The position numbers and the translations under genes are program-made. The notes under the pieces were generated by a model. That model saw nothing but the letters and a program-made list of their open reading frames with translations. It was not told the origin of the DNA and did no database searches. Shown here piece after piece: positions 1 to 51,337 of a DNA stretch of 51,337 bases. Each line of letters starts with the position of its first letter. The first letter of the stretch is position 1. The stretch covers positions 1 to 51,337 of the forward strand of contig JAFTZJ010000025.1 of NCBI GenBank assembly GCA_017461045.1, written 5' to 3'. The DNA comes from Lachnospiraceae bacterium (GTDB lineage: Bacteria; Bacillota; Clostridia; Lachnospirales; Lachnospiraceae).

Positions 1-3000
1 GGAATGCACTTTTCAGATATTATTCCGGCTGGAATGGAATATGTTGATGGAAGTTTCTGTATTCAGAACCTTTGGGAGTGGAATGATGCAAACCGCGTTT
101 ATCTTGTACCGGTTGTTGGAAGTAATGGAGAAACCATTGCTTATGATTTCCAAACATCAGATGACCGTGTTGCACCTTTCTTGGCAAAATCTTTTCAAAT
201 TGTATACATTACGAAAATTACAGATGCAGATACAGGTGTTAAAAAGGATGCCTCTTTCACCAATAGTGCTAGCGTTACCGTTGATTTTGAAGGAGATATT
301 ACAGTAAAGGATACAGCCGTATCAACGGTAACTGGTACACCGGGTGGAACTCTCGACAAAGAATATAGCTATAAGCCGGGTACCGATTATGTAGATTGGA
401 CAGTTACCATTAATGAAGCACGTAACAACATGGAGGATATAGAAAATCCAATACTTAGAGATCAACTTGCAGAGTATTTTGATTATGTGTCCGGTACCTT
501 ATATCGCATGGATGCTGACGGTAATTTATCGGCGGTAACAGAACCATATTATGCAACCGCAATTAATAATCAATTGATAGTGCAGTTGCCGGATATCGGA
601 AGTGACTGTTTGGTATTTAAATTCCGTACACGCTTTAATGTATTGGCTGCAGAATTGATTGGGCAGAAGATTCAGAACTCAGTCACTTTGGAGGGCGTTG
701 GACATCTATATGAGAATCAGTCGAATGCAATTGAAAATGTTGCGTTTAGTTCTTCTTCGGCCGGTTCTTCTGTAAAACGTGAGATTCGTATAAAAAAGAC
801 AGACGCAAGTACAGGCAATCCTTTAGCCGGAGCAGAATTTGAATTGCTGTTAGGAACGGAAGTGATTGCAACAGCTGTATCAGGAGATGACGGATATGCA
901 GTGTTTGAAATCTCAGGTGCGGGACTTGATTTGTCACAAAATTATACTTTCAAATTAAAAGAAACAATTGCACCAGACGGTTATCAGGTCTCTGATACAC
1001 CACCGTCAGGTTATCAATACGATTCAAATAAAGCGATAATTATAAATGATTGTACGGAAGCAAATCTAAAAACAAGCACAGACGGAACAAAGTATTATGA
1101 ATTAGTTGTTCCGAATGCATCAATTAATGACTCTACAGAGATTATTATTCAGAAGAAGGATAATTCAACTCCGCAACTAGCGTTGCCGGGAGCTCTGTTT
1201 GGCTTGTATTCGGATTCAAACTGTACGAACTTAGTTGCGAAGAGAACTTCTGATGCAGAAGGTAAGGTGGTTTTCTCAGGTATCAAGATAGATGGAGATA
1301 CTGGCAACGCAACTTATTATGTGAAAGAAATTACTCCGCCTGCCGGATATAAAATCAATAATTCACTTGTAGAAGTGAGTATTAAAAAGAATGGTACAGG
1401 TATTTATGTTGTAACGTATTCCTTTGATGGAAATGTTGATCAGACAAGTTGTACCCTGATTGATGAGAAGGCATTGGGAACATACACTATTACAAAGACA
1501 GATACAAGTAGTCCGGCACAAGTATTACCGGATGCAGAATTTGGTTTGTATCGCGATGCATTATGTAGAGATTTAATTACAACTGTTACAACCGATGCTT
1601 CTGGTAAGGCAACATTTACAGATTTGGAATTGGGTAAAACTTATTATTACCGGGAAAGTGTTGCTCCGGATGGATATGTATTAGATTCAACAATTCGCTC
1701 CTTTGTAGTTGGAACCGGATTAGAGAATGATGATGTACATGATGAAATTACAATTACAAATGAGGCACAGGTTGGACGCATTGTTGTAACTAAGGTTGAC
1801 AATAATGTACCGGCAAAACCTTTAGCAGGTGTAGAATTTACATTGTATGAATCAACTGGCAATACACCGGTATCGATTCCGGGTGTAACGAATACTGTTA
1901 CAACAGATAGCTCCGGCATTGCAGTTTTCAATGATATTCCATTTGGTAAATACGTTCTAAAAGAAACAGATGGATTAGCCGGATATAAAGTGGCAGCTGA
2001 TCAAAATGTGATTGTAAATCAGCTTGATGATACAGAAATCACAGTTGTTAACGAAATTATTTATATTGATGTAGTAGTAAATAAAACAGATAATGCGTCG
2101 CCGGCACAACCATTATCCGGTGCAGTATTTGGATTGTATACAAGCAATGGCATATTTGTTCGTAGCGGTATAACCGATGAGAATGGATACTTAATTTTTA
2201 AGGATGTTCCGTATGGTGACTATTACTTGGAAGAGATGGAAGCTCCGGAAGGTTATACTAAGTGGACAGGTCGAGAAGGTATAAGTAAGACAGTTATTGA
2301 TGATAAAATTAGGTACTCACAACCACTTATATTTGAATATACGATTGAAAATGCAAAACAAAATGGAAGTATAGTAATTACAAAGGTTGATGATGTTAAA
2401 CCAAATCCAAATCCTGTAGCAGGCGCTGAGTTTATTCTGTACGACGAAAATATGTTAATCGTAGACCGAGCGTTTTCGGATACGGATGGTAAGATAACCT
2501 TCTCTGAATTGAAATATGGTACATATTATATTGAGGAGATTCAGGCTCCGGAAGGATATATTCGTGACACGGGTGTTTATAAGGTGGTTGTAAATTCGGA
2601 TACGCCGGTTACGAAACACGAATCTGGAACAACAGATAACGACAGTCTTACAATTGTCAATAAAAAGTTAGCAATCATTGCACCATTAATCAGTTTTAAG
2701 TTGAAAAAAGTTGATGAAAGTGGCAAACCGCTTGCGGATGCTGTATTTGAATTGTATGCAGATGGAGTAGGAACCGGTATAACTATGACAAGTGATGCAA
2801 GTGGCATGGTTTATTTCAGAAGAATTACAGTTACAGGCTATTCGGAAGATACAGTATTCTCAGTACGGGAAGTTTCTTCGCCGAGTGGATATACCATGGA
2901 TTCGGTAAATATTAATCTTGGAACAAGAGTTGAATCGCCATATGCGGATTCTGACGATGTAACCAAGTGGCTGTCAGATGCTGAAATTCGATGGGCTGGC

Positions 3001-6000
3001 GATGGAAGTGCAAGTAATGCTGAGATTGAAAATCAACAGATTCTTGGTAACATTTGGGTGACGAAAACTGGTTTGTTATCTACATTGTTGTTGCCGGGAG
3101 CAGAGATTACATTATATGAGGCAGATGGCATTACCCCGGTATCGATTACAGGTGTAACGAATCCGGTTGTAACGAACAATCAAGGTGTTGCAACATTTGC
3201 AAACTTGCCGATTGGTACATATTATGTAAAGGAAACAAAGGCGCCGGCGGGATATACCTTGAATACTACAGCACAAAAAGTTGTAGTCACAGAAAGTAAA
3301 ACTTACGAGGTGTCAATTAAAGATAGTCCAATTCTTGTATATGTAAGCAAGCAGAGTTTAACCGGTGTTACCGAATTACCGGGTGCGCAGATGTCGATTC
3401 GGAAAAACAGCCAGGATGGAACTATAGTTTATAGTTATACAACATCTGACACTGTTGAAAGAATTCCGGCATCATTATTAGAGACAGGAACAACCTATTA
3501 CATAGTCGAGGAACAGGCACCGAACGGTTACGGTTATATGGAGCCGGTTGGATTCACCGTTGCGAATGATGGTACAATCACTATCAGTGGTGGTGAATTG
3601 AAGGGTAATACCATTGTGGTGCGAGATCGAAAAATTGACTTAAGCATTAGTAAGCGCGACAGTGCGAACCAGACTAATGAACTTTCTGGTGCAATTTTTG
3701 GTTTGTATGATGAGAATGGAGTAGAAGTAGAACGCTTTACTTCCGGTACATCTGCTTATAATCTTACTGCTTTGGTAGCGCCAAAGAGCGGATATACACA
3801 GTATACAATTAAAGAAATCACTGCACCGGATGGATATGAAACGGCAGCACCGGTAAAGTTTGCTGTAAAATATGATGGAACGATTTATACTATAAATGAT
3901 GTCACAGGTGCCTATGAGCCAAAGGGTGAGATTACAATTCTTAATACGTTGAAGCCGTCATCAACGATTTATATACGAAAAATCGATGGTGTAACAGGCC
4001 TTGATTTGGGTGGAGCAGAATTTGTTATTAGAGATAATGAAGGAAATCCGTATGAATATGTTCGTTGGAGTTCTGATGGCACAGTTAAGAGTCTCCTTGT
4101 TGGTAATGGTGGAGAATTACTCCAGGATAAAGAATATAAATTGGTAGAAGTTAATGCACCAAAGGGATATCTTCCGGCAGAAGAAATTGTATTTGTTGTA
4201 GACTCTTCTGGAAAAATAAGTATTACGGAGGGTAATACGAATTGCCTGAATTATCAGAAGGATACAATTACAATTGAAAATTATAGTATTGCAGTGAATA
4301 TTCGTAAGCAAAACGGATTTGGTACCCTGTTAAAGGGAGCGAAACTTCGAATTGCAGAATACGATGTAGCGAATGGTGAGGTTGGTCCGACAATTTTTGA
4401 ATTTGAATCAAATAATTTGAACCCAACACTGGTTGATAATTCAGTATTAACGGAGAATAAGCGGCTTGTTGCAGGAAAAACATATGTATTACAAGAACTT
4501 GAAGCTCCGGATGGCTATCAGTTAGCTGATGATATTGTCTTTACAATCGGACTGGATGGTGTGATTACAAGAGTAGATGGTGTAGAAGTGCATGGTAATA
4601 CCATCGTAATGGAAGATGAAGAGGCAGGACTTGCAATCGGTAAGGTTTCATTAGAAGAGCAAGTAGGATTGGCAGGTTGTAAGTTGGAAGTTACAACGGT
4701 AGATGATCCGTATTTCCAGACAATGACTTGGGTAAGCGATGGAAAAACTAAGACTTGGGATTTCTTGACATTCACACCGGGATGTACATATGTATTGACT
4801 GAACTTGAAGCACCAGATGGTTATGCCTATACAGACCCAATTACATTCAAGATTGGTTTGGATGATAACAAGGTTTATATTGTTGAAGATGGAACTGAGA
4901 AGGCGGTTAAGGATCGTACAGTTTATATTGCTGATGGTATTTTGAAACTTTCAGTTGATAAATTGGATTCACTAGATAACACTTATGTAGAAGGAGCTAC
5001 GCTTGCAGTATTAGATTCTGCAGGTAATGAATGTGTACGGTTTACAACCGGCGATGGTCGGATTGATGTGGACACAAGTAAATTAATTGCAGGTAATGGT
5101 TATGTGACGGATGTTGATACGAATCCGGATGCAGTGAAGGAATATACGTTACGCGAGGTTGAAGCACCAGAATCCCACTATAAGGCAGTGGATATAAGGT
5201 TTGCAATAGATCGTGATGGACAGATATTTATCATTGAAGAACTCGCAGGAGTTAAGGATTACATTGCCGTAGATGAGAATCTTCTTACCATGTACGATGC
5301 ACCGAAGTTCTCTATTAGCAAGCAGGATATTGCCGGAGCAGAAGTGCCGGGAGCAACCATTACTATAACAACCACAGAAGATGACAACTTCCAGACCATT
5401 GAATTTGTAAGTGGTACCGTACCGAAGTATTTCGAAGATGGAACCTTTACACCGGGTATTACCTATACCTTAACTGAAACCAATGCACCGGATGGTTATG
5501 CATATGCAGAGAGCATTACCTTTAAGTTCGATGCGGATGGTAATCTGTTTATCAATGGTAAGAAATCCGATGGCAAACAGGTAGTTATGGTAGATAATGC
5601 ACTTGCTGTTATGATTAGCAAGCAGGATATCACCAATTCCAAGGAATTGGCAGGTGCGAAGCTGGTAATTAAGAATGAGGCCGGCGAAGTGATTCATAGC
5701 TTTGTTTCTACGAATACACCAACCTTATTACCGCATACATTATTTGTAGCACCGAAACCGGGCGAAATGTCATACTACTCCTTAACGGAATTAACGGCAC
5801 CGGATGGTTACGAAATTGCAGAAACCATATACTTTGCTTTGGATAGCAGCGGACAGGTTTATGTAAAGGGACCGGACGGAACCTATCAGTTAATGGATGA
5901 TAATACCGTAGTGATGTTTGATCAGCCGACCATTACCAGTGGCACCGGCATATCGAAGACACCATTAACGGGAGATCAGGTTCGAATGAAACTGGCAATC

Positions 6001-6066
6001 CTGTTAGGTATGATTAGTTTGTTTAGTGCCTTGGTATTAATTGAAAGAAGTATTTTTAAGAAGTAA
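1..6066 (+). CDS. Giant sortase-anchored SpaA/CnaB-repeat surface protein (5' partial)
   Basis: The reading frame is open to the window edge, so the true start and signal peptide lie upstream; about 2020 residues are visible. Residues 1-255 resemble the isopeptide-forming D2-type domains of Gram-positive adhesins. From about residue 258 there are 16 tandem SpaA/CnaB-like beta-sandwich domains. Each has a first-strand Lys (such as KKTD, SKQD), an E-box (such as KETKAPAGY, TELEAPDGY) and a closing Asn or Asp strand (such as TITNE, VMVDN), the expected triad for an intramolecular isopeptide bond. The C-terminus has a variant sorting signal, TPLTGD, then a hydrophobic stretch and the basic end RSIFKK, predicting covalent cell-wall attachment by sortase. 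The ligand is unknown. Early domains follow the short Cna-B pattern; later ones carry an extra strand with DGTI or DGVI. It could be a stalk protein or a pilus-like subunit; no sortase gene is in the window. Confidence 0.85.
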   Translation, partial: GMHFSDIIPAGMEYVDGSFCIQNLWEWNDANRVYLVPVVGSNGETIAYDFQTSDDRVAPFLAKSFQIVYITKITDADTGVKKDASFTNSASVTVDFEGDITVKDTAVSTVTGTPGGTLDKEYSYKPGTDYVDWTVTINEARNNMEDIENPILRDQLAEYFDYVSGTLYRMDADGNLSAVTEPYYATAINNQLIVQLPDIGSDCLVFKFRTRFNVLAAELIGQKIQNSVTLEGVGHLYENQSNAIENVAFSSSSAGSSVKREIRIKKTDASTGNPLAGAEFELLLGTEVIATAVSGDDGYAVFEISGAGLDLSQNYTFKLKETIAPDGYQVSDTPPSGYQYDSNKAIIINDCTEANLKTSTDGTKYYELVVPNASINDSTEIIIQKKDNSTPQLALPGALFGLYSDSNCTNLVAKRTSDAEGKVVFSGIKIDGDTGNATYYVKEITPPAGYKINNSLVEVSIKKNGTGIYVVTYSFDGNVDQTSCTLIDEKALGTYTITKTDTSSPAQVLPDAEFGLYRDALCRDLITTVTTDASGKATFTDLELGKTYYYRESVAPDGYVLDSTIRSFVVGTGLENDDVHDEITITNEAQVGRIVVTKVDNNVPAKPLAGVEFTLYESTGNTPVSIPGVTNTVTTDSSGIAVFNDIPFGKYVLKETDGLAGYKVAADQNVIVNQLDDTEITVVNEIIYIDVVVNKTDNASPAQPLSGAVFGLYTSNGIFVRSGITDENGYLIFKDVPYGDYYLEEMEAPEGYTKWTGREGISKTVIDDKIRYSQPLIFEYTIENAKQNGSIVITKVDDVKPNPNPVAGAEFILYDENMLIVDRAFSDTDGKITFSELKYGTYYIEEIQAPEGYIRDTGVYKVVVNSDTPVTKHESGTTDNDSLTIVNKKLAIIAPLISFKLKKVDESGKPLADAVFELYADGVGTGITMTSDASGMVYFRRITVTGYSEDTVFSVREVSSPSGYTMDSVNINLGTRVESPYADSDDVTKWLSDAEIRWAGDGSASNAEIENQQILGNIWVTKTGLLSTLLLPGAEITLYEADGITPVSITGVTNPVVTNNQGVATFANLPIGTYYVKETKAPAGYTLNTTAQKVVVTESKTYEVSIKDSPILVYVSKQSLTGVTELPGAQMSIRKNSQDGTIVYSYTTSDTVERIPASLLETGTTYYIVEEQAPNGYGYMEPVGFTVANDGTITISGGELKGNTIVVRDRKIDLSISKRDSANQTNELSGAIFGLYDENGVEVERFTSGTSAYNLTALVAPKSGYTQYTIKEITAPDGYETAAPVKFAVKYDGTIYTINDVTGAYEPKGEITILNTLKPSSTIYIRKIDGVTGLDLGGAEFVIRDNEGNPYEYVRWSSDGTVKSLLVGNGGELLQDKEYKLVEVNAPKGYLPAEEIVFVVDSSGKISITEGNTNCLNYQKDTITIENYSIAVNIRKQNGFGTLLKGAKLRIAEYDVANGEVGPTIFEFESNNLNPTLVDNSVLTENKRLVAGKTYVLQELEAPDGYQLADDIVFTIGLDGVITRVDGVEVHGNTIVMEDEEAGLAIGKVSLEEQVGLAGCKLEVTTVDDPYFQTMTWVSDGKTKTWDFLTFTPGCTYVLTELEAPDGYAYTDPITFKIGLDDNKVYIVEDGTEKAVKDRTVYIADGILKLSVDKLDSLDNTYVEGATLAVLDSAGNECVRFTTGDGRIDVDTSKLIAGNGYVTDVDTNPDAVKEYTLREVEAPESHYKAVDIRFAIDRDGQIFIIEELAGVKDYIAVDENLLTMYDAPKFSISKQDIAGAEVPGATITITTTEDDNFQTIEFVSGTVPKYFEDGTFTPGITYTLTETNAPDGYAYAESITFKFDADGNLFINGKKSDGKQVVMVDNALAVMISKQDITNSKELAGAKLVIKNEAGEVIHSFVSTNTPTLLPHTLFVAPKPGEMSYYSLTELTAPDGYEIAETIYFALDSSGQVYVKGPDGTYQLMDDNTVVMFDQPTITSGTGISKTPLTGDQVRMKLAILLGMISLFSALVLIERSIFKK

Positions 6067-6084
6067 TTCGTAGAATAATTACTT

Positions 6085-6114
6085 GCATGAAATAAGAACC
6101 CTTCTGCATATACT
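6085..6114 (+). promoter_or_regulatory. Candidate sigma-E-type promoter of spoIVA
   Basis: A GCATGAA element at 6085-6091 is followed, after 15 bases, by CATATACT at 6107-6114, which differs at one position from the sigma-E -10 consensus CATACAnT known from Bacillus. The -35 match to the KMATATT consensus is partial. Sigma-E control of spoIVA is established in B. subtilis. Initiation would fall near 6121, inside the loop of the 6097-6170 hairpin. Inferred, not proven. Confidence 0.45.
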
Positions 6115-6174
6115 GTATCAATGTATGATGTGAAAACACATAGCTATAGATACAGATATGCAGGAGGGTTTTTT
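6097..6174 (+). terminator. Long hairpin between adhesin and spoIVA, overlapping the spoIVA ribosome binding site
   Basis: Arms 6097-6119 and 6149-6170 pair over 22 bp with one bulged A (6112) and one G-U pair. A T-run follows at 6169-6174. The loop holds a smaller perfect stem, ATGTG/CACAT around AAAA. It looks like an intrinsic terminator for the adhesin gene. The 3' arm contains AGGAGG (6162-6167), the Shine-Dalgarno sequence of spoIVA, so the hairpin also masks translation on any read-through RNA. Confidence 0.75.
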
Positions 6175-7653
6175 ATGGACAATAATAGGGTAGGAACGTA
6201 TGATTTGTACGCAGATATGAAAGCCAGAACCAATGGGGAAGTGTATATTGGGGTCGTTGGCCCGGTTCGGACGGGGAAATCCACGTTTATTAAGCGGTTT
6301 ATGAATCTGATGGTGATTCCCAACATTGAAGAAGAACCGGTAAAGGTCAGGGCGAGAGATGAATTGCCAATGAGTTCTGCGGGGAAAACGGTTACCACAA
6401 CGGAGCCAAAGTTCATTCCTCAAGAGGCAGTAACCGTCAATGTAAATGACGAAGTAGAAATGAAGGTCCGCATGATAGATTGTGTGGGATTTATGGTGCC
6501 AGGGGCAGTAGGACATGAAGAAAATGGGGAAGAACGAATGGTGAAAACACCATGGTTCGATTATGAAATACCATTTACCAAAGCGGCAGAAATCGGAACC
6601 AGAAAGGTCATTCATGACCATTCTACCATTGGTATGGTAGTAACAACGGACGGAAGCTTTGGTGAACTGCCACGGGATGCATATATTGAGGCAGAACAGA
6701 GAACGATTCAGGAGATTCGGGGGTTAGGTAAACCATTTATTATATTATTAAACAGTGCAAAACCATATGCGAATGAAACTATGGATTTGGCAAAGGAATT
6801 GGAAACTGCATATGGTGTACGGGTATTACCAATCAATGCAGATCAATTGCGAAAGGAAGATATTACAGATATTCTCCAGGCGATTTTGTTAGAATTCCCT
6901 GTGGTTGAAGTGGATTTTCATATTCCCAAATGGGCAGAGGCATTGCAGTTGGAATCGGAAGTGAAGTCTGCTTTGGTATGCATGGCAAAAGAAATCATGA
7001 GTCAGGTTCATGTGGTAAGGGATGTGTATCATCTTAGTTTTCCTAGCAGTGAATACATAGAAAAAGTAAAGGTCGACGGAATTGCCTTGGACAGTGGCAA
7101 AGTAAATCTGATGATTTATGTGGATGATGCCTTCTATTATCAAATGTTAAGTACAATGCTGGGAGAAGCCGTAGAGAACGAATATCAATTCATGAAGGTG
7201 CTTCGGGAATTGGCTGAGAAGCGAAAGGAATATGAGCAGGTTGCGGCAGCACTGGAATCAGTGAAATATAAAGGCTATGGATGTGTTACACCGGCACAAA
7301 GCGATATTCGCATCGAGCAACCGGAAGTAATTCGGCATGGAAATAAGTTTGGTGTAAAAATCAAAGCAGAAGCCCCGTCGATTCATATGATTAAGGCCAA
7401 TATCACAACGGAAATCGCGCCGATTGTCGGAGCCGAGGAACAGGCAAAGGATTTGGTGCAATATATAGGCGAGGAAGGCCAGGAGGACATCTGGAATGTT
7501 AATATTTTCGGTAAAACCATTGAGCAGTTAGTGGAAGATGGTATCCGTACAAAAACCGGTAAAATTACGGATGAAAGTCAGATGAAATTGCAGGATACCA
7601 TGGAGAAAATCGTAAATGACGGTAATGGCGGAATGGTTTGTATTATTATTTAG
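6175..7653 (+). CDS. spoIVA: Stage IV sporulation protein A (spore coat morphogenetic ATPase)
   Basis: SpoIVA is the ATP-hydrolysing basement protein on which the spore coat assembles around the outer forespore membrane in the mother cell. The N-terminus has a Walker A motif, GPVRTGKST (residues 29-37), and the Walker B-like segment MIDCVGFM with Asp102. The C-terminus ends in the characteristic GGMVCIII, like the membrane-targeting tail of known SpoIVA. The start at 6175 is chosen over an in-frame ATG at 6121 because AGGAGG lies 7 bases before it and the resulting 492 residues match the length of the Bacillus protein. The start region is embedded in a long hairpin (see 6097-6174). Expression is probably mother-cell specific, which marks the organism as a spore former. 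Confidence 0.97.
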   Translation: MDNNRVGTYDLYADMKARTNGEVYIGVVGPVRTGKSTFIKRFMNLMVIPNIEEEPVKVRARDELPMSSAGKTVTTTEPKFIPQEAVTVNVNDEVEMKVRMIDCVGFMVPGAVGHEENGEERMVKTPWFDYEIPFTKAAEIGTRKVIHDHSTIGMVVTTDGSFGELPRDAYIEAEQRTIQEIRGLGKPFIILLNSAKPYANETMDLAKELETAYGVRVLPINADQLRKEDITDILQAILLEFPVVEVDFHIPKWAEALQLESEVKSALVCMAKEIMSQVHVVRDVYHLSFPSSEYIEKVKVDGIALDSGKVNLMIYVDDAFYYQMLSTMLGEAVENEYQFMKVLRELAEKRKEYEQVAAALESVKYKGYGCVTPAQSDIRIEQPEVIRHGNKFGVKIKAEAPSIHMIKANITTEIAPIVGAEEQAKDLVQYIGEEGQEDIWNVNIFGKTIEQLVEDGIRTKTGKITDESQMKLQDTMEKIVNDGNGGMVCIII

Positions 7654-7679
7654 CACAATGAAATAAGTCATGGATTTAG

Positions 7680-7708
7680 TTGTCCTTACTCTTCAATTTT
7701 GTTATACT
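7680..7708 (+). promoter_or_regulatory. Sigma-A promoter of the purine nucleoside phosphorylase gene
   Basis: TTGTCC at 7680-7685 and TATACT at 7703-7708 are separated by 17 bases. The -35 box lies in the left arm, and the -10 in the loop, of the spoIVA terminator hairpin, so promoter and terminator are superimposed. Confidence 0.7.
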
Positions 7709-7739
7709 ATTTTCTAGAAGAGTAAGGACTTATTTTTAT
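7682..7739 (+). terminator. Intrinsic terminator after spoIVA
   Basis: A perfect 13-bp inverted repeat (7682-7694 with 7717-7729) is followed by a T-rich tract at 7730-7738. The 22-base loop carries the -10 box of the next gene's promoter. Confidence 0.75.
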
Positions 7740-7798
7740 ACAGAAGGCTTGCAAATGGGATTGCAAGAGAACTGTAGATGTGAGGAAAGGAGAAGCCT

Positions 7799-8629
7799 AT
7801 GAGTGAGGTATATGATAAATTATTAGCGTGCTATGAAAGCTGTCGGAAACGGACGGATTTTCAGCCAAAGGTAGCATTGATACTGGGGTCAGGACTGGGT
7901 GCATTGGCAGATGAAATTGATATCGTTACAACCATTCCCTATTCAGAAATTGAAGGGTTTCCGCAATCGACTGTAGCCGGACACAAGGGACGGTTTGTAT
8001 TTGGTTACATTGGACAGGTTCCGGTAGTAATCATGCAGGGACGGGTTCATTATTATGAAGGATATCCGATGACGGATGTGGTGCTTCCGACCCGTTTAAT
8101 GGGTATGCTTGGAGCGAAAATCTTATTTTTAACCAATGCGGCAGGAGGAATTAATGCCGGATTCAAGCCGGGAACCTTGATGCTGATTCGGGATCAGATA
8201 TCTACCTTTGTACCATCACCTTTACTGGGTAAGAATATAGATGAACTGGGGGCACGTTTTCCGGATATGTCGGAGATTTACCGAAAGGATTTGCAGGAAA
8301 TCTTAGAAAAGAAAGCAGAAGAGTTGCAGATTCCGTTAGAAAAGGGCGTATACATTCAATTTACCGGTCCGGCATATGAAAGTCCTGCTGAGGTAAAAAT
8401 GGCAGGCCTGTTAGGGGCGGATGCCTGTGGCATGAGCACTGCCTGTGAAGCAATTGTGGCAAATCATATGGGAATGCGGGTGTGTGGTATTTCCTGCATT
8501 ACGAACATGGCAAGCGGAATTACCGGAGAGCCTTTATCTCATCAGGAGGTACAGGAGACTGCAGATCGGGTGGCAAAGCAATTTAAGCAATTGGTAAAGG
8601 CCGGTATTGAGGCGTTTGCAGATATATAA
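7799..8629 (+). CDS. punA: Purine nucleoside phosphorylase I (inosine/guanosine type)
   Basis: This enzyme cleaves inosine and guanosine with phosphate to the free base and ribose 1-phosphate in purine salvage. At 276 residues it matches the trimeric PNP family. Recognised segments are the phosphate-binding LGSGLG near residue 30, QGRVHYYEGY, TNAAGG, the base/ribose segment GPAYESPAEV, and CITNMASGI, whose Asn marks 6-oxopurine preference. The family stretch usually reading GMSTVPE reads GMSTACE here. The start follows AAAGGAG. It has its own sigma-A-type promoter (7680-7708) inside the spoIVA terminator, so it is transcribed independently of the sporulation gene. In other Bacillota this gene often sits near xerD and deoB; here it does not. 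Confidence 0.93.
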   Translation: MSEVYDKLLACYESCRKRTDFQPKVALILGSGLGALADEIDIVTTIPYSEIEGFPQSTVAGHKGRFVFGYIGQVPVVIMQGRVHYYEGYPMTDVVLPTRLMGMLGAKILFLTNAAGGINAGFKPGTLMLIRDQISTFVPSPLLGKNIDELGARFPDMSEIYRKDLQEILEKKAEELQIPLEKGVYIQFTGPAYESPAEVKMAGLLGADACGMSTACEAIVANHMGMRVCGISCITNMASGITGEPLSHQEVQETADRVAKQFKQLVKAGIEAFADI

Positions 8630-8674
8630 GTTCTTTTTTAGGATATATTAAAGCTGGAAGAAAGGAGTGTATTA

Positions 8675-8698
8675 ATGTATTTCTGCAAAAATACATAA
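8675..8698 (+). other. Seven-codon upstream reading frame in the rnhA leader
   Basis: An ATG at 8675 with a strong AAAGGAG (8661-8667) opens the peptide MYFCKNT and stops at 8696-8698. It is in the same frame as rnhA, whose ATG lies 12 bases further on without a clear Shine-Dalgarno sequence of its own. The mini-frame is itself an 8-bp hairpin (ATGTATTT/AAATACAT). It may act by reinitiation or be a decayed old start; translation is not shown. Confidence 0.4.
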
Positions 8699-8710
8699 TA
8701 CAAGTAGCAT

Positions 8711-9187
8711 ATGCATGTAACAATTTATACAGACGGATCTTCCCGTGGAAATCCGGGACCCGGTGGATATGGAACGGTTATTGAATATGTGGATACCAAA
8801 GGTGCGTTGCATACAAGAGAATATTCAGCCGGTTATATAGAAACAACCAATAATCGAATGGAGTTAATGGGAGTCATTGCCGGTTTGGAAGCATTGACAA
8901 AGCCTTGTACCATTGATTTATATTCGGATTCTCAATATGTAGTAAAGGCATTTACGGAGCATTGGATAGACGGATGGTTAAAGAAGAATTGGAAACTGAA
9001 TACCAGCTCCCCGGTTAAGAATATTGACTTATGGAAACGTCTTTTAAAAGCAAAGGAACCCCATGAAGTTACCTTTCATTGGGTAAAGGGGCATGCAGGA
9101 CATCCACAGAATGAGCGGTGCGATGCTCTGGCAACTACAGCTGCAGACGGAACAGAGAGATTGGTAGATGAGGGTTATACAGAGTAA
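8711..9187 (+). CDS. rnhA: Ribonuclease HI
   Basis: RNase HI cuts the RNA strand of RNA-DNA hybrids such as R-loops and primers. At 158 residues it has the complete DEDD metal site: Asp8 (YTDGSSRGNPG), Glu51 (NNRMEL), Asp73 (YSDSQ) and Asp138 (NERCDAL), with the catalytic-loop His128 in WVKGHAG. The basic 'handle' WLKKNWK of E. coli-type enzymes is present. The annotated ATG lacks an obvious Shine-Dalgarno; a good one lies upstream in front of a seven-codon mini-frame. It follows punA after 81 bases, with no clear terminator between them. Confidence 0.95.
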   Translation: MHVTIYTDGSSRGNPGPGGYGTVIEYVDTKGALHTREYSAGYIETTNNRMELMGVIAGLEALTKPCTIDLYSDSQYVVKAFTEHWIDGWLKKNWKLNTSSPVKNIDLWKRLLKAKEPHEVTFHWVKGHAGHPQNERCDALATTAADGTERLVDEGYTE

Positions 9188-9209
9188 AGAAATCGTAAGG
9201 TTTCTGGTA

Positions 9210-9237
9210 TTGAAATTCATTGAATGTATGATATGAT
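9210..9237 (+). promoter_or_regulatory. Sigma-A-type promoter of the zinc-ribbon membrane protein
   Basis: TTGAAA at 9210-9215 and TATGAT at 9232-9237 are spaced by 16 bases, about 65 bases before the start codon at 9305. Confidence 0.5.
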
Positions 9238-9304
9238 GTCTATATTAAGTATGAAATGCGGAATTCAAACAAATGATTGAATTGTGCACGAAAGGGGAAG
9301 TAAC

Positions 9305-10237
9305 ATGAAAGAACAATGTATGATTTGTGGCTCTATGGTTGAAGATGTATCGGGGATTTGTCCGGTTTGCGGAGCGGTATTAGGTCGTAGCACACAGGTG
9401 AATCCGGCGAATATGAATTATGGAGGAGCAACCGAACAACCACAGGGCGTTATGGGTGGTGGCTCAGTATATCAGAATCCAAATATGGGATACAACCAAG
9501 GCGGATACAATCAGGACGGATATAATCAGGGAATGTACAATTATCAGGACGCTCCAACTTATGTACAACCGGCAGGAAAGAAAGGTATGGTTTTAAGTAT
9601 TCTTTCTCTGGTATGCGCAATCATTGGCGTATTGCTGATTTGTTTCCCATTCTTTTCAGCAGTATTTTGTCTGGCTTCCATTATTTTAGGAATTATTGCA
9701 CTGATTAAGAAACAGAAAAAAGTACCGGCAATTATTGGTTTAATATTCGGTGGTATCGGCGGTATCATTTGTGTATTCACCTTATACATAAACCTAATGA
9801 TAGCTTCAGTGTGCGGAACGACCTTTAATGGTCTTATCAAGCAAAGCTTTGAAGTAGTTGGTGAAGGTTCAACAGAAATTACAGGCGTTATGATTGAACT
9901 TCCAACAGACTCAGGCTATGAGGTGGTAGCGTTGAATTCGGATGGTTCCTTCCAGGCAACCGGTTATTCCGGATATTATTACAACCATAGTTATGCAAAT
10001 GAATACACCCGTGATTATATGGATTATCAGACATTATATGCTATGTCACAGGGATATCGGATGAAGGATGTTACCATGATAGAATTGTATTCCGAGTATG
10101 GTTCTGAGTATTATGTGTTTGTAGTTCCGGAAGGTTGGGAACAGGGTGATGTGATTTACTATGTTGAAATGACCGGTTCCGGAGATATGGACTATACATT
10201 GCAGCCGGTATTAACCGTACCGAATGTACTTGAGTAA
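9305..10237 (+). CDS. Zinc-ribbon membrane protein with Tyr/Asn/Gln/Gly-rich linker
   Basis: Function unknown. The 310-residue product begins with a small zinc ribbon (Cys5, Cys8, Cys19, Cys22). A low-complexity linker follows (about 35-90) with repeated GYNQ units. Three hydrophobic segments, about 94-115, 117-134 and 141-165, resemble DUF4190-type proteins. The C-terminal domain of about 145 residues is probably extracytoplasmic and rich in Tyr, Gly and acidic residues. The start at 9305 is preferred to an in-frame ATG at 9284 because AAAGGGG lies 8 bases before it. The layout suggests a cytoplasmic sensor or partner-binding ribbon tethered to the membrane; this is inference. It has its own promoter and ends just before the LytM peptidase leader. 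Confidence 0.8.
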   Translation: MKEQCMICGSMVEDVSGICPVCGAVLGRSTQVNPANMNYGGATEQPQGVMGGGSVYQNPNMGYNQGGYNQDGYNQGMYNYQDAPTYVQPAGKKGMVLSILSLVCAIIGVLLICFPFFSAVFCLASIILGIIALIKKQKKVPAIIGLIFGGIGGIICVFTLYINLMIASVCGTTFNGLIKQSFEVVGEGSTEITGVMIELPTDSGYEVVALNSDGSFQATGYSGYYYNHSYANEYTRDYMDYQTLYAMSQGYRMKDVTMIELYSEYGSEYYVFVVPEGWEQGDVIYYVEMTGSGDMDYTLQPVLTVPNVLE

Positions 10238-10250
10238 TAATTAACTTTAT

Positions 10251-10280
10251 GAATGAAGAGATGCCTCCTTTGCATAAATT
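10251..10280 (+). promoter_or_regulatory. Candidate sigma-E-type promoter of the LytM peptidase
   Basis: GAATGAA at 10251-10257, then 15 bases, then CATAAATT at 10273-10280, one mismatch from the sigma-E -10 consensus. Element sequence and spacing closely match the candidate upstream of spoIVA (GCATGAA, 15 bases, CATATACT). Initiation near 10287 would remove the hairpin's left arm. Chance matches are possible in AT-rich DNA. Confidence 0.35.
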
Positions 10281-10299
10281 GTGCAGAGGAGGTATTTTT
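10261..10299 (+). terminator. Hairpin overlapping the LytM peptidase ribosome binding site
   Basis: Arms 10261-10274 and 10282-10295 pair over 14 bp (two G-U pairs) around a 7-base loop and are followed by a T-rich run. The 3' arm contains AGGAGG (10287-10292), which sits 7 bases before the ATG at 10300. It is terminator-like for the upstream gene and masks the ribosome site on read-through RNA. Confidence 0.7.
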
Positions 10300-11130
10300 A
10301 TGGTTCAGCAAAATCAAATATGGACATATATAGGAAGAGAAGTCATGCGATACATACTTGCGATTGCCTTGCTTATGGTCTGTATAATTGTGGAATGGCA
10401 GGCGGTAGACCGCTTAACAATACAGGCCTATCAAGTACGCTATACAAGTGCTTTAGAGAGGTTTCGAGGCGAACCGTATATTTATAATAATCGCAGAACG
10501 GATAAATATTTGGATACATATGAGATGGAATTTCAGCAAATCATAGCAAATATTACAGAAGAAATCAGATGTTTTCCGGTTGAGAAATCCTATATACAGG
10601 AAATTAATTATGTGGATTCCTGGTATGGGGAACGGACCTATGGGGGAGAACGCAAGCACGAGGGAACAGATATTATGGCAAATTCCAACATAGCGGGTGA
10701 AATTCCTATTGTAAGCATGACGGATGGAGTGGTAAAGAATCTCGGCTGGTTGCGTTTGGGGGGCTGGCGAGTGGGAATTGAATCCGATTCCGGAGTATAT
10801 TACTATTATGCCCATTTGGATTCTTATGCCCCCAATCTTCAAATCGGTAATCCGGTATATGCAGGTCAATTACTTGGCTTTATGGGAGATTCCGGCTATG
10901 GAGAAGAAGGGACTACCGGAATGTTTCCGGTACATTTGCATTTGGGAATATATGTTTATGATTCAAATGGAACGGAAATCAGCCTGAATCCGTATCCGAT
11001 TCTAACGTATTTTGAGGATTCTCATGGGATTCTGTCCGGAAATAATGAAAAATGTTGGAAAATCGGGCTTTTCCATAGATTTTTCATGGGTAATCCGTTG
11101 GAATTTTCTAGGAAATATGCTATACTATAA
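10300..11130 (+). CDS. Membrane-anchored M23 (LytM-type) metallopeptidase
   Basis: A probable peptidoglycan endopeptidase of 276 residues acting outside the membrane. One N-terminal transmembrane segment (about residues 16-33) is followed by a stalk and then the LytM domain. The zinc site looks intact: His120 and Asp124 in KHEGTD, and His212 and His214 in VHLHLG; YYAHLDSY is also present. It may therefore be active, unlike SpoIIQ- or SpoIVFA-type relatives that lost zinc ligands. The start at 10300 (AGGAGG, 7 bases) is preferred to an unsupported ATG at 10249. The leader architecture and sigma-E-like promoter shared with spoIVA suggest a sporulation role; that is inference. The last codons overlap the promoter of the next gene. 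Confidence 0.88.
   Translation: MVQQNQIWTYIGREVMRYILAIALLMVCIIVEWQAVDRLTIQAYQVRYTSALERFRGEPYIYNNRRTDKYLDTYEMEFQQIIANITEEIRCFPVEKSYIQEINYVDSWYGERTYGGERKHEGTDIMANSNIAGEIPIVSMTDGVVKNLGWLRLGGWRVGIESDSGVYYYYAHLDSYAPNLQIGNPVYAGQLLGFMGDSGYGEEGTTGMFPVHLHLGIYVYDSNGTEISLNPYPILTYFEDSHGILSGNNEKCWKIGLFHRFFMGNPLEFSRKYAIL
11098..11126 (+). promoter_or_regulatory. Sigma-A promoter of the alarmone synthetase gene
   Basis: TTGGAA at 11098-11103 and TATACT at 11121-11126 are 17 bases apart, with a TGC extended -10. The promoter lies within the last codons of the M23 peptidase gene, about 65 bases before the start at 11192. Confidence 0.65.
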
Positions 11131-11191
11131 GCAATATTGAGGGGACAAAAGAGATTCGGATATAAACTAGAAGGTTATTAGGGGTGGTTAT

Positions 11192-11995
11192 ATGGAAATA
11201 CAGTTATGGCGAGAGATATTGTCGCCTTATCAGCTTGCAGTTGATGAGCTGGTAGTAAAATTCAACCATATTATTCAAGAGTATCGGAGTAAAGGTCAAT
11301 ACTCACCGATTGAATTAGTGGTTGGTCGTGTGAAGAAGATATCCAGTATACTGGATAAAATGAATGAGAAGAATTTGGCAATTGAAGAAATCGAAGATGA
11401 AATTGATGATATTGCCGGAATCCGCATTATGTGTCAGTTCGTAGAGGATATTGATAAGGTAGTAGAGATTATCCGCAATCGGAAGGATATGGAGATTAAA
11501 TGCGAAAAAGATTACATATCCAATTATAAGGAAAGCGGTTATCGTAGTTATCATATCATTGTTTATTATGATGTTTATACGCTTGAGGGAACCCGAAGAT
11601 TACAGGCAGAGATTCAGATTCGGACTATGGCAATGAATTTTTGGGCAACCATTGAACATTCGTTGCAATACAAGTATAATGGCAACATGCCGGCACATAT
11701 TCGGGATCGGTTATATGCTGCATCAGAAGCAATTGTAGCCTTGGATTCGGAAATGTCTTCTGTACGAGATGAAATTGTGGATGCTCAGAATCTGTTTACC
11801 ATTAAGGCAAATATGATTTCTGATATTCTTGTGAATATTCAGAACCTCTACAGTGTGGCAAATAAGCGGGAAGTGCTTAAGATTCAGGAAGAATTTTATC
11901 AGGTATTTTCAACTCAGGATTTAGAACAGTTAGAACGGTTCTGTAAAGAGTTAGATATTATTGCTGAAGGATACAAAGCACAGAGTCTTAGCTAA
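11192..11995 (+). CDS. relQ: Small alarmone synthetase, RelQ-type GTP pyrophosphokinase
   Basis: It makes (p)ppGpp by transferring pyrophosphate from ATP to GDP or GTP. At 267 residues it carries only the synthetase domain, with no HD hydrolase and no TGS/ACT region, as in RelQ/YjbM proteins. Recognised segments are GRVKKISSILDKM near residue 45, DDIAGIRIMC near 75, GYRSYHIIV near 118 and EIQIRTMAMNFW near 145. The C-terminal helical part fits the tetramer-forming helices of the family. A promoter lies in the end of the preceding gene, and the downstream methyltransferase starts 11 bases after the stop, so the two are probably co-transcribed. RelQ versus RelP is judged from general similarity only. 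Confidence 0.88.
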   Translation: MEIQLWREILSPYQLAVDELVVKFNHIIQEYRSKGQYSPIELVVGRVKKISSILDKMNEKNLAIEEIEDEIDDIAGIRIMCQFVEDIDKVVEIIRNRKDMEIKCEKDYISNYKESGYRSYHIIVYYDVYTLEGTRRLQAEIQIRTMAMNFWATIEHSLQYKYNGNMPAHIRDRLYAASEAIVALDSEMSSVRDEIVDAQNLFTIKANMISDILVNIQNLYSVANKREVLKIQEEFYQVFSTQDLEQLERFCKELDIIAEGYKAQSLS

Positions 11996-12006
11996 GGAGA
12001 ACGACA

Positions 12007-13368
12007 GTGAAATTACCAGAGAGTTTTGAGTTGCGCATGAAAGAAATGTTAGGAGAGGAATTCGAGGCGTATGAAGCGTCTTTGGATACACCGGCCTTTC
12101 ATGGATTAAGAGTGAATACAAGTAAGATATCCGTAGATGAATTTCTACGGATATCTCCATTTTCTTTAAAGCCGGTACCATGGTGTGCCAATGGATTCTA
12201 TTATGAAGATACAGAACAACCGGCAAAGCACCCATATTATTATGCAGGATTATATTATATTCAGGAGCCAAGTGCCATGACACCGGCAAGTGTGATTCCC
12301 ATAGAAGAAGGGGACCGGGTGTTAGATATTTGTGCTGCTCCGGGCGGTAAGTCTACGGAATTGGCAGCAAAACTGCATGGTACAGGTTTGTTGGTTTCCA
12401 ATGATATCAGTAATTCCAGAGCCAAAGCGTTACTTAAGAATCTGGAATTATTTGGTGTGCCGAATATGTTGGTAGTAAGTGAACCTTCAAATGTGATTGC
12501 AGAGCATTTTCAAGGATTTTTTGATAAGATATTGATTGATGCGCCATGCTCAGGTGAAGGAATGTTCCGAAAGGCAAATTCCATGGTAAAGGCATGGGAA
12601 AACAATGGTGTGGATATGTTTGTGAATCTGCAGCAAAGCATTTTGCGGGAAATGGTGAAGTGCCTGCGGCCGGGAGGAACCCTTGTGTATTCCACTTGTA
12701 CATTTTCACCGGAGGAAAATGAACAGGCAATGGATTATTTATTAGAATTAGATCCGGATTTGGAATTGTTGGAACTACCAATGTATGAAGGATTTGATGC
12801 AGGACATCCGGAGTGGAGCAAAAACGGTAATCCGGATGTGATAAAGACACGTCGTTTGTGGCCTCATCGGATACAAGGAGAGGGACATTTTGTTGCTATG
12901 CTTAAGAAGAAAGAAACTTCGGAAGGGTATGGTGTGAATTGGTATCGTCCGTCTAAGGTGAAGCTACCACAGGAAGTATTGGATTTCTTGTCTCAGATTC
13001 AATGGGATTGGGATATGAGCCGGATGGAGCTTCAGAAGGAACGATTGTACTATTTGCCGAAGGAAATGCCTAATGTAAAGGGCTTACGTTTATTACGAAA
13101 TGGTTTGTTCTTAGGTGAAATTAAGAAAAACCGATTTGAACCAAGTCAGTCTCTTGCAATGGCACTGCGTATGGAGGAATATAAGAATTCTATTTCGCTT
13201 CCTGCTTCGGATGAACGTGTGGTTCGATATCTGAAGGGTGAAACCATTGATGTAGAAGGAACCAACGGAATGGTTCTGGTTTGTGTAGATGGGTACCCGT
13301 TAGGCTGGGGCAAGCTGACGAATGGTACCATGAAGAATAAGTATTTAGCAGGTTGGAGATGGATGTAA
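12007..13368 (+). CDS. RsmF/NOL1-NOP2-Sun family rRNA cytosine-C5 methyltransferase
   Basis: A SAM-dependent RNA m5C methyltransferase of 453 residues. The SAM motif is DICAAPGGKSTE; the two catalytic cysteines are Cys181 in DAPCSGEGMF (motif IV) and Cys231 in YSTCTF (motif VI). The C-terminal 150 residues resemble the PUA-like extension of RsmF/YebU-type enzymes, so a 16S rRNA target is likely, though the exact nucleotide cannot be read from sequence. The start codon is GTG, 6 bases after AAGGAGA that overlaps the relQ stop codon. It forms a tight cluster with relQ upstream and the HAD gene downstream. Confidence 0.9.
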   Translation: MKLPESFELRMKEMLGEEFEAYEASLDTPAFHGLRVNTSKISVDEFLRISPFSLKPVPWCANGFYYEDTEQPAKHPYYYAGLYYIQEPSAMTPASVIPIEEGDRVLDICAAPGGKSTELAAKLHGTGLLVSNDISNSRAKALLKNLELFGVPNMLVVSEPSNVIAEHFQGFFDKILIDAPCSGEGMFRKANSMVKAWENNGVDMFVNLQQSILREMVKCLRPGGTLVYSTCTFSPEENEQAMDYLLELDPDLELLELPMYEGFDAGHPEWSKNGNPDVIKTRRLWPHRIQGEGHFVAMLKKKETSEGYGVNWYRPSKVKLPQEVLDFLSQIQWDWDMSRMELQKERLYYLPKEMPNVKGLRLLRNGLFLGEIKKNRFEPSQSLAMALRMEEYKNSISLPASDERVVRYLKGETIDVEGTNGMVLVCVDGYPLGWGKLTNGTMKNKYLAGWRWM

Positions 13369-13371
13369 TTC

Positions 13372-14046
13372 ATGATTCAGAATATATTACAAGGAATAAA
13401 AGCGGTAATCTTTGATTTGGACGGTACCCTTGTGGATTCTATGTGGGTCTGGGCAGCCATTGATTATGAATACTTTAAGAAGCATGGGTTAGAGGTGCCG
13501 GAGGATTTGCAACAACGGATTTCCGGTATGAGCTTTTCGGAAACGGCGGATTTTATAAAAGAGCACTATCCTATATCAGATACGGTAGAAGTCATGAAGG
13601 ATACATGGAATCGTATGGCGGAGGAGAAATATGAGCAGGAAGTTCCGTTAAAACCGGGGGCTTATGAATTCTTAAAGTATCTAAAAGAACATGAAATTAA
13701 AATCGGAGTGGCTACAAGTAATTCCAAGCACTTGGTAGAATTGGTTTTGCAGGCACGAGGAATCGCAGAATATATGGATTCTGTCCATACGGCCTGTGAG
13801 GTGGCACATGGGAAACCGGAACCGGATATTTATCTGCTGGTAGCAGAGGATTTGGAAGTGACACCGGAACAGTGTTTGGTTTTTGAGGATATTTTGCAAG
13901 GAATTTGGGCAGGAAAAAGCGCCGGAATGCGCACCTGTGCAGTGGCGGACCAAGCGACGGAATGCATTTGGGAAGAAAAAGTGCAGGAAGCAGATTATGC
14001 CATAGCGGATTATAATGAGTTAATGACAACGTTGGTTCAGTCATAG
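13372..14046 (+). CDS. HAD-superfamily subfamily IA phosphatase/phosphomutase-like protein
   Basis: A 224-residue HAD hydrolase with nucleophile Asp15 and acid/base Asp17 in FDLDGTLVDS, motif II ATSNS, a Lys in motif III (HGKPEPD) and motif IV FEDILQGI. The helical cap after motif I places it with beta-phosphoglucomutase- and phosphoglycolate phosphatase-like enzymes. The substrate is unknown. It starts 3 bases after the methyltransferase stop and has only a weak upstream GGAGAT, consistent with translational coupling. Confidence 0.88.
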   Translation: MIQNILQGIKAVIFDLDGTLVDSMWVWAAIDYEYFKKHGLEVPEDLQQRISGMSFSETADFIKEHYPISDTVEVMKDTWNRMAEEKYEQEVPLKPGAYEFLKYLKEHEIKIGVATSNSKHLVELVLQARGIAEYMDSVHTACEVAHGKPEPDIYLLVAEDLEVTPEQCLVFEDILQGIWAGKSAGMRTCAVADQATECIWEEKVQEADYAIADYNELMTTLVQS

Positions 14047-14082
14047 ATTATAGATTTTATCAGAAGAACGAGGAATGAAAAG

Positions 14083-14655
14083 ATGGAAAAAGGAACGTAT
14101 GGATATATCGATTCATATAAAAAGAAATATGGAATTGCAACTGTGATATTTGCAGTGGTGATTGTTGCGGCAGCGGTTGCAGTATACTTAATATTTGGTA
14201 CGGTTAAACATGTAGCGATTCTGGTGCCGATTATTTTATCGTTACCATTTGCAAAGTTAATGCTGCAGTGGGTGGTAATTGCAAAGTTTCATTCTTTAAA
14301 GTCAGAAGAGCAGGCACGCATTCAGGAACAACTGGAAGGTCGTGAGTATTGTATTGTTTTATATGATACGGCACTTAGCTCCTATGAAGCGATTTCTTAT
14401 GCTTCCTGTCTTGTAATTGACCAAGGGGATATCTATCTCTTATGGGGTGGTTCCAATGACAAGAAGTATGACGAAACAAAGCAGCGGGAGTATATTCAGG
14501 GAATTATCGGAGCTACCGGCTATGATTTTGAAGCACACACAGTATACTCTGTGGACGAATTATTGGAAGCGGTATTAGCAGCACCGATTTCCGAAGCGGA
14601 TGTAAGTGTAAAATGTGACCGTTTAAGAAAACGTATGCTGGATATATGTGTGTAG
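14083..14655 (+). CDS. Uncharacterised two-transmembrane protein
   Basis: Not recognised. The 190-residue product has a short basic N-terminus, two adjacent hydrophobic segments (about residues 18-38 and 44-63) and a soluble, probably cytoplasmic, domain of about 120 residues with the segments ISYASCLVID and IYLLWGGSNDKK. GAGGAA precedes the ATG by about 8 bases. The position between a HAD gene and an RluA-type synthase does not suggest a function. Confidence 0.75.
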   Translation: MEKGTYGYIDSYKKKYGIATVIFAVVIVAAAVAVYLIFGTVKHVAILVPIILSLPFAKLMLQWVVIAKFHSLKSEEQARIQEQLEGREYCIVLYDTALSSYEAISYASCLVIDQGDIYLLWGGSNDKKYDETKQREYIQGIIGATGYDFEAHTVYSVDELLEAVLAAPISEADVSVKCDRLRKRMLDICV

Positions 14656-14717
14656 AAAACGGTAATACAAGTAATTGCACAGATGAATGGGATACGTGTT
14701 TATAATTAGAGGATCGA

Positions 14718-15719
14718 ATGAAAGAAATTGTAGTAGGGAAAAACGAAGCAGGACAACGGCTGGATAAATTGTTGGGGAAGGTGTTGAATCAGGCACCGTC
14801 AAGCTTTATTTATAAGATGCTTCGGAAAAAGAATATCAAATTGAATCAAAAAAAGGCAGAAGGGAAAGAACTGTTGGTGGTTGGAGATACGGTACAGATT
14901 TACTTGTCAGATGAAACCTACGAGAAGTTTCATCAAGAGAAGAAAGAACGATATCGTAAAGAGAACACACCAAAGGAAAGTAGCCTAAATGCGAATCAAA
15001 TCATTTATCAGGATAAGAATATTATGATTCTGAACAAGCCGGCAGGGGTGCTATCCCAGAAGGCAAAAGCGGAAGATGATTCTATTAATGAACAAATGAT
15101 TCGGTATCTGTTGGAACAGGGAGCATTAAGCAAAGAGCAGTTGGACACGTTTACGCCGTCTGTTTGTAATCGGTTAGACCGAAATACCAGTGGAATTGTA
15201 CTTGCAGGTATATCCTTGAACGGTAGTCGGGAACTTTCACGGGTATTACGTGACAGAAGTCTGGGGAAATATTATTTGGCGTTGGTTTCCGGTACAATGA
15301 TGGAAGCGAAAGAGGTAACTGCTTATTTGCAGAAGAATGTGAAAACCAATCGGGTGGTGGTATCGGAACAGAAGATAGAAGGTAGTGATTTTATTGAAAC
15401 GCATTATCAACCATTGTATTGGAATGAAGATTACACTTTGTTGGAAGTAAAACTGGTAACCGGTAAAAGTCATCAGATTCGAGCACATTTGGCACATCTC
15501 GGGTATCCGATTGTGGGAGATGCAAAGTATGGAAAACCGGAAGTAAATCGTAGATTCCGGGAAAAATTCGGAATTCAAAATCAGTTTTTGCACGCATATC
15601 GGGTAGTCTTTCCGGAATTGGAAGGCGAATTGCAGGGATTATCCGGTAATGAATTTAAGGCGCCATTGCCGATGAAGTGCCATAAAGCAATTCAGGCAAT
15701 TTGGGGTGTACAAGTATAA
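14718..15719 (+). CDS. RluA-family 23S rRNA pseudouridine synthase
   Basis: It isomerises specific uridines to pseudouridine, most likely in 23S rRNA. The 333-residue product has an N-terminal S4 RNA-binding domain (about 1-75) followed by the RluA catalytic domain with Asp154 in NRLDRNTSGI, and later GKSHQIRAHL. The S4 domain points to the RluC/RluD group rather than RluA itself, but the target position cannot be assigned. The basic, Glu/Lys-rich stretch after the S4 domain is a linker. Translation starts after AGAGGAT. Confidence 0.88.
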   Translation: MKEIVVGKNEAGQRLDKLLGKVLNQAPSSFIYKMLRKKNIKLNQKKAEGKELLVVGDTVQIYLSDETYEKFHQEKKERYRKENTPKESSLNANQIIYQDKNIMILNKPAGVLSQKAKAEDDSINEQMIRYLLEQGALSKEQLDTFTPSVCNRLDRNTSGIVLAGISLNGSRELSRVLRDRSLGKYYLALVSGTMMEAKEVTAYLQKNVKTNRVVVSEQKIEGSDFIETHYQPLYWNEDYTLLEVKLVTGKSHQIRAHLAHLGYPIVGDAKYGKPEVNRRFREKFGIQNQFLHAYRVVFPELEGELQGLSGNEFKAPLPMKCHKAIQAIWGVQV

Positions 15720-15737
15720 TAAAAATAAGAGGACGAT

Positions 15738-16277
15738 ATGGCAACATGGAACAGTCGGGGGCTTCGGGGTTCGACCTTAGAGGATTTGATTAACTTATCC
15801 AACGATATGTATCGGGAGAAAGGTCTTGCCTTAGTACAGAAGATACCAACCCCTATTAAACCCTTAAAAATTGATAAAGAAAGCAGTCGGATTACGCAAG
15901 CTTATTTTGAAAAGGATTCAACAGTAGACTATATTGGTGTTGTTCAAGGCGTTCCGGTTTGTTTCGATGCAAAGGAATGTACCACGGATACATTTTCTAT
16001 GCAGAATATTCATGAACACCAATATCGTTTCATGGAGGAATTCGAAGCACAGCAGGGAATTAGTTTTCTGATAATCTTTTTTACCACACGAAATGAATTG
16101 TATTATATGCCATTTCAGGAGTTAAAGAAATATGTGGAGAGAATCAAGGAAGGACATCCGAAGAACTTTAAGTATGCGGAGTTAAGCAAAGAGAATTTTA
16201 TCCGGGCAAAGGGCGGAATTCTGGTACATTATCTGGAACCCTTAAGCCGGGATTTGATGTCTCGGGAAGAAAAATAA
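15738..16277 (+). CDS. recU: Holliday junction resolvase RecU
   Basis: RecU cuts Holliday junctions during recombination and chromosome segregation in Bacillota, in place of RuvC. At 179 residues the protein has the nuclease fold signatures: Glu in STLEDLIN, Asp in STVDYIGV and the FDAKE metal-binding motif, followed by HQYRFMEEF. The family often lies next to a penicillin-binding protein gene (recU-ponA in Bacillus); here it follows the RluA-type gene after 18 bases and precedes the Cys-motif protein. Confidence 0.9.
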   Translation: MATWNSRGLRGSTLEDLINLSNDMYREKGLALVQKIPTPIKPLKIDKESSRITQAYFEKDSTVDYIGVVQGVPVCFDAKECTTDTFSMQNIHEHQYRFMEEFEAQQGISFLIIFFTTRNELYYMPFQELKKYVERIKEGHPKNFKYAELSKENFIRAKGGILVHYLEPLSRDLMSREEK

Positions 16278-16341
16278 AATTCTTTGCAACAGTATAGAGA
16301 GATTCTGACACTATATAAGAAACAAAGAGGAGGAATTCAAT

Positions 16342-16776
16342 ATGGATATGCATAAGGAACGTTGTAAAAAATTAAAGGAGATTCGCAAGAAAATTGCAGA
16401 TAAGATTGGTGTGGATTTGCATCAGACAGAATGTACATATGAAGGTAAGTGTTCCGGTACTTGTCCAAAGTGTCAGCAGGAGGAACGGCAGTTGAATCAG
16501 GCATTATTGACAAAGGGGGCTCTGGCAACCGGAGCTTTGGCAATGAGCGTTAGCTTAGTAGGCTGTACCATACAGGAACCAATGGATGGTGATGTTCAAG
16601 TGCAAGACCCAATGGTTACCACTGAAGATTATCTGGAAGGAGATACTACCTATGAGGGAGCAGAAACCTATAATCCGGATGAAGTTGAATTGGAGGGTAT
16701 GGCGGTGCCTGTAGATGATGAAGAGCTTCAAGAATTGGAAGGGGATGTAGTTTGCGTTCCGGAAGAAGAGGAATAA
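16342..16776 (+). CDS. Cys-motif protein with internal lipobox-like segment and acidic tail
   Basis: Not assigned to a family. The 144-residue product has three parts. Residues 1-50 are basic and carry Cys8, Cys31, Cys37, Cys41 and Cys44. The last three form CX3CX2C (CSGTCPKC), the same spacing as a radical SAM cluster motif. Residues 54-75 are hydrophobic and end in LVGC, which reads like a lipoprotein lipobox although it is far from the N-terminus. The remainder is strongly acidic (for example DEEELQELEGD-type composition). AGGAGG lies 8 bases before the ATG. It ends 3 bases before the radical SAM gene, so the two form one transcription unit. It could be a substrate, an electron carrier or a scaffold for that enzyme. 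Confidence 0.8.
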   Translation: MDMHKERCKKLKEIRKKIADKIGVDLHQTECTYEGKCSGTCPKCQQEERQLNQALLTKGALATGALAMSVSLVGCTIQEPMDGDVQVQDPMVTTEDYLEGDTTYEGAETYNPDEVELEGMAVPVDDEELQELEGDVVCVPEEEE

Positions 16777-16779
16777 GAT

Positions 16780-17391
16780 ATGATGTTTAAGGTTCAAACC
16801 ATTAATCGACACCGCATGAAGGTAGATGGTGAAGGGGTTACAACCTTGGTAGGTTTATATGGTTGTCCGTTGCAATGCAAGTATTGCATTAACGAAACGG
16901 TACTAAAGGAAGCACCATATAAGGAATACACACCGGATGCCTTGTTACAGGTGGTTATGCAGGATTATTGCTATTTTGTTGCCACCAATGGAGGTGTCAC
17001 CTTCGGAGGCGGAGAGTCCTTGTTACATTCGGAAGTCATACAGGAATTTATTCGTATACTGCCGGAGCATGTGAGTGTAAATTTAGAAACGTCATTAAAT
17101 GTAAAGCAGGATGCAGTAATTCCGTTGCTGGAACCGGTACATCAATTCATTATAGATATTAAGTCTATGAATGGGAGTATTTACGAAGCATATACGAAGC
17201 TGCCCAACCAAAGGGTGCTAGAAAATCTTCAATATATTGCAGAACATAATTATCAGCATAAATGCAGAATCCGGGTACCGAGAATTCCGGAGTTCAACGA
17301 TGAAGCAGATATAGAGAATAGCGTTTCGGTTTTGCGGAATCTGGGATTCGAAAATATTGATGTGTTCTCGTATATTATTAAAGAAGATTAA
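16780..17391 (+). CDS. Small radical SAM protein resembling glycyl-radical-enzyme activases
   Basis: A 203-residue radical SAM enzyme with the cluster motif CPLQCKYC (CX3CX2C) near residue 29 and the SAM-binding segment GGVTFGGGESLL, close to the GGVTFSGGEPLL of PflA-type activases. It is shorter than PflA (about 246 residues) and has no extra ferredoxin-like cluster insert. No glycyl radical enzyme is encoded in the window; its only close partner is the Cys-motif protein immediately upstream. It may activate a distant glycyl radical enzyme or modify its neighbour. A strong terminator follows. Confidence 0.85.
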   Translation: MMFKVQTINRHRMKVDGEGVTTLVGLYGCPLQCKYCINETVLKEAPYKEYTPDALLQVVMQDYCYFVATNGGVTFGGGESLLHSEVIQEFIRILPEHVSVNLETSLNVKQDAVIPLLEPVHQFIIDIKSMNGSIYEAYTKLPNQRVLENLQYIAEHNYQHKCRIRVPRIPEFNDEADIENSVSVLRNLGFENIDVFSYIIKED

Positions 17392-17410
17392 TTTAATAAA
17401 TGATGTGTTA

Positions 17411-17450
17411 AAACGATCTAATCTCTATACGGATGATTGGATCGTTTTTT
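17411..17450 (+). terminator. Intrinsic terminator after the radical SAM gene
   Basis: A 13-bp stem (17411-17423 with 17435-17447, one G-U pair) is followed by a T-run through 17450. It separates the radical SAM unit from the histidine operon. Confidence 0.85.
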
Positions 17451-17494
17451 ACTATATATAGTGAGATGTTCTCAAAAAACCATACTTCTCTTGC

Positions 17495-17522
17495 TTGCAT
17501 ATGAGAAATAATATGCTATAAT
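17495..17522 (+). promoter_or_regulatory. Sigma-A promoter of the histidine operon
   Basis: TTGCAT at 17495-17500 and TATAAT at 17517-17522 are 16 bases apart, with a TGC extended -10. The leader to hisZ is only about 50 bases and has a small TATGC/GCATA hairpin at 17538-17551. It is too short for a T-box or classical attenuator. Confidence 0.7.
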
Positions 17523-17579
17523 ACTATGTTAGGTAGTTATGCTTAGGCATACTATGTCAAAATGCAAAGGAGAGCACAG

Positions 17580-18797
17580 ATGAAAGAGAAATTATTACAT
17601 ACGCCGGACGGGGTACGTGACATTTATGACAACGAATATAAGAGAAAACGGAAGGTCATGAGTGAACTCCATCATGTGCTGGAATTATATAGTTACCACG
17701 ATATTCAGACACCAACCTTTGAGTATTTCGATATATTCAGTCGGGACAAGGGTTCGGCACCATCCAATGAGATGTACAAGTTCTTTGACCGGGACAATAA
17801 TACATTGGTATTGCGACCGGATATCACACCAAGTATTGCACGTTGTGTGGCAAAGTATTACGAAACAGAGGAATTACCAATTCGTCTTTGCTATGAAGGA
17901 AATACCTTCATTAACAAAATTAGTCATCAGGGTAAGATGTGTGAGGTTACACAGATTGGCGGAGAATTAGTAAATGATGACAGTTCTGCGGCAGATGCAG
18001 AAATTCTGGCAACCGTTGTGGATTGTTTTCAGGCAGTAGGCTTGGAGGAATTCCAGATAGAAGTGGGTGCAGTGGATTTCTTTAAGGGTGTTGTGGAAGA
18101 AGCCGGATTGGACGAGGAAGAAGAAAGCACAATTCGGGAATATATTCAGAATAAGAATTTCTTCGGTATGCAGGAATATGTAAAGCATTTGAATATTTCA
18201 GAGAATCTGAAGCAGGTACTAGTGTCTTTTGACCAGTTATTTGGTGGCTTGGAGATGCTGGAACGTGCGAAAGGCTTGGTTCAGAATCAGCGTTCCTTAC
18301 GTGCTATTGAGCGTTTGGAAAATGTGTATCAGGCATTGGCATATTATCATTATGAGAAGCATGTAGGCTTTGATTTAAGCATGTTAAGTGATTTTAAGTA
18401 TTATACAGGCATTTTATTCAAGGGTTATACCTATGGAACCGGTAATGCCATTGTAAGCGGTGGACGTTACAATACCTTGCTTCGTCAGTTTGGCAAAGAC
18501 GCACCGGCAATTGGATTTGCGATTTTAGTAGATGAGTTAATGAATGCAATTAGCCGTCAGGGAATTCCGGTGGAAATCGAAGAGAAAGACATTGTTGTTT
18601 TGTACCGGAGAGAGCATCAGCAAAAGGCAATTGAAATGGGTTGTCAGATGCGTAAAGAAGGTAAGAAGGTAGAATTGATTCGTATGTCAGCCAAGAAGAC
18701 CTTGGAAGATTATCAGGCATACGCTGAGAAGGAACACTTTGAAACTTTGATTTATCTGGATGGAGATGAAACAAAAGAATTTCAGTGTCAGAAGTAG
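17580..18797 (+). CDS. hisZ: ATP phosphoribosyltransferase regulatory subunit
   Basis: HisZ is a catalytically inactive paralogue of histidyl-tRNA synthetase that binds short-form HisG and makes the first enzyme of histidine synthesis active and histidine-sensitive. The 405-residue product has the class II synthetase-like fold segments LRPDITPSIAR and YYTGILFKGY. It lacks the extended anticodon-binding domain function expected of a true HisS, and its place directly before hisG settles the assignment. The start at 17580 is chosen because AAAGGAG lies 7 bases before it; an in-frame ATG at 17562 has no such site. It is the first gene of the operon. Confidence 0.93.
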   Translation: MKEKLLHTPDGVRDIYDNEYKRKRKVMSELHHVLELYSYHDIQTPTFEYFDIFSRDKGSAPSNEMYKFFDRDNNTLVLRPDITPSIARCVAKYYETEELPIRLCYEGNTFINKISHQGKMCEVTQIGGELVNDDSSAADAEILATVVDCFQAVGLEEFQIEVGAVDFFKGVVEEAGLDEEEESTIREYIQNKNFFGMQEYVKHLNISENLKQVLVSFDQLFGGLEMLERAKGLVQNQRSLRAIERLENVYQALAYYHYEKHVGFDLSMLSDFKYYTGILFKGYTYGTGNAIVSGGRYNTLLRQFGKDAPAIGFAILVDELMNAISRQGIPVEIEEKDIVVLYRREHQQKAIEMGCQMRKEGKKVELIRMSAKKTLEDYQAYAEKEHFETLIYLDGDETKEFQCQK

Positions 18798-18826
18798 ATT
18801 ATTAGATAAGCATAGAGGATAAAAAA

Positions 18827-19468
18827 ATGAGATATTTAACGTTTGCCCTGGCAAAAGGGCGTTTAGCAAAGCAAACCCTGGGGTTGCTGGAACAGGTTGG
18901 CATTACCTGCGAAGAAATGAAGGATCCGGATACCCGGAAATTGTTATTTGTAAATGAAGAATTAAAGGTAAAATTCTTTCTGGCAAAAGCCTCTGACGTT
19001 CCTACTTATGTAGAATATGGTGCGGCAGATATCGGTGTAGTTGGTAAGGATACCATTTTGGAAGAAGGAAGAAATCTTTACGAGGTTATGGATATGAATC
19101 TGGGTAAGTGTCGGATGTGCGTGTGCGGACCGGCATCTGCCAGAGAATTGTTGCAGAGAAATGAAATTATTCGTGTGGCTACCAAGTACCCGAATATTGC
19201 AAAGGATTATTTCTACAATAAGAAAAATCAAACCGTTGAGATTGTGAAGTTAAACGGTTCTGTAGAATTGGCACCAATCGTTGGCTTGTCAGAAGTTATT
19301 GTAGATATTGTAGAAACCGGAACCACATTGAAGGAAAACGGATTAGAGGTACTGGAAGAAATCTGCCCGTTATCTGCCCGGATTGTAGTGAATCAGGTAA
19401 GCTTAAAAATGGAGCATCAGCGCATTCGCCAATTACTGAATGATTTGAATGAACTGATTGTAAAATAG
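18827..19468 (+). CDS. hisG: ATP phosphoribosyltransferase, short form
   Basis: It joins ATP and PRPP to give phosphoribosyl-ATP, the committed step of histidine synthesis. At 213 residues it is the short form without the regulatory ACT-like domain, which depends on HisZ encoded just upstream. Recognised segments are FALAKGRL at the N-terminus, GAADIGVVGKD near residue 64 and the PRPP-binding VDIVETGTTLKENGL near residue 160. The start follows AGAGGAT. Confidence 0.95.
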   Translation: MRYLTFALAKGRLAKQTLGLLEQVGITCEEMKDPDTRKLLFVNEELKVKFFLAKASDVPTYVEYGAADIGVVGKDTILEEGRNLYEVMDMNLGKCRMCVCGPASARELLQRNEIIRVATKYPNIAKDYFYNKKNQTVEIVKLNGSVELAPIVGLSEVIVDIVETGTTLKENGLEVLEEICPLSARIVVNQVSLKMEHQRIRQLLNDLNELIVK

Positions 19469-19479
19469 GAGGCATACAT

Positions 19480-20772
19480 ATGCGTAAGGTAACATTAACA
19501 GAAGAAACAAAGAAGAATATATTGAATGATTTGTTAAAGCGGAGTCCGAATAACTACGGCTCTTATGTTGAAACCGTACAGGCTATCGTTGACAATGTAG
19601 CTAAGAACGGGGACGAAGCAGTATTGGAATATACAGAGAAATTCGACCATGCAAAGTTAACAGCGGAGACCATGCAGGTGACAAAGGAGGAAATCGAAGC
19701 AGCTTATGCTGAGATTGAACCAAGCCTGTTAGAGGTAATTCGTAAGGCATTGGTGAACATTCGGGAATACCATGAAAAACAGAAGCAGTATAGCTGGTTT
19801 GATTCTAAGCCGGACGGAACGATTTTAGGACAGAAGGTTACGGCACTTTCAAGGGTAGGTGTATATGTGCCGGGCGGAAAAGCAGTATATCCATCTTCTG
19901 TATTGATGAATATTGTACCGGCCAAGGTAGCAGGTGTTGGAAGTATCATAATGACTACTCCGTGTAATGCGGAAGGTAAAGTTTGTGCAACTACATTGGT
20001 TGCAGCCTGTGAAGCAGGTGTAGATGCCATTTATAAGGTTGGTGGTGCTCAGGCCATTGCAGCATTAGCATATGGCACCAAGACCATTCCTGCAGTTGAT
20101 AAGATTGTAGGTCCGGGTAACATTTTTGTGGCATTAGCGAAGAAGGCGGTAAATGGTTTTGTAGGCATTGATTCTATTGCAGGACCAAGTGAAATCTGTG
20201 TATTAGCAGATGAGAGTGCGAATCCAAGATTTGTAGCAGCTGATTTATTGTCACAGGCAGAACACGATGAATTGGCAAGTTCTATTCTGGTTACCACCAG
20301 TGACGAATTAGCAGACCGGGTATCGGTAGAAGTCGATAAGTTCGTTGAACAATTATCCAGAAAAGAAATTATTACGAAGTCTTTGGACAATTTTGGATAT
20401 ATTTTAGTAGCTGATAATATGGAAGATGCATTGGATGCAGTAAATCAGATCGCCTCAGAGCATTTAGAAATTGTAACCAAGAATCCTTTTGAGGTTATGA
20501 CAAAGGTACAGAATGCAGGCGCTATTTTCCTTGGAGAATATAGCTCAGAGCCGTTAGGGGATTATTTTGCCGGACCAAATCATGTATTGCCAACCAATGG
20601 AACTGCAAAATTCTTCTCACCATTGAGCGTAGATGATTTTATTAAGAAATCCAGCATTATTTATTATTCAAAAGAAGCATTGGAACCAATCCATAAGGAT
20701 ATCATTGCATTTGCAGAGTCAGAACAGTTGACGGCACATGCTAATTCTATCCGGGTACGTTTTGAAGAATAG
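19480..20772 (+). CDS. hisD: Histidinol dehydrogenase
   Basis: It performs the last two steps, oxidising L-histidinol to L-histidine with NAD. The length of 430 residues is normal. Visible family features are GVYVPGGKAVYPSSVLMN, VGPGNIFVALAKK, the zinc/catalytic segment SQAEHDELAS, and the C-terminal GPNHVLPTNGTA carrying the catalytic His. It starts 11 bases after hisG with the site AGGAGGC overlapping the hisG stop region. Confidence 0.97.
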   Translation: MRKVTLTEETKKNILNDLLKRSPNNYGSYVETVQAIVDNVAKNGDEAVLEYTEKFDHAKLTAETMQVTKEEIEAAYAEIEPSLLEVIRKALVNIREYHEKQKQYSWFDSKPDGTILGQKVTALSRVGVYVPGGKAVYPSSVLMNIVPAKVAGVGSIIMTTPCNAEGKVCATTLVAACEAGVDAIYKVGGAQAIAALAYGTKTIPAVDKIVGPGNIFVALAKKAVNGFVGIDSIAGPSEICVLADESANPRFVAADLLSQAEHDELASSILVTTSDELADRVSVEVDKFVEQLSRKEIITKSLDNFGYILVADNMEDALDAVNQIASEHLEIVTKNPFEVMTKVQNAGAIFLGEYSSEPLGDYFAGPNHVLPTNGTAKFFSPLSVDDFIKKSSIIYYSKEALEPIHKDIIAFAESEQLTAHANSIRVRFEE

Positions 20773-20782
20773 GAGGAGCACT

Positions 20783-21373
20783 ATGGCTAATCGTAAATCC
20801 ACAGTCACTCGTAAAACCAGTGAAACCGACATTAAGATTGAATTGAATCTGGATGGAAGCGGTGAAACCAGCATTGACACCGGTATTGGTTTTTTAGATC
20901 ACATGTTAAATAGTTTTGCAAAGCACGGCTTATTTGACCTGACCGTATCCGTTAAAGGGGATTTATTCGTAGATTCTCATCATACCATTGAAGATACAGG
21001 AATTGCACTGGGTATGGCAATACGCAAGGCATTGGGAGATAAGAAGGGAATTAAGCGTTACGGTTCCATTATGCTTCCGATGGATGAAACATTGGTGCTT
21101 TGTGCCATTGATTTAAGCGGACGTCCGTATTTGGTATTTGATGAAACCTTTACGGTTGACCAGGTAGGATACTTTGATACGGAGATGGTACGTGAATTCT
21201 TCTATGCCATTTCTTACGCAGCAGGTATGAATTTACATATCAAACAAATACACGGAAGTAATAATCATCATATTATAGAGGCTACCTACAAGGCATTTGC
21301 TAAGGCGTTGGATGAAGCATCATCCTATGATATTCGCATTACAGATGTATTATCAACGAAAGGTACAATCTAA
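20783..21373 (+). CDS. hisB: Imidazoleglycerol-phosphate dehydratase
   Basis: It dehydrates imidazoleglycerol phosphate to imidazoleacetol phosphate. It is the monofunctional form of 196 residues, lacking the histidinol-phosphatase domain of enteric HisB; that activity is probably supplied by the PHP phosphatase at 50377-51195. Duplicated metal-binding His motifs are visible: [19 protein letters not shown] and [10 protein letters not shown]. The start at 20783 follows AGGAGGAG; a longer frame from 20738 would overlap hisD and has no ribosome site. Confidence 0.96.
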
Positions 21374-21383
21374 GGAGGCAGTT

Positions 21384-22622
21384 ATGGATTACATAAGAAT
21401 TGTATCCCAAATCGACCGAAGCAAGGCGGTAGAAAGTGCAGTAGCACTTGACCACGCCGGAGCGGATGAGTTGTATTTTATATACGAAGGCGAACAGGAT
21501 TTGGAAACAATCAAAGCAATCACCCGGCAGATTGACACACCGGTATGTGTGAGAATGTCACCGGAGCGATTTGAGGACGTTAAGAAGGTCTTGTATGCAG
21601 GAGCAACTACGGCTTGCCTGATGACCCGGAAAGAAGAGGTTATCAAGGAGGTTGTGGGACGCTTTGGTGCAGAGAAGATTTCCGGTATGATTCACGAGCA
21701 GAATGTGAAGAATATAGATGCATATGCAAAGCAATTTACGGATTATGGTTATGGACAATTGTATGTGGAAACGGAAGATGCAATGGCACAGAAGGATGCG
21801 ATTTCGAATTTGTGTACGGCAAGTACCTTACCGGTATTGGTACATCTTTCCGATGAAACAGAGGATTATTCGAATCTCAGCAACTTTGTAAAGGTGTCCG
21901 GTGTGCAAGGTATCGTTGTTTCAGCGAAGGTAGGTTTGCATACCAATGAAATGAAGCAGGCATTTCTGGCAAATGGATTGCAGGTAAACACTTTTGAATC
22001 CGCAATTCCATTTTCCGAATTTAAATTAAACAGCGATGGTTTGATTCCGGTTGTAGTACAGGATTATAAAACCAACGAAGTATTGATGGTGGCCTATATG
22101 AACGAGGAATCCTATCAAAAGACCATAGAGACCGGCATGATGACTTATTATAGCCGAAGCCGTCAGGAACTATGGTTGAAGGGTGACACATCCGGACATT
22201 ATCAATATGTGAAGTCGTTGAGTCTGGATTGTGATAATGATACAATTCTGGCAAAGGTGGAACAGGTTGGAGCTGCTTGTCACACAGGAGAGTATTCATG
22301 TTTCTTTAAGGAACTGGTAAAGAAGGATTATAACGATAAGAATCCGCTTATGATTCTGAAAGAAGATTATGATGTAATTGCAGAACGGAAGATGAATCCG
22401 AAGGAAGGTTCTTACACCAATTATTTATTTGATAAGGGAATTGATAAGATTCTTAAGAAGGTTGGTGAAGAGGCAACCGAAATCGTAATTGCAGCAAAGA
22501 ATCCGGATGCAGAAGAGTTGAAATACGAGATTTCGGATTTCTTATATCATGTGATGGTTCTGATGGTTGAATGTGGACTCACATGGGAAGATATTACAAA
22601 TGAACTGGTGGAACGCCGGTAA
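21384..22622 (+). CDS. hisI: HisIE with an N-terminal degenerate HisA/HisF-like barrel
   Basis: A three-part fusion of 412 residues. Residues 1 to about 210 resemble the HisA/HisF TIM barrel ([26 protein letters not shown]), but the second catalytic Asp and the Gly-rich phosphate-binding loop are not recognisable, so this part is probably inactive. Residues about 215-320 are phosphoribosyl-AMP cyclohydrolase, with LSLDCDNDT and [10 protein letters not shown]. Residues about 325-412 are phosphoribosyl-ATP pyrophosphatase, with [14 protein letters not shown]. Together HisI and HisE carry out steps 2 and 3 of the pathway. AAGGAGGC precedes the ATG. True hisA and hisF must lie elsewhere. Confidence 0.93.
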
Positions 22623-22640
22623 GATGCAATAAATGACAGA

Positions 22641-22654
22641 CACCACCACGGTGG
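22641..22654 (+). repeat. Short inverted repeat before the 50-residue membrane protein
   Basis: ACCACC and GGTGGT flank two bases, giving a compact hairpin just upstream of the AAAGGAGGT ribosome site. No T-run follows, so it is not a typical terminator. Confidence 0.4.
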
Positions 22655-22676
22655 TACGACTAAAGGAGGTCATAAA

Positions 22677-22829
22677 ATGGAAGGATTGGATTTATTTTTA
22701 ACGGAACTGGTACAGTATTCAGTAAAGGCAGTTGTATTATTGGCAGTAATTGTAGTTGCAGTGTTTGCCGGTGTGGGTGTTCGTAAATTAGTGAATAAAA
22801 AGAAAGAAAAACAGGAATCTGCAGAATAA
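22677..22829 (+). CDS. 50-residue single-pass membrane protein
   Basis: The frame has a near-perfect ribosome site, AAAGGAGGT, 6 bases before its ATG, which strongly supports translation. The product has an acidic N-terminus, one hydrophobic segment (about residues 17-36, KAVVLLAVIVVAVFAGVGV), then a basic KKKEKQ stretch, predicting an outside/periplasm-like N-terminus and a cytoplasmic tail. No family was recognised. It lies between hisIE and alaS in the same direction and is probably co-transcribed. Confidence 0.7.
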   Translation: MEGLDLFLTELVQYSVKAVVLLAVIVVAVFAGVGVRKLVNKKKEKQESAE

Positions 22830-22863
22830 TGCAGGAAAACTGTAATTTCAGGAGGATAAGAAC

Positions 22864-25503
22864 GTGAAGAGCTATGGCGTAAATGAATTAAGAAAAATGT
22901 TTTTGGAGTTTTTTGAGAGCAAGGAGCATTTGAAAATGAAGAGCTTCTCCTTGATTCCGCATAATGACAACAGTTTGTTGTTAATCAATTCCGGTATGGC
23001 ACCATTAAAGCCATATTTTACCGGACAGGAAATTCCACCAAGAAAGCGGGTGACTACCTGTCAGAAGTGTATTCGTACCGGTGATATTGAAAACGTAGGT
23101 AAGACTGCGAGACATGGTACATTTTTCGAGATGTTAGGTAATTTCTCATTTGGTGACTATTTTAAGGATGAGGCAATTGCTTGGTCATGGGAATTCCTGA
23201 CAGAAGTAGTTGGAATTGATGAGGATCGTCTGTATCCTTCTGTATATCAGGATGATGATGAAGCATTTGAAATCTGGAATAAGAAAATTGGTATTCCGGC
23301 TGAACGGATTTTCCGTTTTGGTAAAGCGGATAATTTCTGGGAGCATGGTGCAGGTCCTTGTGGTCCTTGTTCAGAGATTTATTTTGACCGTGGCGAGAAG
23401 TACGGCTGTGGCAGTCCGGATTGTACCGTAGGTTGTGAGTGTGACCGCTATATTGAGGTATGGAATAACGTATTTACACAGTTTGAGAATGACGGCAAGG
23501 GCAATTATACTGAATTGGTTCAGAAGAACATTGATACCGGTATGGGTCTGGAGCGTTTGGCAGTTGTAGTACAGGATGTAGACTCTATTTTTGATGTAGA
23601 TACGATTCAGGCATTAAGAAATAAGGTATGTGAATTTGCAAACGTAACCTATAAGGAAGACGAAAATCAGGATGTTTCCATCCGTTTGATTACTGACCAT
23701 ATTCGTTCGGCAACCTTCATGATTTCAGATGGTATTATGCCAACCAATGAAGGTCGTGGATATGTACTTCGTCGTTTGATTCGTCGTGCTGCAAGACACG
23801 GACGTTTGTTGGGTATTGACGGTATGTTCCTGGCAAAGCTTTCTGCAACTGTAATCGAAGGCTCTAAAGACGGTTATCCGGAATTAGATGAGAAGAAAGA
23901 CTTTATCTTTAATGTATTGACACAGGAAGAAACCAAGTTTAATAAGACGATTGACCAAGGCTTATCCATTTTGGCGTCTTTGGAAGAGGAAATGGCAGAA
24001 AAAGGCGTTAAGACCTTATCTGGTGCAGATGCATTTAAGTTATATGATACTTACGGATTCCCATTGGATTTGACCAAGGAAATCTTAGAAGAAAAGGGCT
24101 ATGATATTGATGAAGATGGCTTTAAGGCAGCTATGGAAGAGCAACGTGTAGCAGCTCGTACTGCCAGAAAAACCACAAATTATATGGGTGCGGATGCTAC
24201 CGTATATGACGAGATTGATTCCGCAATCACAACGGACTTTGTTGGATACGAGAATTTAACAGCAGAGTCTAAGATTACTGTGGTAACTACTGATACAGAA
24301 ATTACCGAGGCAATAGTTGATGGACAACATGGTACCATTTTCGTGGAACAGACTCCATTCTATGCAACCATGGGTGGACAGGAAGGCGATACCGGTATCA
24401 TTACAACTGCTGATGGTGAATTCCAGGTAGAAGAAACCATTAAGCTGTTAGGTGGCAAGGTTGGTCATGTTGGTAAGGTAACCAAGGGTATGCTAAAGGT
24501 AGGTGATACTGCCACCATGCAGGTATGCACAAAGGGTCGTGCAGATACCTGTAAGAATCACAGTGCAACCCACTTGTTACAAAAGGCATTGAATAACGTA
24601 TTCGGTTCTAATTTAGAGCAGAAGGGTTCTTTGGTAACACCGGACAGTTTGAGTTTTGACTTTGCACATTTCTCACCGATGACAGCAGAAGAGATTGCAC
24701 AGGTTGAACAGATTGTAAATGCAGAGATTCAGGCTTGTCTTCCGGTTGTAACACAGGAAATGAGCATTGAAGATGCTAAGAAAACCGGAGCAATGGCATT
24801 GTTCGGTGAAAAATATGGGGATACGGTACGTGTTGTTTCCATGGGTGACTTCTCCATTGAATTATGTGGTGGTACACACGTTGCCAATACCAGCAATATT
24901 ATGACCTTCAAGATTCTTTCAGAAGCAGGTGTAGCAGCCGGCGTTCGAAGAATTGAAGCCTTAACCGGTGAGGGTGTATTCCAGTATTATAAGAATTTAG
25001 AGGCAGAGCTTGCTAAGGCTGCACAGATTGTAAAGGCAACTCCTGCTACTTTGACTGAGAAATTAGGTCATTTAATGGCAGAAATGAAGGAATTATCCAG
25101 TGAAAATGAGTCCTTAAAGAGCAAGTTAGCGAAGGATGCCTTAGGTGACGTAGCAAGTCAGGTTGTAGAAGTGAAGGGCGTGAAGTTCTTGGCAACTGCA
25201 GTTGACGGTGTGGATATGAATGGTCTTCGTGATTTGGGAGATCAGTTAAAGGGTAATTTAGGCGAAGGTGTGGTTGTATTAGCATCTTCCAACGATGGTA
25301 AGGTAAATCTGATTGTTATGGCAACAGATGCTGCAATGAAGCAGGGTGCTCATGCAGGTAACCTGATTAAAGCCATTGCACCATGTGTTGGTGGTGGCGG
25401 TGGTGGCCGTCCGAATATGGCACAGGCCGGCGGTAAGAATCCTGCCGGTATTGCAGATGCTTTGGCAAAGGCAACAGAGGTTCTGACAGAACAGTTGGCG
25501 TAA
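22864..25503 (+). CDS. alaS: Alanine--tRNA ligase
   Basis: It charges tRNA-Ala and removes mischarged Ser or Gly. The 879-residue protein has the full architecture. The class II catalytic core begins near FFESKEHL and contains RKRVTTCQKCIRTGDIENVG. The editing domain has NHSATHLL (HXXXH) and CGGTHV. The C-terminal C-Ala domain ends with GGGGGGRPNMAQAGG. The start is GTG, 8 bases after AGGAGG. No T-box leader fits in the short upstream gap, so transcription probably comes from the his operon side or an internal promoter. Confidence 0.98.
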   Translation: MKSYGVNELRKMFLEFFESKEHLKMKSFSLIPHNDNSLLLINSGMAPLKPYFTGQEIPPRKRVTTCQKCIRTGDIENVGKTARHGTFFEMLGNFSFGDYFKDEAIAWSWEFLTEVVGIDEDRLYPSVYQDDDEAFEIWNKKIGIPAERIFRFGKADNFWEHGAGPCGPCSEIYFDRGEKYGCGSPDCTVGCECDRYIEVWNNVFTQFENDGKGNYTELVQKNIDTGMGLERLAVVVQDVDSIFDVDTIQALRNKVCEFANVTYKEDENQDVSIRLITDHIRSATFMISDGIMPTNEGRGYVLRRLIRRAARHGRLLGIDGMFLAKLSATVIEGSKDGYPELDEKKDFIFNVLTQEETKFNKTIDQGLSILASLEEEMAEKGVKTLSGADAFKLYDTYGFPLDLTKEILEEKGYDIDEDGFKAAMEEQRVAARTARKTTNYMGADATVYDEIDSAITTDFVGYENLTAESKITVVTTDTEITEAIVDGQHGTIFVEQTPFYATMGGQEGDTGIITTADGEFQVEETIKLLGGKVGHVGKVTKGMLKVGDTATMQVCTKGRADTCKNHSATHLLQKALNNVFGSNLEQKGSLVTPDSLSFDFAHFSPMTAEEIAQVEQIVNAEIQACLPVVTQEMSIEDAKKTGAMALFGEKYGDTVRVVSMGDFSIELCGGTHVANTSNIMTFKILSEAGVAAGVRRIEALTGEGVFQYYKNLEAELAKAAQIVKATPATLTEKLGHLMAEMKELSSENESLKSKLAKDALGDVASQVVEVKGVKFLATAVDGVDMNGLRDLGDQLKGNLGEGVVVLASSNDGKVNLIVMATDAAMKQGAHAGNLIKAIAPCVGGGGGGRPNMAQAGGKNPAGIADALAKATEVLTEQLA

Positions 25504-25544
25504 TGTCATAATAGAGAGTAACAAAGGAGAAACAGAGGGAACAA

Positions 25545-26840
25545 ATGAAGACAAAAGCAATTATTATTTTAATTGAAATCAGTGTCTTGATGGTATTGGC
25601 AACATTCATCTGTATGATTTGGACCAAAGAAGATCAGGAGGCCCATGGCAATTATGAAGTAGCATGGTGTGAACCGGTTTCGATGGAAGCAATGTCAGAG
25701 GATATGCGGGCAGATGTATCAGTTAAGCACGTTACAATGACAGCAATTGGTGACATTATGATGCATCAGTGGCAGATTACCCGCGGTTATGATGCAAGTA
25801 CAGACACCTTTGATTATGCAGAGAGTTTTACTTATATTGAACCGTATTTGAGTGAAGCAGACTTTACCTTTGGTAATTTAGAGACAACTTTTGCAGGACG
25901 ATACAACGGTTCCAATAGTGATATTCATGGTTATGCCTGCTATCCGATGTTTAATGCACCGGAGGTTTTGGGTAATAATATGCAGGATGTGGGTGTTGAT
26001 TTTGTAGCAACCGCGAATAATCACTCCTTGGACTCCGGCTATGATGGCTTGTGTGCAACCTTAGATTATTTGGATTCCATTGGTATGGATCATGTAGGTA
26101 CTGCAAGAACGCCGGAAGAACAGCAGGAATTATGTATTGTTGAAGTGAATGGTATTACCTTTGGATTTTCTTGTTATACCTATGCAACCAATGGAATTCC
26201 GGTACCATCCGGAGCACCATACTGCGTAAATACATTAGAATTATATGAAGAGCAGTATATTGATGCTATGTGTGAGGAAGTTCGTGCATTGGATGCGGCC
26301 GGTGTGGATGTGGTAATGCCGATTATTCATTTTGGTACGGAGTATCGGGAAATGCCGGATTCATGGCAGGAAATGTGTGTAGACCGATTGTTTGCAGCCG
26401 GTGCAGATGTTATCGTAGGCGGACATCCACACGTTGTAGAACCTATGGAAATTCGTCAGATTACCAATCCGGACGGTACCACCAAAACAGGATATGTGAT
26501 TTATTCATTGGGTAACTTTATTTCCAGTCAGCGGTATGAAACCGGTGTTATGAAGGATATCGGTCTGGTAATGGATATGGAATTCGAGAAAAAGGGAGAC
26601 ACAACTACTTTGGTTGGTTGGAGATTTGCACCAACCTATGTGTACTGGAAGGATGATGTAATCGGTGTCGTTCCGGTAGTGGAAGCTTATCAAAATAGAG
26701 AAGCATATAGTTTCTTGGAAGAAAAGGATTGGGTGAGAATTGAAGATTCTTACAATAAAACTATCCAAACCTTGACCAAAATCACCGATTGTCCGTATGA
26801 AATTGTAGATTATGAGTATAATTTTCAAATTTCTGAATAA
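25545..26840 (+). CDS. CapA-family (PGA_cap) membrane-anchored metallophosphoesterase-like protein
   Basis: A 431-residue protein with an N-terminal hydrophobic anchor or signal segment (about residues 3-24) and a CapA-type domain. Recognised segments are TAIGDIMMH, FGNLETTF, TANNHSLDSG, GGHPHVVEP and YSLGNFISSQ, the last being typical of the family. CapA proteins are linked to poly-gamma-glutamate capsule synthesis in Bacillus, but many Clostridia carry solitary copies of unknown role, and no capB or capC is present here. It follows alaS by 41 bases. Confidence 0.85.
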   Translation: MKTKAIIILIEISVLMVLATFICMIWTKEDQEAHGNYEVAWCEPVSMEAMSEDMRADVSVKHVTMTAIGDIMMHQWQITRGYDASTDTFDYAESFTYIEPYLSEADFTFGNLETTFAGRYNGSNSDIHGYACYPMFNAPEVLGNNMQDVGVDFVATANNHSLDSGYDGLCATLDYLDSIGMDHVGTARTPEEQQELCIVEVNGITFGFSCYTYATNGIPVPSGAPYCVNTLELYEEQYIDAMCEEVRALDAAGVDVVMPIIHFGTEYREMPDSWQEMCVDRLFAAGADVIVGGHPHVVEPMEIRQITNPDGTTKTGYVIYSLGNFISSQRYETGVMKDIGLVMDMEFEKKGDTTTLVGWRFAPTYVYWKDDVIGVVPVVEAYQNREAYSFLEEKDWVRIEDSYNKTIQTLTKITDCPYEIVDYEYNFQISE

Positions 26841-26857
26841 AAGTATATAAAATAGTG

Positions 26858-26885
26858 TTGACAAAATACAGCTATATGTTATACA
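26858..26885 (+). promoter_or_regulatory. Sigma-A promoter of rpsU
   Basis: Consensus TTGACA at 26858-26863 and TATACA at 26880-26885 are 16 bases apart with a TG extended -10. A perfect 13-bp palindrome at 26884-26896 covers the expected start site. Confidence 0.8.
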
Positions 26886-26896
26886 CTAACTTAGTG
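26884..26896 (+). repeat. Palindrome at the rpsU transcription start
   Basis: CACTAA and TTAGTG flank a central C. The position, from the end of the -10 box across the predicted start, would suit an operator or a 5'-end RNA hairpin. No protein is known to bind it. Confidence 0.5.
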
Positions 26897-26961
26897 CTAA
26901 AAATACCCAAACAGTTATGTATTGCACAATATACAACTGGAGGGAGGTAAGGTGTGAGGTT

Positions 26962-27138
26962 ATGTCAAACGTAGTAGTTAAAGAAAACGAAACATTAGAT
27001 AGTGCTTTACGCAGATTCAAGAGAAACTGTGCTAAGGCAGGTATCCAGCAGGAGATTCGTAAGAGAGAACATTACGAAAAGCCAAGCGTAAGACGTAAGA
27101 AGAAGTCTGAGGCTGCTAGAAAGCGTAAATTCAAATAA
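26962..27138 (+). CDS. rpsU: 30S ribosomal protein S21
   Basis: Small basic ribosomal protein of 58 residues ([19 protein letters not shown] at the start, a lysine/arginine-rich end [13 protein letters not shown]). S21 helps mRNA-rRNA pairing during initiation. An in-frame ATG at 26917 would add a non-homologous extension, so 26962 is taken. The strong AGGGAGGT at 26941-26948 lies 13 bases from the ATG, rather far, with weaker AAGG and GAGGT nearer. A single-gene transcript with its own promoter and terminator is likely. Confidence 0.95.
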
Positions 27139-27148
27139 GACATTTATG

Positions 27149-27180
27149 AAAAGCTGTTACTTTATGTAACGGCTTTTTCT
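27149..27180 (+). terminator. Intrinsic terminator after rpsU
   Basis: Stem of 10-12 bp (27149-27160 with 27166-27177, one G-U pair) around a TTTAT loop, followed by a T-rich stretch just before the recG ribosome site. Confidence 0.85.
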
Positions 27181-27194
27181 TTTCAGGAGAAGAT

Positions 27195-29225
27195 ATGAAA
27201 TTAACAGATTCTATGAATGAAATTAAGGGCATTGGTGAGAAAACCACAGCCCTGTATCGAAAACTGAAAATTAATACCATAGAGAACTTATTAGAGCATT
27301 ATCCCCGGTATTATCTGACCTATGAAGAACCGGTGGATATTGCCGATGTTCCTATCGGACAAAGAGTCGCAATTCGTGCCACCGTGAATTCTTATGTAGA
27401 AATGAAGAAAATGCGGACATTAACGGTAGTTACATTTACAGCAAAGGATTATACCGGAAGCATTAAAATGGTGTGGTTCAATGCACCGTTTATCAAGAAA
27501 GTATTTCATGTGGGACAGACCTATATATTTGTGGGTACGGTTTCTATACGAAATTATCAGAAGGTTATGGAACATCCGGAATATTACTCGGAAGCAAAGT
27601 ATCTGGAAAAACGTAAAGAATTGCAGCCGGTGTATCCGTTAACGGAAGGACTGACCAATCAGCGGATTCAGAAGGATATGAAGGCGGTAGGCGGAGTGAT
27701 TCATGAAATGGAAGAATACTTGCCGTTGGATGTTCAGAACCGCTATGGTTTGATGGAATATCGAGATGCAGTACGCCAGATTCATTTTCCTTTGGACTAT
27801 CAGCAGTTGGAATTAGCAAAGCATCGACTGGTATTTGATGAATTCTTTCTGTTTTTATTGTCCATGAGACGGTTGGAATTGCATCGTGCAAAGGTAGAGA
27901 ATCATTTTACCATTACTGAGAGTGAGAAATGTAGTGCTTTAATTGAGAATCTGCCTTATGAACTGACAAATGCACAAAAAAAGGTACTGGAAGAAATTAA
28001 GCGTGATTTGTGCGGCGATTCTGTAATGAATCGGCTGGTTCAAGGCGATGTAGGCTCAGGAAAAACGATTGTTGCCATGCTTGCTTTGCTTATGGTAACG
28101 GAATCCGGTTATCAGGGCGCCTTTATGGCACCGACGGAAGTACTTGCAACTCAGCATTATGAGAATTTTAGAAAGATGCTGGAACCATATTCTGTGCAGG
28201 TGGAATTGTTAATCGGTTCAACACCGGCAAAAGAAAAACGACGAATTTATCAAGGCTTGCAGGATGGCAGCATTGATATCGTAATAGGAACTCATGCGAT
28301 TATACAGGATAAAATTAGTTTTCAGAATCTGGCACTGGTTATAACCGATGAACAACACCGGTTCGGTGTGCATCAACGGGAACAGTTGGCCAATAAGGGG
28401 CAGGAACCCCATGTATTGGTCATGAGTGCAACACCAATTCCAAGAACCCTTGCGATTATTCTATATGGCGACTTGGATATATCGATTATGAATGAGATGC
28501 CGGCTTCCCGATTACCAATCAAGAATTGTGTGGTCGGGACGCAATCCAGATCAACAGCGTATCATTTTATTGAAAAGGAAGTCAGCAAAGGACATCAGGC
28601 CTATGTGATTTGTCCAATGGTAGAGGGCAGTGAATCCACAGAAATGGAAAATGTGGTAGACTATGCAGATCAATTGCGGACAAATCTGAGTGCATACATT
28701 CAGGTGGAATACTTACACGGAAAGATGTCTACAAAAGAAAAAGCGGCAATTATGGAGCGATTCTACGCCAATGAAATTCAGGTGTTAGTCTCTACGACGG
28801 TAATTGAAGTTGGTATTGATAATCCGAATGCTACAGTCATGATGATTGAGAATGCGGAACGCTTCGGTTTGGCGCAGCTTCATCAGTTGCGGGGACGTGT
28901 AGGACGAGGCAAGGATCAGTCCTATTGTATTATGATTAATACCTCGGATAAAGAAGAAGCCAAGGAACGATTAGATGTATTGTATCAATCCAATGACGGA
29001 TTTCATATTGCTAATGAGGATTTGCGTTTACGAGGTCCGGGAGATTTTTTCGGAGTACGGCAAAGTGGGGAAATGCTGTTCCGGTTAGCAGATATTTACA
29101 GTCACGCAGATATTTTGAAGCAGGCACAGTCCGCAATCCAATATCTGGAACGGGAAAACTATGATTTTGAGAATATTCAACACTATAAACTATCAGAAAA
29201 ACTAGATATGGCGTTGAATTTGTAG
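27195..29225 (+). CDS. recG: ATP-dependent DNA helicase RecG
   Basis: RecG reverses stalled replication forks and moves branched DNA. The 676-residue product has the N-terminal wedge domain (about 1-240) and the SF2 helicase core: Walker A GDVGSGKT near residue 290, the DEQH box in TDEQHRFGV, MSATPIPRTLA, and motif VI QLRGRVGRG. The start follows AGGAGA. It begins 15 bases after the rpsU terminator; no promoter is evident in that gap, so it may depend on read-through or on a site within rpsU. Confidence 0.97.
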   Translation: MKLTDSMNEIKGIGEKTTALYRKLKINTIENLLEHYPRYYLTYEEPVDIADVPIGQRVAIRATVNSYVEMKKMRTLTVVTFTAKDYTGSIKMVWFNAPFIKKVFHVGQTYIFVGTVSIRNYQKVMEHPEYYSEAKYLEKRKELQPVYPLTEGLTNQRIQKDMKAVGGVIHEMEEYLPLDVQNRYGLMEYRDAVRQIHFPLDYQQLELAKHRLVFDEFFLFLLSMRRLELHRAKVENHFTITESEKCSALIENLPYELTNAQKKVLEEIKRDLCGDSVMNRLVQGDVGSGKTIVAMLALLMVTESGYQGAFMAPTEVLATQHYENFRKMLEPYSVQVELLIGSTPAKEKRRIYQGLQDGSIDIVIGTHAIIQDKISFQNLALVITDEQHRFGVHQREQLANKGQEPHVLVMSATPIPRTLAIILYGDLDISIMNEMPASRLPIKNCVVGTQSRSTAYHFIEKEVSKGHQAYVICPMVEGSESTEMENVVDYADQLRTNLSAYIQVEYLHGKMSTKEKAAIMERFYANEIQVLVSTTVIEVGIDNPNATVMMIENAERFGLAQLHQLRGRVGRGKDQSYCIMINTSDKEEAKERLDVLYQSNDGFHIANEDLRLRGPGDFFGVRQSGEMLFRLADIYSHADILKQAQSAIQYLERENYDFENIQHYKLSEKLDMALNL

Positions 29226-29265
29226 TATACTATGGAACAAGAATGATTTTAAAGGAGAGGACGAT

Positions 29266-30813
29266 ATGTGGTTTAAGGAACATAAGAAACATATAATTAT
29301 CAGTGTTGTTGCCTTATTAGTAGTTGCAGCGGCGTTGGTTGGCGGTATTTTCATTGGAAGGGCGAATTCCGGAAAGCCAAGCGGAGGCGATGCAACAACT
29401 GAAGCAAGTACAACCGTTGATACAACGGAAGAAAGTAAAGATACGACGGAAGCCGCGGTGGTGTCCTCTGTTTATGACGTTGTGGTCAGTACCACCAGTA
29501 ACTGGGGAAGTGAAGGGGCTTATGGTGCCACTTATAATGTTGCATTTACCAATAAGAGTGAGGCTGATGTATCTGCCTGGTATGCAGAGATGGAAGTTCC
29601 TCAAGGAAGTAATGTAACCGAAAGCTGGGGCTGTACTGCAGAAATCAATGGTACGAAATTAACCGTAACAGCAACCGAATGGGGTGCTGCCGTAACCAAG
29701 GGTAATAAAATCGATGTCGGTTTCAACATGAATTCACCGACACAGGTAACACCAACGATTTCAGCATTGTATGTAGACGGAAATAAACAAGATGGTAGTA
29801 CCGTAGTTGCATCATCGGAAGAAGATACAGAAGAAGCAAGCACAGAGGCGGTAGCTCCTGCCGTAAAGCCGGAGATGGAATCCGGAACACCGGTTGAAAA
29901 CCACGGTGCATTAAGGGTAGAAGGAACCCAGTTAGTGGATGAGGATGGAGACCCATATCAGTTAAAGGGTGTCAGCACTCATGGTTTGGCATGGTTCCCG
30001 GCTTATGTGAACAAAGATGCATTCCAGACCATTCGGGATGATTGGGGCGGTAATGTGGTTCGTCTTGCTATGTATACCCATGAAAATGGCGGATACTGTA
30101 GCGGTGGCGATAAAGAGCAATTAAAGAGCTTGATTGATAATGGTGTTAATTATGCAACCGAGCTTGGTATGTATGTAATCATTGACTGGCATATTCTCCA
30201 TGACCTGGACCCAACTGTAAATCAGGCTGAAGCAGAGAAGTTCTTTGCGGAAATGTCAGCAAAGTATGCAGATTATGACAATGTTATTTATGAGATTTGT
30301 AATGAGCCGAATGGCGGTACTACCTGGCAGGGCAGTATTCGTCCATACGCTGAAACCATTATTCCGATTATTCACGGAAATGACCCGGATGCAGTTATCA
30401 TTGTAGGTACACCAACCTGGTCTCAGGATGTAGATATCGTTGCAGATGATGTGGCAGCAAATCCATTAAAGGATTCTAAGAATGTTATGTATGCGGTTCA
30501 TTTCTACGCAGCAACCCATACAGACAATATTCGTAATAAGGTTACTTATGCATTGGACAAAGGCTTACCGATTTTTGTATCTGAATTCAGTTTGTGTGAT
30601 GCTTCCGGTAATGGTGCTAATGATTTTAATCAGGCTGATAAATGGTTTGATTTGATTAACAGTAATAATTTAAGTTATTGTTCATGGAGCTTGTCTAATA
30701 AAGCGGAAACCTCTGCTTTGATTTCATCAAGCTGTACAAAGACCTCCGGTTGGACCGAGGCAGAATTATCGGATACCGGTAAATGGATTCGTAATCAGAT
30801 TCGAGGAGAATAA
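29266..30813 (+). CDS. Membrane-anchored GH5 cellulase with CBM2-like domain
   Basis: A putative endo-beta-1,4-glucanase of 515 residues. An N-terminal membrane segment (about 9-31) without a clear cleavage site is followed by a Thr/Glu/Ser-rich linker. A beta-sandwich carbohydrate-binding domain resembling CBM2 (about 68-170: NWGSEGAYGATYNVAFTN, TATEWGAAV) comes next, then a second linker and the GH5 catalytic barrel (about 208-515). Catalytic residues are the acid/base Glu347 in YEICNEPNG and the nucleophile Glu440 in VSEFSLCD. The barrel is closest in look to GH5 subfamily 2 bacterial cellulases. The anchor suggests activity at the cell surface. It stands between recG and rsmD, an unexpected neighbourhood, and rsmD starts 2 bases after its stop. 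Confidence 0.9.
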   Translation: MWFKEHKKHIIISVVALLVVAAALVGGIFIGRANSGKPSGGDATTEASTTVDTTEESKDTTEAAVVSSVYDVVVSTTSNWGSEGAYGATYNVAFTNKSEADVSAWYAEMEVPQGSNVTESWGCTAEINGTKLTVTATEWGAAVTKGNKIDVGFNMNSPTQVTPTISALYVDGNKQDGSTVVASSEEDTEEASTEAVAPAVKPEMESGTPVENHGALRVEGTQLVDEDGDPYQLKGVSTHGLAWFPAYVNKDAFQTIRDDWGGNVVRLAMYTHENGGYCSGGDKEQLKSLIDNGVNYATELGMYVIIDWHILHDLDPTVNQAEAEKFFAEMSAKYADYDNVIYEICNEPNGGTTWQGSIRPYAETIIPIIHGNDPDAVIIVGTPTWSQDVDIVADDVAANPLKDSKNVMYAVHFYAATHTDNIRNKVTYALDKGLPIFVSEFSLCDASGNGANDFNQADKWFDLINSNNLSYCSWSLSNKAETSALISSSCTKTSGWTEAELSDTGKWIRNQIRGE

Positions 30814-30815
30814 GT

Positions 30816-31373
30816 ATGAGAGTAATTGCAGGAACCGCAAGAAGCTTACAACTAAAATCAGTACCGGGAACGGATACTCGTCCAACTACAGACCGGATTA
30901 AGGAAACTCTTTTTAATATGCTGGCTCCGAATCTTCCGGACGGTGATTTTCTGGATTTGTTCAGTGGATGTGGCGGAATCGGAATTGAAGCCTTGAGTCG
31001 GGGCGCGAATAAAGCATATTTTGTAGACAATAGTCGAAATGCGGTAAAGGTTATTCGTGAGAATCTGGCTCATACAAAAATGGAGCAGCAGGCAGAAGTA
31101 CTGGCATATGATGCATTAAGTGCCATACGTATGCTGGAAGGTAAGCGTGGAGCATTTGATGTGATTTTTATGGATCCGCCATACAATAAAGACATGGAAA
31201 AAGAAGTGTTATATGCTTTGGCGTCCTCTAAATTAGTTGACGAGGATACATTGATTGTAGTAGAATCCGATTTGCATACAGATTTTGATTATGTTGAGCA
31301 GTTGCCGTTTTATATTCATAAGGTGAAAGAATATAAGACCAATAAGCATACGTTTTTGTATAAGGATGCGTAA
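30816..31373 (+). CDS. rsmD: 16S rRNA (guanine966-N2)-methyltransferase RsmD
   Basis: It methylates G966 of 16S rRNA in the 30S subunit. The 185-residue protein begins MRVIAGTARS, has the family stretch RPTTDRIKETLFNML, the SAM motif LDLFSGCGGIGIEALSRG and the catalytic DPPYN. Its ribosome site GAGGAG lies within the last codons of the cellulase gene, so the two are coupled. rsmD followed by coaD is the conserved order of Bacillus ylbH-coaD. Confidence 0.95.
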   Translation: MRVIAGTARSLQLKSVPGTDTRPTTDRIKETLFNMLAPNLPDGDFLDLFSGCGGIGIEALSRGANKAYFVDNSRNAVKVIRENLAHTKMEQQAEVLAYDALSAIRMLEGKRGAFDVIFMDPPYNKDMEKEVLYALASSKLVDEDTLIVVESDLHTDFDYVEQLPFYIHKVKEYKTNKHTFLYKDA

Positions 31374-31406
31374 AAAATGTTCACATACTTTTAGGAGGAA
31401 TCAGGC

Positions 31407-31895
31407 ATGAGACGAGCAATATACGCAGGAAGCTTTGATCCGGTGACATTAGGACATTTGGATATAATTCAGCGTTCCGCAGAGATTTTTGATGAAATAA
31501 TCGTAGGAGTATTGGTAAACAGTGCGAAATCTCCATTGTTTTCTGTGGAAGAACGTGTTAATATGTTGGAAGAAGCAACGAAAGATATACCGAATTGTAA
31601 GGTGATTTCGTTTTCCGGATTATTAGTTGATTTTGCTAAGGAAATGGACATTAATGTAATTGTACGTGGTTTGCGTGCAGTTACGGATTTTGAATATGAA
31701 TTGCAAATTGCTCAGAGTAATCGGATTGTTGCACCTGAGGTGGATACGATTTTCTTGACAACCAATATTGAGTATTCATACTTAAGTTCCAGTACCGTTA
31801 AGGAATATGCACGCTACGGAGCAGATGTAACTGCATTTGTACCGAAGAATGTAATTCCTTTGTTAGAGACAAAATTCAATCTCAATCATGAATAG
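31407..31895 (+). CDS. coaD: Phosphopantetheine adenylyltransferase
   Basis: It adenylates 4'-phosphopantetheine to dephospho-CoA, the penultimate step of coenzyme A synthesis. At 162 residues it has the nucleotidyltransferase motif [14 protein letters not shown] (including the TXGH-like motif), [15 protein letters not shown] and the C-terminal [17 protein letters not shown] precedes the ATG. Typical hexameric enzyme. Confidence 0.97.
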
Positions 31896-31948
31896 ATAGT
31901 AGGCAGCCCGCCTGCAAGGAAGATATTAGGAATCAGGAGGATATAGAG

Positions 31949-32716
31949 ATGGGCAAAAAAGGCGTAGAGGATATGATCAATGAAATAGAGATGTTTATTG
32001 ATAGCTGTAAGTTCGTAGCATTCTCATCTGACCGTATTAATGTGCCAAAGAGTGAATTAGAGGCTATGCTGAATGAATTACGGTTGAAGATGCCAAGTGA
32101 ATTGGAGCGCAGTAAGAAGATTATGCGTAACAAGGAAGGTATTATGACAGATGCAAGAACTCGTGCAGAAGCAATTATTACTGAGGCATCCAATGAAGCA
32201 AGAAGATTGGTAGATGAAAGTGAAATTGTTGCACTTGCTAACATTCAGGCAGAAGAGATTTTGCGTCAGGCAAATCAGGATCGAATTGCAATCATTGAAC
32301 AGGCACAGTCTGAAGCATCAGAGATTCGTCTGGGTATGATGGAATATACAACCGGTATGTTGAATGATATTGAGAAATATATACATGCAACTATGGAAGT
32401 TGAGAAGACCAATTATGAGAATTTAATTGAGTCTTTACAGAATAATGCAGCAGTAATTGATGCAAACCGTAAGGAAATCGAAGAGCAGCATTTGGCAATG
32501 ATTCAGGCTCAACAGCCGGAAATCGTACCGGAGCCACAGTATGTAGATAGTGCATTTACACCACAGGAGACCTATGCTGCACCGACATATGAGGAGCAGC
32601 CACAGTATGTTGCACCGGAACCGGCTATGGTAGCAGACCCACAACCGGCATATGCTGAAACTGCTGAAGAAGATGCATTTGAATATGAAGAAGAGGATGA
32701 ATTATTCGGTGAATAA
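31949..32716 (+). CDS. Coiled-coil protein encoded downstream of coaD
   Basis: Function unknown. The 255-residue product is mostly long alpha-helix: an N-terminal helical segment (about 1-55), then an Ala/Glu/Arg-rich coiled coil (about 55-180) reminiscent of DivIVA-like or ATPase stalk proteins, and a Pro/Tyr/Gln-rich C-terminal part ending in the acidic EEEDELFGE. Similarity to V-ATPase subunit H-like annotations probably reflects coiled-coil composition only, since no ATPase genes are near. AGGAGG precedes the ATG. Its stop codon abuts the stop of the convergent ylbJ-like gene with no bases between. Confidence 0.75.
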   Translation: MGKKGVEDMINEIEMFIDSCKFVAFSSDRINVPKSELEAMLNELRLKMPSELERSKKIMRNKEGIMTDARTRAEAIITEASNEARRLVDESEIVALANIQAEEILRQANQDRIAIIEQAQSEASEIRLGMMEYTTGMLNDIEKYIHATMEVEKTNYENLIESLQNNAAVIDANRKEIEEQHLAMIQAQQPEIVPEPQYVDSAFTPQETYAAPTYEEQPQYVAPEPAMVADPQPAYAETAEEDAFEYEEEDELFGE

Positions 32717-33580
32717 TCAAAGCCAGATAAGAGCTAAGAGATAGCTGAATATCCCCATACATAGTTTTACAACAATATAGTGAAGAATAGACAGCCCGCT
32801 GTTGGTCAGGACGCTTTTGGTCTGTAGAATACTACAGATACCGCCGAAGGAAGTCAGACCGGCAATGAGGGCTGTTTTTTGTTGGAAGGAAATAGGTAGC
32901 GTCATAAGTAAATGAATTCCGTTGGTGATTTCTAAAAAAGCTGTAAGGATTTTCGGCAATAAGAATTGGGTAGGAAGAAGGTGCAATAAAAATTGTATGA
33001 TGATACAAAAAAGCATAATGTAAATGCCAACCATCAAAATTACCTGTAAGGAATGTTTAAGAATATGTTCAAAGGATGAAATGGATTCTGTCGATTCTAA
33101 GGATTTGGCATTAGTTCTTAATTTTGATGAACGAAAGTATAGAAACGAAATTATTCCATAAACGACAATTGGTATATAGATAACAGCAAGGAATTTCAAA
33201 GTAGAAACCTGTCCGTAAAAAGTTTGATTCAGAATATACCCCAGAATAAACATGGGACTTGTTATATTACATATGCAGAGCAATGCATTTGCAGTTGCTG
33301 TAGAAGACGGATGTGTAAGCGCGTATTGATTTACCAGATTGGCACCTACCGGAAGTCCGCAGAACAGGCCCAGAAAACAGATGTAATTTCCGTGAACCTG
33401 CTGTAATAACAGGCTGGTGATAATCATAAACGGTAATATGGAGGGAAGTACAGATTCGTACCATAATTCAAGTCCTGTATGTGCTCCTTGTATTACCAGT
33501 GGCACACGGAACAGCATTGCAAGTAAAACAAAAATCAGGAGACTGATAAAAAAGAAACGCTTATAATGTCCGTAGGACAT
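32717..33580 (-). CDS. ylbJ: YlbJ-like sporulation integral membrane protein
   Basis: A 287-residue, very hydrophobic protein with about seven membrane segments and the nucleoside-recognition-like stretch SVLPSILPFMIITSLLL, followed by GLFCGLPVGANLV, typical of YlbJ/SpoVM-region membrane proteins. YlbJ is needed for heat-resistant spores in Bacillus. It is shorter than the Bacillus protein (about 400 residues). Its place between coaD and tmcAL mirrors ylbI(coaD)-ylbJ-ylbM of Bacillus, although the strand is inverted here relative to coaD. AGGAGG precedes the ATG. Confidence 0.78.
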   Translation of the reverse strand: MSYGHYKRFFFISLLIFVLLAMLFRVPLVIQGAHTGLELWYESVLPSILPFMIITSLLLQQVHGNYICFLGLFCGLPVGANLVNQYALTHPSSTATANALLCICNITSPMFILGYILNQTFYGQVSTLKFLAVIYIPIVVYGIISFLYFRSSKLRTNAKSLESTESISSFEHILKHSLQVILMVGIYIMLFCIIIQFLLHLLPTQFLLPKILTAFLEITNGIHLLMTLPISFQQKTALIAGLTSFGGICSILQTKSVLTNSGLSILHYIVVKLCMGIFSYLLALIWL

Positions 33581-33621
33581 AAAGACCTCCTAAGGTATGA
33601 TTTGTTCCAATATATGAGGAA

Positions 33622-33640
33622 AGGGCATTTAAAATGCCCT
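33622..33640 (-). terminator. Inverted repeat between tmcAL and ylbJ-like
   Basis: AGGGCATTT and AAATGCCCT flank one base; the repeat overlaps the tmcAL stop codon. The T-tract on the minus strand is weak (TTTCC), so it may only partly terminate and leave the two genes co-transcribed. Confidence 0.5.
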
Positions 33641-34958
33641 ATACCATAATCACCCCTTGGGTAAAATCATTATATGCAGTACAGCCATACCGTTTTGTCA
33701 CAACCTGTTCGTATAAATGAGCAGAAGCAATATCCATTTCCAATAAATCAACGCCTAAATTACAATTCTGATTTCTTAATTTGCGTAAACCATCAGCAAC
33801 CTTGTTGATAACAGGAATTTCGCTATTCTCGTTCCAATAACGTAACAGACCGGAAGAATCCTTGCGGAATGCCAAAAGTCTTGCATAATGCATGCTGTTT
33901 GAACGTAGCTGCGTCTCCATGGTTGATTTGCGCATATCCAGAATAATATGCAATAAGCAACGATAGATGCGTGTATAGGTGTATTGTTTGTTAACAATGG
34001 CTTCAACTAATTCTTCATAGGTGAATTCCGGACGGTATACGCTGTGGATTCGATTCGCTAAATCTTCGGAAATATCTAAATAATCTGTTAGTTTTATATC
34101 CTGTCGCCATAAGCAGTATTGCAAATACGGATAGAAATCCTCTGGAGAAATCGGAGAGCGCACTCCATATTCGTTTTGTAACTTAAGAATAGATGTATCC
34201 GGTAATGCAGCTTCCAATTCTGAAGTCATACCTTGCTTATTATACACATTGCGAATTGCAGTTGCAGAAGCGACGGACAAATTCAAGTTGCCGGAAACTG
34301 ACTCAGAGGAAGAGACCAATAAGCTGTCAGGGGAAACGTTCAAAGAAGTTTCATGATAGCCCTTATCTGTTCGCAGACATGGAACCGGGGTAATATCACT
34401 CTGTTCCCGTAAGATTGCCTTGATATATTCTATTGCCAGAATGTTATTTGGCTGAGTTAATATAAATTCCAATTCTTCTTTTGGAACCAATCCATTTGGA
34501 AGCGTTTCACAAGCAGCCTGTGCTCTGGCTTTTGGAAAGGATAGTCCTTCGGATAATAATTGATTTAAGCGAAGACGATAGTCCTCCGGTTCATTTAATA
34601 AATGAATAGCAATCGCTTTAAGTAGTTCAGTATTATCCGTTTCACAACCGAAGCATAAACTCTGAACACCGGATAACTGTCGTAAGAGTCGGACCCCACC
34701 GGTTGCAAAGAACTCCGCACTGGCAGTTCCGTATAATGCCGGTAATTCAATGACTGCATCTGCACCATGAGCTACAGCCATGGCGGCACGGGTATACTTA
34801 TTCCAACCAGCAGGAAGCCCCCGTTGCATAAAATCGCCGTTCATAACAACCACAAGATAGTCTGCGTTGGTTCGAAGGCGGGCTTGTTCCAATTGATAAG
34901 CGTGTCCATTGTGAAATGGATTGTATTCTGCAATGATGCCGGTAATATTCATAGTCAT
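33639..34958 (-). CDS. tmcAL: tRNA(Met) cytidine acetate ligase
   Basis: It forms N4-acetylcytidine at the wobble position of elongator tRNA-Met using acetate and ATP. The 439-residue product starts with the nucleotidyltransferase-like segment GIIAEYNPFHNGHAYQL (HXGH) and continues with MNGDFMQRG and ADAVIELPALYGTASAE, characteristic of YlbM/TmcAL. Two ATG codons lie 6 bases apart; AGGAG is 5 bases before the first (34958) and about 11 before the second, so either may be used. The partner order with coaD and ylbJ matches Bacillus. Confidence 0.92.
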   Translation of the reverse strand: MTMNITGIIAEYNPFHNGHAYQLEQARLRTNADYLVVVMNGDFMQRGLPAGWNKYTRAAMAVAHGADAVIELPALYGTASAEFFATGGVRLLRQLSGVQSLCFGCETDNTELLKAIAIHLLNEPEDYRLRLNQLLSEGLSFPKARAQAACETLPNGLVPKEELEFILTQPNNILAIEYIKAILREQSDITPVPCLRTDKGYHETSLNVSPDSLLVSSSESVSGNLNLSVASATAIRNVYNKQGMTSELEAALPDTSILKLQNEYGVRSPISPEDFYPYLQYCLWRQDIKLTDYLDISEDLANRIHSVYRPEFTYEELVEAIVNKQYTYTRIYRCLLHIILDMRKSTMETQLRSNSMHYARLLAFRKDSSGLLRYWNENSEIPVINKVADGLRKLRNQNCNLGVDLLEMDIASAHLYEQVVTKRYGCTAYNDFTQGVIMV

Positions 34959-35007
34959 TTATCTCCTAAAAATCATTTGATTCATTATTGTTCTGTACTC
35001 TATCTGT

Positions 35008-35036
35008 ACTATAACCAAATCAATTTGAAAATACAA
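35008..35036 (-). promoter_or_regulatory. Sigma-A promoter of tmcAL
   Basis: On the minus strand TTGTAT (35031-35036) and TATAGT (35008-35013) are 17 bases apart, about 45 bases before the tmcAL start. Confidence 0.6.
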
Positions 35037-35077
35037 GAAAAAGCAACGGAAAAATAAATAAAAAAGAATAAATAATA

Positions 35078-35106
35078 TTTACATATAAATGTTTACATGA
35101 TAAAAT
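35078..35106 (+). promoter_or_regulatory. Upstream candidate promoter in the recA control region
   Basis: TTTACA at 35078-35083 and TAAAAT at 35101-35106 with 17 bases between. It would give a leader of about 140 bases to recA containing the 35126-35138 palindrome. Confidence 0.45.
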
Positions 35107-35125
35107 AAGAAAAGTTTATATTTTT

Positions 35126-35138
35126 GCCATAGTATGGC
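35126..35138 (+). repeat. Palindrome in the recA leader
   Basis: GCCATA and TATGGC flank a single G. Its sequence is unrelated to the SOS box nearby. It may be an operator or a weak hairpin in the longer recA transcript. Confidence 0.4.
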
Positions 35139-35184
35139 ATGGGAGTATGTTATGTTCGAGAGGAAGGAGGCAAGAAAAAATAAG

Positions 35185-35213
35185 TTGACAGGAATCAGAA
35201 AATATATTAGGAT
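35185..35213 (+). promoter_or_regulatory. Proximal recA promoter
   Basis: Consensus TTGACA at 35185-35190 and TAGGAT at 35208-35213, 17 bases apart. Initiation near 35220 places the start right next to the LexA box at 35226-35239. Confidence 0.65.
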
Positions 35214-35225
35214 GTAGTTATGAAT

Positions 35226-35239
35226 CGAACATATGTTTT
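35226..35239 (+). promoter_or_regulatory. LexA (SOS) box of recA
   Basis: CGAACATATGTTTT matches 13 of 14 positions of the Bacillota SOS consensus CGAACRNRYGTTYC. It lies just after the proximal promoter, so LexA would block recA transcription until DNA damage. Confidence 0.85.
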
Positions 35240-35253
35240 ATTAGGAGGATATT

Positions 35254-36285
35254 ATGGCAAGTGATGATAAGTTAAAAGCGTTGGACGCAGCATTGGCACA
35301 GATTGAACGTCAGTACGGAAAAGGATCCGTTATGAAGCTGGGAGATTCCGGCGCGAATATGAATATTGAGACAATTCCTACAGGCTCACTTAGTTTGGAT
35401 TTAGCATTGGGATTAGGGGGATTCCCAAAGGGTCGTATTGTAGAGATTTACGGACCGGAATCCAGTGGTAAGACCACGGTTGCTTTGCATGCAGTAGCAG
35501 AAGTGCAGAAGCAGGGTGGAATTGCAGGATTTATTGATGCAGAACATGCATTGGACCCGGCATATGCGAAGAATATTGGAGTAGACATTGACAATCTTTA
35601 TATTTCTCAGCCGGACAATGGTGAACAGGCATTGGAGATTGCAGAGACTATGGTACGTTCCGGTGCAGTCGATATTGTGGTTATTGACTCTGTTGCAGCC
35701 TTAGTACCGAAGGCAGAAATTGATGGCGAAATGGGTGATTCACATGTAGGTTTACAGGCACGATTGATGTCACAGGCATTGCGTAAATTGACAGCGGTTA
35801 TTAATAAATCCAACTGTATTGTGATTTTCATTAACCAGTTGCGTGAAAAGGTTGGAATTATGTTTGGTAATCCGGAGACAACCACCGGTGGACGTGCTTT
35901 GAAGTTCTATTCTTCCGTTCGTTTGGATGTACGAAGAATTGAAACATTAAAGAAGGGTACCGATGTAGTTGGTAACCGTACTCGTGTAAAGGTTGTTAAG
36001 AATAAGGTGGCACCTCCGTTCCGGGAAGCTGAATTCGATATTATGTTTGGAGAAGGTATTTCCCGAGAGGGTGACATTCTGGATTTGGCAGTAGCACATG
36101 ATGTAGTACAGAAGTCCGGTGCATGGTTTGCTTATCTCGGTGAAAAGATTGGCCAGGGTAGAGAGAATGCAAAGGCATACTTAAAAGAGAATCCGGATGT
36201 ATTAGCAGAAATAGAACACTTAGTGCGTGCTAAATGCGGTATTTCCGGAGACGGAGAAACGACCGAGAATAACGAGGAAGTATAA
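35254..36285 (+). CDS. recA: Recombinase RecA
   Basis: RecA forms the nucleoprotein filament for strand exchange and triggers LexA self-cleavage. The 343-residue product has Walker [10 protein letters not shown] (Lys73), the loops GVQ-like [13 protein letters not shown] and [15 protein letters not shown], and [23 protein letters not shown] precedes the ATG. Control is by the SOS box at 35226-35239. recX follows with no gap, so its inhibitor is made from the same transcript. Confidence 0.99.
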
Positions 36286-36771
36286 TTGAATAATCAGGAA
36301 TTGAAAAAAGCAAAAGAATACGCATTGCGAAGTCTGACGAATCGGGAACAGACGGAATTCCAGATACGAACCAAGTTACAGCGGAAAGGATACGAGGAAG
36401 AAGTTATAGAAACGACGGTTGCTTTTTTGAAGGATTATAATTACATGAATGACCAGCGATTTACAGAGCAGTATATCGCTGGTCATTGTCAAAAAATGAA
36501 TCGCAGAGAACTTCAGCAACAATTATACGCCAAAGGAATTAAATCAAATGATACTTTGGATACATACCTGGAACTTTATGAATATAATGAAGAGGCAGTA
36601 TTAGAGAAGGCATTAGATAAGTATATCCGTAATAAAGATATTACAGAAGAATTGACTCAGAAAAAAGTAATTGCATACTTTATGCAAAAAGGATATTCTT
36701 ATGGTATAGTAAGGTCTGTGCTTCGGAAGAAAACAGACATAATTCATGAAGGAGGGGTTAATAATGAATGA
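36286..36771 (+). CDS. recX: RecA regulatory protein RecX
   Basis: RecX caps and disassembles RecA filaments. The 161-residue product has three-helix repeat features: ALRSLTNREQTEFQIRTKL, a DYNYMNDQRF segment and an HCQK-RREL stretch. The start codon is TTG at the first base after the recA stop, with GAGGAAG 6 bases before it, so translation is coupled to recA. The end overlaps the next gene by 8 bases (ATGAATGA). Confidence 0.9.
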   Translation: MNNQELKKAKEYALRSLTNREQTEFQIRTKLQRKGYEEEVIETTVAFLKDYNYMNDQRFTEQYIAGHCQKMNRRELQQQLYAKGIKSNDTLDTYLELYEYNEEAVLEKALDKYIRNKDITEELTQKKVIAYFMQKGYSYGIVRSVLRKKTDIIHEGGVNNE

Positions 36772-37513
36772 TAATTTCGACAGAGTAGCTTATAAAGAAC
36801 AAGCGAAAACGGTATTGCGTCATAGCTATTGGATGCCATTTTTGGTTTGTCTTCTGGCGTCTGTATTTGGAGTGTTTGGCGGCGGCGGTGGCAGTTCGCC
36901 GGGAAGCTCCGGTTCCGGAGATTCTGATTCCGGTGCCAATATATCAACAGAAGGATGGCTTCTTATCATTGGAATTGTTGTGGCAGTACTGATTTTTTCA
37001 TTTTGTATTACTACAGCAGTGTACTGTTTTGTAACATATCCGGTTACAGTAGGCATGTATCGGTACTTTATGAAGCATAGAAATATGAATCAAACATCTA
37101 GATTTAGTGACTTGTTTAGTGTATTCCGTAAAAACCAGTACATGAAGGTTGTAAAAGTTATGTTTCAGTACTATATAAGGCTTTTCCTTTGGTCCTTGTT
37201 GTTTATTATACCTGGATTAATTAAATCCTATGAATATTACTTTGTGCCTTATATTCTGGCTGAGAATCCGGATATTGGTATGGAACGGGCTTTTGAAATC
37301 AGCAAGAGTATGTCTGATGGACACAAATGGCATATTTTTGTGGTTGGTTTGTCCTTTTTGGGCTGGACAATGCTTGGTGCATTGTGTTGCTTTGTAGGTG
37401 TATATTTCGTATATCCGTATATGCAGGCAACTTATGCAGAAATGTATGCAGAACGAAGAAATTATGCACTTCTAAACGGAATGGCGACAGAACAGGAATT
37501 GTGTGGATTTTAG
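36764..37513 (+). CDS. DUF975-family membrane protein
   Basis: A 249-residue integral membrane protein of the DUF975 family, function unknown. Membrane segments lie near residues 23-37, 63-95, 135-158 and 190-222. The first loop is a Gly/Ser-rich stretch (GGGGG, SSPGSSGSGDS) predicted to be disordered. Conserved-looking parts are VGMYRYFM and the helix ENPDIGMERAFEISKSMS (DUF975 hallmark). The start at 36764, after GGAGGGG, is preferred to a longer in-frame ATG at 36746. Confidence 0.85.
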   Translation: MNDNFDRVAYKEQAKTVLRHSYWMPFLVCLLASVFGVFGGGGGSSPGSSGSGDSDSGANISTEGWLLIIGIVVAVLIFSFCITTAVYCFVTYPVTVGMYRYFMKHRNMNQTSRFSDLFSVFRKNQYMKVVKVMFQYYIRLFLWSLLFIIPGLIKSYEYYFVPYILAENPDIGMERAFEISKSMSDGHKWHIFVVGLSFLGWTMLGALCCFVGVYFVYPYMQATYAEMYAERRNYALLNGMATEQELCGF

Positions 37514-37569
37514 TAGCGGAATCGAATTCGTCAAATAGTCAGAAAAGTAATTCTGAATGGGAATGGTAC

Positions 37570-37598
37570 TTGACATAATGCACAAATGAGTATAAAAT
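37570..37598 (+). promoter_or_regulatory. Sigma-A promoter of rny
   Basis: Consensus TTGACA at 37570-37575 and TAAAAT at 37593-37598 are 17 bases apart. The leader to the GTG start is only about 40 bases and is filled by two small hairpins. Confidence 0.8.
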
Positions 37599-37605
37599 TG
37601 TTATG

Positions 37606-37645
37606 TTGTATTCGTACAATGAAAATTAAATAAGGAGGTGCTCCT
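37606..37645 (+). promoter_or_regulatory. Structured rny leader with masked ribosome binding site
   Basis: A first hairpin, TTGTA/TACAA, has a TTCG tetraloop (37606-37619). A second, AGGAG/CTCCT around GTG (37633-37645), pairs the Shine-Dalgarno itself and ends at the base before the GTG start codon. Confidence 0.6.
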
Positions 37646-39196
37646 GTGGAACCGATTCATTATATAATTTGTGCTGTTATAGTATTGGTTGTTGCAGTTA
37701 TTACTTGGTTTGTTGCAATTGCATATCGCAAGAATGTTGCAGAAAGTAAGACTGGTAAGGCTGAAGATAAAGCTCGTGAGATTATTGATGAAGCATTAAA
37801 GACCGCTGAAGCTAAGAAACGTGAAGCGCTGCTTGATGCAAAAGATGAGAATCTTCGTATCAAGAATGAATTCGATAAAGAAATGAGAGAGCGTAGAAAC
37901 GAAGTACAGCGAATGGAGAAACGTGTTCTTTCGAAGGAAGAAAATCTGGATCGTAAAGCAGAACAGATGGAAAAGAAAGAATCCTCTTTGGCAGCTAAGG
38001 AAGCTTCTTTAGATAAGCAGAAAGCCAAGGTAGAAGAACTCCAGGCGAAGAGACTACAGGAACTAGAGAGAATCTCTGGATTAACCTCTGAACAAGCAAA
38101 AGATTACTTATTAAAGACTGTTGAAGATGAAGTAAAACATGAAACCGCAGTGATGATCAAGGAAATGGAGATCAGAGCGAAGGAAGAAGCCGGTAAGAAG
38201 GCGAAGGAGTATGTGGTAAATGCAATACAGAAATGTGCTGCTGACCACGTGGCTGAGACGACAATTTCATTGGTTCAGTTACCGAACGATGAGATGAAGG
38301 GTCGTATCATTGGTCGTGAGGGACGTAATATTCGTACTCTTGAGACGATGACAGGTGTCGATTTGATTATTGATGATACTCCTGAAGCAGTTATCTTATC
38401 AAGCTTTGACCCAATCAGACGTGAAGTTGCAAGAATTGCACTTGAGAAATTAATTGTAGATGGACGAATTCATCCAGCTAGAATTGAAGAAATGGTTGAA
38501 AAAGCGCAGAAGGAAGTTGAAACCATGATGCGTGAAGAAGGTGAAGCTGCTACATTAGAAGTAGGAGTGCATGGAATTCATCCGGAATTAGTTCGTTTAC
38601 TTGGTAAGATGAAATTCCGTACCAGTTATGGACAGAATGCATTGAAGCATTCCATTGAAGTTGCACAGTTATGTGGATTATTAGCCGGTGAAATCGGCGT
38701 AGATGTCCGTATGGCAAAGCGTGCAGGTCTTCTTCATGATATTGGTAAGTCTGTGGATCATGAGATGGAAGGTTCTCATATTTCTATTGGTGTAGATTTG
38801 TGCCGGAAATATAAAGAATCCTCAATTGTTATTAATGCCGTTGAATCACATCATGGTGATGTAGAACCGGAATCGCTGATTGCATGTATCGTGCAAGCGG
38901 CAGATACAATTTCGGCTGCAAGACCTGGTGCAAGACGGGAAACATTAGAAACATACACAACAAGATTAACCCAGTTAGAAACAATTGCAAATGGTTTCAG
39001 TGGCGTTGATAAGTCTTTTGCTATTCAGGCAGGTAGAGAGATTCGTGTTATCGTAGTTCCAGAGCAGGTCGGCGATGCAGATATGGTTATTTTAGCCCGC
39101 GATATTGCTAAGCAAATCGAAAGCGAGTTAGAGTATCCTGGTCAGATTAAGGTTAGCTTAATCCGAGAATCACGTGCAACCGATATTGCTAAGTAG
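37646..39196 (+). CDS. rny: Ribonuclease Y
   Basis: RNase Y is the membrane-bound endoribonuclease that starts mRNA decay in many Bacillota. The 516-residue protein has an N-terminal transmembrane helix (about 5-25), a long charged coiled coil (about 35-200), a KH domain ([16 protein letters not shown] near 215) and an HD domain with His364-Asp365 in LLHDIGKS. The length is typical. The start is GTG after AAGGAGGTG, and the ribosome site lies in a small hairpin. A strong promoter lies upstream, so it is expressed apart from the recA unit. Confidence 0.97.
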
Positions 39197-39238
39197 TATA
39201 CATGCATTGAATCATTGAAGCATGAAACTGAAATTATT

Positions 39239-39275
39239 CCGTCATGACGTTTTATAATGTCATGGCGGTTTTTTT
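39239..39275 (+). terminator. Intrinsic terminator after rny
   Basis: A 10-bp stem (39239-39248 with 39259-39268, one G-U pair) is followed by a run of seven T. A weaker CATGC/GCATG repeat lies just upstream (39201-39224). Confidence 0.88.
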
Positions 39276-39287
39276 CTGCATAAATAC

Positions 39288-39316
39288 TTGCAAAAACTCA
39301 TTGATTATATTACTAT
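39288..39316 (+). promoter_or_regulatory. Sigma-A promoter of the aminotransferase
   Basis: TTGCAA at 39288-39293 and TACTAT at 39311-39316 are 17 bases apart. Confidence 0.6.
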
Positions 39317-39374
39317 AAGAAAGATTGAAATGTGAAGCAAAGTGAAAGAAATAAGACTAAGGATGGTGGAATAA

Positions 39375-40577
39375 ATGGCATTAACATTATCAAACAAGGC
39401 AAAAGCTGTAAAACCTTCTTCAACATTGGCGATTACAGCAAAAGCAAAAGAGTTAAAAGCAAAGGGCATCGACGTAGTAGGATTTGGAGCCGGTGAACCG
39501 GACTTTAATACTCCGGATAATATTAATACCGCTGCTATTCAAGCAATTAAGGATGGTTTTACCAAGTATACACCGGCTTCCGGTATTGTTGAATTAAAAG
39601 AAGCAATCAGCAATAAGTTTAGAACCTTTAATCATTTGGATTATGCACCGGAACAGATTGTAATCAGTAATGGTGGAAAGCATTCATTGGTCAATGTATT
39701 TTCAGCTATTTTGAATCCGGGAGATGAAGTTTTGATTCCGGCACCATATTGGTTAAGTTATCCGGAAATGGTAAAGATTCAGGATGGCGTGCCGGTAACG
39801 GTTAATACAAAGAAAGAAAATGGATATAAGGTAACCGTAGAAGAATTGGAAGCAGCCTTTACTGATAAGACAAAGGCATTGGTATTGAATTCACCATGTA
39901 ACCCAACCGGTATGTTATATACAAAGGAAGAATTAGAAGCAATCGCAGCCTTTATTGTTGAAAAGGATATTTTTGTGGTTGCTGATGAAATGTATGAATA
40001 TTTGACCTATGACGGAGCGGAACATATCAGTATTGGTAGCTTAAATGATGACATTTTCGCGCATACCATTACAGTTAGTGGTGTATCGAAGAGCTATGCC
40101 ATGACAGGTTGGAGAATTGGTTATACCGGTTCTTCCTTGGAAATTGCAAAGCTTATGAGTAGTGTACAGAGCCATTGTGCATCGAATCCAAATTCCATTG
40201 CACAGAAGGCAACCGTAGAAGCAATTAACGGACCACAGGATACCATTCGTTATATGAATGAGCGTTTTGATGAACGTCGCAAGTACATGGTAGAGCGTGT
40301 TATGAAGATGCCGTACATTTCATGCGTAGAGCCAAAGGGAGCGTTCTATGTGTTTGTCGATGCTTCTCAGGCGACTGCAATGAAATACAAAGGAGAAGTA
40401 ATTGGTACTTCTGCAAAATTAGCAGATATCATGATTAATGATTTCAATGTTGCATTAATTCCTTGTGAAGATTTCGGTATTGAGAATCATATTCGTCTGT
40501 CTTATGCGATTTCATTGGAAAGCATCCAGAAGGGCTTAGATCGTTTGGAAGCATTCCTGAATACTTTGGAAGCATAA
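39375..40577 (+). CDS. Class I pyridoxal-phosphate aminotransferase, aspartate aminotransferase-like
   Basis: A fold-type I aminotransferase of 400 residues, probably converting aspartate and 2-oxoglutarate to oxaloacetate and glutamate. The PLP lysine is Lys239 in SGVSKSYAMTGWRIGY; other landmarks are GAGEPDFNTP, NSPCNPTG and VADEMYEYL, and the Arg in HIRLSYA binds the substrate carboxylate. The sequence is of the bacterial AspC/Ib subgroup. Whether it also serves as a histidinol-phosphate or aromatic aminotransferase cannot be told. The ribosome site is weak (GGATGG). Confidence 0.9.
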   Translation: MALTLSNKAKAVKPSSTLAITAKAKELKAKGIDVVGFGAGEPDFNTPDNINTAAIQAIKDGFTKYTPASGIVELKEAISNKFRTFNHLDYAPEQIVISNGGKHSLVNVFSAILNPGDEVLIPAPYWLSYPEMVKIQDGVPVTVNTKKENGYKVTVEELEAAFTDKTKALVLNSPCNPTGMLYTKEELEAIAAFIVEKDIFVVADEMYEYLTYDGAEHISIGSLNDDIFAHTITVSGVSKSYAMTGWRIGYTGSSLEIAKLMSSVQSHCASNPNSIAQKATVEAINGPQDTIRYMNERFDERRKYMVERVMKMPYISCVEPKGAFYVFVDASQATAMKYKGEVIGTSAKLADIMINDFNVALIPCEDFGIENHIRLSYAISLESIQKGLDRLEAFLNTLEA

Positions 40578-40639
40578 ATTGACAAAATAGATTCTAAACA
40601 GTAACACAGAGTATGGTATTTGCGTAGGAATAAAGGGAT

Positions 40640-41179
40640 ATGGCTGGTTATAAAAAATTAGGGGAATCACTGGTATACAAAAGCAAATTGGTGGAGTTAT
40701 ACGAGGACCACTTGCTACTTCCTAACGGAGAAGAAGTTGTCTATGACTTAATGAAGCATGCAGGCGGTGCTGCAGTGTTACCAATTGATGAAGACGGAAA
40801 GTTAGTCCTGATTAAGCAATACCGAAATGCTTTGGATAAAGAAGTGTTTGAGATTCCGGCAGGCTTGCGGGAACCGGAAGATGTGACCGGCGAACTATGT
40901 GCCAGAAGAGAATTGGAAGAGGAAACCGGTTATCGGGCTGAGAAATTGGAATTCATTGCTCAGGCCTATGGAGTCATTGGATTCAGCAATGAAAAGACAG
41001 AAATTTTTCTGGCAAGGAATCTAACAGCCTGTGAACGAAAGTTAGATCCGGAAGAATTTATTGAAGTTCATCACATACCATTAGAGGAAGCAATTCAGAT
41101 GATTGCAAACAAAGTAATTGTGGATGCAAAAACCATTATTGCAATTCTTTATGTGCAGGCAAATCAAATTGAGAAGTAG
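40640..41179 (+). CDS. nudF: ADP-ribose pyrophosphatase (Nudix)
   Basis: A Nudix hydrolase splitting ADP-ribose to AMP and ribose 5-phosphate. The 179-residue protein has EIPAGLREPEDVTGE then the metal-binding RELEEETGY core of the Nudix box. Compared with the usual spacing there is one extra residue between the leading Gly and the REL core, in the non-catalytic part. The order nudF-spoIIM-xerD is the same as in Bacillus, which supports the assignment. Confidence 0.9.
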   Translation: MAGYKKLGESLVYKSKLVELYEDHLLLPNGEEVVYDLMKHAGGAAVLPIDEDGKLVLIKQYRNALDKEVFEIPAGLREPEDVTGELCARRELEEETGYRAEKLEFIAQAYGVIGFSNEKTEIFLARNLTACERKLDPEEFIEVHHIPLEEAIQMIANKVIVDAKTIIAILYVQANQIEK

Positions 41180-41237
41180 TTTATTTGTTGAAATGGAATC
41201 AAACGAATAAACGTAAAACTTCCAGCATATATAGTAT

Positions 41238-41265
41238 AAAGTCGGACATGACTCCGACTTTTTCT
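41238..41265 (+). terminator. Intrinsic terminator after nudF
   Basis: An 8-bp stem AAGTCGGA/TCCGACTT around a six-base loop is followed by a T-run and C. Confidence 0.85.
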
Positions 41266-41319
41266 ATTTTATAAAAGTTTGGCTTACATGATATGGCTTA
41301 ATTTGTCTGGAGGATGTGT

Positions 41320-41862
41320 ATGAAGAAGTTAAAATTGTCATGGGTAATCCTTATTGGTTTTATAGGAATCATTTTGGGTACATTGTTTGCAAACGGAATG
41401 GAACGCATTGCCCCGGAAAGTTTAACTGTTTTTGCATTAGACCAGTATACGATTACAGAACAAATGTTAGAACATAAAAGGAACTTTATTTGGTACATCA
41501 TCCGCCAACGAGGAATTCAGGGGGTTTTAGCAACTATCGTTATGGCTCTATGTAATCCTATGGTTCTGTTGTTTTTATTTGTATTCTTATTTGGATTTGC
41601 TTGGGGAATGTTTTTGTCCTTGGAAACCATGCGCTTAGGAATTCAAGGTTTGTTCTTTGCAATGAGTTGTTTTTTGCCCCAAGGCTTGTTTTATGCGATA
41701 GGGTTTCTGCTGTTTTTGATATGCAAATTAGAAGTGCAGGAAACAGGAGAAGTTGGAATGCGTCGATTATACATTTTTTTATTGCCATTGGTTCTGTTTC
41801 TGGTAGGAATTGTCATGGAAATTTGGGTGTCTCCGGCATTGATTTGCAGTTTATTGCCATGA
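41320..41862 (+). CDS. spoIIM: SpoIIM-like sporulation membrane protein
   Basis: A 180-residue integral membrane protein with five predicted segments (about 9-26, 62-75, 78-96, 107-131 and 147-172) and the extracytoplasmic stretch after the first helix. SpoIIM is a subunit of the SpoIIDMP complex that degrades septal peptidoglycan during engulfment in the mother cell. Position between nudF and xerD as in Bacillus supports the call; sequence identity is hard to judge for so hydrophobic a protein. The start at 41320 is preferred: GGAGG is 6 bases before it, while the upstream in-frame ATG at 41314 directly abuts that site. Confidence 0.8.
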   Translation: MKKLKLSWVILIGFIGIILGTLFANGMERIAPESLTVFALDQYTITEQMLEHKRNFIWYIIRQRGIQGVLATIVMALCNPMVLLFLFVFLFGFAWGMFLSLETMRLGIQGLFFAMSCFLPQGLFYAIGFLLFLICKLEVQETGEVGMRRLYIFLLPLVLFLVGIVMEIWVSPALICSLLP

Positions 41863-41908
41863 TTTAAAAAAAATGGATAATAAAATGTAGAAAATATGCA
41901 AAAATTGT

Positions 41909-41937
41909 TTGATTTTACTAGGATTTCTAATTATAAT
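41909..41937 (+). promoter_or_regulatory. Sigma-A promoter of xerD
   Basis: TTGATT at 41909-41914 and TATAAT at 41932-41937 are 17 bases apart, about 35 bases before the xerD start. Confidence 0.7.
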
Positions 41938-41973
41938 AGATTTTACATCGACTTTTTTGAAAGGGTATGTTGA

Positions 41974-42864
41974 ATGAGGGTAGAGATTGAACGCTTTGAG
42001 AACTATTTAAGCACAATCAAACGGGCAAGCAAGAATACAGTTGCAGCTTATATTAGGGACTTAGTAAAACTGGAAAATTTCATGAAAGAGCAAGGCAAGA
42101 CATCCATCGATGAAGTTTCAGCAACGAATTTAACAACCTACGTGCTGTACTTAGAACGACAAGGCTTGTCAACCGCAACTATATCCAGAAGTATAGCTTC
42201 TATTCGGGCATTTTTTATCTATATGCTTCGTCAGGGAAGAATTGCACAGGATCCTTCGGAACAATTAAAGCCACCGAAGGTTGAGAAACGTGTGCCGGAG
42301 ACCTTAACCGTGGAAGAGGTAAATCTGCTATTGGAACAGCCTTCCGGAAACACGGCCAAAGAATTGCGGGATAAAGCAATGCTGGAATTATTATATGCCA
42401 CCGGAATCCGAGTTTCTGAACTGATTTCTCTGAAGGTACAGGATGTGAACCTGAAAATGAGTTATATCTGTTGCAGAGACGGAGAAAAGGAACGGATTAT
42501 TCCATTTGAAAAAGCAGCCGGCATGGCCCTCATGAATTATTTGGAAACAGCACGCCATACAATGTGTAGAGATACGGATTATCTGTTTACCAATTGCCAA
42601 GGTGCAGTAATGACCCGCCAGGGCTTTTGGAAAATAATTAAGCACTATGCTACTATGGCGGGAATTAATAAAGACATTACACCGCATATGATTCGGCATT
42701 CATTTGCTACGCATTTGGTGAATAATGGGGCAGATTTGAAAGCAGTACAGGAGATGTTGGGACATTCCGACATATCCACAACACAGATATACATGAAGAA
42801 GAATGCAGTACGTTTGAAAGAAGTGTACGAGCAGGCACATCCAAGAGCCAGAAGTGGAAGATAA
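41974..42864 (+). CDS. xerD: Site-specific tyrosine recombinase XerD
   Basis: XerD with XerC resolves chromosome dimers at dif. The 296-residue protein has the N-terminal SAM-like core-binding domain (about 1-85) and the full catalytic set: Arg146 (ATGIRVSEL), Lys172, His238 and Arg241 (HMIRHSF), His264 (LGHSDIST) and Tyr273. Length and gene context (nudF, spoIIM) match chromosomal XerD rather than an integron or phage integrase. AAAGGG precedes the ATG. Confidence 0.95.
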   Translation: MRVEIERFENYLSTIKRASKNTVAAYIRDLVKLENFMKEQGKTSIDEVSATNLTTYVLYLERQGLSTATISRSIASIRAFFIYMLRQGRIAQDPSEQLKPPKVEKRVPETLTVEEVNLLLEQPSGNTAKELRDKAMLELLYATGIRVSELISLKVQDVNLKMSYICCRDGEKERIIPFEKAAGMALMNYLETARHTMCRDTDYLFTNCQGAVMTRQGFWKIIKHYATMAGINKDITPHMIRHSFATHLVNNGADLKAVQEMLGHSDISTTQIYMKKNAVRLKEVYEQAHPRARSGR

Positions 42865-42887
42865 TGAAAGAATAAAGGAATACTTAT

Positions 42888-44126
42888 ATGATTGAAATCC
42901 GACAATTATCCAATGGGATAAGAACGGTGATAGAAAAAGTGCCCAATGTGCGTTCCGTTGCATTGGGCATTTATGTTGAAACCGGTTCTGCCTATGAAAA
43001 TGAAAAAAATAATGGAATTGCACATATAATTGAACATATGATGTTCAAAGGCACCAGTCATCGTACTGCCCGGGATATTGCAATGGCGACGGCACTTCTG
43101 GGTGATGATATGAATGCCTATACCGCCAAGGAAATGACCTGCTATTACGCCAGAGTCTTAGATGAACATTTACCGAATATAGCGGAAATTCTGGGAGATA
43201 TGCTGACAAATTCTGTTTTTGATGAACAGGATTTGGAAAAAGAAAAAGGAATCATTCTGGATGAAATCGATATGTATGAAGATTCTCCGGAGGATATGGT
43301 TCAGGAGCAATTACAGAAACTGGTTTGGCAGGAACATCCGCTGGGATATATTATTTCCGGTTCGGAAGAAAATGTAAAACGAATTACTAGAGAAGAAGTT
43401 GTAGCATTTTGGCGAGAACATTATGTAGCAGAGCGCATGGTGATTTCTGTGGCAGGAAATGTGGAAGTAGAAGCTGTATGTGAATTATTAGAACGATGCT
43501 TTGGCATGATTCCGAAAGGTAAACCGAAGATTCTGTTGCCGGAGCCGACCTACCACCCGGCAAAAAAGTGGTTTCATAAGGAAACCGAGCAAGTGCATAT
43601 GTGTATTGGTTATCCGGGTATTTCTCATATGGATAAGCAAAGCTATACATTGTCGGTTCTGAATAATATTCTGGGTGGAAGCTCCAGCTCCAGATTGTTC
43701 CAGAAGATACGGGAAGAAGCAGGATTATGCTATAGTCTGTATTCCTATGGTAGCTCGTATCATCGCACCGGAACCTTTCAGATTTATTGCGGAATGAGTG
43801 AGGAAAATCTGGAACGGGTACAGGAAGGTGTGTGTGGAATTCTGACTGATTTGCAGCAACACGGACCAACCGTGGAGGAGGTCAATCAGACACTGTCGCA
43901 GATTCGTTCTGAGCTGTTGCTGTCTATGGAGAACACCCATAATCGCATGAATAATAATGCTAGACATTTGATTTATATGGGACGTATTGTAACCGTTGAT
44001 GAGACGTTAGAAGAGATTCAAAAAGTCACCATTGAAGATATGATGCAGTATTTAGAAACCTATTGCAAACCGGATTTGCAGAGTATTACCTTAATCGGCA
44101 ATCCGGGAGAGAATGAATTTATGTAA
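42888..44126 (+). CDS. M16-family zinc peptidase
   Basis: A 412-residue processing-peptidase-like protein with the inverted zinc motif HIIEH (His46, Glu49, His50) and the downstream EKGIILDEIDMYED. The C-terminal half carries the second M16 domain with CYSLYSYGSSY and the RSELLLSMENT region. It resembles the MPP-type or YmxG (MlpA) peptidases of Bacillota. The natural substrate is not known. The ABC operon starts 17 bases downstream. Confidence 0.9.
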   Translation: MIEIRQLSNGIRTVIEKVPNVRSVALGIYVETGSAYENEKNNGIAHIIEHMMFKGTSHRTARDIAMATALLGDDMNAYTAKEMTCYYARVLDEHLPNIAEILGDMLTNSVFDEQDLEKEKGIILDEIDMYEDSPEDMVQEQLQKLVWQEHPLGYIISGSEENVKRITREEVVAFWREHYVAERMVISVAGNVEVEAVCELLERCFGMIPKGKPKILLPEPTYHPAKKWFHKETEQVHMCIGYPGISHMDKQSYTLSVLNNILGGSSSSRLFQKIREEAGLCYSLYSYGSSYHRTGTFQIYCGMSEENLERVQEGVCGILTDLQQHGPTVEEVNQTLSQIRSELLLSMENTHNRMNNNARHLIYMGRIVTVDETLEEIQKVTIEDMMQYLETYCKPDLQSITLIGNPGENEFM

Positions 44127-44143
44127 ATAAGGAGGAATATCGT

Positions 44144-45088
44144 ATGTTGCTTGTGGAAAATTTAGTCAAGCATTATGGTAATCAAGAAGCCCTTAAAGGA
44201 ATTAACTTCCAACTGGAAGAAGGACAAATTGTTGGTTTACTGGGTCCGAACGGTGCCGGGAAATCAACAACTATGAATATTATTACGGGATATTTGGGTG
44301 CCACATCCGGCAATGTTAAGATTCAAGGAATGGATTTGCTGGAACAGCCAAAGCAGGTAAAAAAGCTAATCGGATATCTTCCGGAGCAGCCACCTTTATA
44401 TGAGAAAATGACAGTGCGTGAGTATTTGGAATTCGTTGGGGAATTAAAGGGATTAAAGCCTCGTGAGGCTAAGCAGGAAGTAGCAGAAATTATGAACAAG
44501 ACAAATCTGCATGAGCGGGAGAATATGTTGATTTGCCATTTGTCAAAGGGATATAAACAACGAGTAGGACTTGCTCAAGCATTAATCGGAAATCCTCCGT
44601 TGTTGATTTTGGATGAGCCAATGGTTGGCTTGGACCCAAACCAGATTATTGAGATGCGGGAATTGATTCGTTCTCTGGCAGGAACACATACCATTATGAT
44701 TAGTTCCCATATTTTATCTGAAATCGAAACCATTTGTGACCATATCATTATTATGGATAATGGGCAGGTGGTAGCCGTAAATGAAACCAAGCAGTTAGAG
44801 CGGGAGCATGCCAATCCAAAACAGCTGCGAGTGATTGTGAAAGGAAATAAGCAGAAGATACACAAGATTCTCCGGGAATCATCGTTAATCAAACGTTATT
44901 CGTATATAGGCGAAACAGAAGAAGGCGTCTATGAGTTCCAAGTGATTTCCGCGCAGGATGCAGATATTCGAGATGATGTATTCTTACTGTTTTCTCAGAA
45001 TCAAATGATTGTTTATAGTGTAAATGTGGAACAGATGTCTTTGGAAGATGTATTTATAAAAGTTACCGGTAAGGAGGGGGAAGAATGA
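44144..45088 (+). CDS. ABC transporter ATP-binding protein, Gld-type
   Basis: A 314-residue ATPase with Walker A GPNGAGKSTT, signature LSKGYKQRVGLAQAL (Lys in place of the usual Gly) and Walker B LLILDEPMVGLDP. The C-terminal 90 residues follow the nucleotide-binding domain, as in drug/ion-type exporters. It is the energy subunit of the three-gene unit 44144-47497. The stop overlaps the permease start in ATGA. The substrate is unknown. Confidence 0.92.
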   Translation: MLLVENLVKHYGNQEALKGINFQLEEGQIVGLLGPNGAGKSTTMNIITGYLGATSGNVKIQGMDLLEQPKQVKKLIGYLPEQPPLYEKMTVREYLEFVGELKGLKPREAKQEVAEIMNKTNLHERENMLICHLSKGYKQRVGLAQALIGNPPLLILDEPMVGLDPNQIIEMRELIRSLAGTHTIMISSHILSEIETICDHIIIMDNGQVVAVNETKQLEREHANPKQLRVIVKGNKQKIHKILRESSLIKRYSYIGETEEGVYEFQVISAQDADIRDDVFLLFSQNQMIVYSVNVEQMSLEDVFIKVTGKEGEE

Positions 45089-45960
45089 TTGCAATATTAA
45101 AACGAGAATTAAAAGCATATTTCACCTCCATGCAGGCGTATATCTATTTGGCGTTATTTGTATGCGTGACCGGCGTGTTCTTTTCGTTGATTTGTATTAA
45201 CTATGGATATAATGATTTTGCGGCAAATGTACTGAGTAATTTCTATTACATGATATTTATTTATGCCATTGCCATACCGATTCTGACGATGCGTATGTTT
45301 GCGGAAGAAAAGAAGCAAAAGACAGAAACTTTATTGCTGACAGCACCGGTTTCCCCATGGGAAATTGTTCTTGGCAAATTTCTGGCCTGTTTTGCAATTT
45401 TTTTAATCGGTTTGTTAATTGTAAGTGTATTCCCGGTGATTATTGCGGTAAACGGTAATTTGCCAATTGCCAATACCATTAGCGGTTATGTAGGTATTAT
45501 ATTATTTTCCGGTTGCATGATTGCTGTGGGTACATTGATTTCCGGCCTGACAGAGGAGCCGGTCATTGCCGTAATTGTAAGTGCTGTCTTCGGACTATTT
45601 ACATTGTTTATTAATGTAATAGTGGCAATTCTTCCGAATGGTGTAATTGCTACCTTTGTGTTTTTTGGAATTGTGATTCTCGGAATCGCAGTATTATTTT
45701 ACTTGGATACCAAGAAATTGTGGATTTCTGCTGTTGTAGTAATTGCAGGAGCAGTCGTTACAGTAGGATTGTATTTCTGGAAAACGAATTGGTTTCAGTA
45801 TGGCTTAACCAATTCTCTGAACTGGTTATCCATTGAAAAGAGATTTGAGGAATTCATTAACGGAGCCATTAATTTGTCTTCGGTAGTATACCTGTTATCA
45901 GTAACTGCAATCTGCCTGTTTGTGACAACAAGAGTCATCGCAAGCAGAAGATGGCGATAA
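45085..45960 (+). CDS. ABC-2-type permease, Gld-type
   Basis: A 291-residue integral membrane protein with about six membrane segments and the early RMFAEEKKQKTETLLLTAPVS stretch seen in GldF-like permeases. It overlaps the ATPase gene by 4 bases and is followed by the GldG-like gene, so the three products probably form one complex. Confidence 0.88.
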   Translation: MIAILKRELKAYFTSMQAYIYLALFVCVTGVFFSLICINYGYNDFAANVLSNFYYMIFIYAIAIPILTMRMFAEEKKQKTETLLLTAPVSPWEIVLGKFLACFAIFLIGLLIVSVFPVIIAVNGNLPIANTISGYVGIILFSGCMIAVGTLISGLTEEPVIAVIVSAVFGLFTLFINVIVAILPNGVIATFVFFGIVILGIAVLFYLDTKKLWISAVVVIAGAVVTVGLYFWKTNWFQYGLTNSLNWLSIEKRFEEFINGAINLSSVVYLLSVTAICLFVTTRVIASRRWR

Positions 45961-45973
45961 GGAGGTGGCAGAT

Positions 45974-47497
45974 ATGAAAATGAATCAAAAACTAAAACTC
46001 GGTATTTGGTCTTCCGTATCCATTGTAGTTGTTGTAGCGGTTGCCATTGTCTTGAATATTCTGGTTGGAGCGTTGAATATTTCCTTCGATATGACGCCGA
46101 AGAAGATTTATACCGTTTCCGAGCAGACCAAGAGTATTGTACAAGGCTTAGAACAGGATGTTACCATTTACATTATCAGTTCCGAGGATGCATTTTCTCT
46201 GGATTACAAGCAAATCGTCCAGCAATATGAGCGGTACAGCAATCATATTCAGGTGGTGTACCGGGACTTAACTTTGTATCCGGGCTTTGCTTCCCAGTAT
46301 GCAGGGGATAAAGAAATCAATATAGACAGTATGGTGGTAGTCTGCGGTGACAAATACGTATATTTAGATTCTGCAGAATTCGTAGATATTATTGTTAGTG
46401 AAGATTACTATTCCTATGATGTGGAATATCAATTGGAAGGACTATTAACGGCTGCCATTAATCAGGTAAATGACGGAGAAACCTCAATTATCTATCAGAC
46501 TATGGGGCATAACGAATATACCTTATCAGATAGTGTGGTAGCTCGTTTATTGCGTGACAATTATTCCGTTGCGAATCTCAGTCTAACGAATCAAGATGCA
46601 GTGCCTGAGGATGCTGATGTGGTGTTGATTAACTCGCCGACGGATGACTTCTCGAAGGCTGATTGTGACAAGCTACGGGACTATATGGCGCAAGGCGGTA
46701 ATGTATATGTGATTCTAGAAGCAGAGGTTGTCTTGGAGAATCTGGAAGGTCTGACAGAAGATTACGGAATTCAGGTGGCAGAAGGAATTGTTATGGAGCA
46801 GAATGCTTCTATGATTTATGGTGCCGGTTCCGAGCAGGCAACTCCGACCTACATTCTTCCGATTATTGAAGATACAGAAATTACCCATGAGTTTTGTGAG
46901 AATCATTTGGCAATGATTGTTCCGGTTGCAAAAGGTCTGACTACTAAGAATACCTCCGGATATACGGTTACCGGTTTGTTATCCACTTCAGATTATGCAT
47001 ATTCTAAGGTAAATCTGAGTTCATCCTATATATCCAGAGAAGATGGGGATATTGTAGGACCATTTTATCTGGCTGCACTGTCAGAGAAGGAAGATGCAGG
47101 AACTATGATTGTATTGTCCTGCTCGAATGTATTAGCAACGGATGTAGATGAATTGGTTGTGGGTAACAACAGCGATTTCTTTGCCAATGGCTTGAATTAT
47201 ATGTTGGGTGATACAGACAAGATTGCGACTCGCAGCAATGCAGTAACTGTTGACATGAATGTGTACGGAGCCAGTCAGGCATATATTATAAGTGGAATTA
47301 CAGTAATCGGAATACCTCTTGTCATTCTCGGTATCGGTATTGTAATCGGAATCTTGCGGAAGAGACGGTCTCAGAATTGGAATCGCACTTCGGTAGAAGC
47401 AGAAGATACAGAAGCATCAGAAACATCCGACACATCAGAAGTAGAAGATTTGGAAACTAAAACAGAAGAGACGGAAGTGTCAGTATCCGACGATTGA
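45974..47497 (+). CDS. GldG-like auxiliary protein of the ABC system
   Basis: A 507-residue protein with an N-terminal membrane segment (about 9-33), a large extracytoplasmic domain with MTPKKIYTVSEQT near its start (typical of GldG/DUF4350-like proteins), a C-terminal membrane segment near 433-456 and an acidic Thr/Glu/Ser-rich tail. The Gld name comes from gliding Bacteroidota; in Clostridia the role is unknown and gliding is not implied. AAGGAGG precedes the ATG at 45974 by 8 bases; an in-frame GTG at 45965 lies within that site and is rejected as the start. Confidence 0.86.
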   Translation: MKMNQKLKLGIWSSVSIVVVVAVAIVLNILVGALNISFDMTPKKIYTVSEQTKSIVQGLEQDVTIYIISSEDAFSLDYKQIVQQYERYSNHIQVVYRDLTLYPGFASQYAGDKEINIDSMVVVCGDKYVYLDSAEFVDIIVSEDYYSYDVEYQLEGLLTAAINQVNDGETSIIYQTMGHNEYTLSDSVVARLLRDNYSVANLSLTNQDAVPEDADVVLINSPTDDFSKADCDKLRDYMAQGGNVYVILEAEVVLENLEGLTEDYGIQVAEGIVMEQNASMIYGAGSEQATPTYILPIIEDTEITHEFCENHLAMIVPVAKGLTTKNTSGYTVTGLLSTSDYAYSKVNLSSSYISREDGDIVGPFYLAALSEKEDAGTMIVLSCSNVLATDVDELVVGNNSDFFANGLNYMLGDTDKIATRSNAVTVDMNVYGASQAYIISGITVIGIPLVILGIGIVIGILRKRRSQNWNRTSVEAEDTEASETSDTSEVEDLETKTEETEVSVSDD

Positions 47498-47504
47498 TTC
47501 AATT

Positions 47505-47681
47505 ACCTACTAAGTAGATAAGAATACTCCTGCAGTAGGTAAAAAAGCAGTTCAAAGGCAGAAAAATGCCTACTAGGAAGGCAAGTACCACTATACAGTA
47601 GGTAAAACAATTGAAAATGTAGATTAAAGTACCTACCAAGGCTTAAGAATTCACACCTTGGTAGGTATTTGTGTTTTTTGG
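47505..47681. repeat. Three stem-loops at exact 63-bp spacing between convergent genes
   Basis: Left arms start at 47505, 47568 and 47631; right arms start at 47534, 47597 and 47660, both series at exactly 63 bases. Each unit begins with the ACCTAC type sequence and ends 36 bases later with GTAGGT. Units 1 and 2 form 7-bp stems (ACCTACT, GCCTACT) around 22-base loops. Unit 3 has an 11-bp stem (ACCTACCAAGG) followed by T-rich DNA, and serves as the terminator of the + strand ABC operon. Stretches rich in A after units 1 and 2 read as T-runs on the minus strand, where they could stop transcription from the flippase gene. Confidence 0.8.
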
Positions 47682-47719
47682 GGAAATATAAATATTCCGT
47701 AACAGAGTAAAATCTTTCA

Positions 47720-49042
47720 TTATTTACGATCTCGGTATACCAAGCGATAAATTGTAAAAGTCAGGCAAGCAGTTTGAATCAAATAACTAATCATCATACC
47801 CCACATAAAGCCGGTCAACCCCATTGTCGGCACCAACCAAAGAATAAATCCAATTCGGATTCCAATGCCTAGTATAGAATAGAGAAGATTAACGGTTGCT
47901 TTACCCAGCCCGTTCATAATGCTGGCAAGACAGGCGGAAAGATAGATAAATGGACAGAGCAAGGCGAATTGAAATAACAAATCCCCGGCAGTTGGGCTGT
48001 CAAACAAGAAGATTCCGGCCCATCGTCCAAAGCACAACAGGAACACAGTGCTGGCAACACCAATCAGAATACAAAAACGCAGACTTTTTCGGATGATATT
48101 CCGGATAGTGGTTAAATGCTCGCTTTTGTATTCAGAGGAAATAGCAGGTAGTAGCATGGTTGCCAGGGAAGAGGTAAGAGTAGTTGGAAACATAATGCAA
48201 GGTAGTACCATTCCGGTTAAGGTTCCGTACAAAATAAGAGCAGCATCTCCATTCTGCAGATATAGATTCAGCATGTGCGGAATCAAGATTGCTTCTAAGC
48301 TTTGCAGTGCAGTTAAGGATAAGCGGTTAGTGGTAAGGGGAATGGCGTCTTTGATTAATTCCTGTCCATAAAATTTCATATTACAATTCTGTAGTTCCGA
48401 TGATTTCTTAGTAAAGGTCTTTATGTAACATACAATCATCCACACACAGGAAAAGCATTCACCAATCACAATTCCATATACAGCAAAATATGCCCGCGGC
48501 TCACCTTGAAGAATGAGAGTGGCTATGAAATATACACCACCGATTTTTGCCACCTGTTCGATGAGTTGCGACCAGGCGGTTACACCGGACTTTTGAATAC
48601 CGATATAGTACCCGATTAAGCACCCCTTTACAGAAACGAATGGAAACGCAAAGCATAAGATGCGAAGGCAGTCTGCACATTCTGTGGAGTGTAAAATCTG
48701 CAAGCTAATCCATTCTGCACAGAAATAGACAACAATACCGCATAGAGTGGAAAGAGTCGTGGAAATCACCAGTGCTGTTCTTAACAAGCATTTATGAGCA
48801 TGATTTGATTGGAAATCCGGTCTTGCGATTTGTCTGGTTAATGCTGTTTGAATACCCTGACAACACAAGCTAAAGATAACCATATAAATGGGGAAAATCA
48901 TCTGATAGATGCCAAGCTCTCTGGCACCGAACAGGTCTGTTAAGAATATTCTATTATAGAACCCTAAAAAGCGGGAAAGAATCCCGGCTGCAGTGAGAAT
49001 AAAAGTGCCTTTGATAATGGAGTTCTTGGTGGAAGATGTCAT
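47720..49042 (-). CDS. SpoVB/MurJ-like MATE-fold flippase
   Basis: A 440-residue polytopic protein of the MVF/polysaccharide flippase group, with about 12-14 membrane segments, an N-terminal GTFILTAAGILSRFLGFYNR and the paired FGARELGIYQMIFPIY typical of SpoVB-type proteins. SpoVB acts in spore cortex synthesis in Bacillus and is thought to flip lipid-linked precursors. Whether this copy serves sporulation or wall/capsule synthesis cannot be told. The ribosome site is weak. Its 3' end faces the hairpin array. Confidence 0.85.
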   Translation of the reverse strand: MTSSTKNSIIKGTFILTAAGILSRFLGFYNRIFLTDLFGARELGIYQMIFPIYMVIFSLCCQGIQTALTRQIARPDFQSNHAHKCLLRTALVISTTLSTLCGIVVYFCAEWISLQILHSTECADCLRILCFAFPFVSVKGCLIGYYIGIQKSGVTAWSQLIEQVAKIGGVYFIATLILQGEPRAYFAVYGIVIGECFSCVWMIVCYIKTFTKKSSELQNCNMKFYGQELIKDAIPLTTNRLSLTALQSLEAILIPHMLNLYLQNGDAALILYGTLTGMVLPCIMFPTTLTSSLATMLLPAISSEYKSEHLTTIRNIIRKSLRFCILIGVASTVFLLCFGRWAGIFLFDSPTAGDLLFQFALLCPFIYLSACLASIMNGLGKATVNLLYSILGIGIRIGFILWLVPTMGLTGFMWGMMISYLIQTACLTFTIYRLVYRDRK

Positions 49043-49071
49043 AGAACGGCCTCAGACGGTTCTTAATTATC

Positions 49072-49077
49072 ATTATA
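49072..49077 (-). promoter_or_regulatory. Candidate -10 box of the flippase gene
   Basis: TATAAT on the minus strand lies about 30 bases before the start at 49042. The nearest -35-like TTGTCA (49097-49102) is 19 bases away, longer than ideal. The divergent cysteine desulfurase gene uses the other side of the same 82-base gap. Confidence 0.4.
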
Positions 49078-49124
49078 TGGGGGTTTGCTTAAAACATGAC
49101 AATTATAGATAGGGAGTGATAGAT

Positions 49125-50312
49125 ATGGCTGGAATTTATCTGGATCATGCGGCAACAACCGCAATGCGACCGGAAGTGGAAGAAGCAATGCGACCGTATT
49201 ACAGCAAGCGTTTTTACAATCCCTCCAGTATGTACCGGCCCAGTCAGGAAGTAAAAAAACAGATAGAGAACGTACGAGCTCAAATTGCATCTGCCATAGG
49301 AGCCTTGCCGGAAGAAATTTATTTCACTTCCGGAGGTACCGAAGCGGATAATTGGGCATTAACTGCATTTGCAAAAACGGGAAACCGATATAGTCCGCAT
49401 ATTATAACCTCAACCATTGAGCATCACGCCATTGGGCATACCTGCAAACGACTAGAACAGTCCGGTTGTCAGGTCACGTATTTGCCGGTAGACGGAAGGG
49501 GTCGCATTCATGTAGAGGATTTGAAGCGACAGATACGCAAGAACACCGTCTTGATTTCCATTATGTACGCCAATAATGAAATCGGAACTATTCAGCCCAT
49601 TGATGAAATCGGTGAAATTGCAAGAAAAAATGGGATTCTGTTTCATACAGATGCGGTACAGGCTTGCGGACAAATTCCAATTCATGTGCAGAAGAGCAAA
49701 ATTGATATATTAAGTGCTAGTGCCCACAAATTCCGCGGTCCGAAGGGTGTCGGTTTCATTTATGTGCGAAAAGGCCTTCCTTTGCGGAATCTGTTAGAAG
49801 GCGGCGGTCAGGAGCAGGGCTTACGGGCAGGAACGGAAAATGTACCGGGAATCATAGGTATGGGAAAAGCACTGGAACTGGCAGTTGCCAATATGGAAGA
49901 GCGTCAGAAGAAAGAAACAATCCTCCGTGATTATACAATACAACGAATTAAGCGGGAGATACCTTATACCAGAGTGAATGGTCATCGCTGGTACCGGGTG
50001 CCAAATAATATAAATGTATCCTTTCGCTTTGTGAATAGCGAATCCCTGTTGGTTTTGCTGGATATGGAAGGGATTTGCGCTTCCGGAGGCTCCGCCTGTA
50101 ATTCCGGTTCCAATGCGCCATCCCATGTAATAACAGCCATTCGGACTCCGGAAGAATATCAAAATGGTGTGCTGCGTCTTACACTAGGAGAAGAGAATAC
50201 CTTGCAGGAAATGAATCGGGTGGTTGATGTGCTGAAGAAAACCGTACAGGAACTAAGAAAAGAATCACCGGAATATGAAGATTTTTTGAAACAAGAGAAA
50301 GCAACACAGTAA
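49125..50312 (+). CDS. Cysteine desulfurase (NifS/IscS-like)
   Basis: A PLP enzyme releasing sulfur from cysteine for iron-sulfur clusters, thiamine or tRNA. The 395-residue product has YLDHAATT at the N-terminus, SGGTEADNWAL, STIEHHAIGH, the PLP Lys202 in SAHKFRGPKG and the active-site Cys325 in SGGSACNSGS. The start at 49125 follows AGGGAGTG; an in-frame GTG at 49116 lies in that site and is rejected. No IscU or ThiI gene is adjacent, so the sulfur acceptor is unknown. Confidence 0.92.
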   Translation: MAGIYLDHAATTAMRPEVEEAMRPYYSKRFYNPSSMYRPSQEVKKQIENVRAQIASAIGALPEEIYFTSGGTEADNWALTAFAKTGNRYSPHIITSTIEHHAIGHTCKRLEQSGCQVTYLPVDGRGRIHVEDLKRQIRKNTVLISIMYANNEIGTIQPIDEIGEIARKNGILFHTDAVQACGQIPIHVQKSKIDILSASAHKFRGPKGVGFIYVRKGLPLRNLLEGGGQEQGLRAGTENVPGIIGMGKALELAVANMEERQKKETILRDYTIQRIKREIPYTRVNGHRWYRVPNNINVSFRFVNSESLLVLLDMEGICASGGSACNSGSNAPSHVITAIRTPEEYQNGVLRLTLGEENTLQEMNRVVDVLKKTVQELRKESPEYEDFLKQEKATQ

Positions 50313-50317
50313 AAAGC

Positions 50318-50378
50318 AAACATCCCTCTCAGAAAACAGTCATAAATCATCAATCGTTTTCTGTGAGGGATGTTTTTT
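50318..50378. terminator. Bidirectional terminator between cysteine desulfurase and hisK
   Basis: Arms 50318-50337 and 50356-50375 pair over about 19 bp with one mismatch; an A-run and a T-run flank the stem on either side, so it can end transcription from both convergent genes. Confidence 0.88.
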
Positions 50379-51195
50379 AAGATTCCAGAGAATAAAACTC
50401 CGGTTTTCGATTCTTATATAAAGCATAGTAGCGGAAGCCACAGGAGAGTAGTACCTGCTCGGCTACATCAAATCCGTATGCAAAATGCTCCGGCGTATGG
50501 GCATCACTACCAATGGTAATTATTTCTCCGCCTAAATCCTTGTACATATGAAGAATATCCTTGTGAGGATGCGGATATCCCAACCCCTTGGCAAGTCCGG
50601 CGGTGTTCATCTCAATGCCTTTTCCGTCCTGAATCAGTTTTGTTAATATGGCTTCAAACACCTCAGCGTAATCGGCAAAGTCCCATTTCATGGTTTTGTC
50701 CGGACCGTAACGCACCACATAATCCAAATGTCCGTATACATCAAAATCTTGAAACTGTTGAATATTTTCATAAATGGATTCAAAGTATTCCAGATAAGCT
50801 TCTTTTTGAGAACGGCCTTCATAATAATCCGGATAGTAAGGATCCATGCCGCGAACCAGATGGGAAGAACCAATAATAAAATCAAAAGGATACTTCTTGG
50901 TATAATCCGCTAATTTGTTTGAAATATGGCTCATAAGGCCAAGCTCTACACCGGTACGGATTTCAATTCTGTCTGCATATTCCTCCTTATATCGAAGCAA
51001 ATGCTCTAAATAACTTGGAGTATCTAATTGGAATTCCAGCCCGCCGGCTGCATCCTTCGGAAAATCAATATCATGATGGTCGGTCAAATAGAAATAGGAC
51101 ATTCCCTTGTGAATTGCCTGTTCTATGATAGCTGTTACTGACGCATTGGAGTCACTGGAAAACTCTGAATGCACATGACAATCTGCAAGAATCAT
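50377..51195 (-). CDS. hisK: PHP-domain histidinol-phosphatase
   Basis: It removes phosphate from histidinol phosphate, the step before HisD, in organisms lacking the enteric HisB phosphatase domain. The 272-residue protein has the PHP metal motifs DCHVHSEFSSDS near the N-terminus, LTDHHDID, a Glu in TGVELG, IGSSHLVRGMD, YGHLDYVVRYG and SDAHTPEHFAYG. The start at 51195 has GGAGG 8 bases upstream; a longer frame to 51252 lacks a site. Related PHP phosphatases act on other substrates, but the match to HisK/HisJ-type enzymes is good and monofunctional hisB in this window leaves the role open. Confidence 0.88.
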   Translation of the reverse strand: MILADCHVHSEFSSDSNASVTAIIEQAIHKGMSYFYLTDHHDIDFPKDAAGGLEFQLDTPSYLEHLLRYKEEYADRIEIRTGVELGLMSHISNKLADYTKKYPFDFIIGSSHLVRGMDPYYPDYYEGRSQKEAYLEYFESIYENIQQFQDFDVYGHLDYVVRYGPDKTMKWDFADYAEVFEAILTKLIQDGKGIEMNTAGLAKGLGYPHPHKDILHMYKDLGGEIITIGSDAHTPEHFAYGFDVAEQVLLSCGFRYYALYKNRKPEFYSLES

Positions 51196-51262
51196 AATGA
51201 ATGCCTCCTTTGTATATCTTATTGGTCTGTCATTGCATTTTGGCAGACACAATATTCATTTA

Positions 51263-51268
51263 ATTATA
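51263..51268 (-). promoter_or_regulatory. -10 box of hisK
   Basis: TATAAT on the minus strand with a TG extended -10; a weak TTACTA lies 17 bases further upstream (51286-51291). Confidence 0.55.
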
Positions 51269-51337
51269 TCATAAGTAAGATGAAATAGTAATAAGAATTG
51301 CAAGAAAGGGACAGAATACGTGGGATAGAAGCAGTAA

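Follow-up and report, generated by a model that had tools for sequence, protein, structure and literature searches.

Sporulation genes have to stay silent during growth and come on in a single cell at a single time, although they lie downstream of unrelated genes. How such control could be achieved is the question raised by the spoIVA locus of a Lachnospiraceae bacterium (GenBank assembly GCA_017461045.1, contig JAFTZJ010000025.1, positions 1 to 51,337), where spoIVA follows a pilin-like adhesin ORF that is read in the same direction. The whole stretch of 51,337 nucleotides that was analysed is referred to here as the window. The features around the spoIVA start are the following:

4..6066, + strand: upstream adhesin/pilin-like ORF, cut by the left edge of the window (SpaH/EbpB pilin model NF033902, E 2e-56); possible source of read-through
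6087..6091, + strand: candidate -35, ATGAA, 20 nt before CATA; spacing shared by 5 of 6 close relatives
6094..6119, + strand: left arm of the hairpin, by folding; predicted to be confined to read-through RNA
6107..6114, + strand: sigma-E-like -10, CATATACT, within the left arm
6121, + strand: transcription start predicted by a position rule, 7 nt past the -10
6149..6173, + strand: right arm of the hairpin, by folding
6162..6167, + strand: Shine-Dalgarno (SD) sequence AGGAGG, inside the right arm
6169..6174, + strand: T-run TTTTTT, putative terminator tail and spacer before the start codon; terminator score d = 13.6
6175..7653, + strand: spoIVA, with ATG at 6175 (TIGR02836, 629 bits against a cut-off of 460, E 5e-189)

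Between the adhesin stop (6066) and the spoIVA ATG lies an inverted repeat, 6094-6119/6149-6173, of 25 pairs with one unpaired base. The RNA of 6085-6200 has a minimum free energy of -42.7 kcal/mol, against -19.45 ± 2.9 for 200 shuffles, none of which was as stable (z -8.0). A sequence-only reading of this DNA had described a 22-bp stem (6097-6119/6149-6170) that includes AGGAGG and a T-run and carries a sigma-E-like -10 in its left arm; its coordinates proved right, the 22 pairs being the core of the longer stem, and CATATACT is located at 6107-6114 as described. In the window, a stable G+C-rich stem is directly followed by a T-run, as in an intrinsic terminator, and folding pairs the SD with upstream sequence in the manner of T4 gene e and I-TevI. 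The predicted probability that AGGAGG is unpaired is 0.0005 in read-through RNA and 0.88 in an RNA that begins at 6121. A search of 5900-6400 against Rfam returned no family at gathering score, the nine microRNA matches and one sRNA match all lying far below it and being attributed to chance. The predicted start at 6121 also falls on an ATG in the spoIVA frame (reading frame of 510 aa), a coincidence that is probably accidental.

We consider it highly probable that this leader is a nested insulator, in which one repeat combines a terminator, a mask over the ribosome site and a sigma-E promoter. For polymerase coming from the upstream gene, the repeat would act as an intrinsic terminator; in read-through RNA that escaped termination, it would mask the spoIVA ribosome site; and the same repeat would seat the spoIVA sigma-E promoter. 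Because the -10 lies within the left arm, mother-cell RNA would begin past that arm and be unable to fold the hairpin, and translation could proceed. Vegetative expression of a spore-coat gene would then be blocked by the very bases that serve its proper expression.

The simplest alternative is that a pyrimidine-rich promoter spacer happens to pair with a purine-rich ribosome site, and related leaders bear directly on it. A search of 200 genomes from the window's family gave 135 with spoIVA; 130 of them were read, as 30 loci and 100 stretches, and five were left out, one lying near a contig start and the others being broken or partial; 43 spoIVA loci from named genomes were also included among the leaders. 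With L023 removed for its short upstream region, 172 leaders were usable, and dropping 18 near-identical ones left 154. Setting aside 13 of these, judged from titles and identity to lie outside the family, gave 141, which include a few records of other families by title (e.g., L021 and L037).

A hairpin (stem score of at least 18) was present in 105 of the 141 distinct leaders from Lachnospiraceae and near kin (74.5%), against 16.9% with the upstream halves shuffled and 39.4% with them swapped between genomes. Since 17% of shuffles and 39% of swaps also pass this threshold, some of the hairpin calls are due to chance, and the rate among swapped halves is what chance pairing has in its favor. 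At a score of at least 24, however, stems were found in 56% of the leaders, against 11.5% of swapped and 0.6% of shuffled ones. The same contrast was seen in pairing energy, where the arms of 154 leaders had a mean of -18.2 kcal/mol with their own partners and -12.46 ± 0.25 kcal/mol when swapped between genomes; the best of 2000 arm permutations reached -13.3 kcal/mol, short of the mean for own arms. For the leader set as a whole, the permutation, swap and shuffle controls refute chance pairing, to which we give almost no credence.

The letters of the design vary across genomes, with CCTCC/GGAGG, CCCCC/GGGGG and CCCCTTCC/GGAAGGGG among the arm pairs, and in close relatives of the window the arms switch jointly, for example from CTG/CAG to CCG/CGG. 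The sequence-only reading had proposed that relatives be compared for compensatory changes in both arms, and by this comparison the arms of the 154 leaders indeed appear to change together. In an alignment (A1) of 54 leaders, taken from 78 that had been picked for a stem of at least 20 and a compact loop, two-sided changes occurred in 25 cells, against 8.4 in shuffles, with all five core pairs affected, and the covariation score was 0.453, against 0.362 ± 0.022 in shuffles. The number of pair types in these 54 leaders was not above that of shuffles (78 of 500 reached it), and a two-column shift of the partner gave 22 both-sided cells, close to the observed 25; the counts on this alignment lean towards pairing because its rows were picked for good stems. 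As far as comparison reaches, the structure and its covariation are established.

This variability also speaks to the possibility that a spoIVA regulator uses the palindrome as its DNA operator. An operator would be well placed in a palindrome that overlaps the -10 region, but the arm sequences vary widely between genomes while pairing is kept, and the presence of the palindrome follows the orientation of the neighboring gene. The operator reading was rejected on these two grounds, and we regard it as very improbable.

Beyond the family, the element thins with taxonomic distance. Stems of at least 24 were found at 6 of 26 loci from other families of the order and at 2 of 28 loci from other orders of the class, and stems of at least 18 at 13 of 26 and 7 of 28, respectively. 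Many spoIVA leaders have AAGGGGGT as the SD in place of AAGGAGGT, where G-U wobble permits a left arm made of a C-run. A strict search pattern, CCTCCNGCATA...GGAGG, had matches in 29 of 120 genomes, mostly at non-spoIVA sites devoid of the hairpin design, and was set aside.

The nested-insulator reading requires a promoter whose RNA omits the left arm. The sigma-E consensus consists of a -10 of the CATAnnnT kind and a -35 that has ATA as its core and lies at a fixed distance, and CATATACT at 6107 in the window is a -10 of this kind. When the -10 of each leader was taken as the best match to CATATACT, CATA was present in 104 of the 105 strong hairpin leaders, mostly about 8-14 nt after the left-arm start. 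For 104 of the 105, the predicted start (7 nt past the -10) lay downstream of the left arm, so that, as with T4 e and I-TevI, the native promoter is placed such that its RNA would omit the 5' arm. At 71 of 159 loci, ATA stands exactly 19 nt before CATA, against a background of 2.6% per position, and it is the commonest -35 core; the window's own -35 (ATGAA, 20 nt before CATA) deviates from it. The promoter geometry is thus documented by comparison, and the ATA/CATA spacing fits a sigma-E -35/-10 pair. Sigma-E is the putative sigma factor, and in the window transcription is predicted to start at 6121. As the left arm fills the promoter spacer and often includes the -10 too, it should be absent from native RNA. 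Folding of the 130 codirectional loci with a hairpin predicts a median SD exposure of 0.003 in read-through RNA and 0.54 in native RNA, with the SD more exposed in the native RNA at 128 loci and exposure in read-through RNA below 0.05 at 90.

If the hairpin is a guard against read-through, it should persist only at loci whose upstream gene points toward spoIVA. That gene's orientation was taken from our own codon-bias caller rather than from annotation, and the hairpin threshold of 18 was fixed on the first set before orientation was examined and kept for the second. In the first set, the hairpin was present at 101 of 126 codirectional and 1 of 10 divergent loci, and at 3 of the 5 loci with no upstream gene called. 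The second set was formed from the 60 best-scoring of about 69 new genomes among the matches listed (257 with spoIVA), 10 of which were dropped as near-identical; with the same scoring and threshold, its 50 distinct loci showed the hairpin at 29 of 41 codirectional and 1 of 9 divergent loci. When the five loci with no called upstream gene are excluded, the two sets together give 130 of 167 codirectional against 2 of 19 divergent loci (Fisher p 1e-8), the distribution expected of an intrinsic terminator, which would be present where transcription arrives from upstream. A T-run (at least 5 T in the last 10 nt) was found at 114 of 167 codirectional and 4 of 19 divergent loci; both hairpin and T-run are therefore missing from most divergent loci in this comparison.

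Shared ancestry was taken into account on a spoIVA tree, where ten supported independent pairs differed in the expected direction in 7.5 cases and in the opposite direction in 0.3, with no difference in 2.2 (median p 0.016, range 0.004-0.22). On this tree the hairpin state changed 42 times and orientation 16 times, which indicates either a labile hairpin or noise in its calling. L327, which is divergent, and its close counterpart L095 are almost identical in the ribosome-site half and share AACAAGGGGGTATT, but the pyrimidine left arm is gone from L327. Orientation-dependent loss of this kind amounts to a natural experiment that supports insulation.

The sequence-only reading had expected the stem to be kept wherever spoIVA and its ribosome site are kept. 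The stem is lost from 17 of 19 divergent loci that retain both, a loss that insulation predicts; its absence from 37 of 167 codirectional loci runs against the expectation, and 11 of these 37 have a separate terminator. Among codirectional loci, the hairpin was present at 126 of 152 without a separate terminator and at 4 of 15 with one (p 1.2e-5), or at 69 of 89 and 4 of 15 when only loci with room for another terminator are counted; the separate-terminator cut-off, like the stem threshold, is our own. That so few hairpins remain behind another terminator suggests that termination is probably the main role under selection and masking a second layer.

These data bring two partial readings into play. 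First, the hairpin could be nothing but the upstream gene's intrinsic terminator, one that overlaps the promoter and the ribosome site to save space, and masking would have no role of its own. That the hairpin tracks codirectional upstream genes and is often absent behind another terminator would follow from such a reading, as would the co-occurrence of T-run and hairpin, the latter being present at 104 of 114 codirectional loci with at least 5 T and at 8 of 22 with 2 or fewer. However, the SD lies in the right arm near the start codon with a predicted exposure of 0.003, and hairpins, chance stems included, persist at 26 of 53 codirectional loci with 4 T or fewer. We consider termination as the sole role rather unlikely.

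Second, the hairpin could terminate nothing and serve solely to mask the ribosome site, as at T4 gene e. Masking is strong in silico, as the 90 of 130 loci with exposure below 0.05 indicate, and a strict terminator score (d > 0) was reached by few leaders, 29 of 154, and by none of 154 control starts that had been chosen mechanically. A pure mask does not predict, however, that the T-run should go together with the hairpin at divergent loci (4 of 19 against 114 of 167), nor that the hairpin should so often be gone where a separate terminator stands, and masking as the sole role seems improbable. The claim of double insulation, in which read-through is terminated or masked and native RNA is free, thus appears to hold up in both halves by comparison.

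Insulation by a leader of this kind has precedents. In the fold-back of IS10, transposase translation is inhibited in RNA that reads through from outside, and native RNA is unmasked; IS10 is a mobile element, and its likeness to the spoIVA leader lies in outside RNA being masked and native RNA not. In phage T4, the ribosome sites of e (lysozyme), soc, 49 and I-TevI are sequestered in early read-through RNA, and at e and I-TevI the 5' strand of the hairpin contains or adjoins the late promoter, whose RNA lacks that strand, according to the available portions of the accounts (PMC3014915, PMC2988022). To that extent, T4 e and I-TevI share with spoIVA a later-sigma promoter in or next to the left arm, a masked long RNA and a free short one, and similar leaders are predicted for gene e in related phages, as across spoIVA relatives. 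T4 is a phage, whereas the spoIVA hairpin belongs to a bacterial developmental regulon; the available portions of the T4 accounts mention a terminator for mobE but none where the ribosome-site hairpin is itself the terminator, and they draw no link to upstream orientation.

A sporulation gene provides a closer parallel. For sigG (spoIIIG) of B. subtilis, a hairpin of at least 20 bp has been proposed to prevent the translation of RNA that reads through from spoIIGA-sigE and does not form in the RNA of sigG's own promoter, as described in the available part of that account (PMC5942855). Common to sigG and spoIVA, on this description, are a sporulation gene, read-through from an upstream operon and a hairpin in the long RNA alone. 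The sigG case concerns sigma F/G and one locus, and the available part does not mention a terminator; the present case concerns a sigma-E-like promoter and several sporulation genes, family-wide. The hairpin described here is not the sigG hairpin, since the window gene is spoIVA behind an adhesin-like ORF and not sigG behind spoIIGA-sigE. Given T4 e, I-TevI and sigG, the logic of insulation is already known. Intrinsic terminators likewise place a G+C-rich stem and T-run between codirectional genes but, unlike ordinary ones, the spoIVA stem holds the -10 and SD of the next gene, whose start spacer is the T-run. In the literature searched, which lay mostly outside subscription journals, we found neither the fusion to a terminator whose tail is the start spacer nor its occurrence at several sporulation genes across a whole family; dependence on the orientation of the neighbor was found neither there nor in the available accounts of the earlier single-locus cases.

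The window itself holds a second copy. A scan of both strands for SD-like motifs at ORFs of at least 60 aa, excluding the first 110 bases of each strand, yielded just two starts with a stem of at least 20, spoIVA (6175) and 10300. The features of the latter are:

9284..10237, + strand: codirectional ORF upstream of the second hairpin
10258..10276, + strand: left arm of the second hairpin, 19 pairs; RNA-model match E 7.5e-4
10273..10280, + strand: sigma-E-like -10, CATAAATT, at the hairpin tip
10280..10298, + strand: right arm of the second hairpin, with AGGAGG at 10287-10292 and a T-run at 10295-10299
10300..11130, + strand: M23 peptidase gene (PF01551, E 2e-14), behind the second hairpin

This hairpin has GAGATGCCTCCTTTGCATA before the loop and AGGAGGTATTTTT after it. 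The stem is kept with compensating changes in all four close relatives where the M23 gene was found, and the T-run in three of the four, L014 being the exception. The position rule used for spoIVA would place the start at the SD itself (10287), with a tight leader of about 13 nt.

A covariance model built from the 54 aligned spoIVA leaders was run over 60 family genomes. Among the 20 strongest non-spoIVA matches (the window's own and a reverse-strand duplicate excluded), 19 had a stem of at least 20 and nine precede sporulation families, namely SpoIIID (two), SipL (one), SpoIIM (one) and SpoIID (five, all of which score below the SpoIID equivalog cut-off, with E 1e-35 to 3e-62, and above that of the SpoIID/LytB domain). 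The other 11 include a VanY peptidase, a YdcZ-like exporter, a ClpP-like protein, enolase, unnamed proteins and one without a long frame. spoIIID leaders reached a score of at least 18 in 18 of 30 cases (33% swapped, 17% shuffled) and of at least 24 in 13 of 30 (7.7% swapped, 0.3% shuffled), with no clear effect of orientation on the spoIIID hairpin (14 of 20 codirectional, 3 of 5 divergent and 1 of 5 with no gene called). A stem of at least 18 was found in 9 of 30 spoIID leaders, for which starts were chosen with tblastn; spoIIIAA and spoIIP loci were excluded from all counts. The design precedes spoIVA, the M23 peptidase gene and some spoIIID, spoIID, sipL and spoIIM genes.

How generic its parts are can be read from a 400-kb sample, made up of 19 stretches of one complete relative, whose own spoIVA has a stem score of 16.6, and one stretch of the window's own genome. 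Of 760 candidate starts with an SD-like motif, 92 had a stem of at least 20, and eight of these (two being starts of one ORF) had at least 5 T. As CATA is present at just one of the eight, the full combination is not generic; stems alone are common on this score.

We lean toward a regulon-wide rule in the Lachnospiraceae, a family rich in gut species, by which many sigma-E genes behind unrelated genes would use one element with shared terminator, promoter and ribosome-site bases, silent in outside RNA, open only to its own sigma factor, and coming and going with the orientation of the neighbor. If this is true, a reusable two-level read-through insulator that the right sigma factor bypasses would explain the control that these genes need. 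Testable predictions about such an element can be drawn from sequence alone; it could flag probable mother-cell genes in gut bacteria that are not in culture, and it represents a compact part for synthetic circuits.

Other starts show related arrangements. At 33720-33420 of the window, on the minus strand, a membrane-protein gene that we take to resemble ylbJ has a sigma-E-like CATATATT, and the promoter is preceded by a conventional terminator (GGGCATTTTAAATGCCC TTT) that is separate from it, not fused. In another stretch of the window's own genome (L511, 10660-10740), a spoIIIAA-like start has a short stem, CCTTTC/GAAAGG, around CATATATT and lacks a T-run. Enolase, a vegetative gene, also lies behind a stem and T-run over the ribosome site (L430, 1480-1550). 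Near 12065 of L501, on the minus strand, a stem and T-run cover a ribosome site; CATA is absent there and the loop contains TATAAT, possibly a vegetative promoter nested in the same manner.
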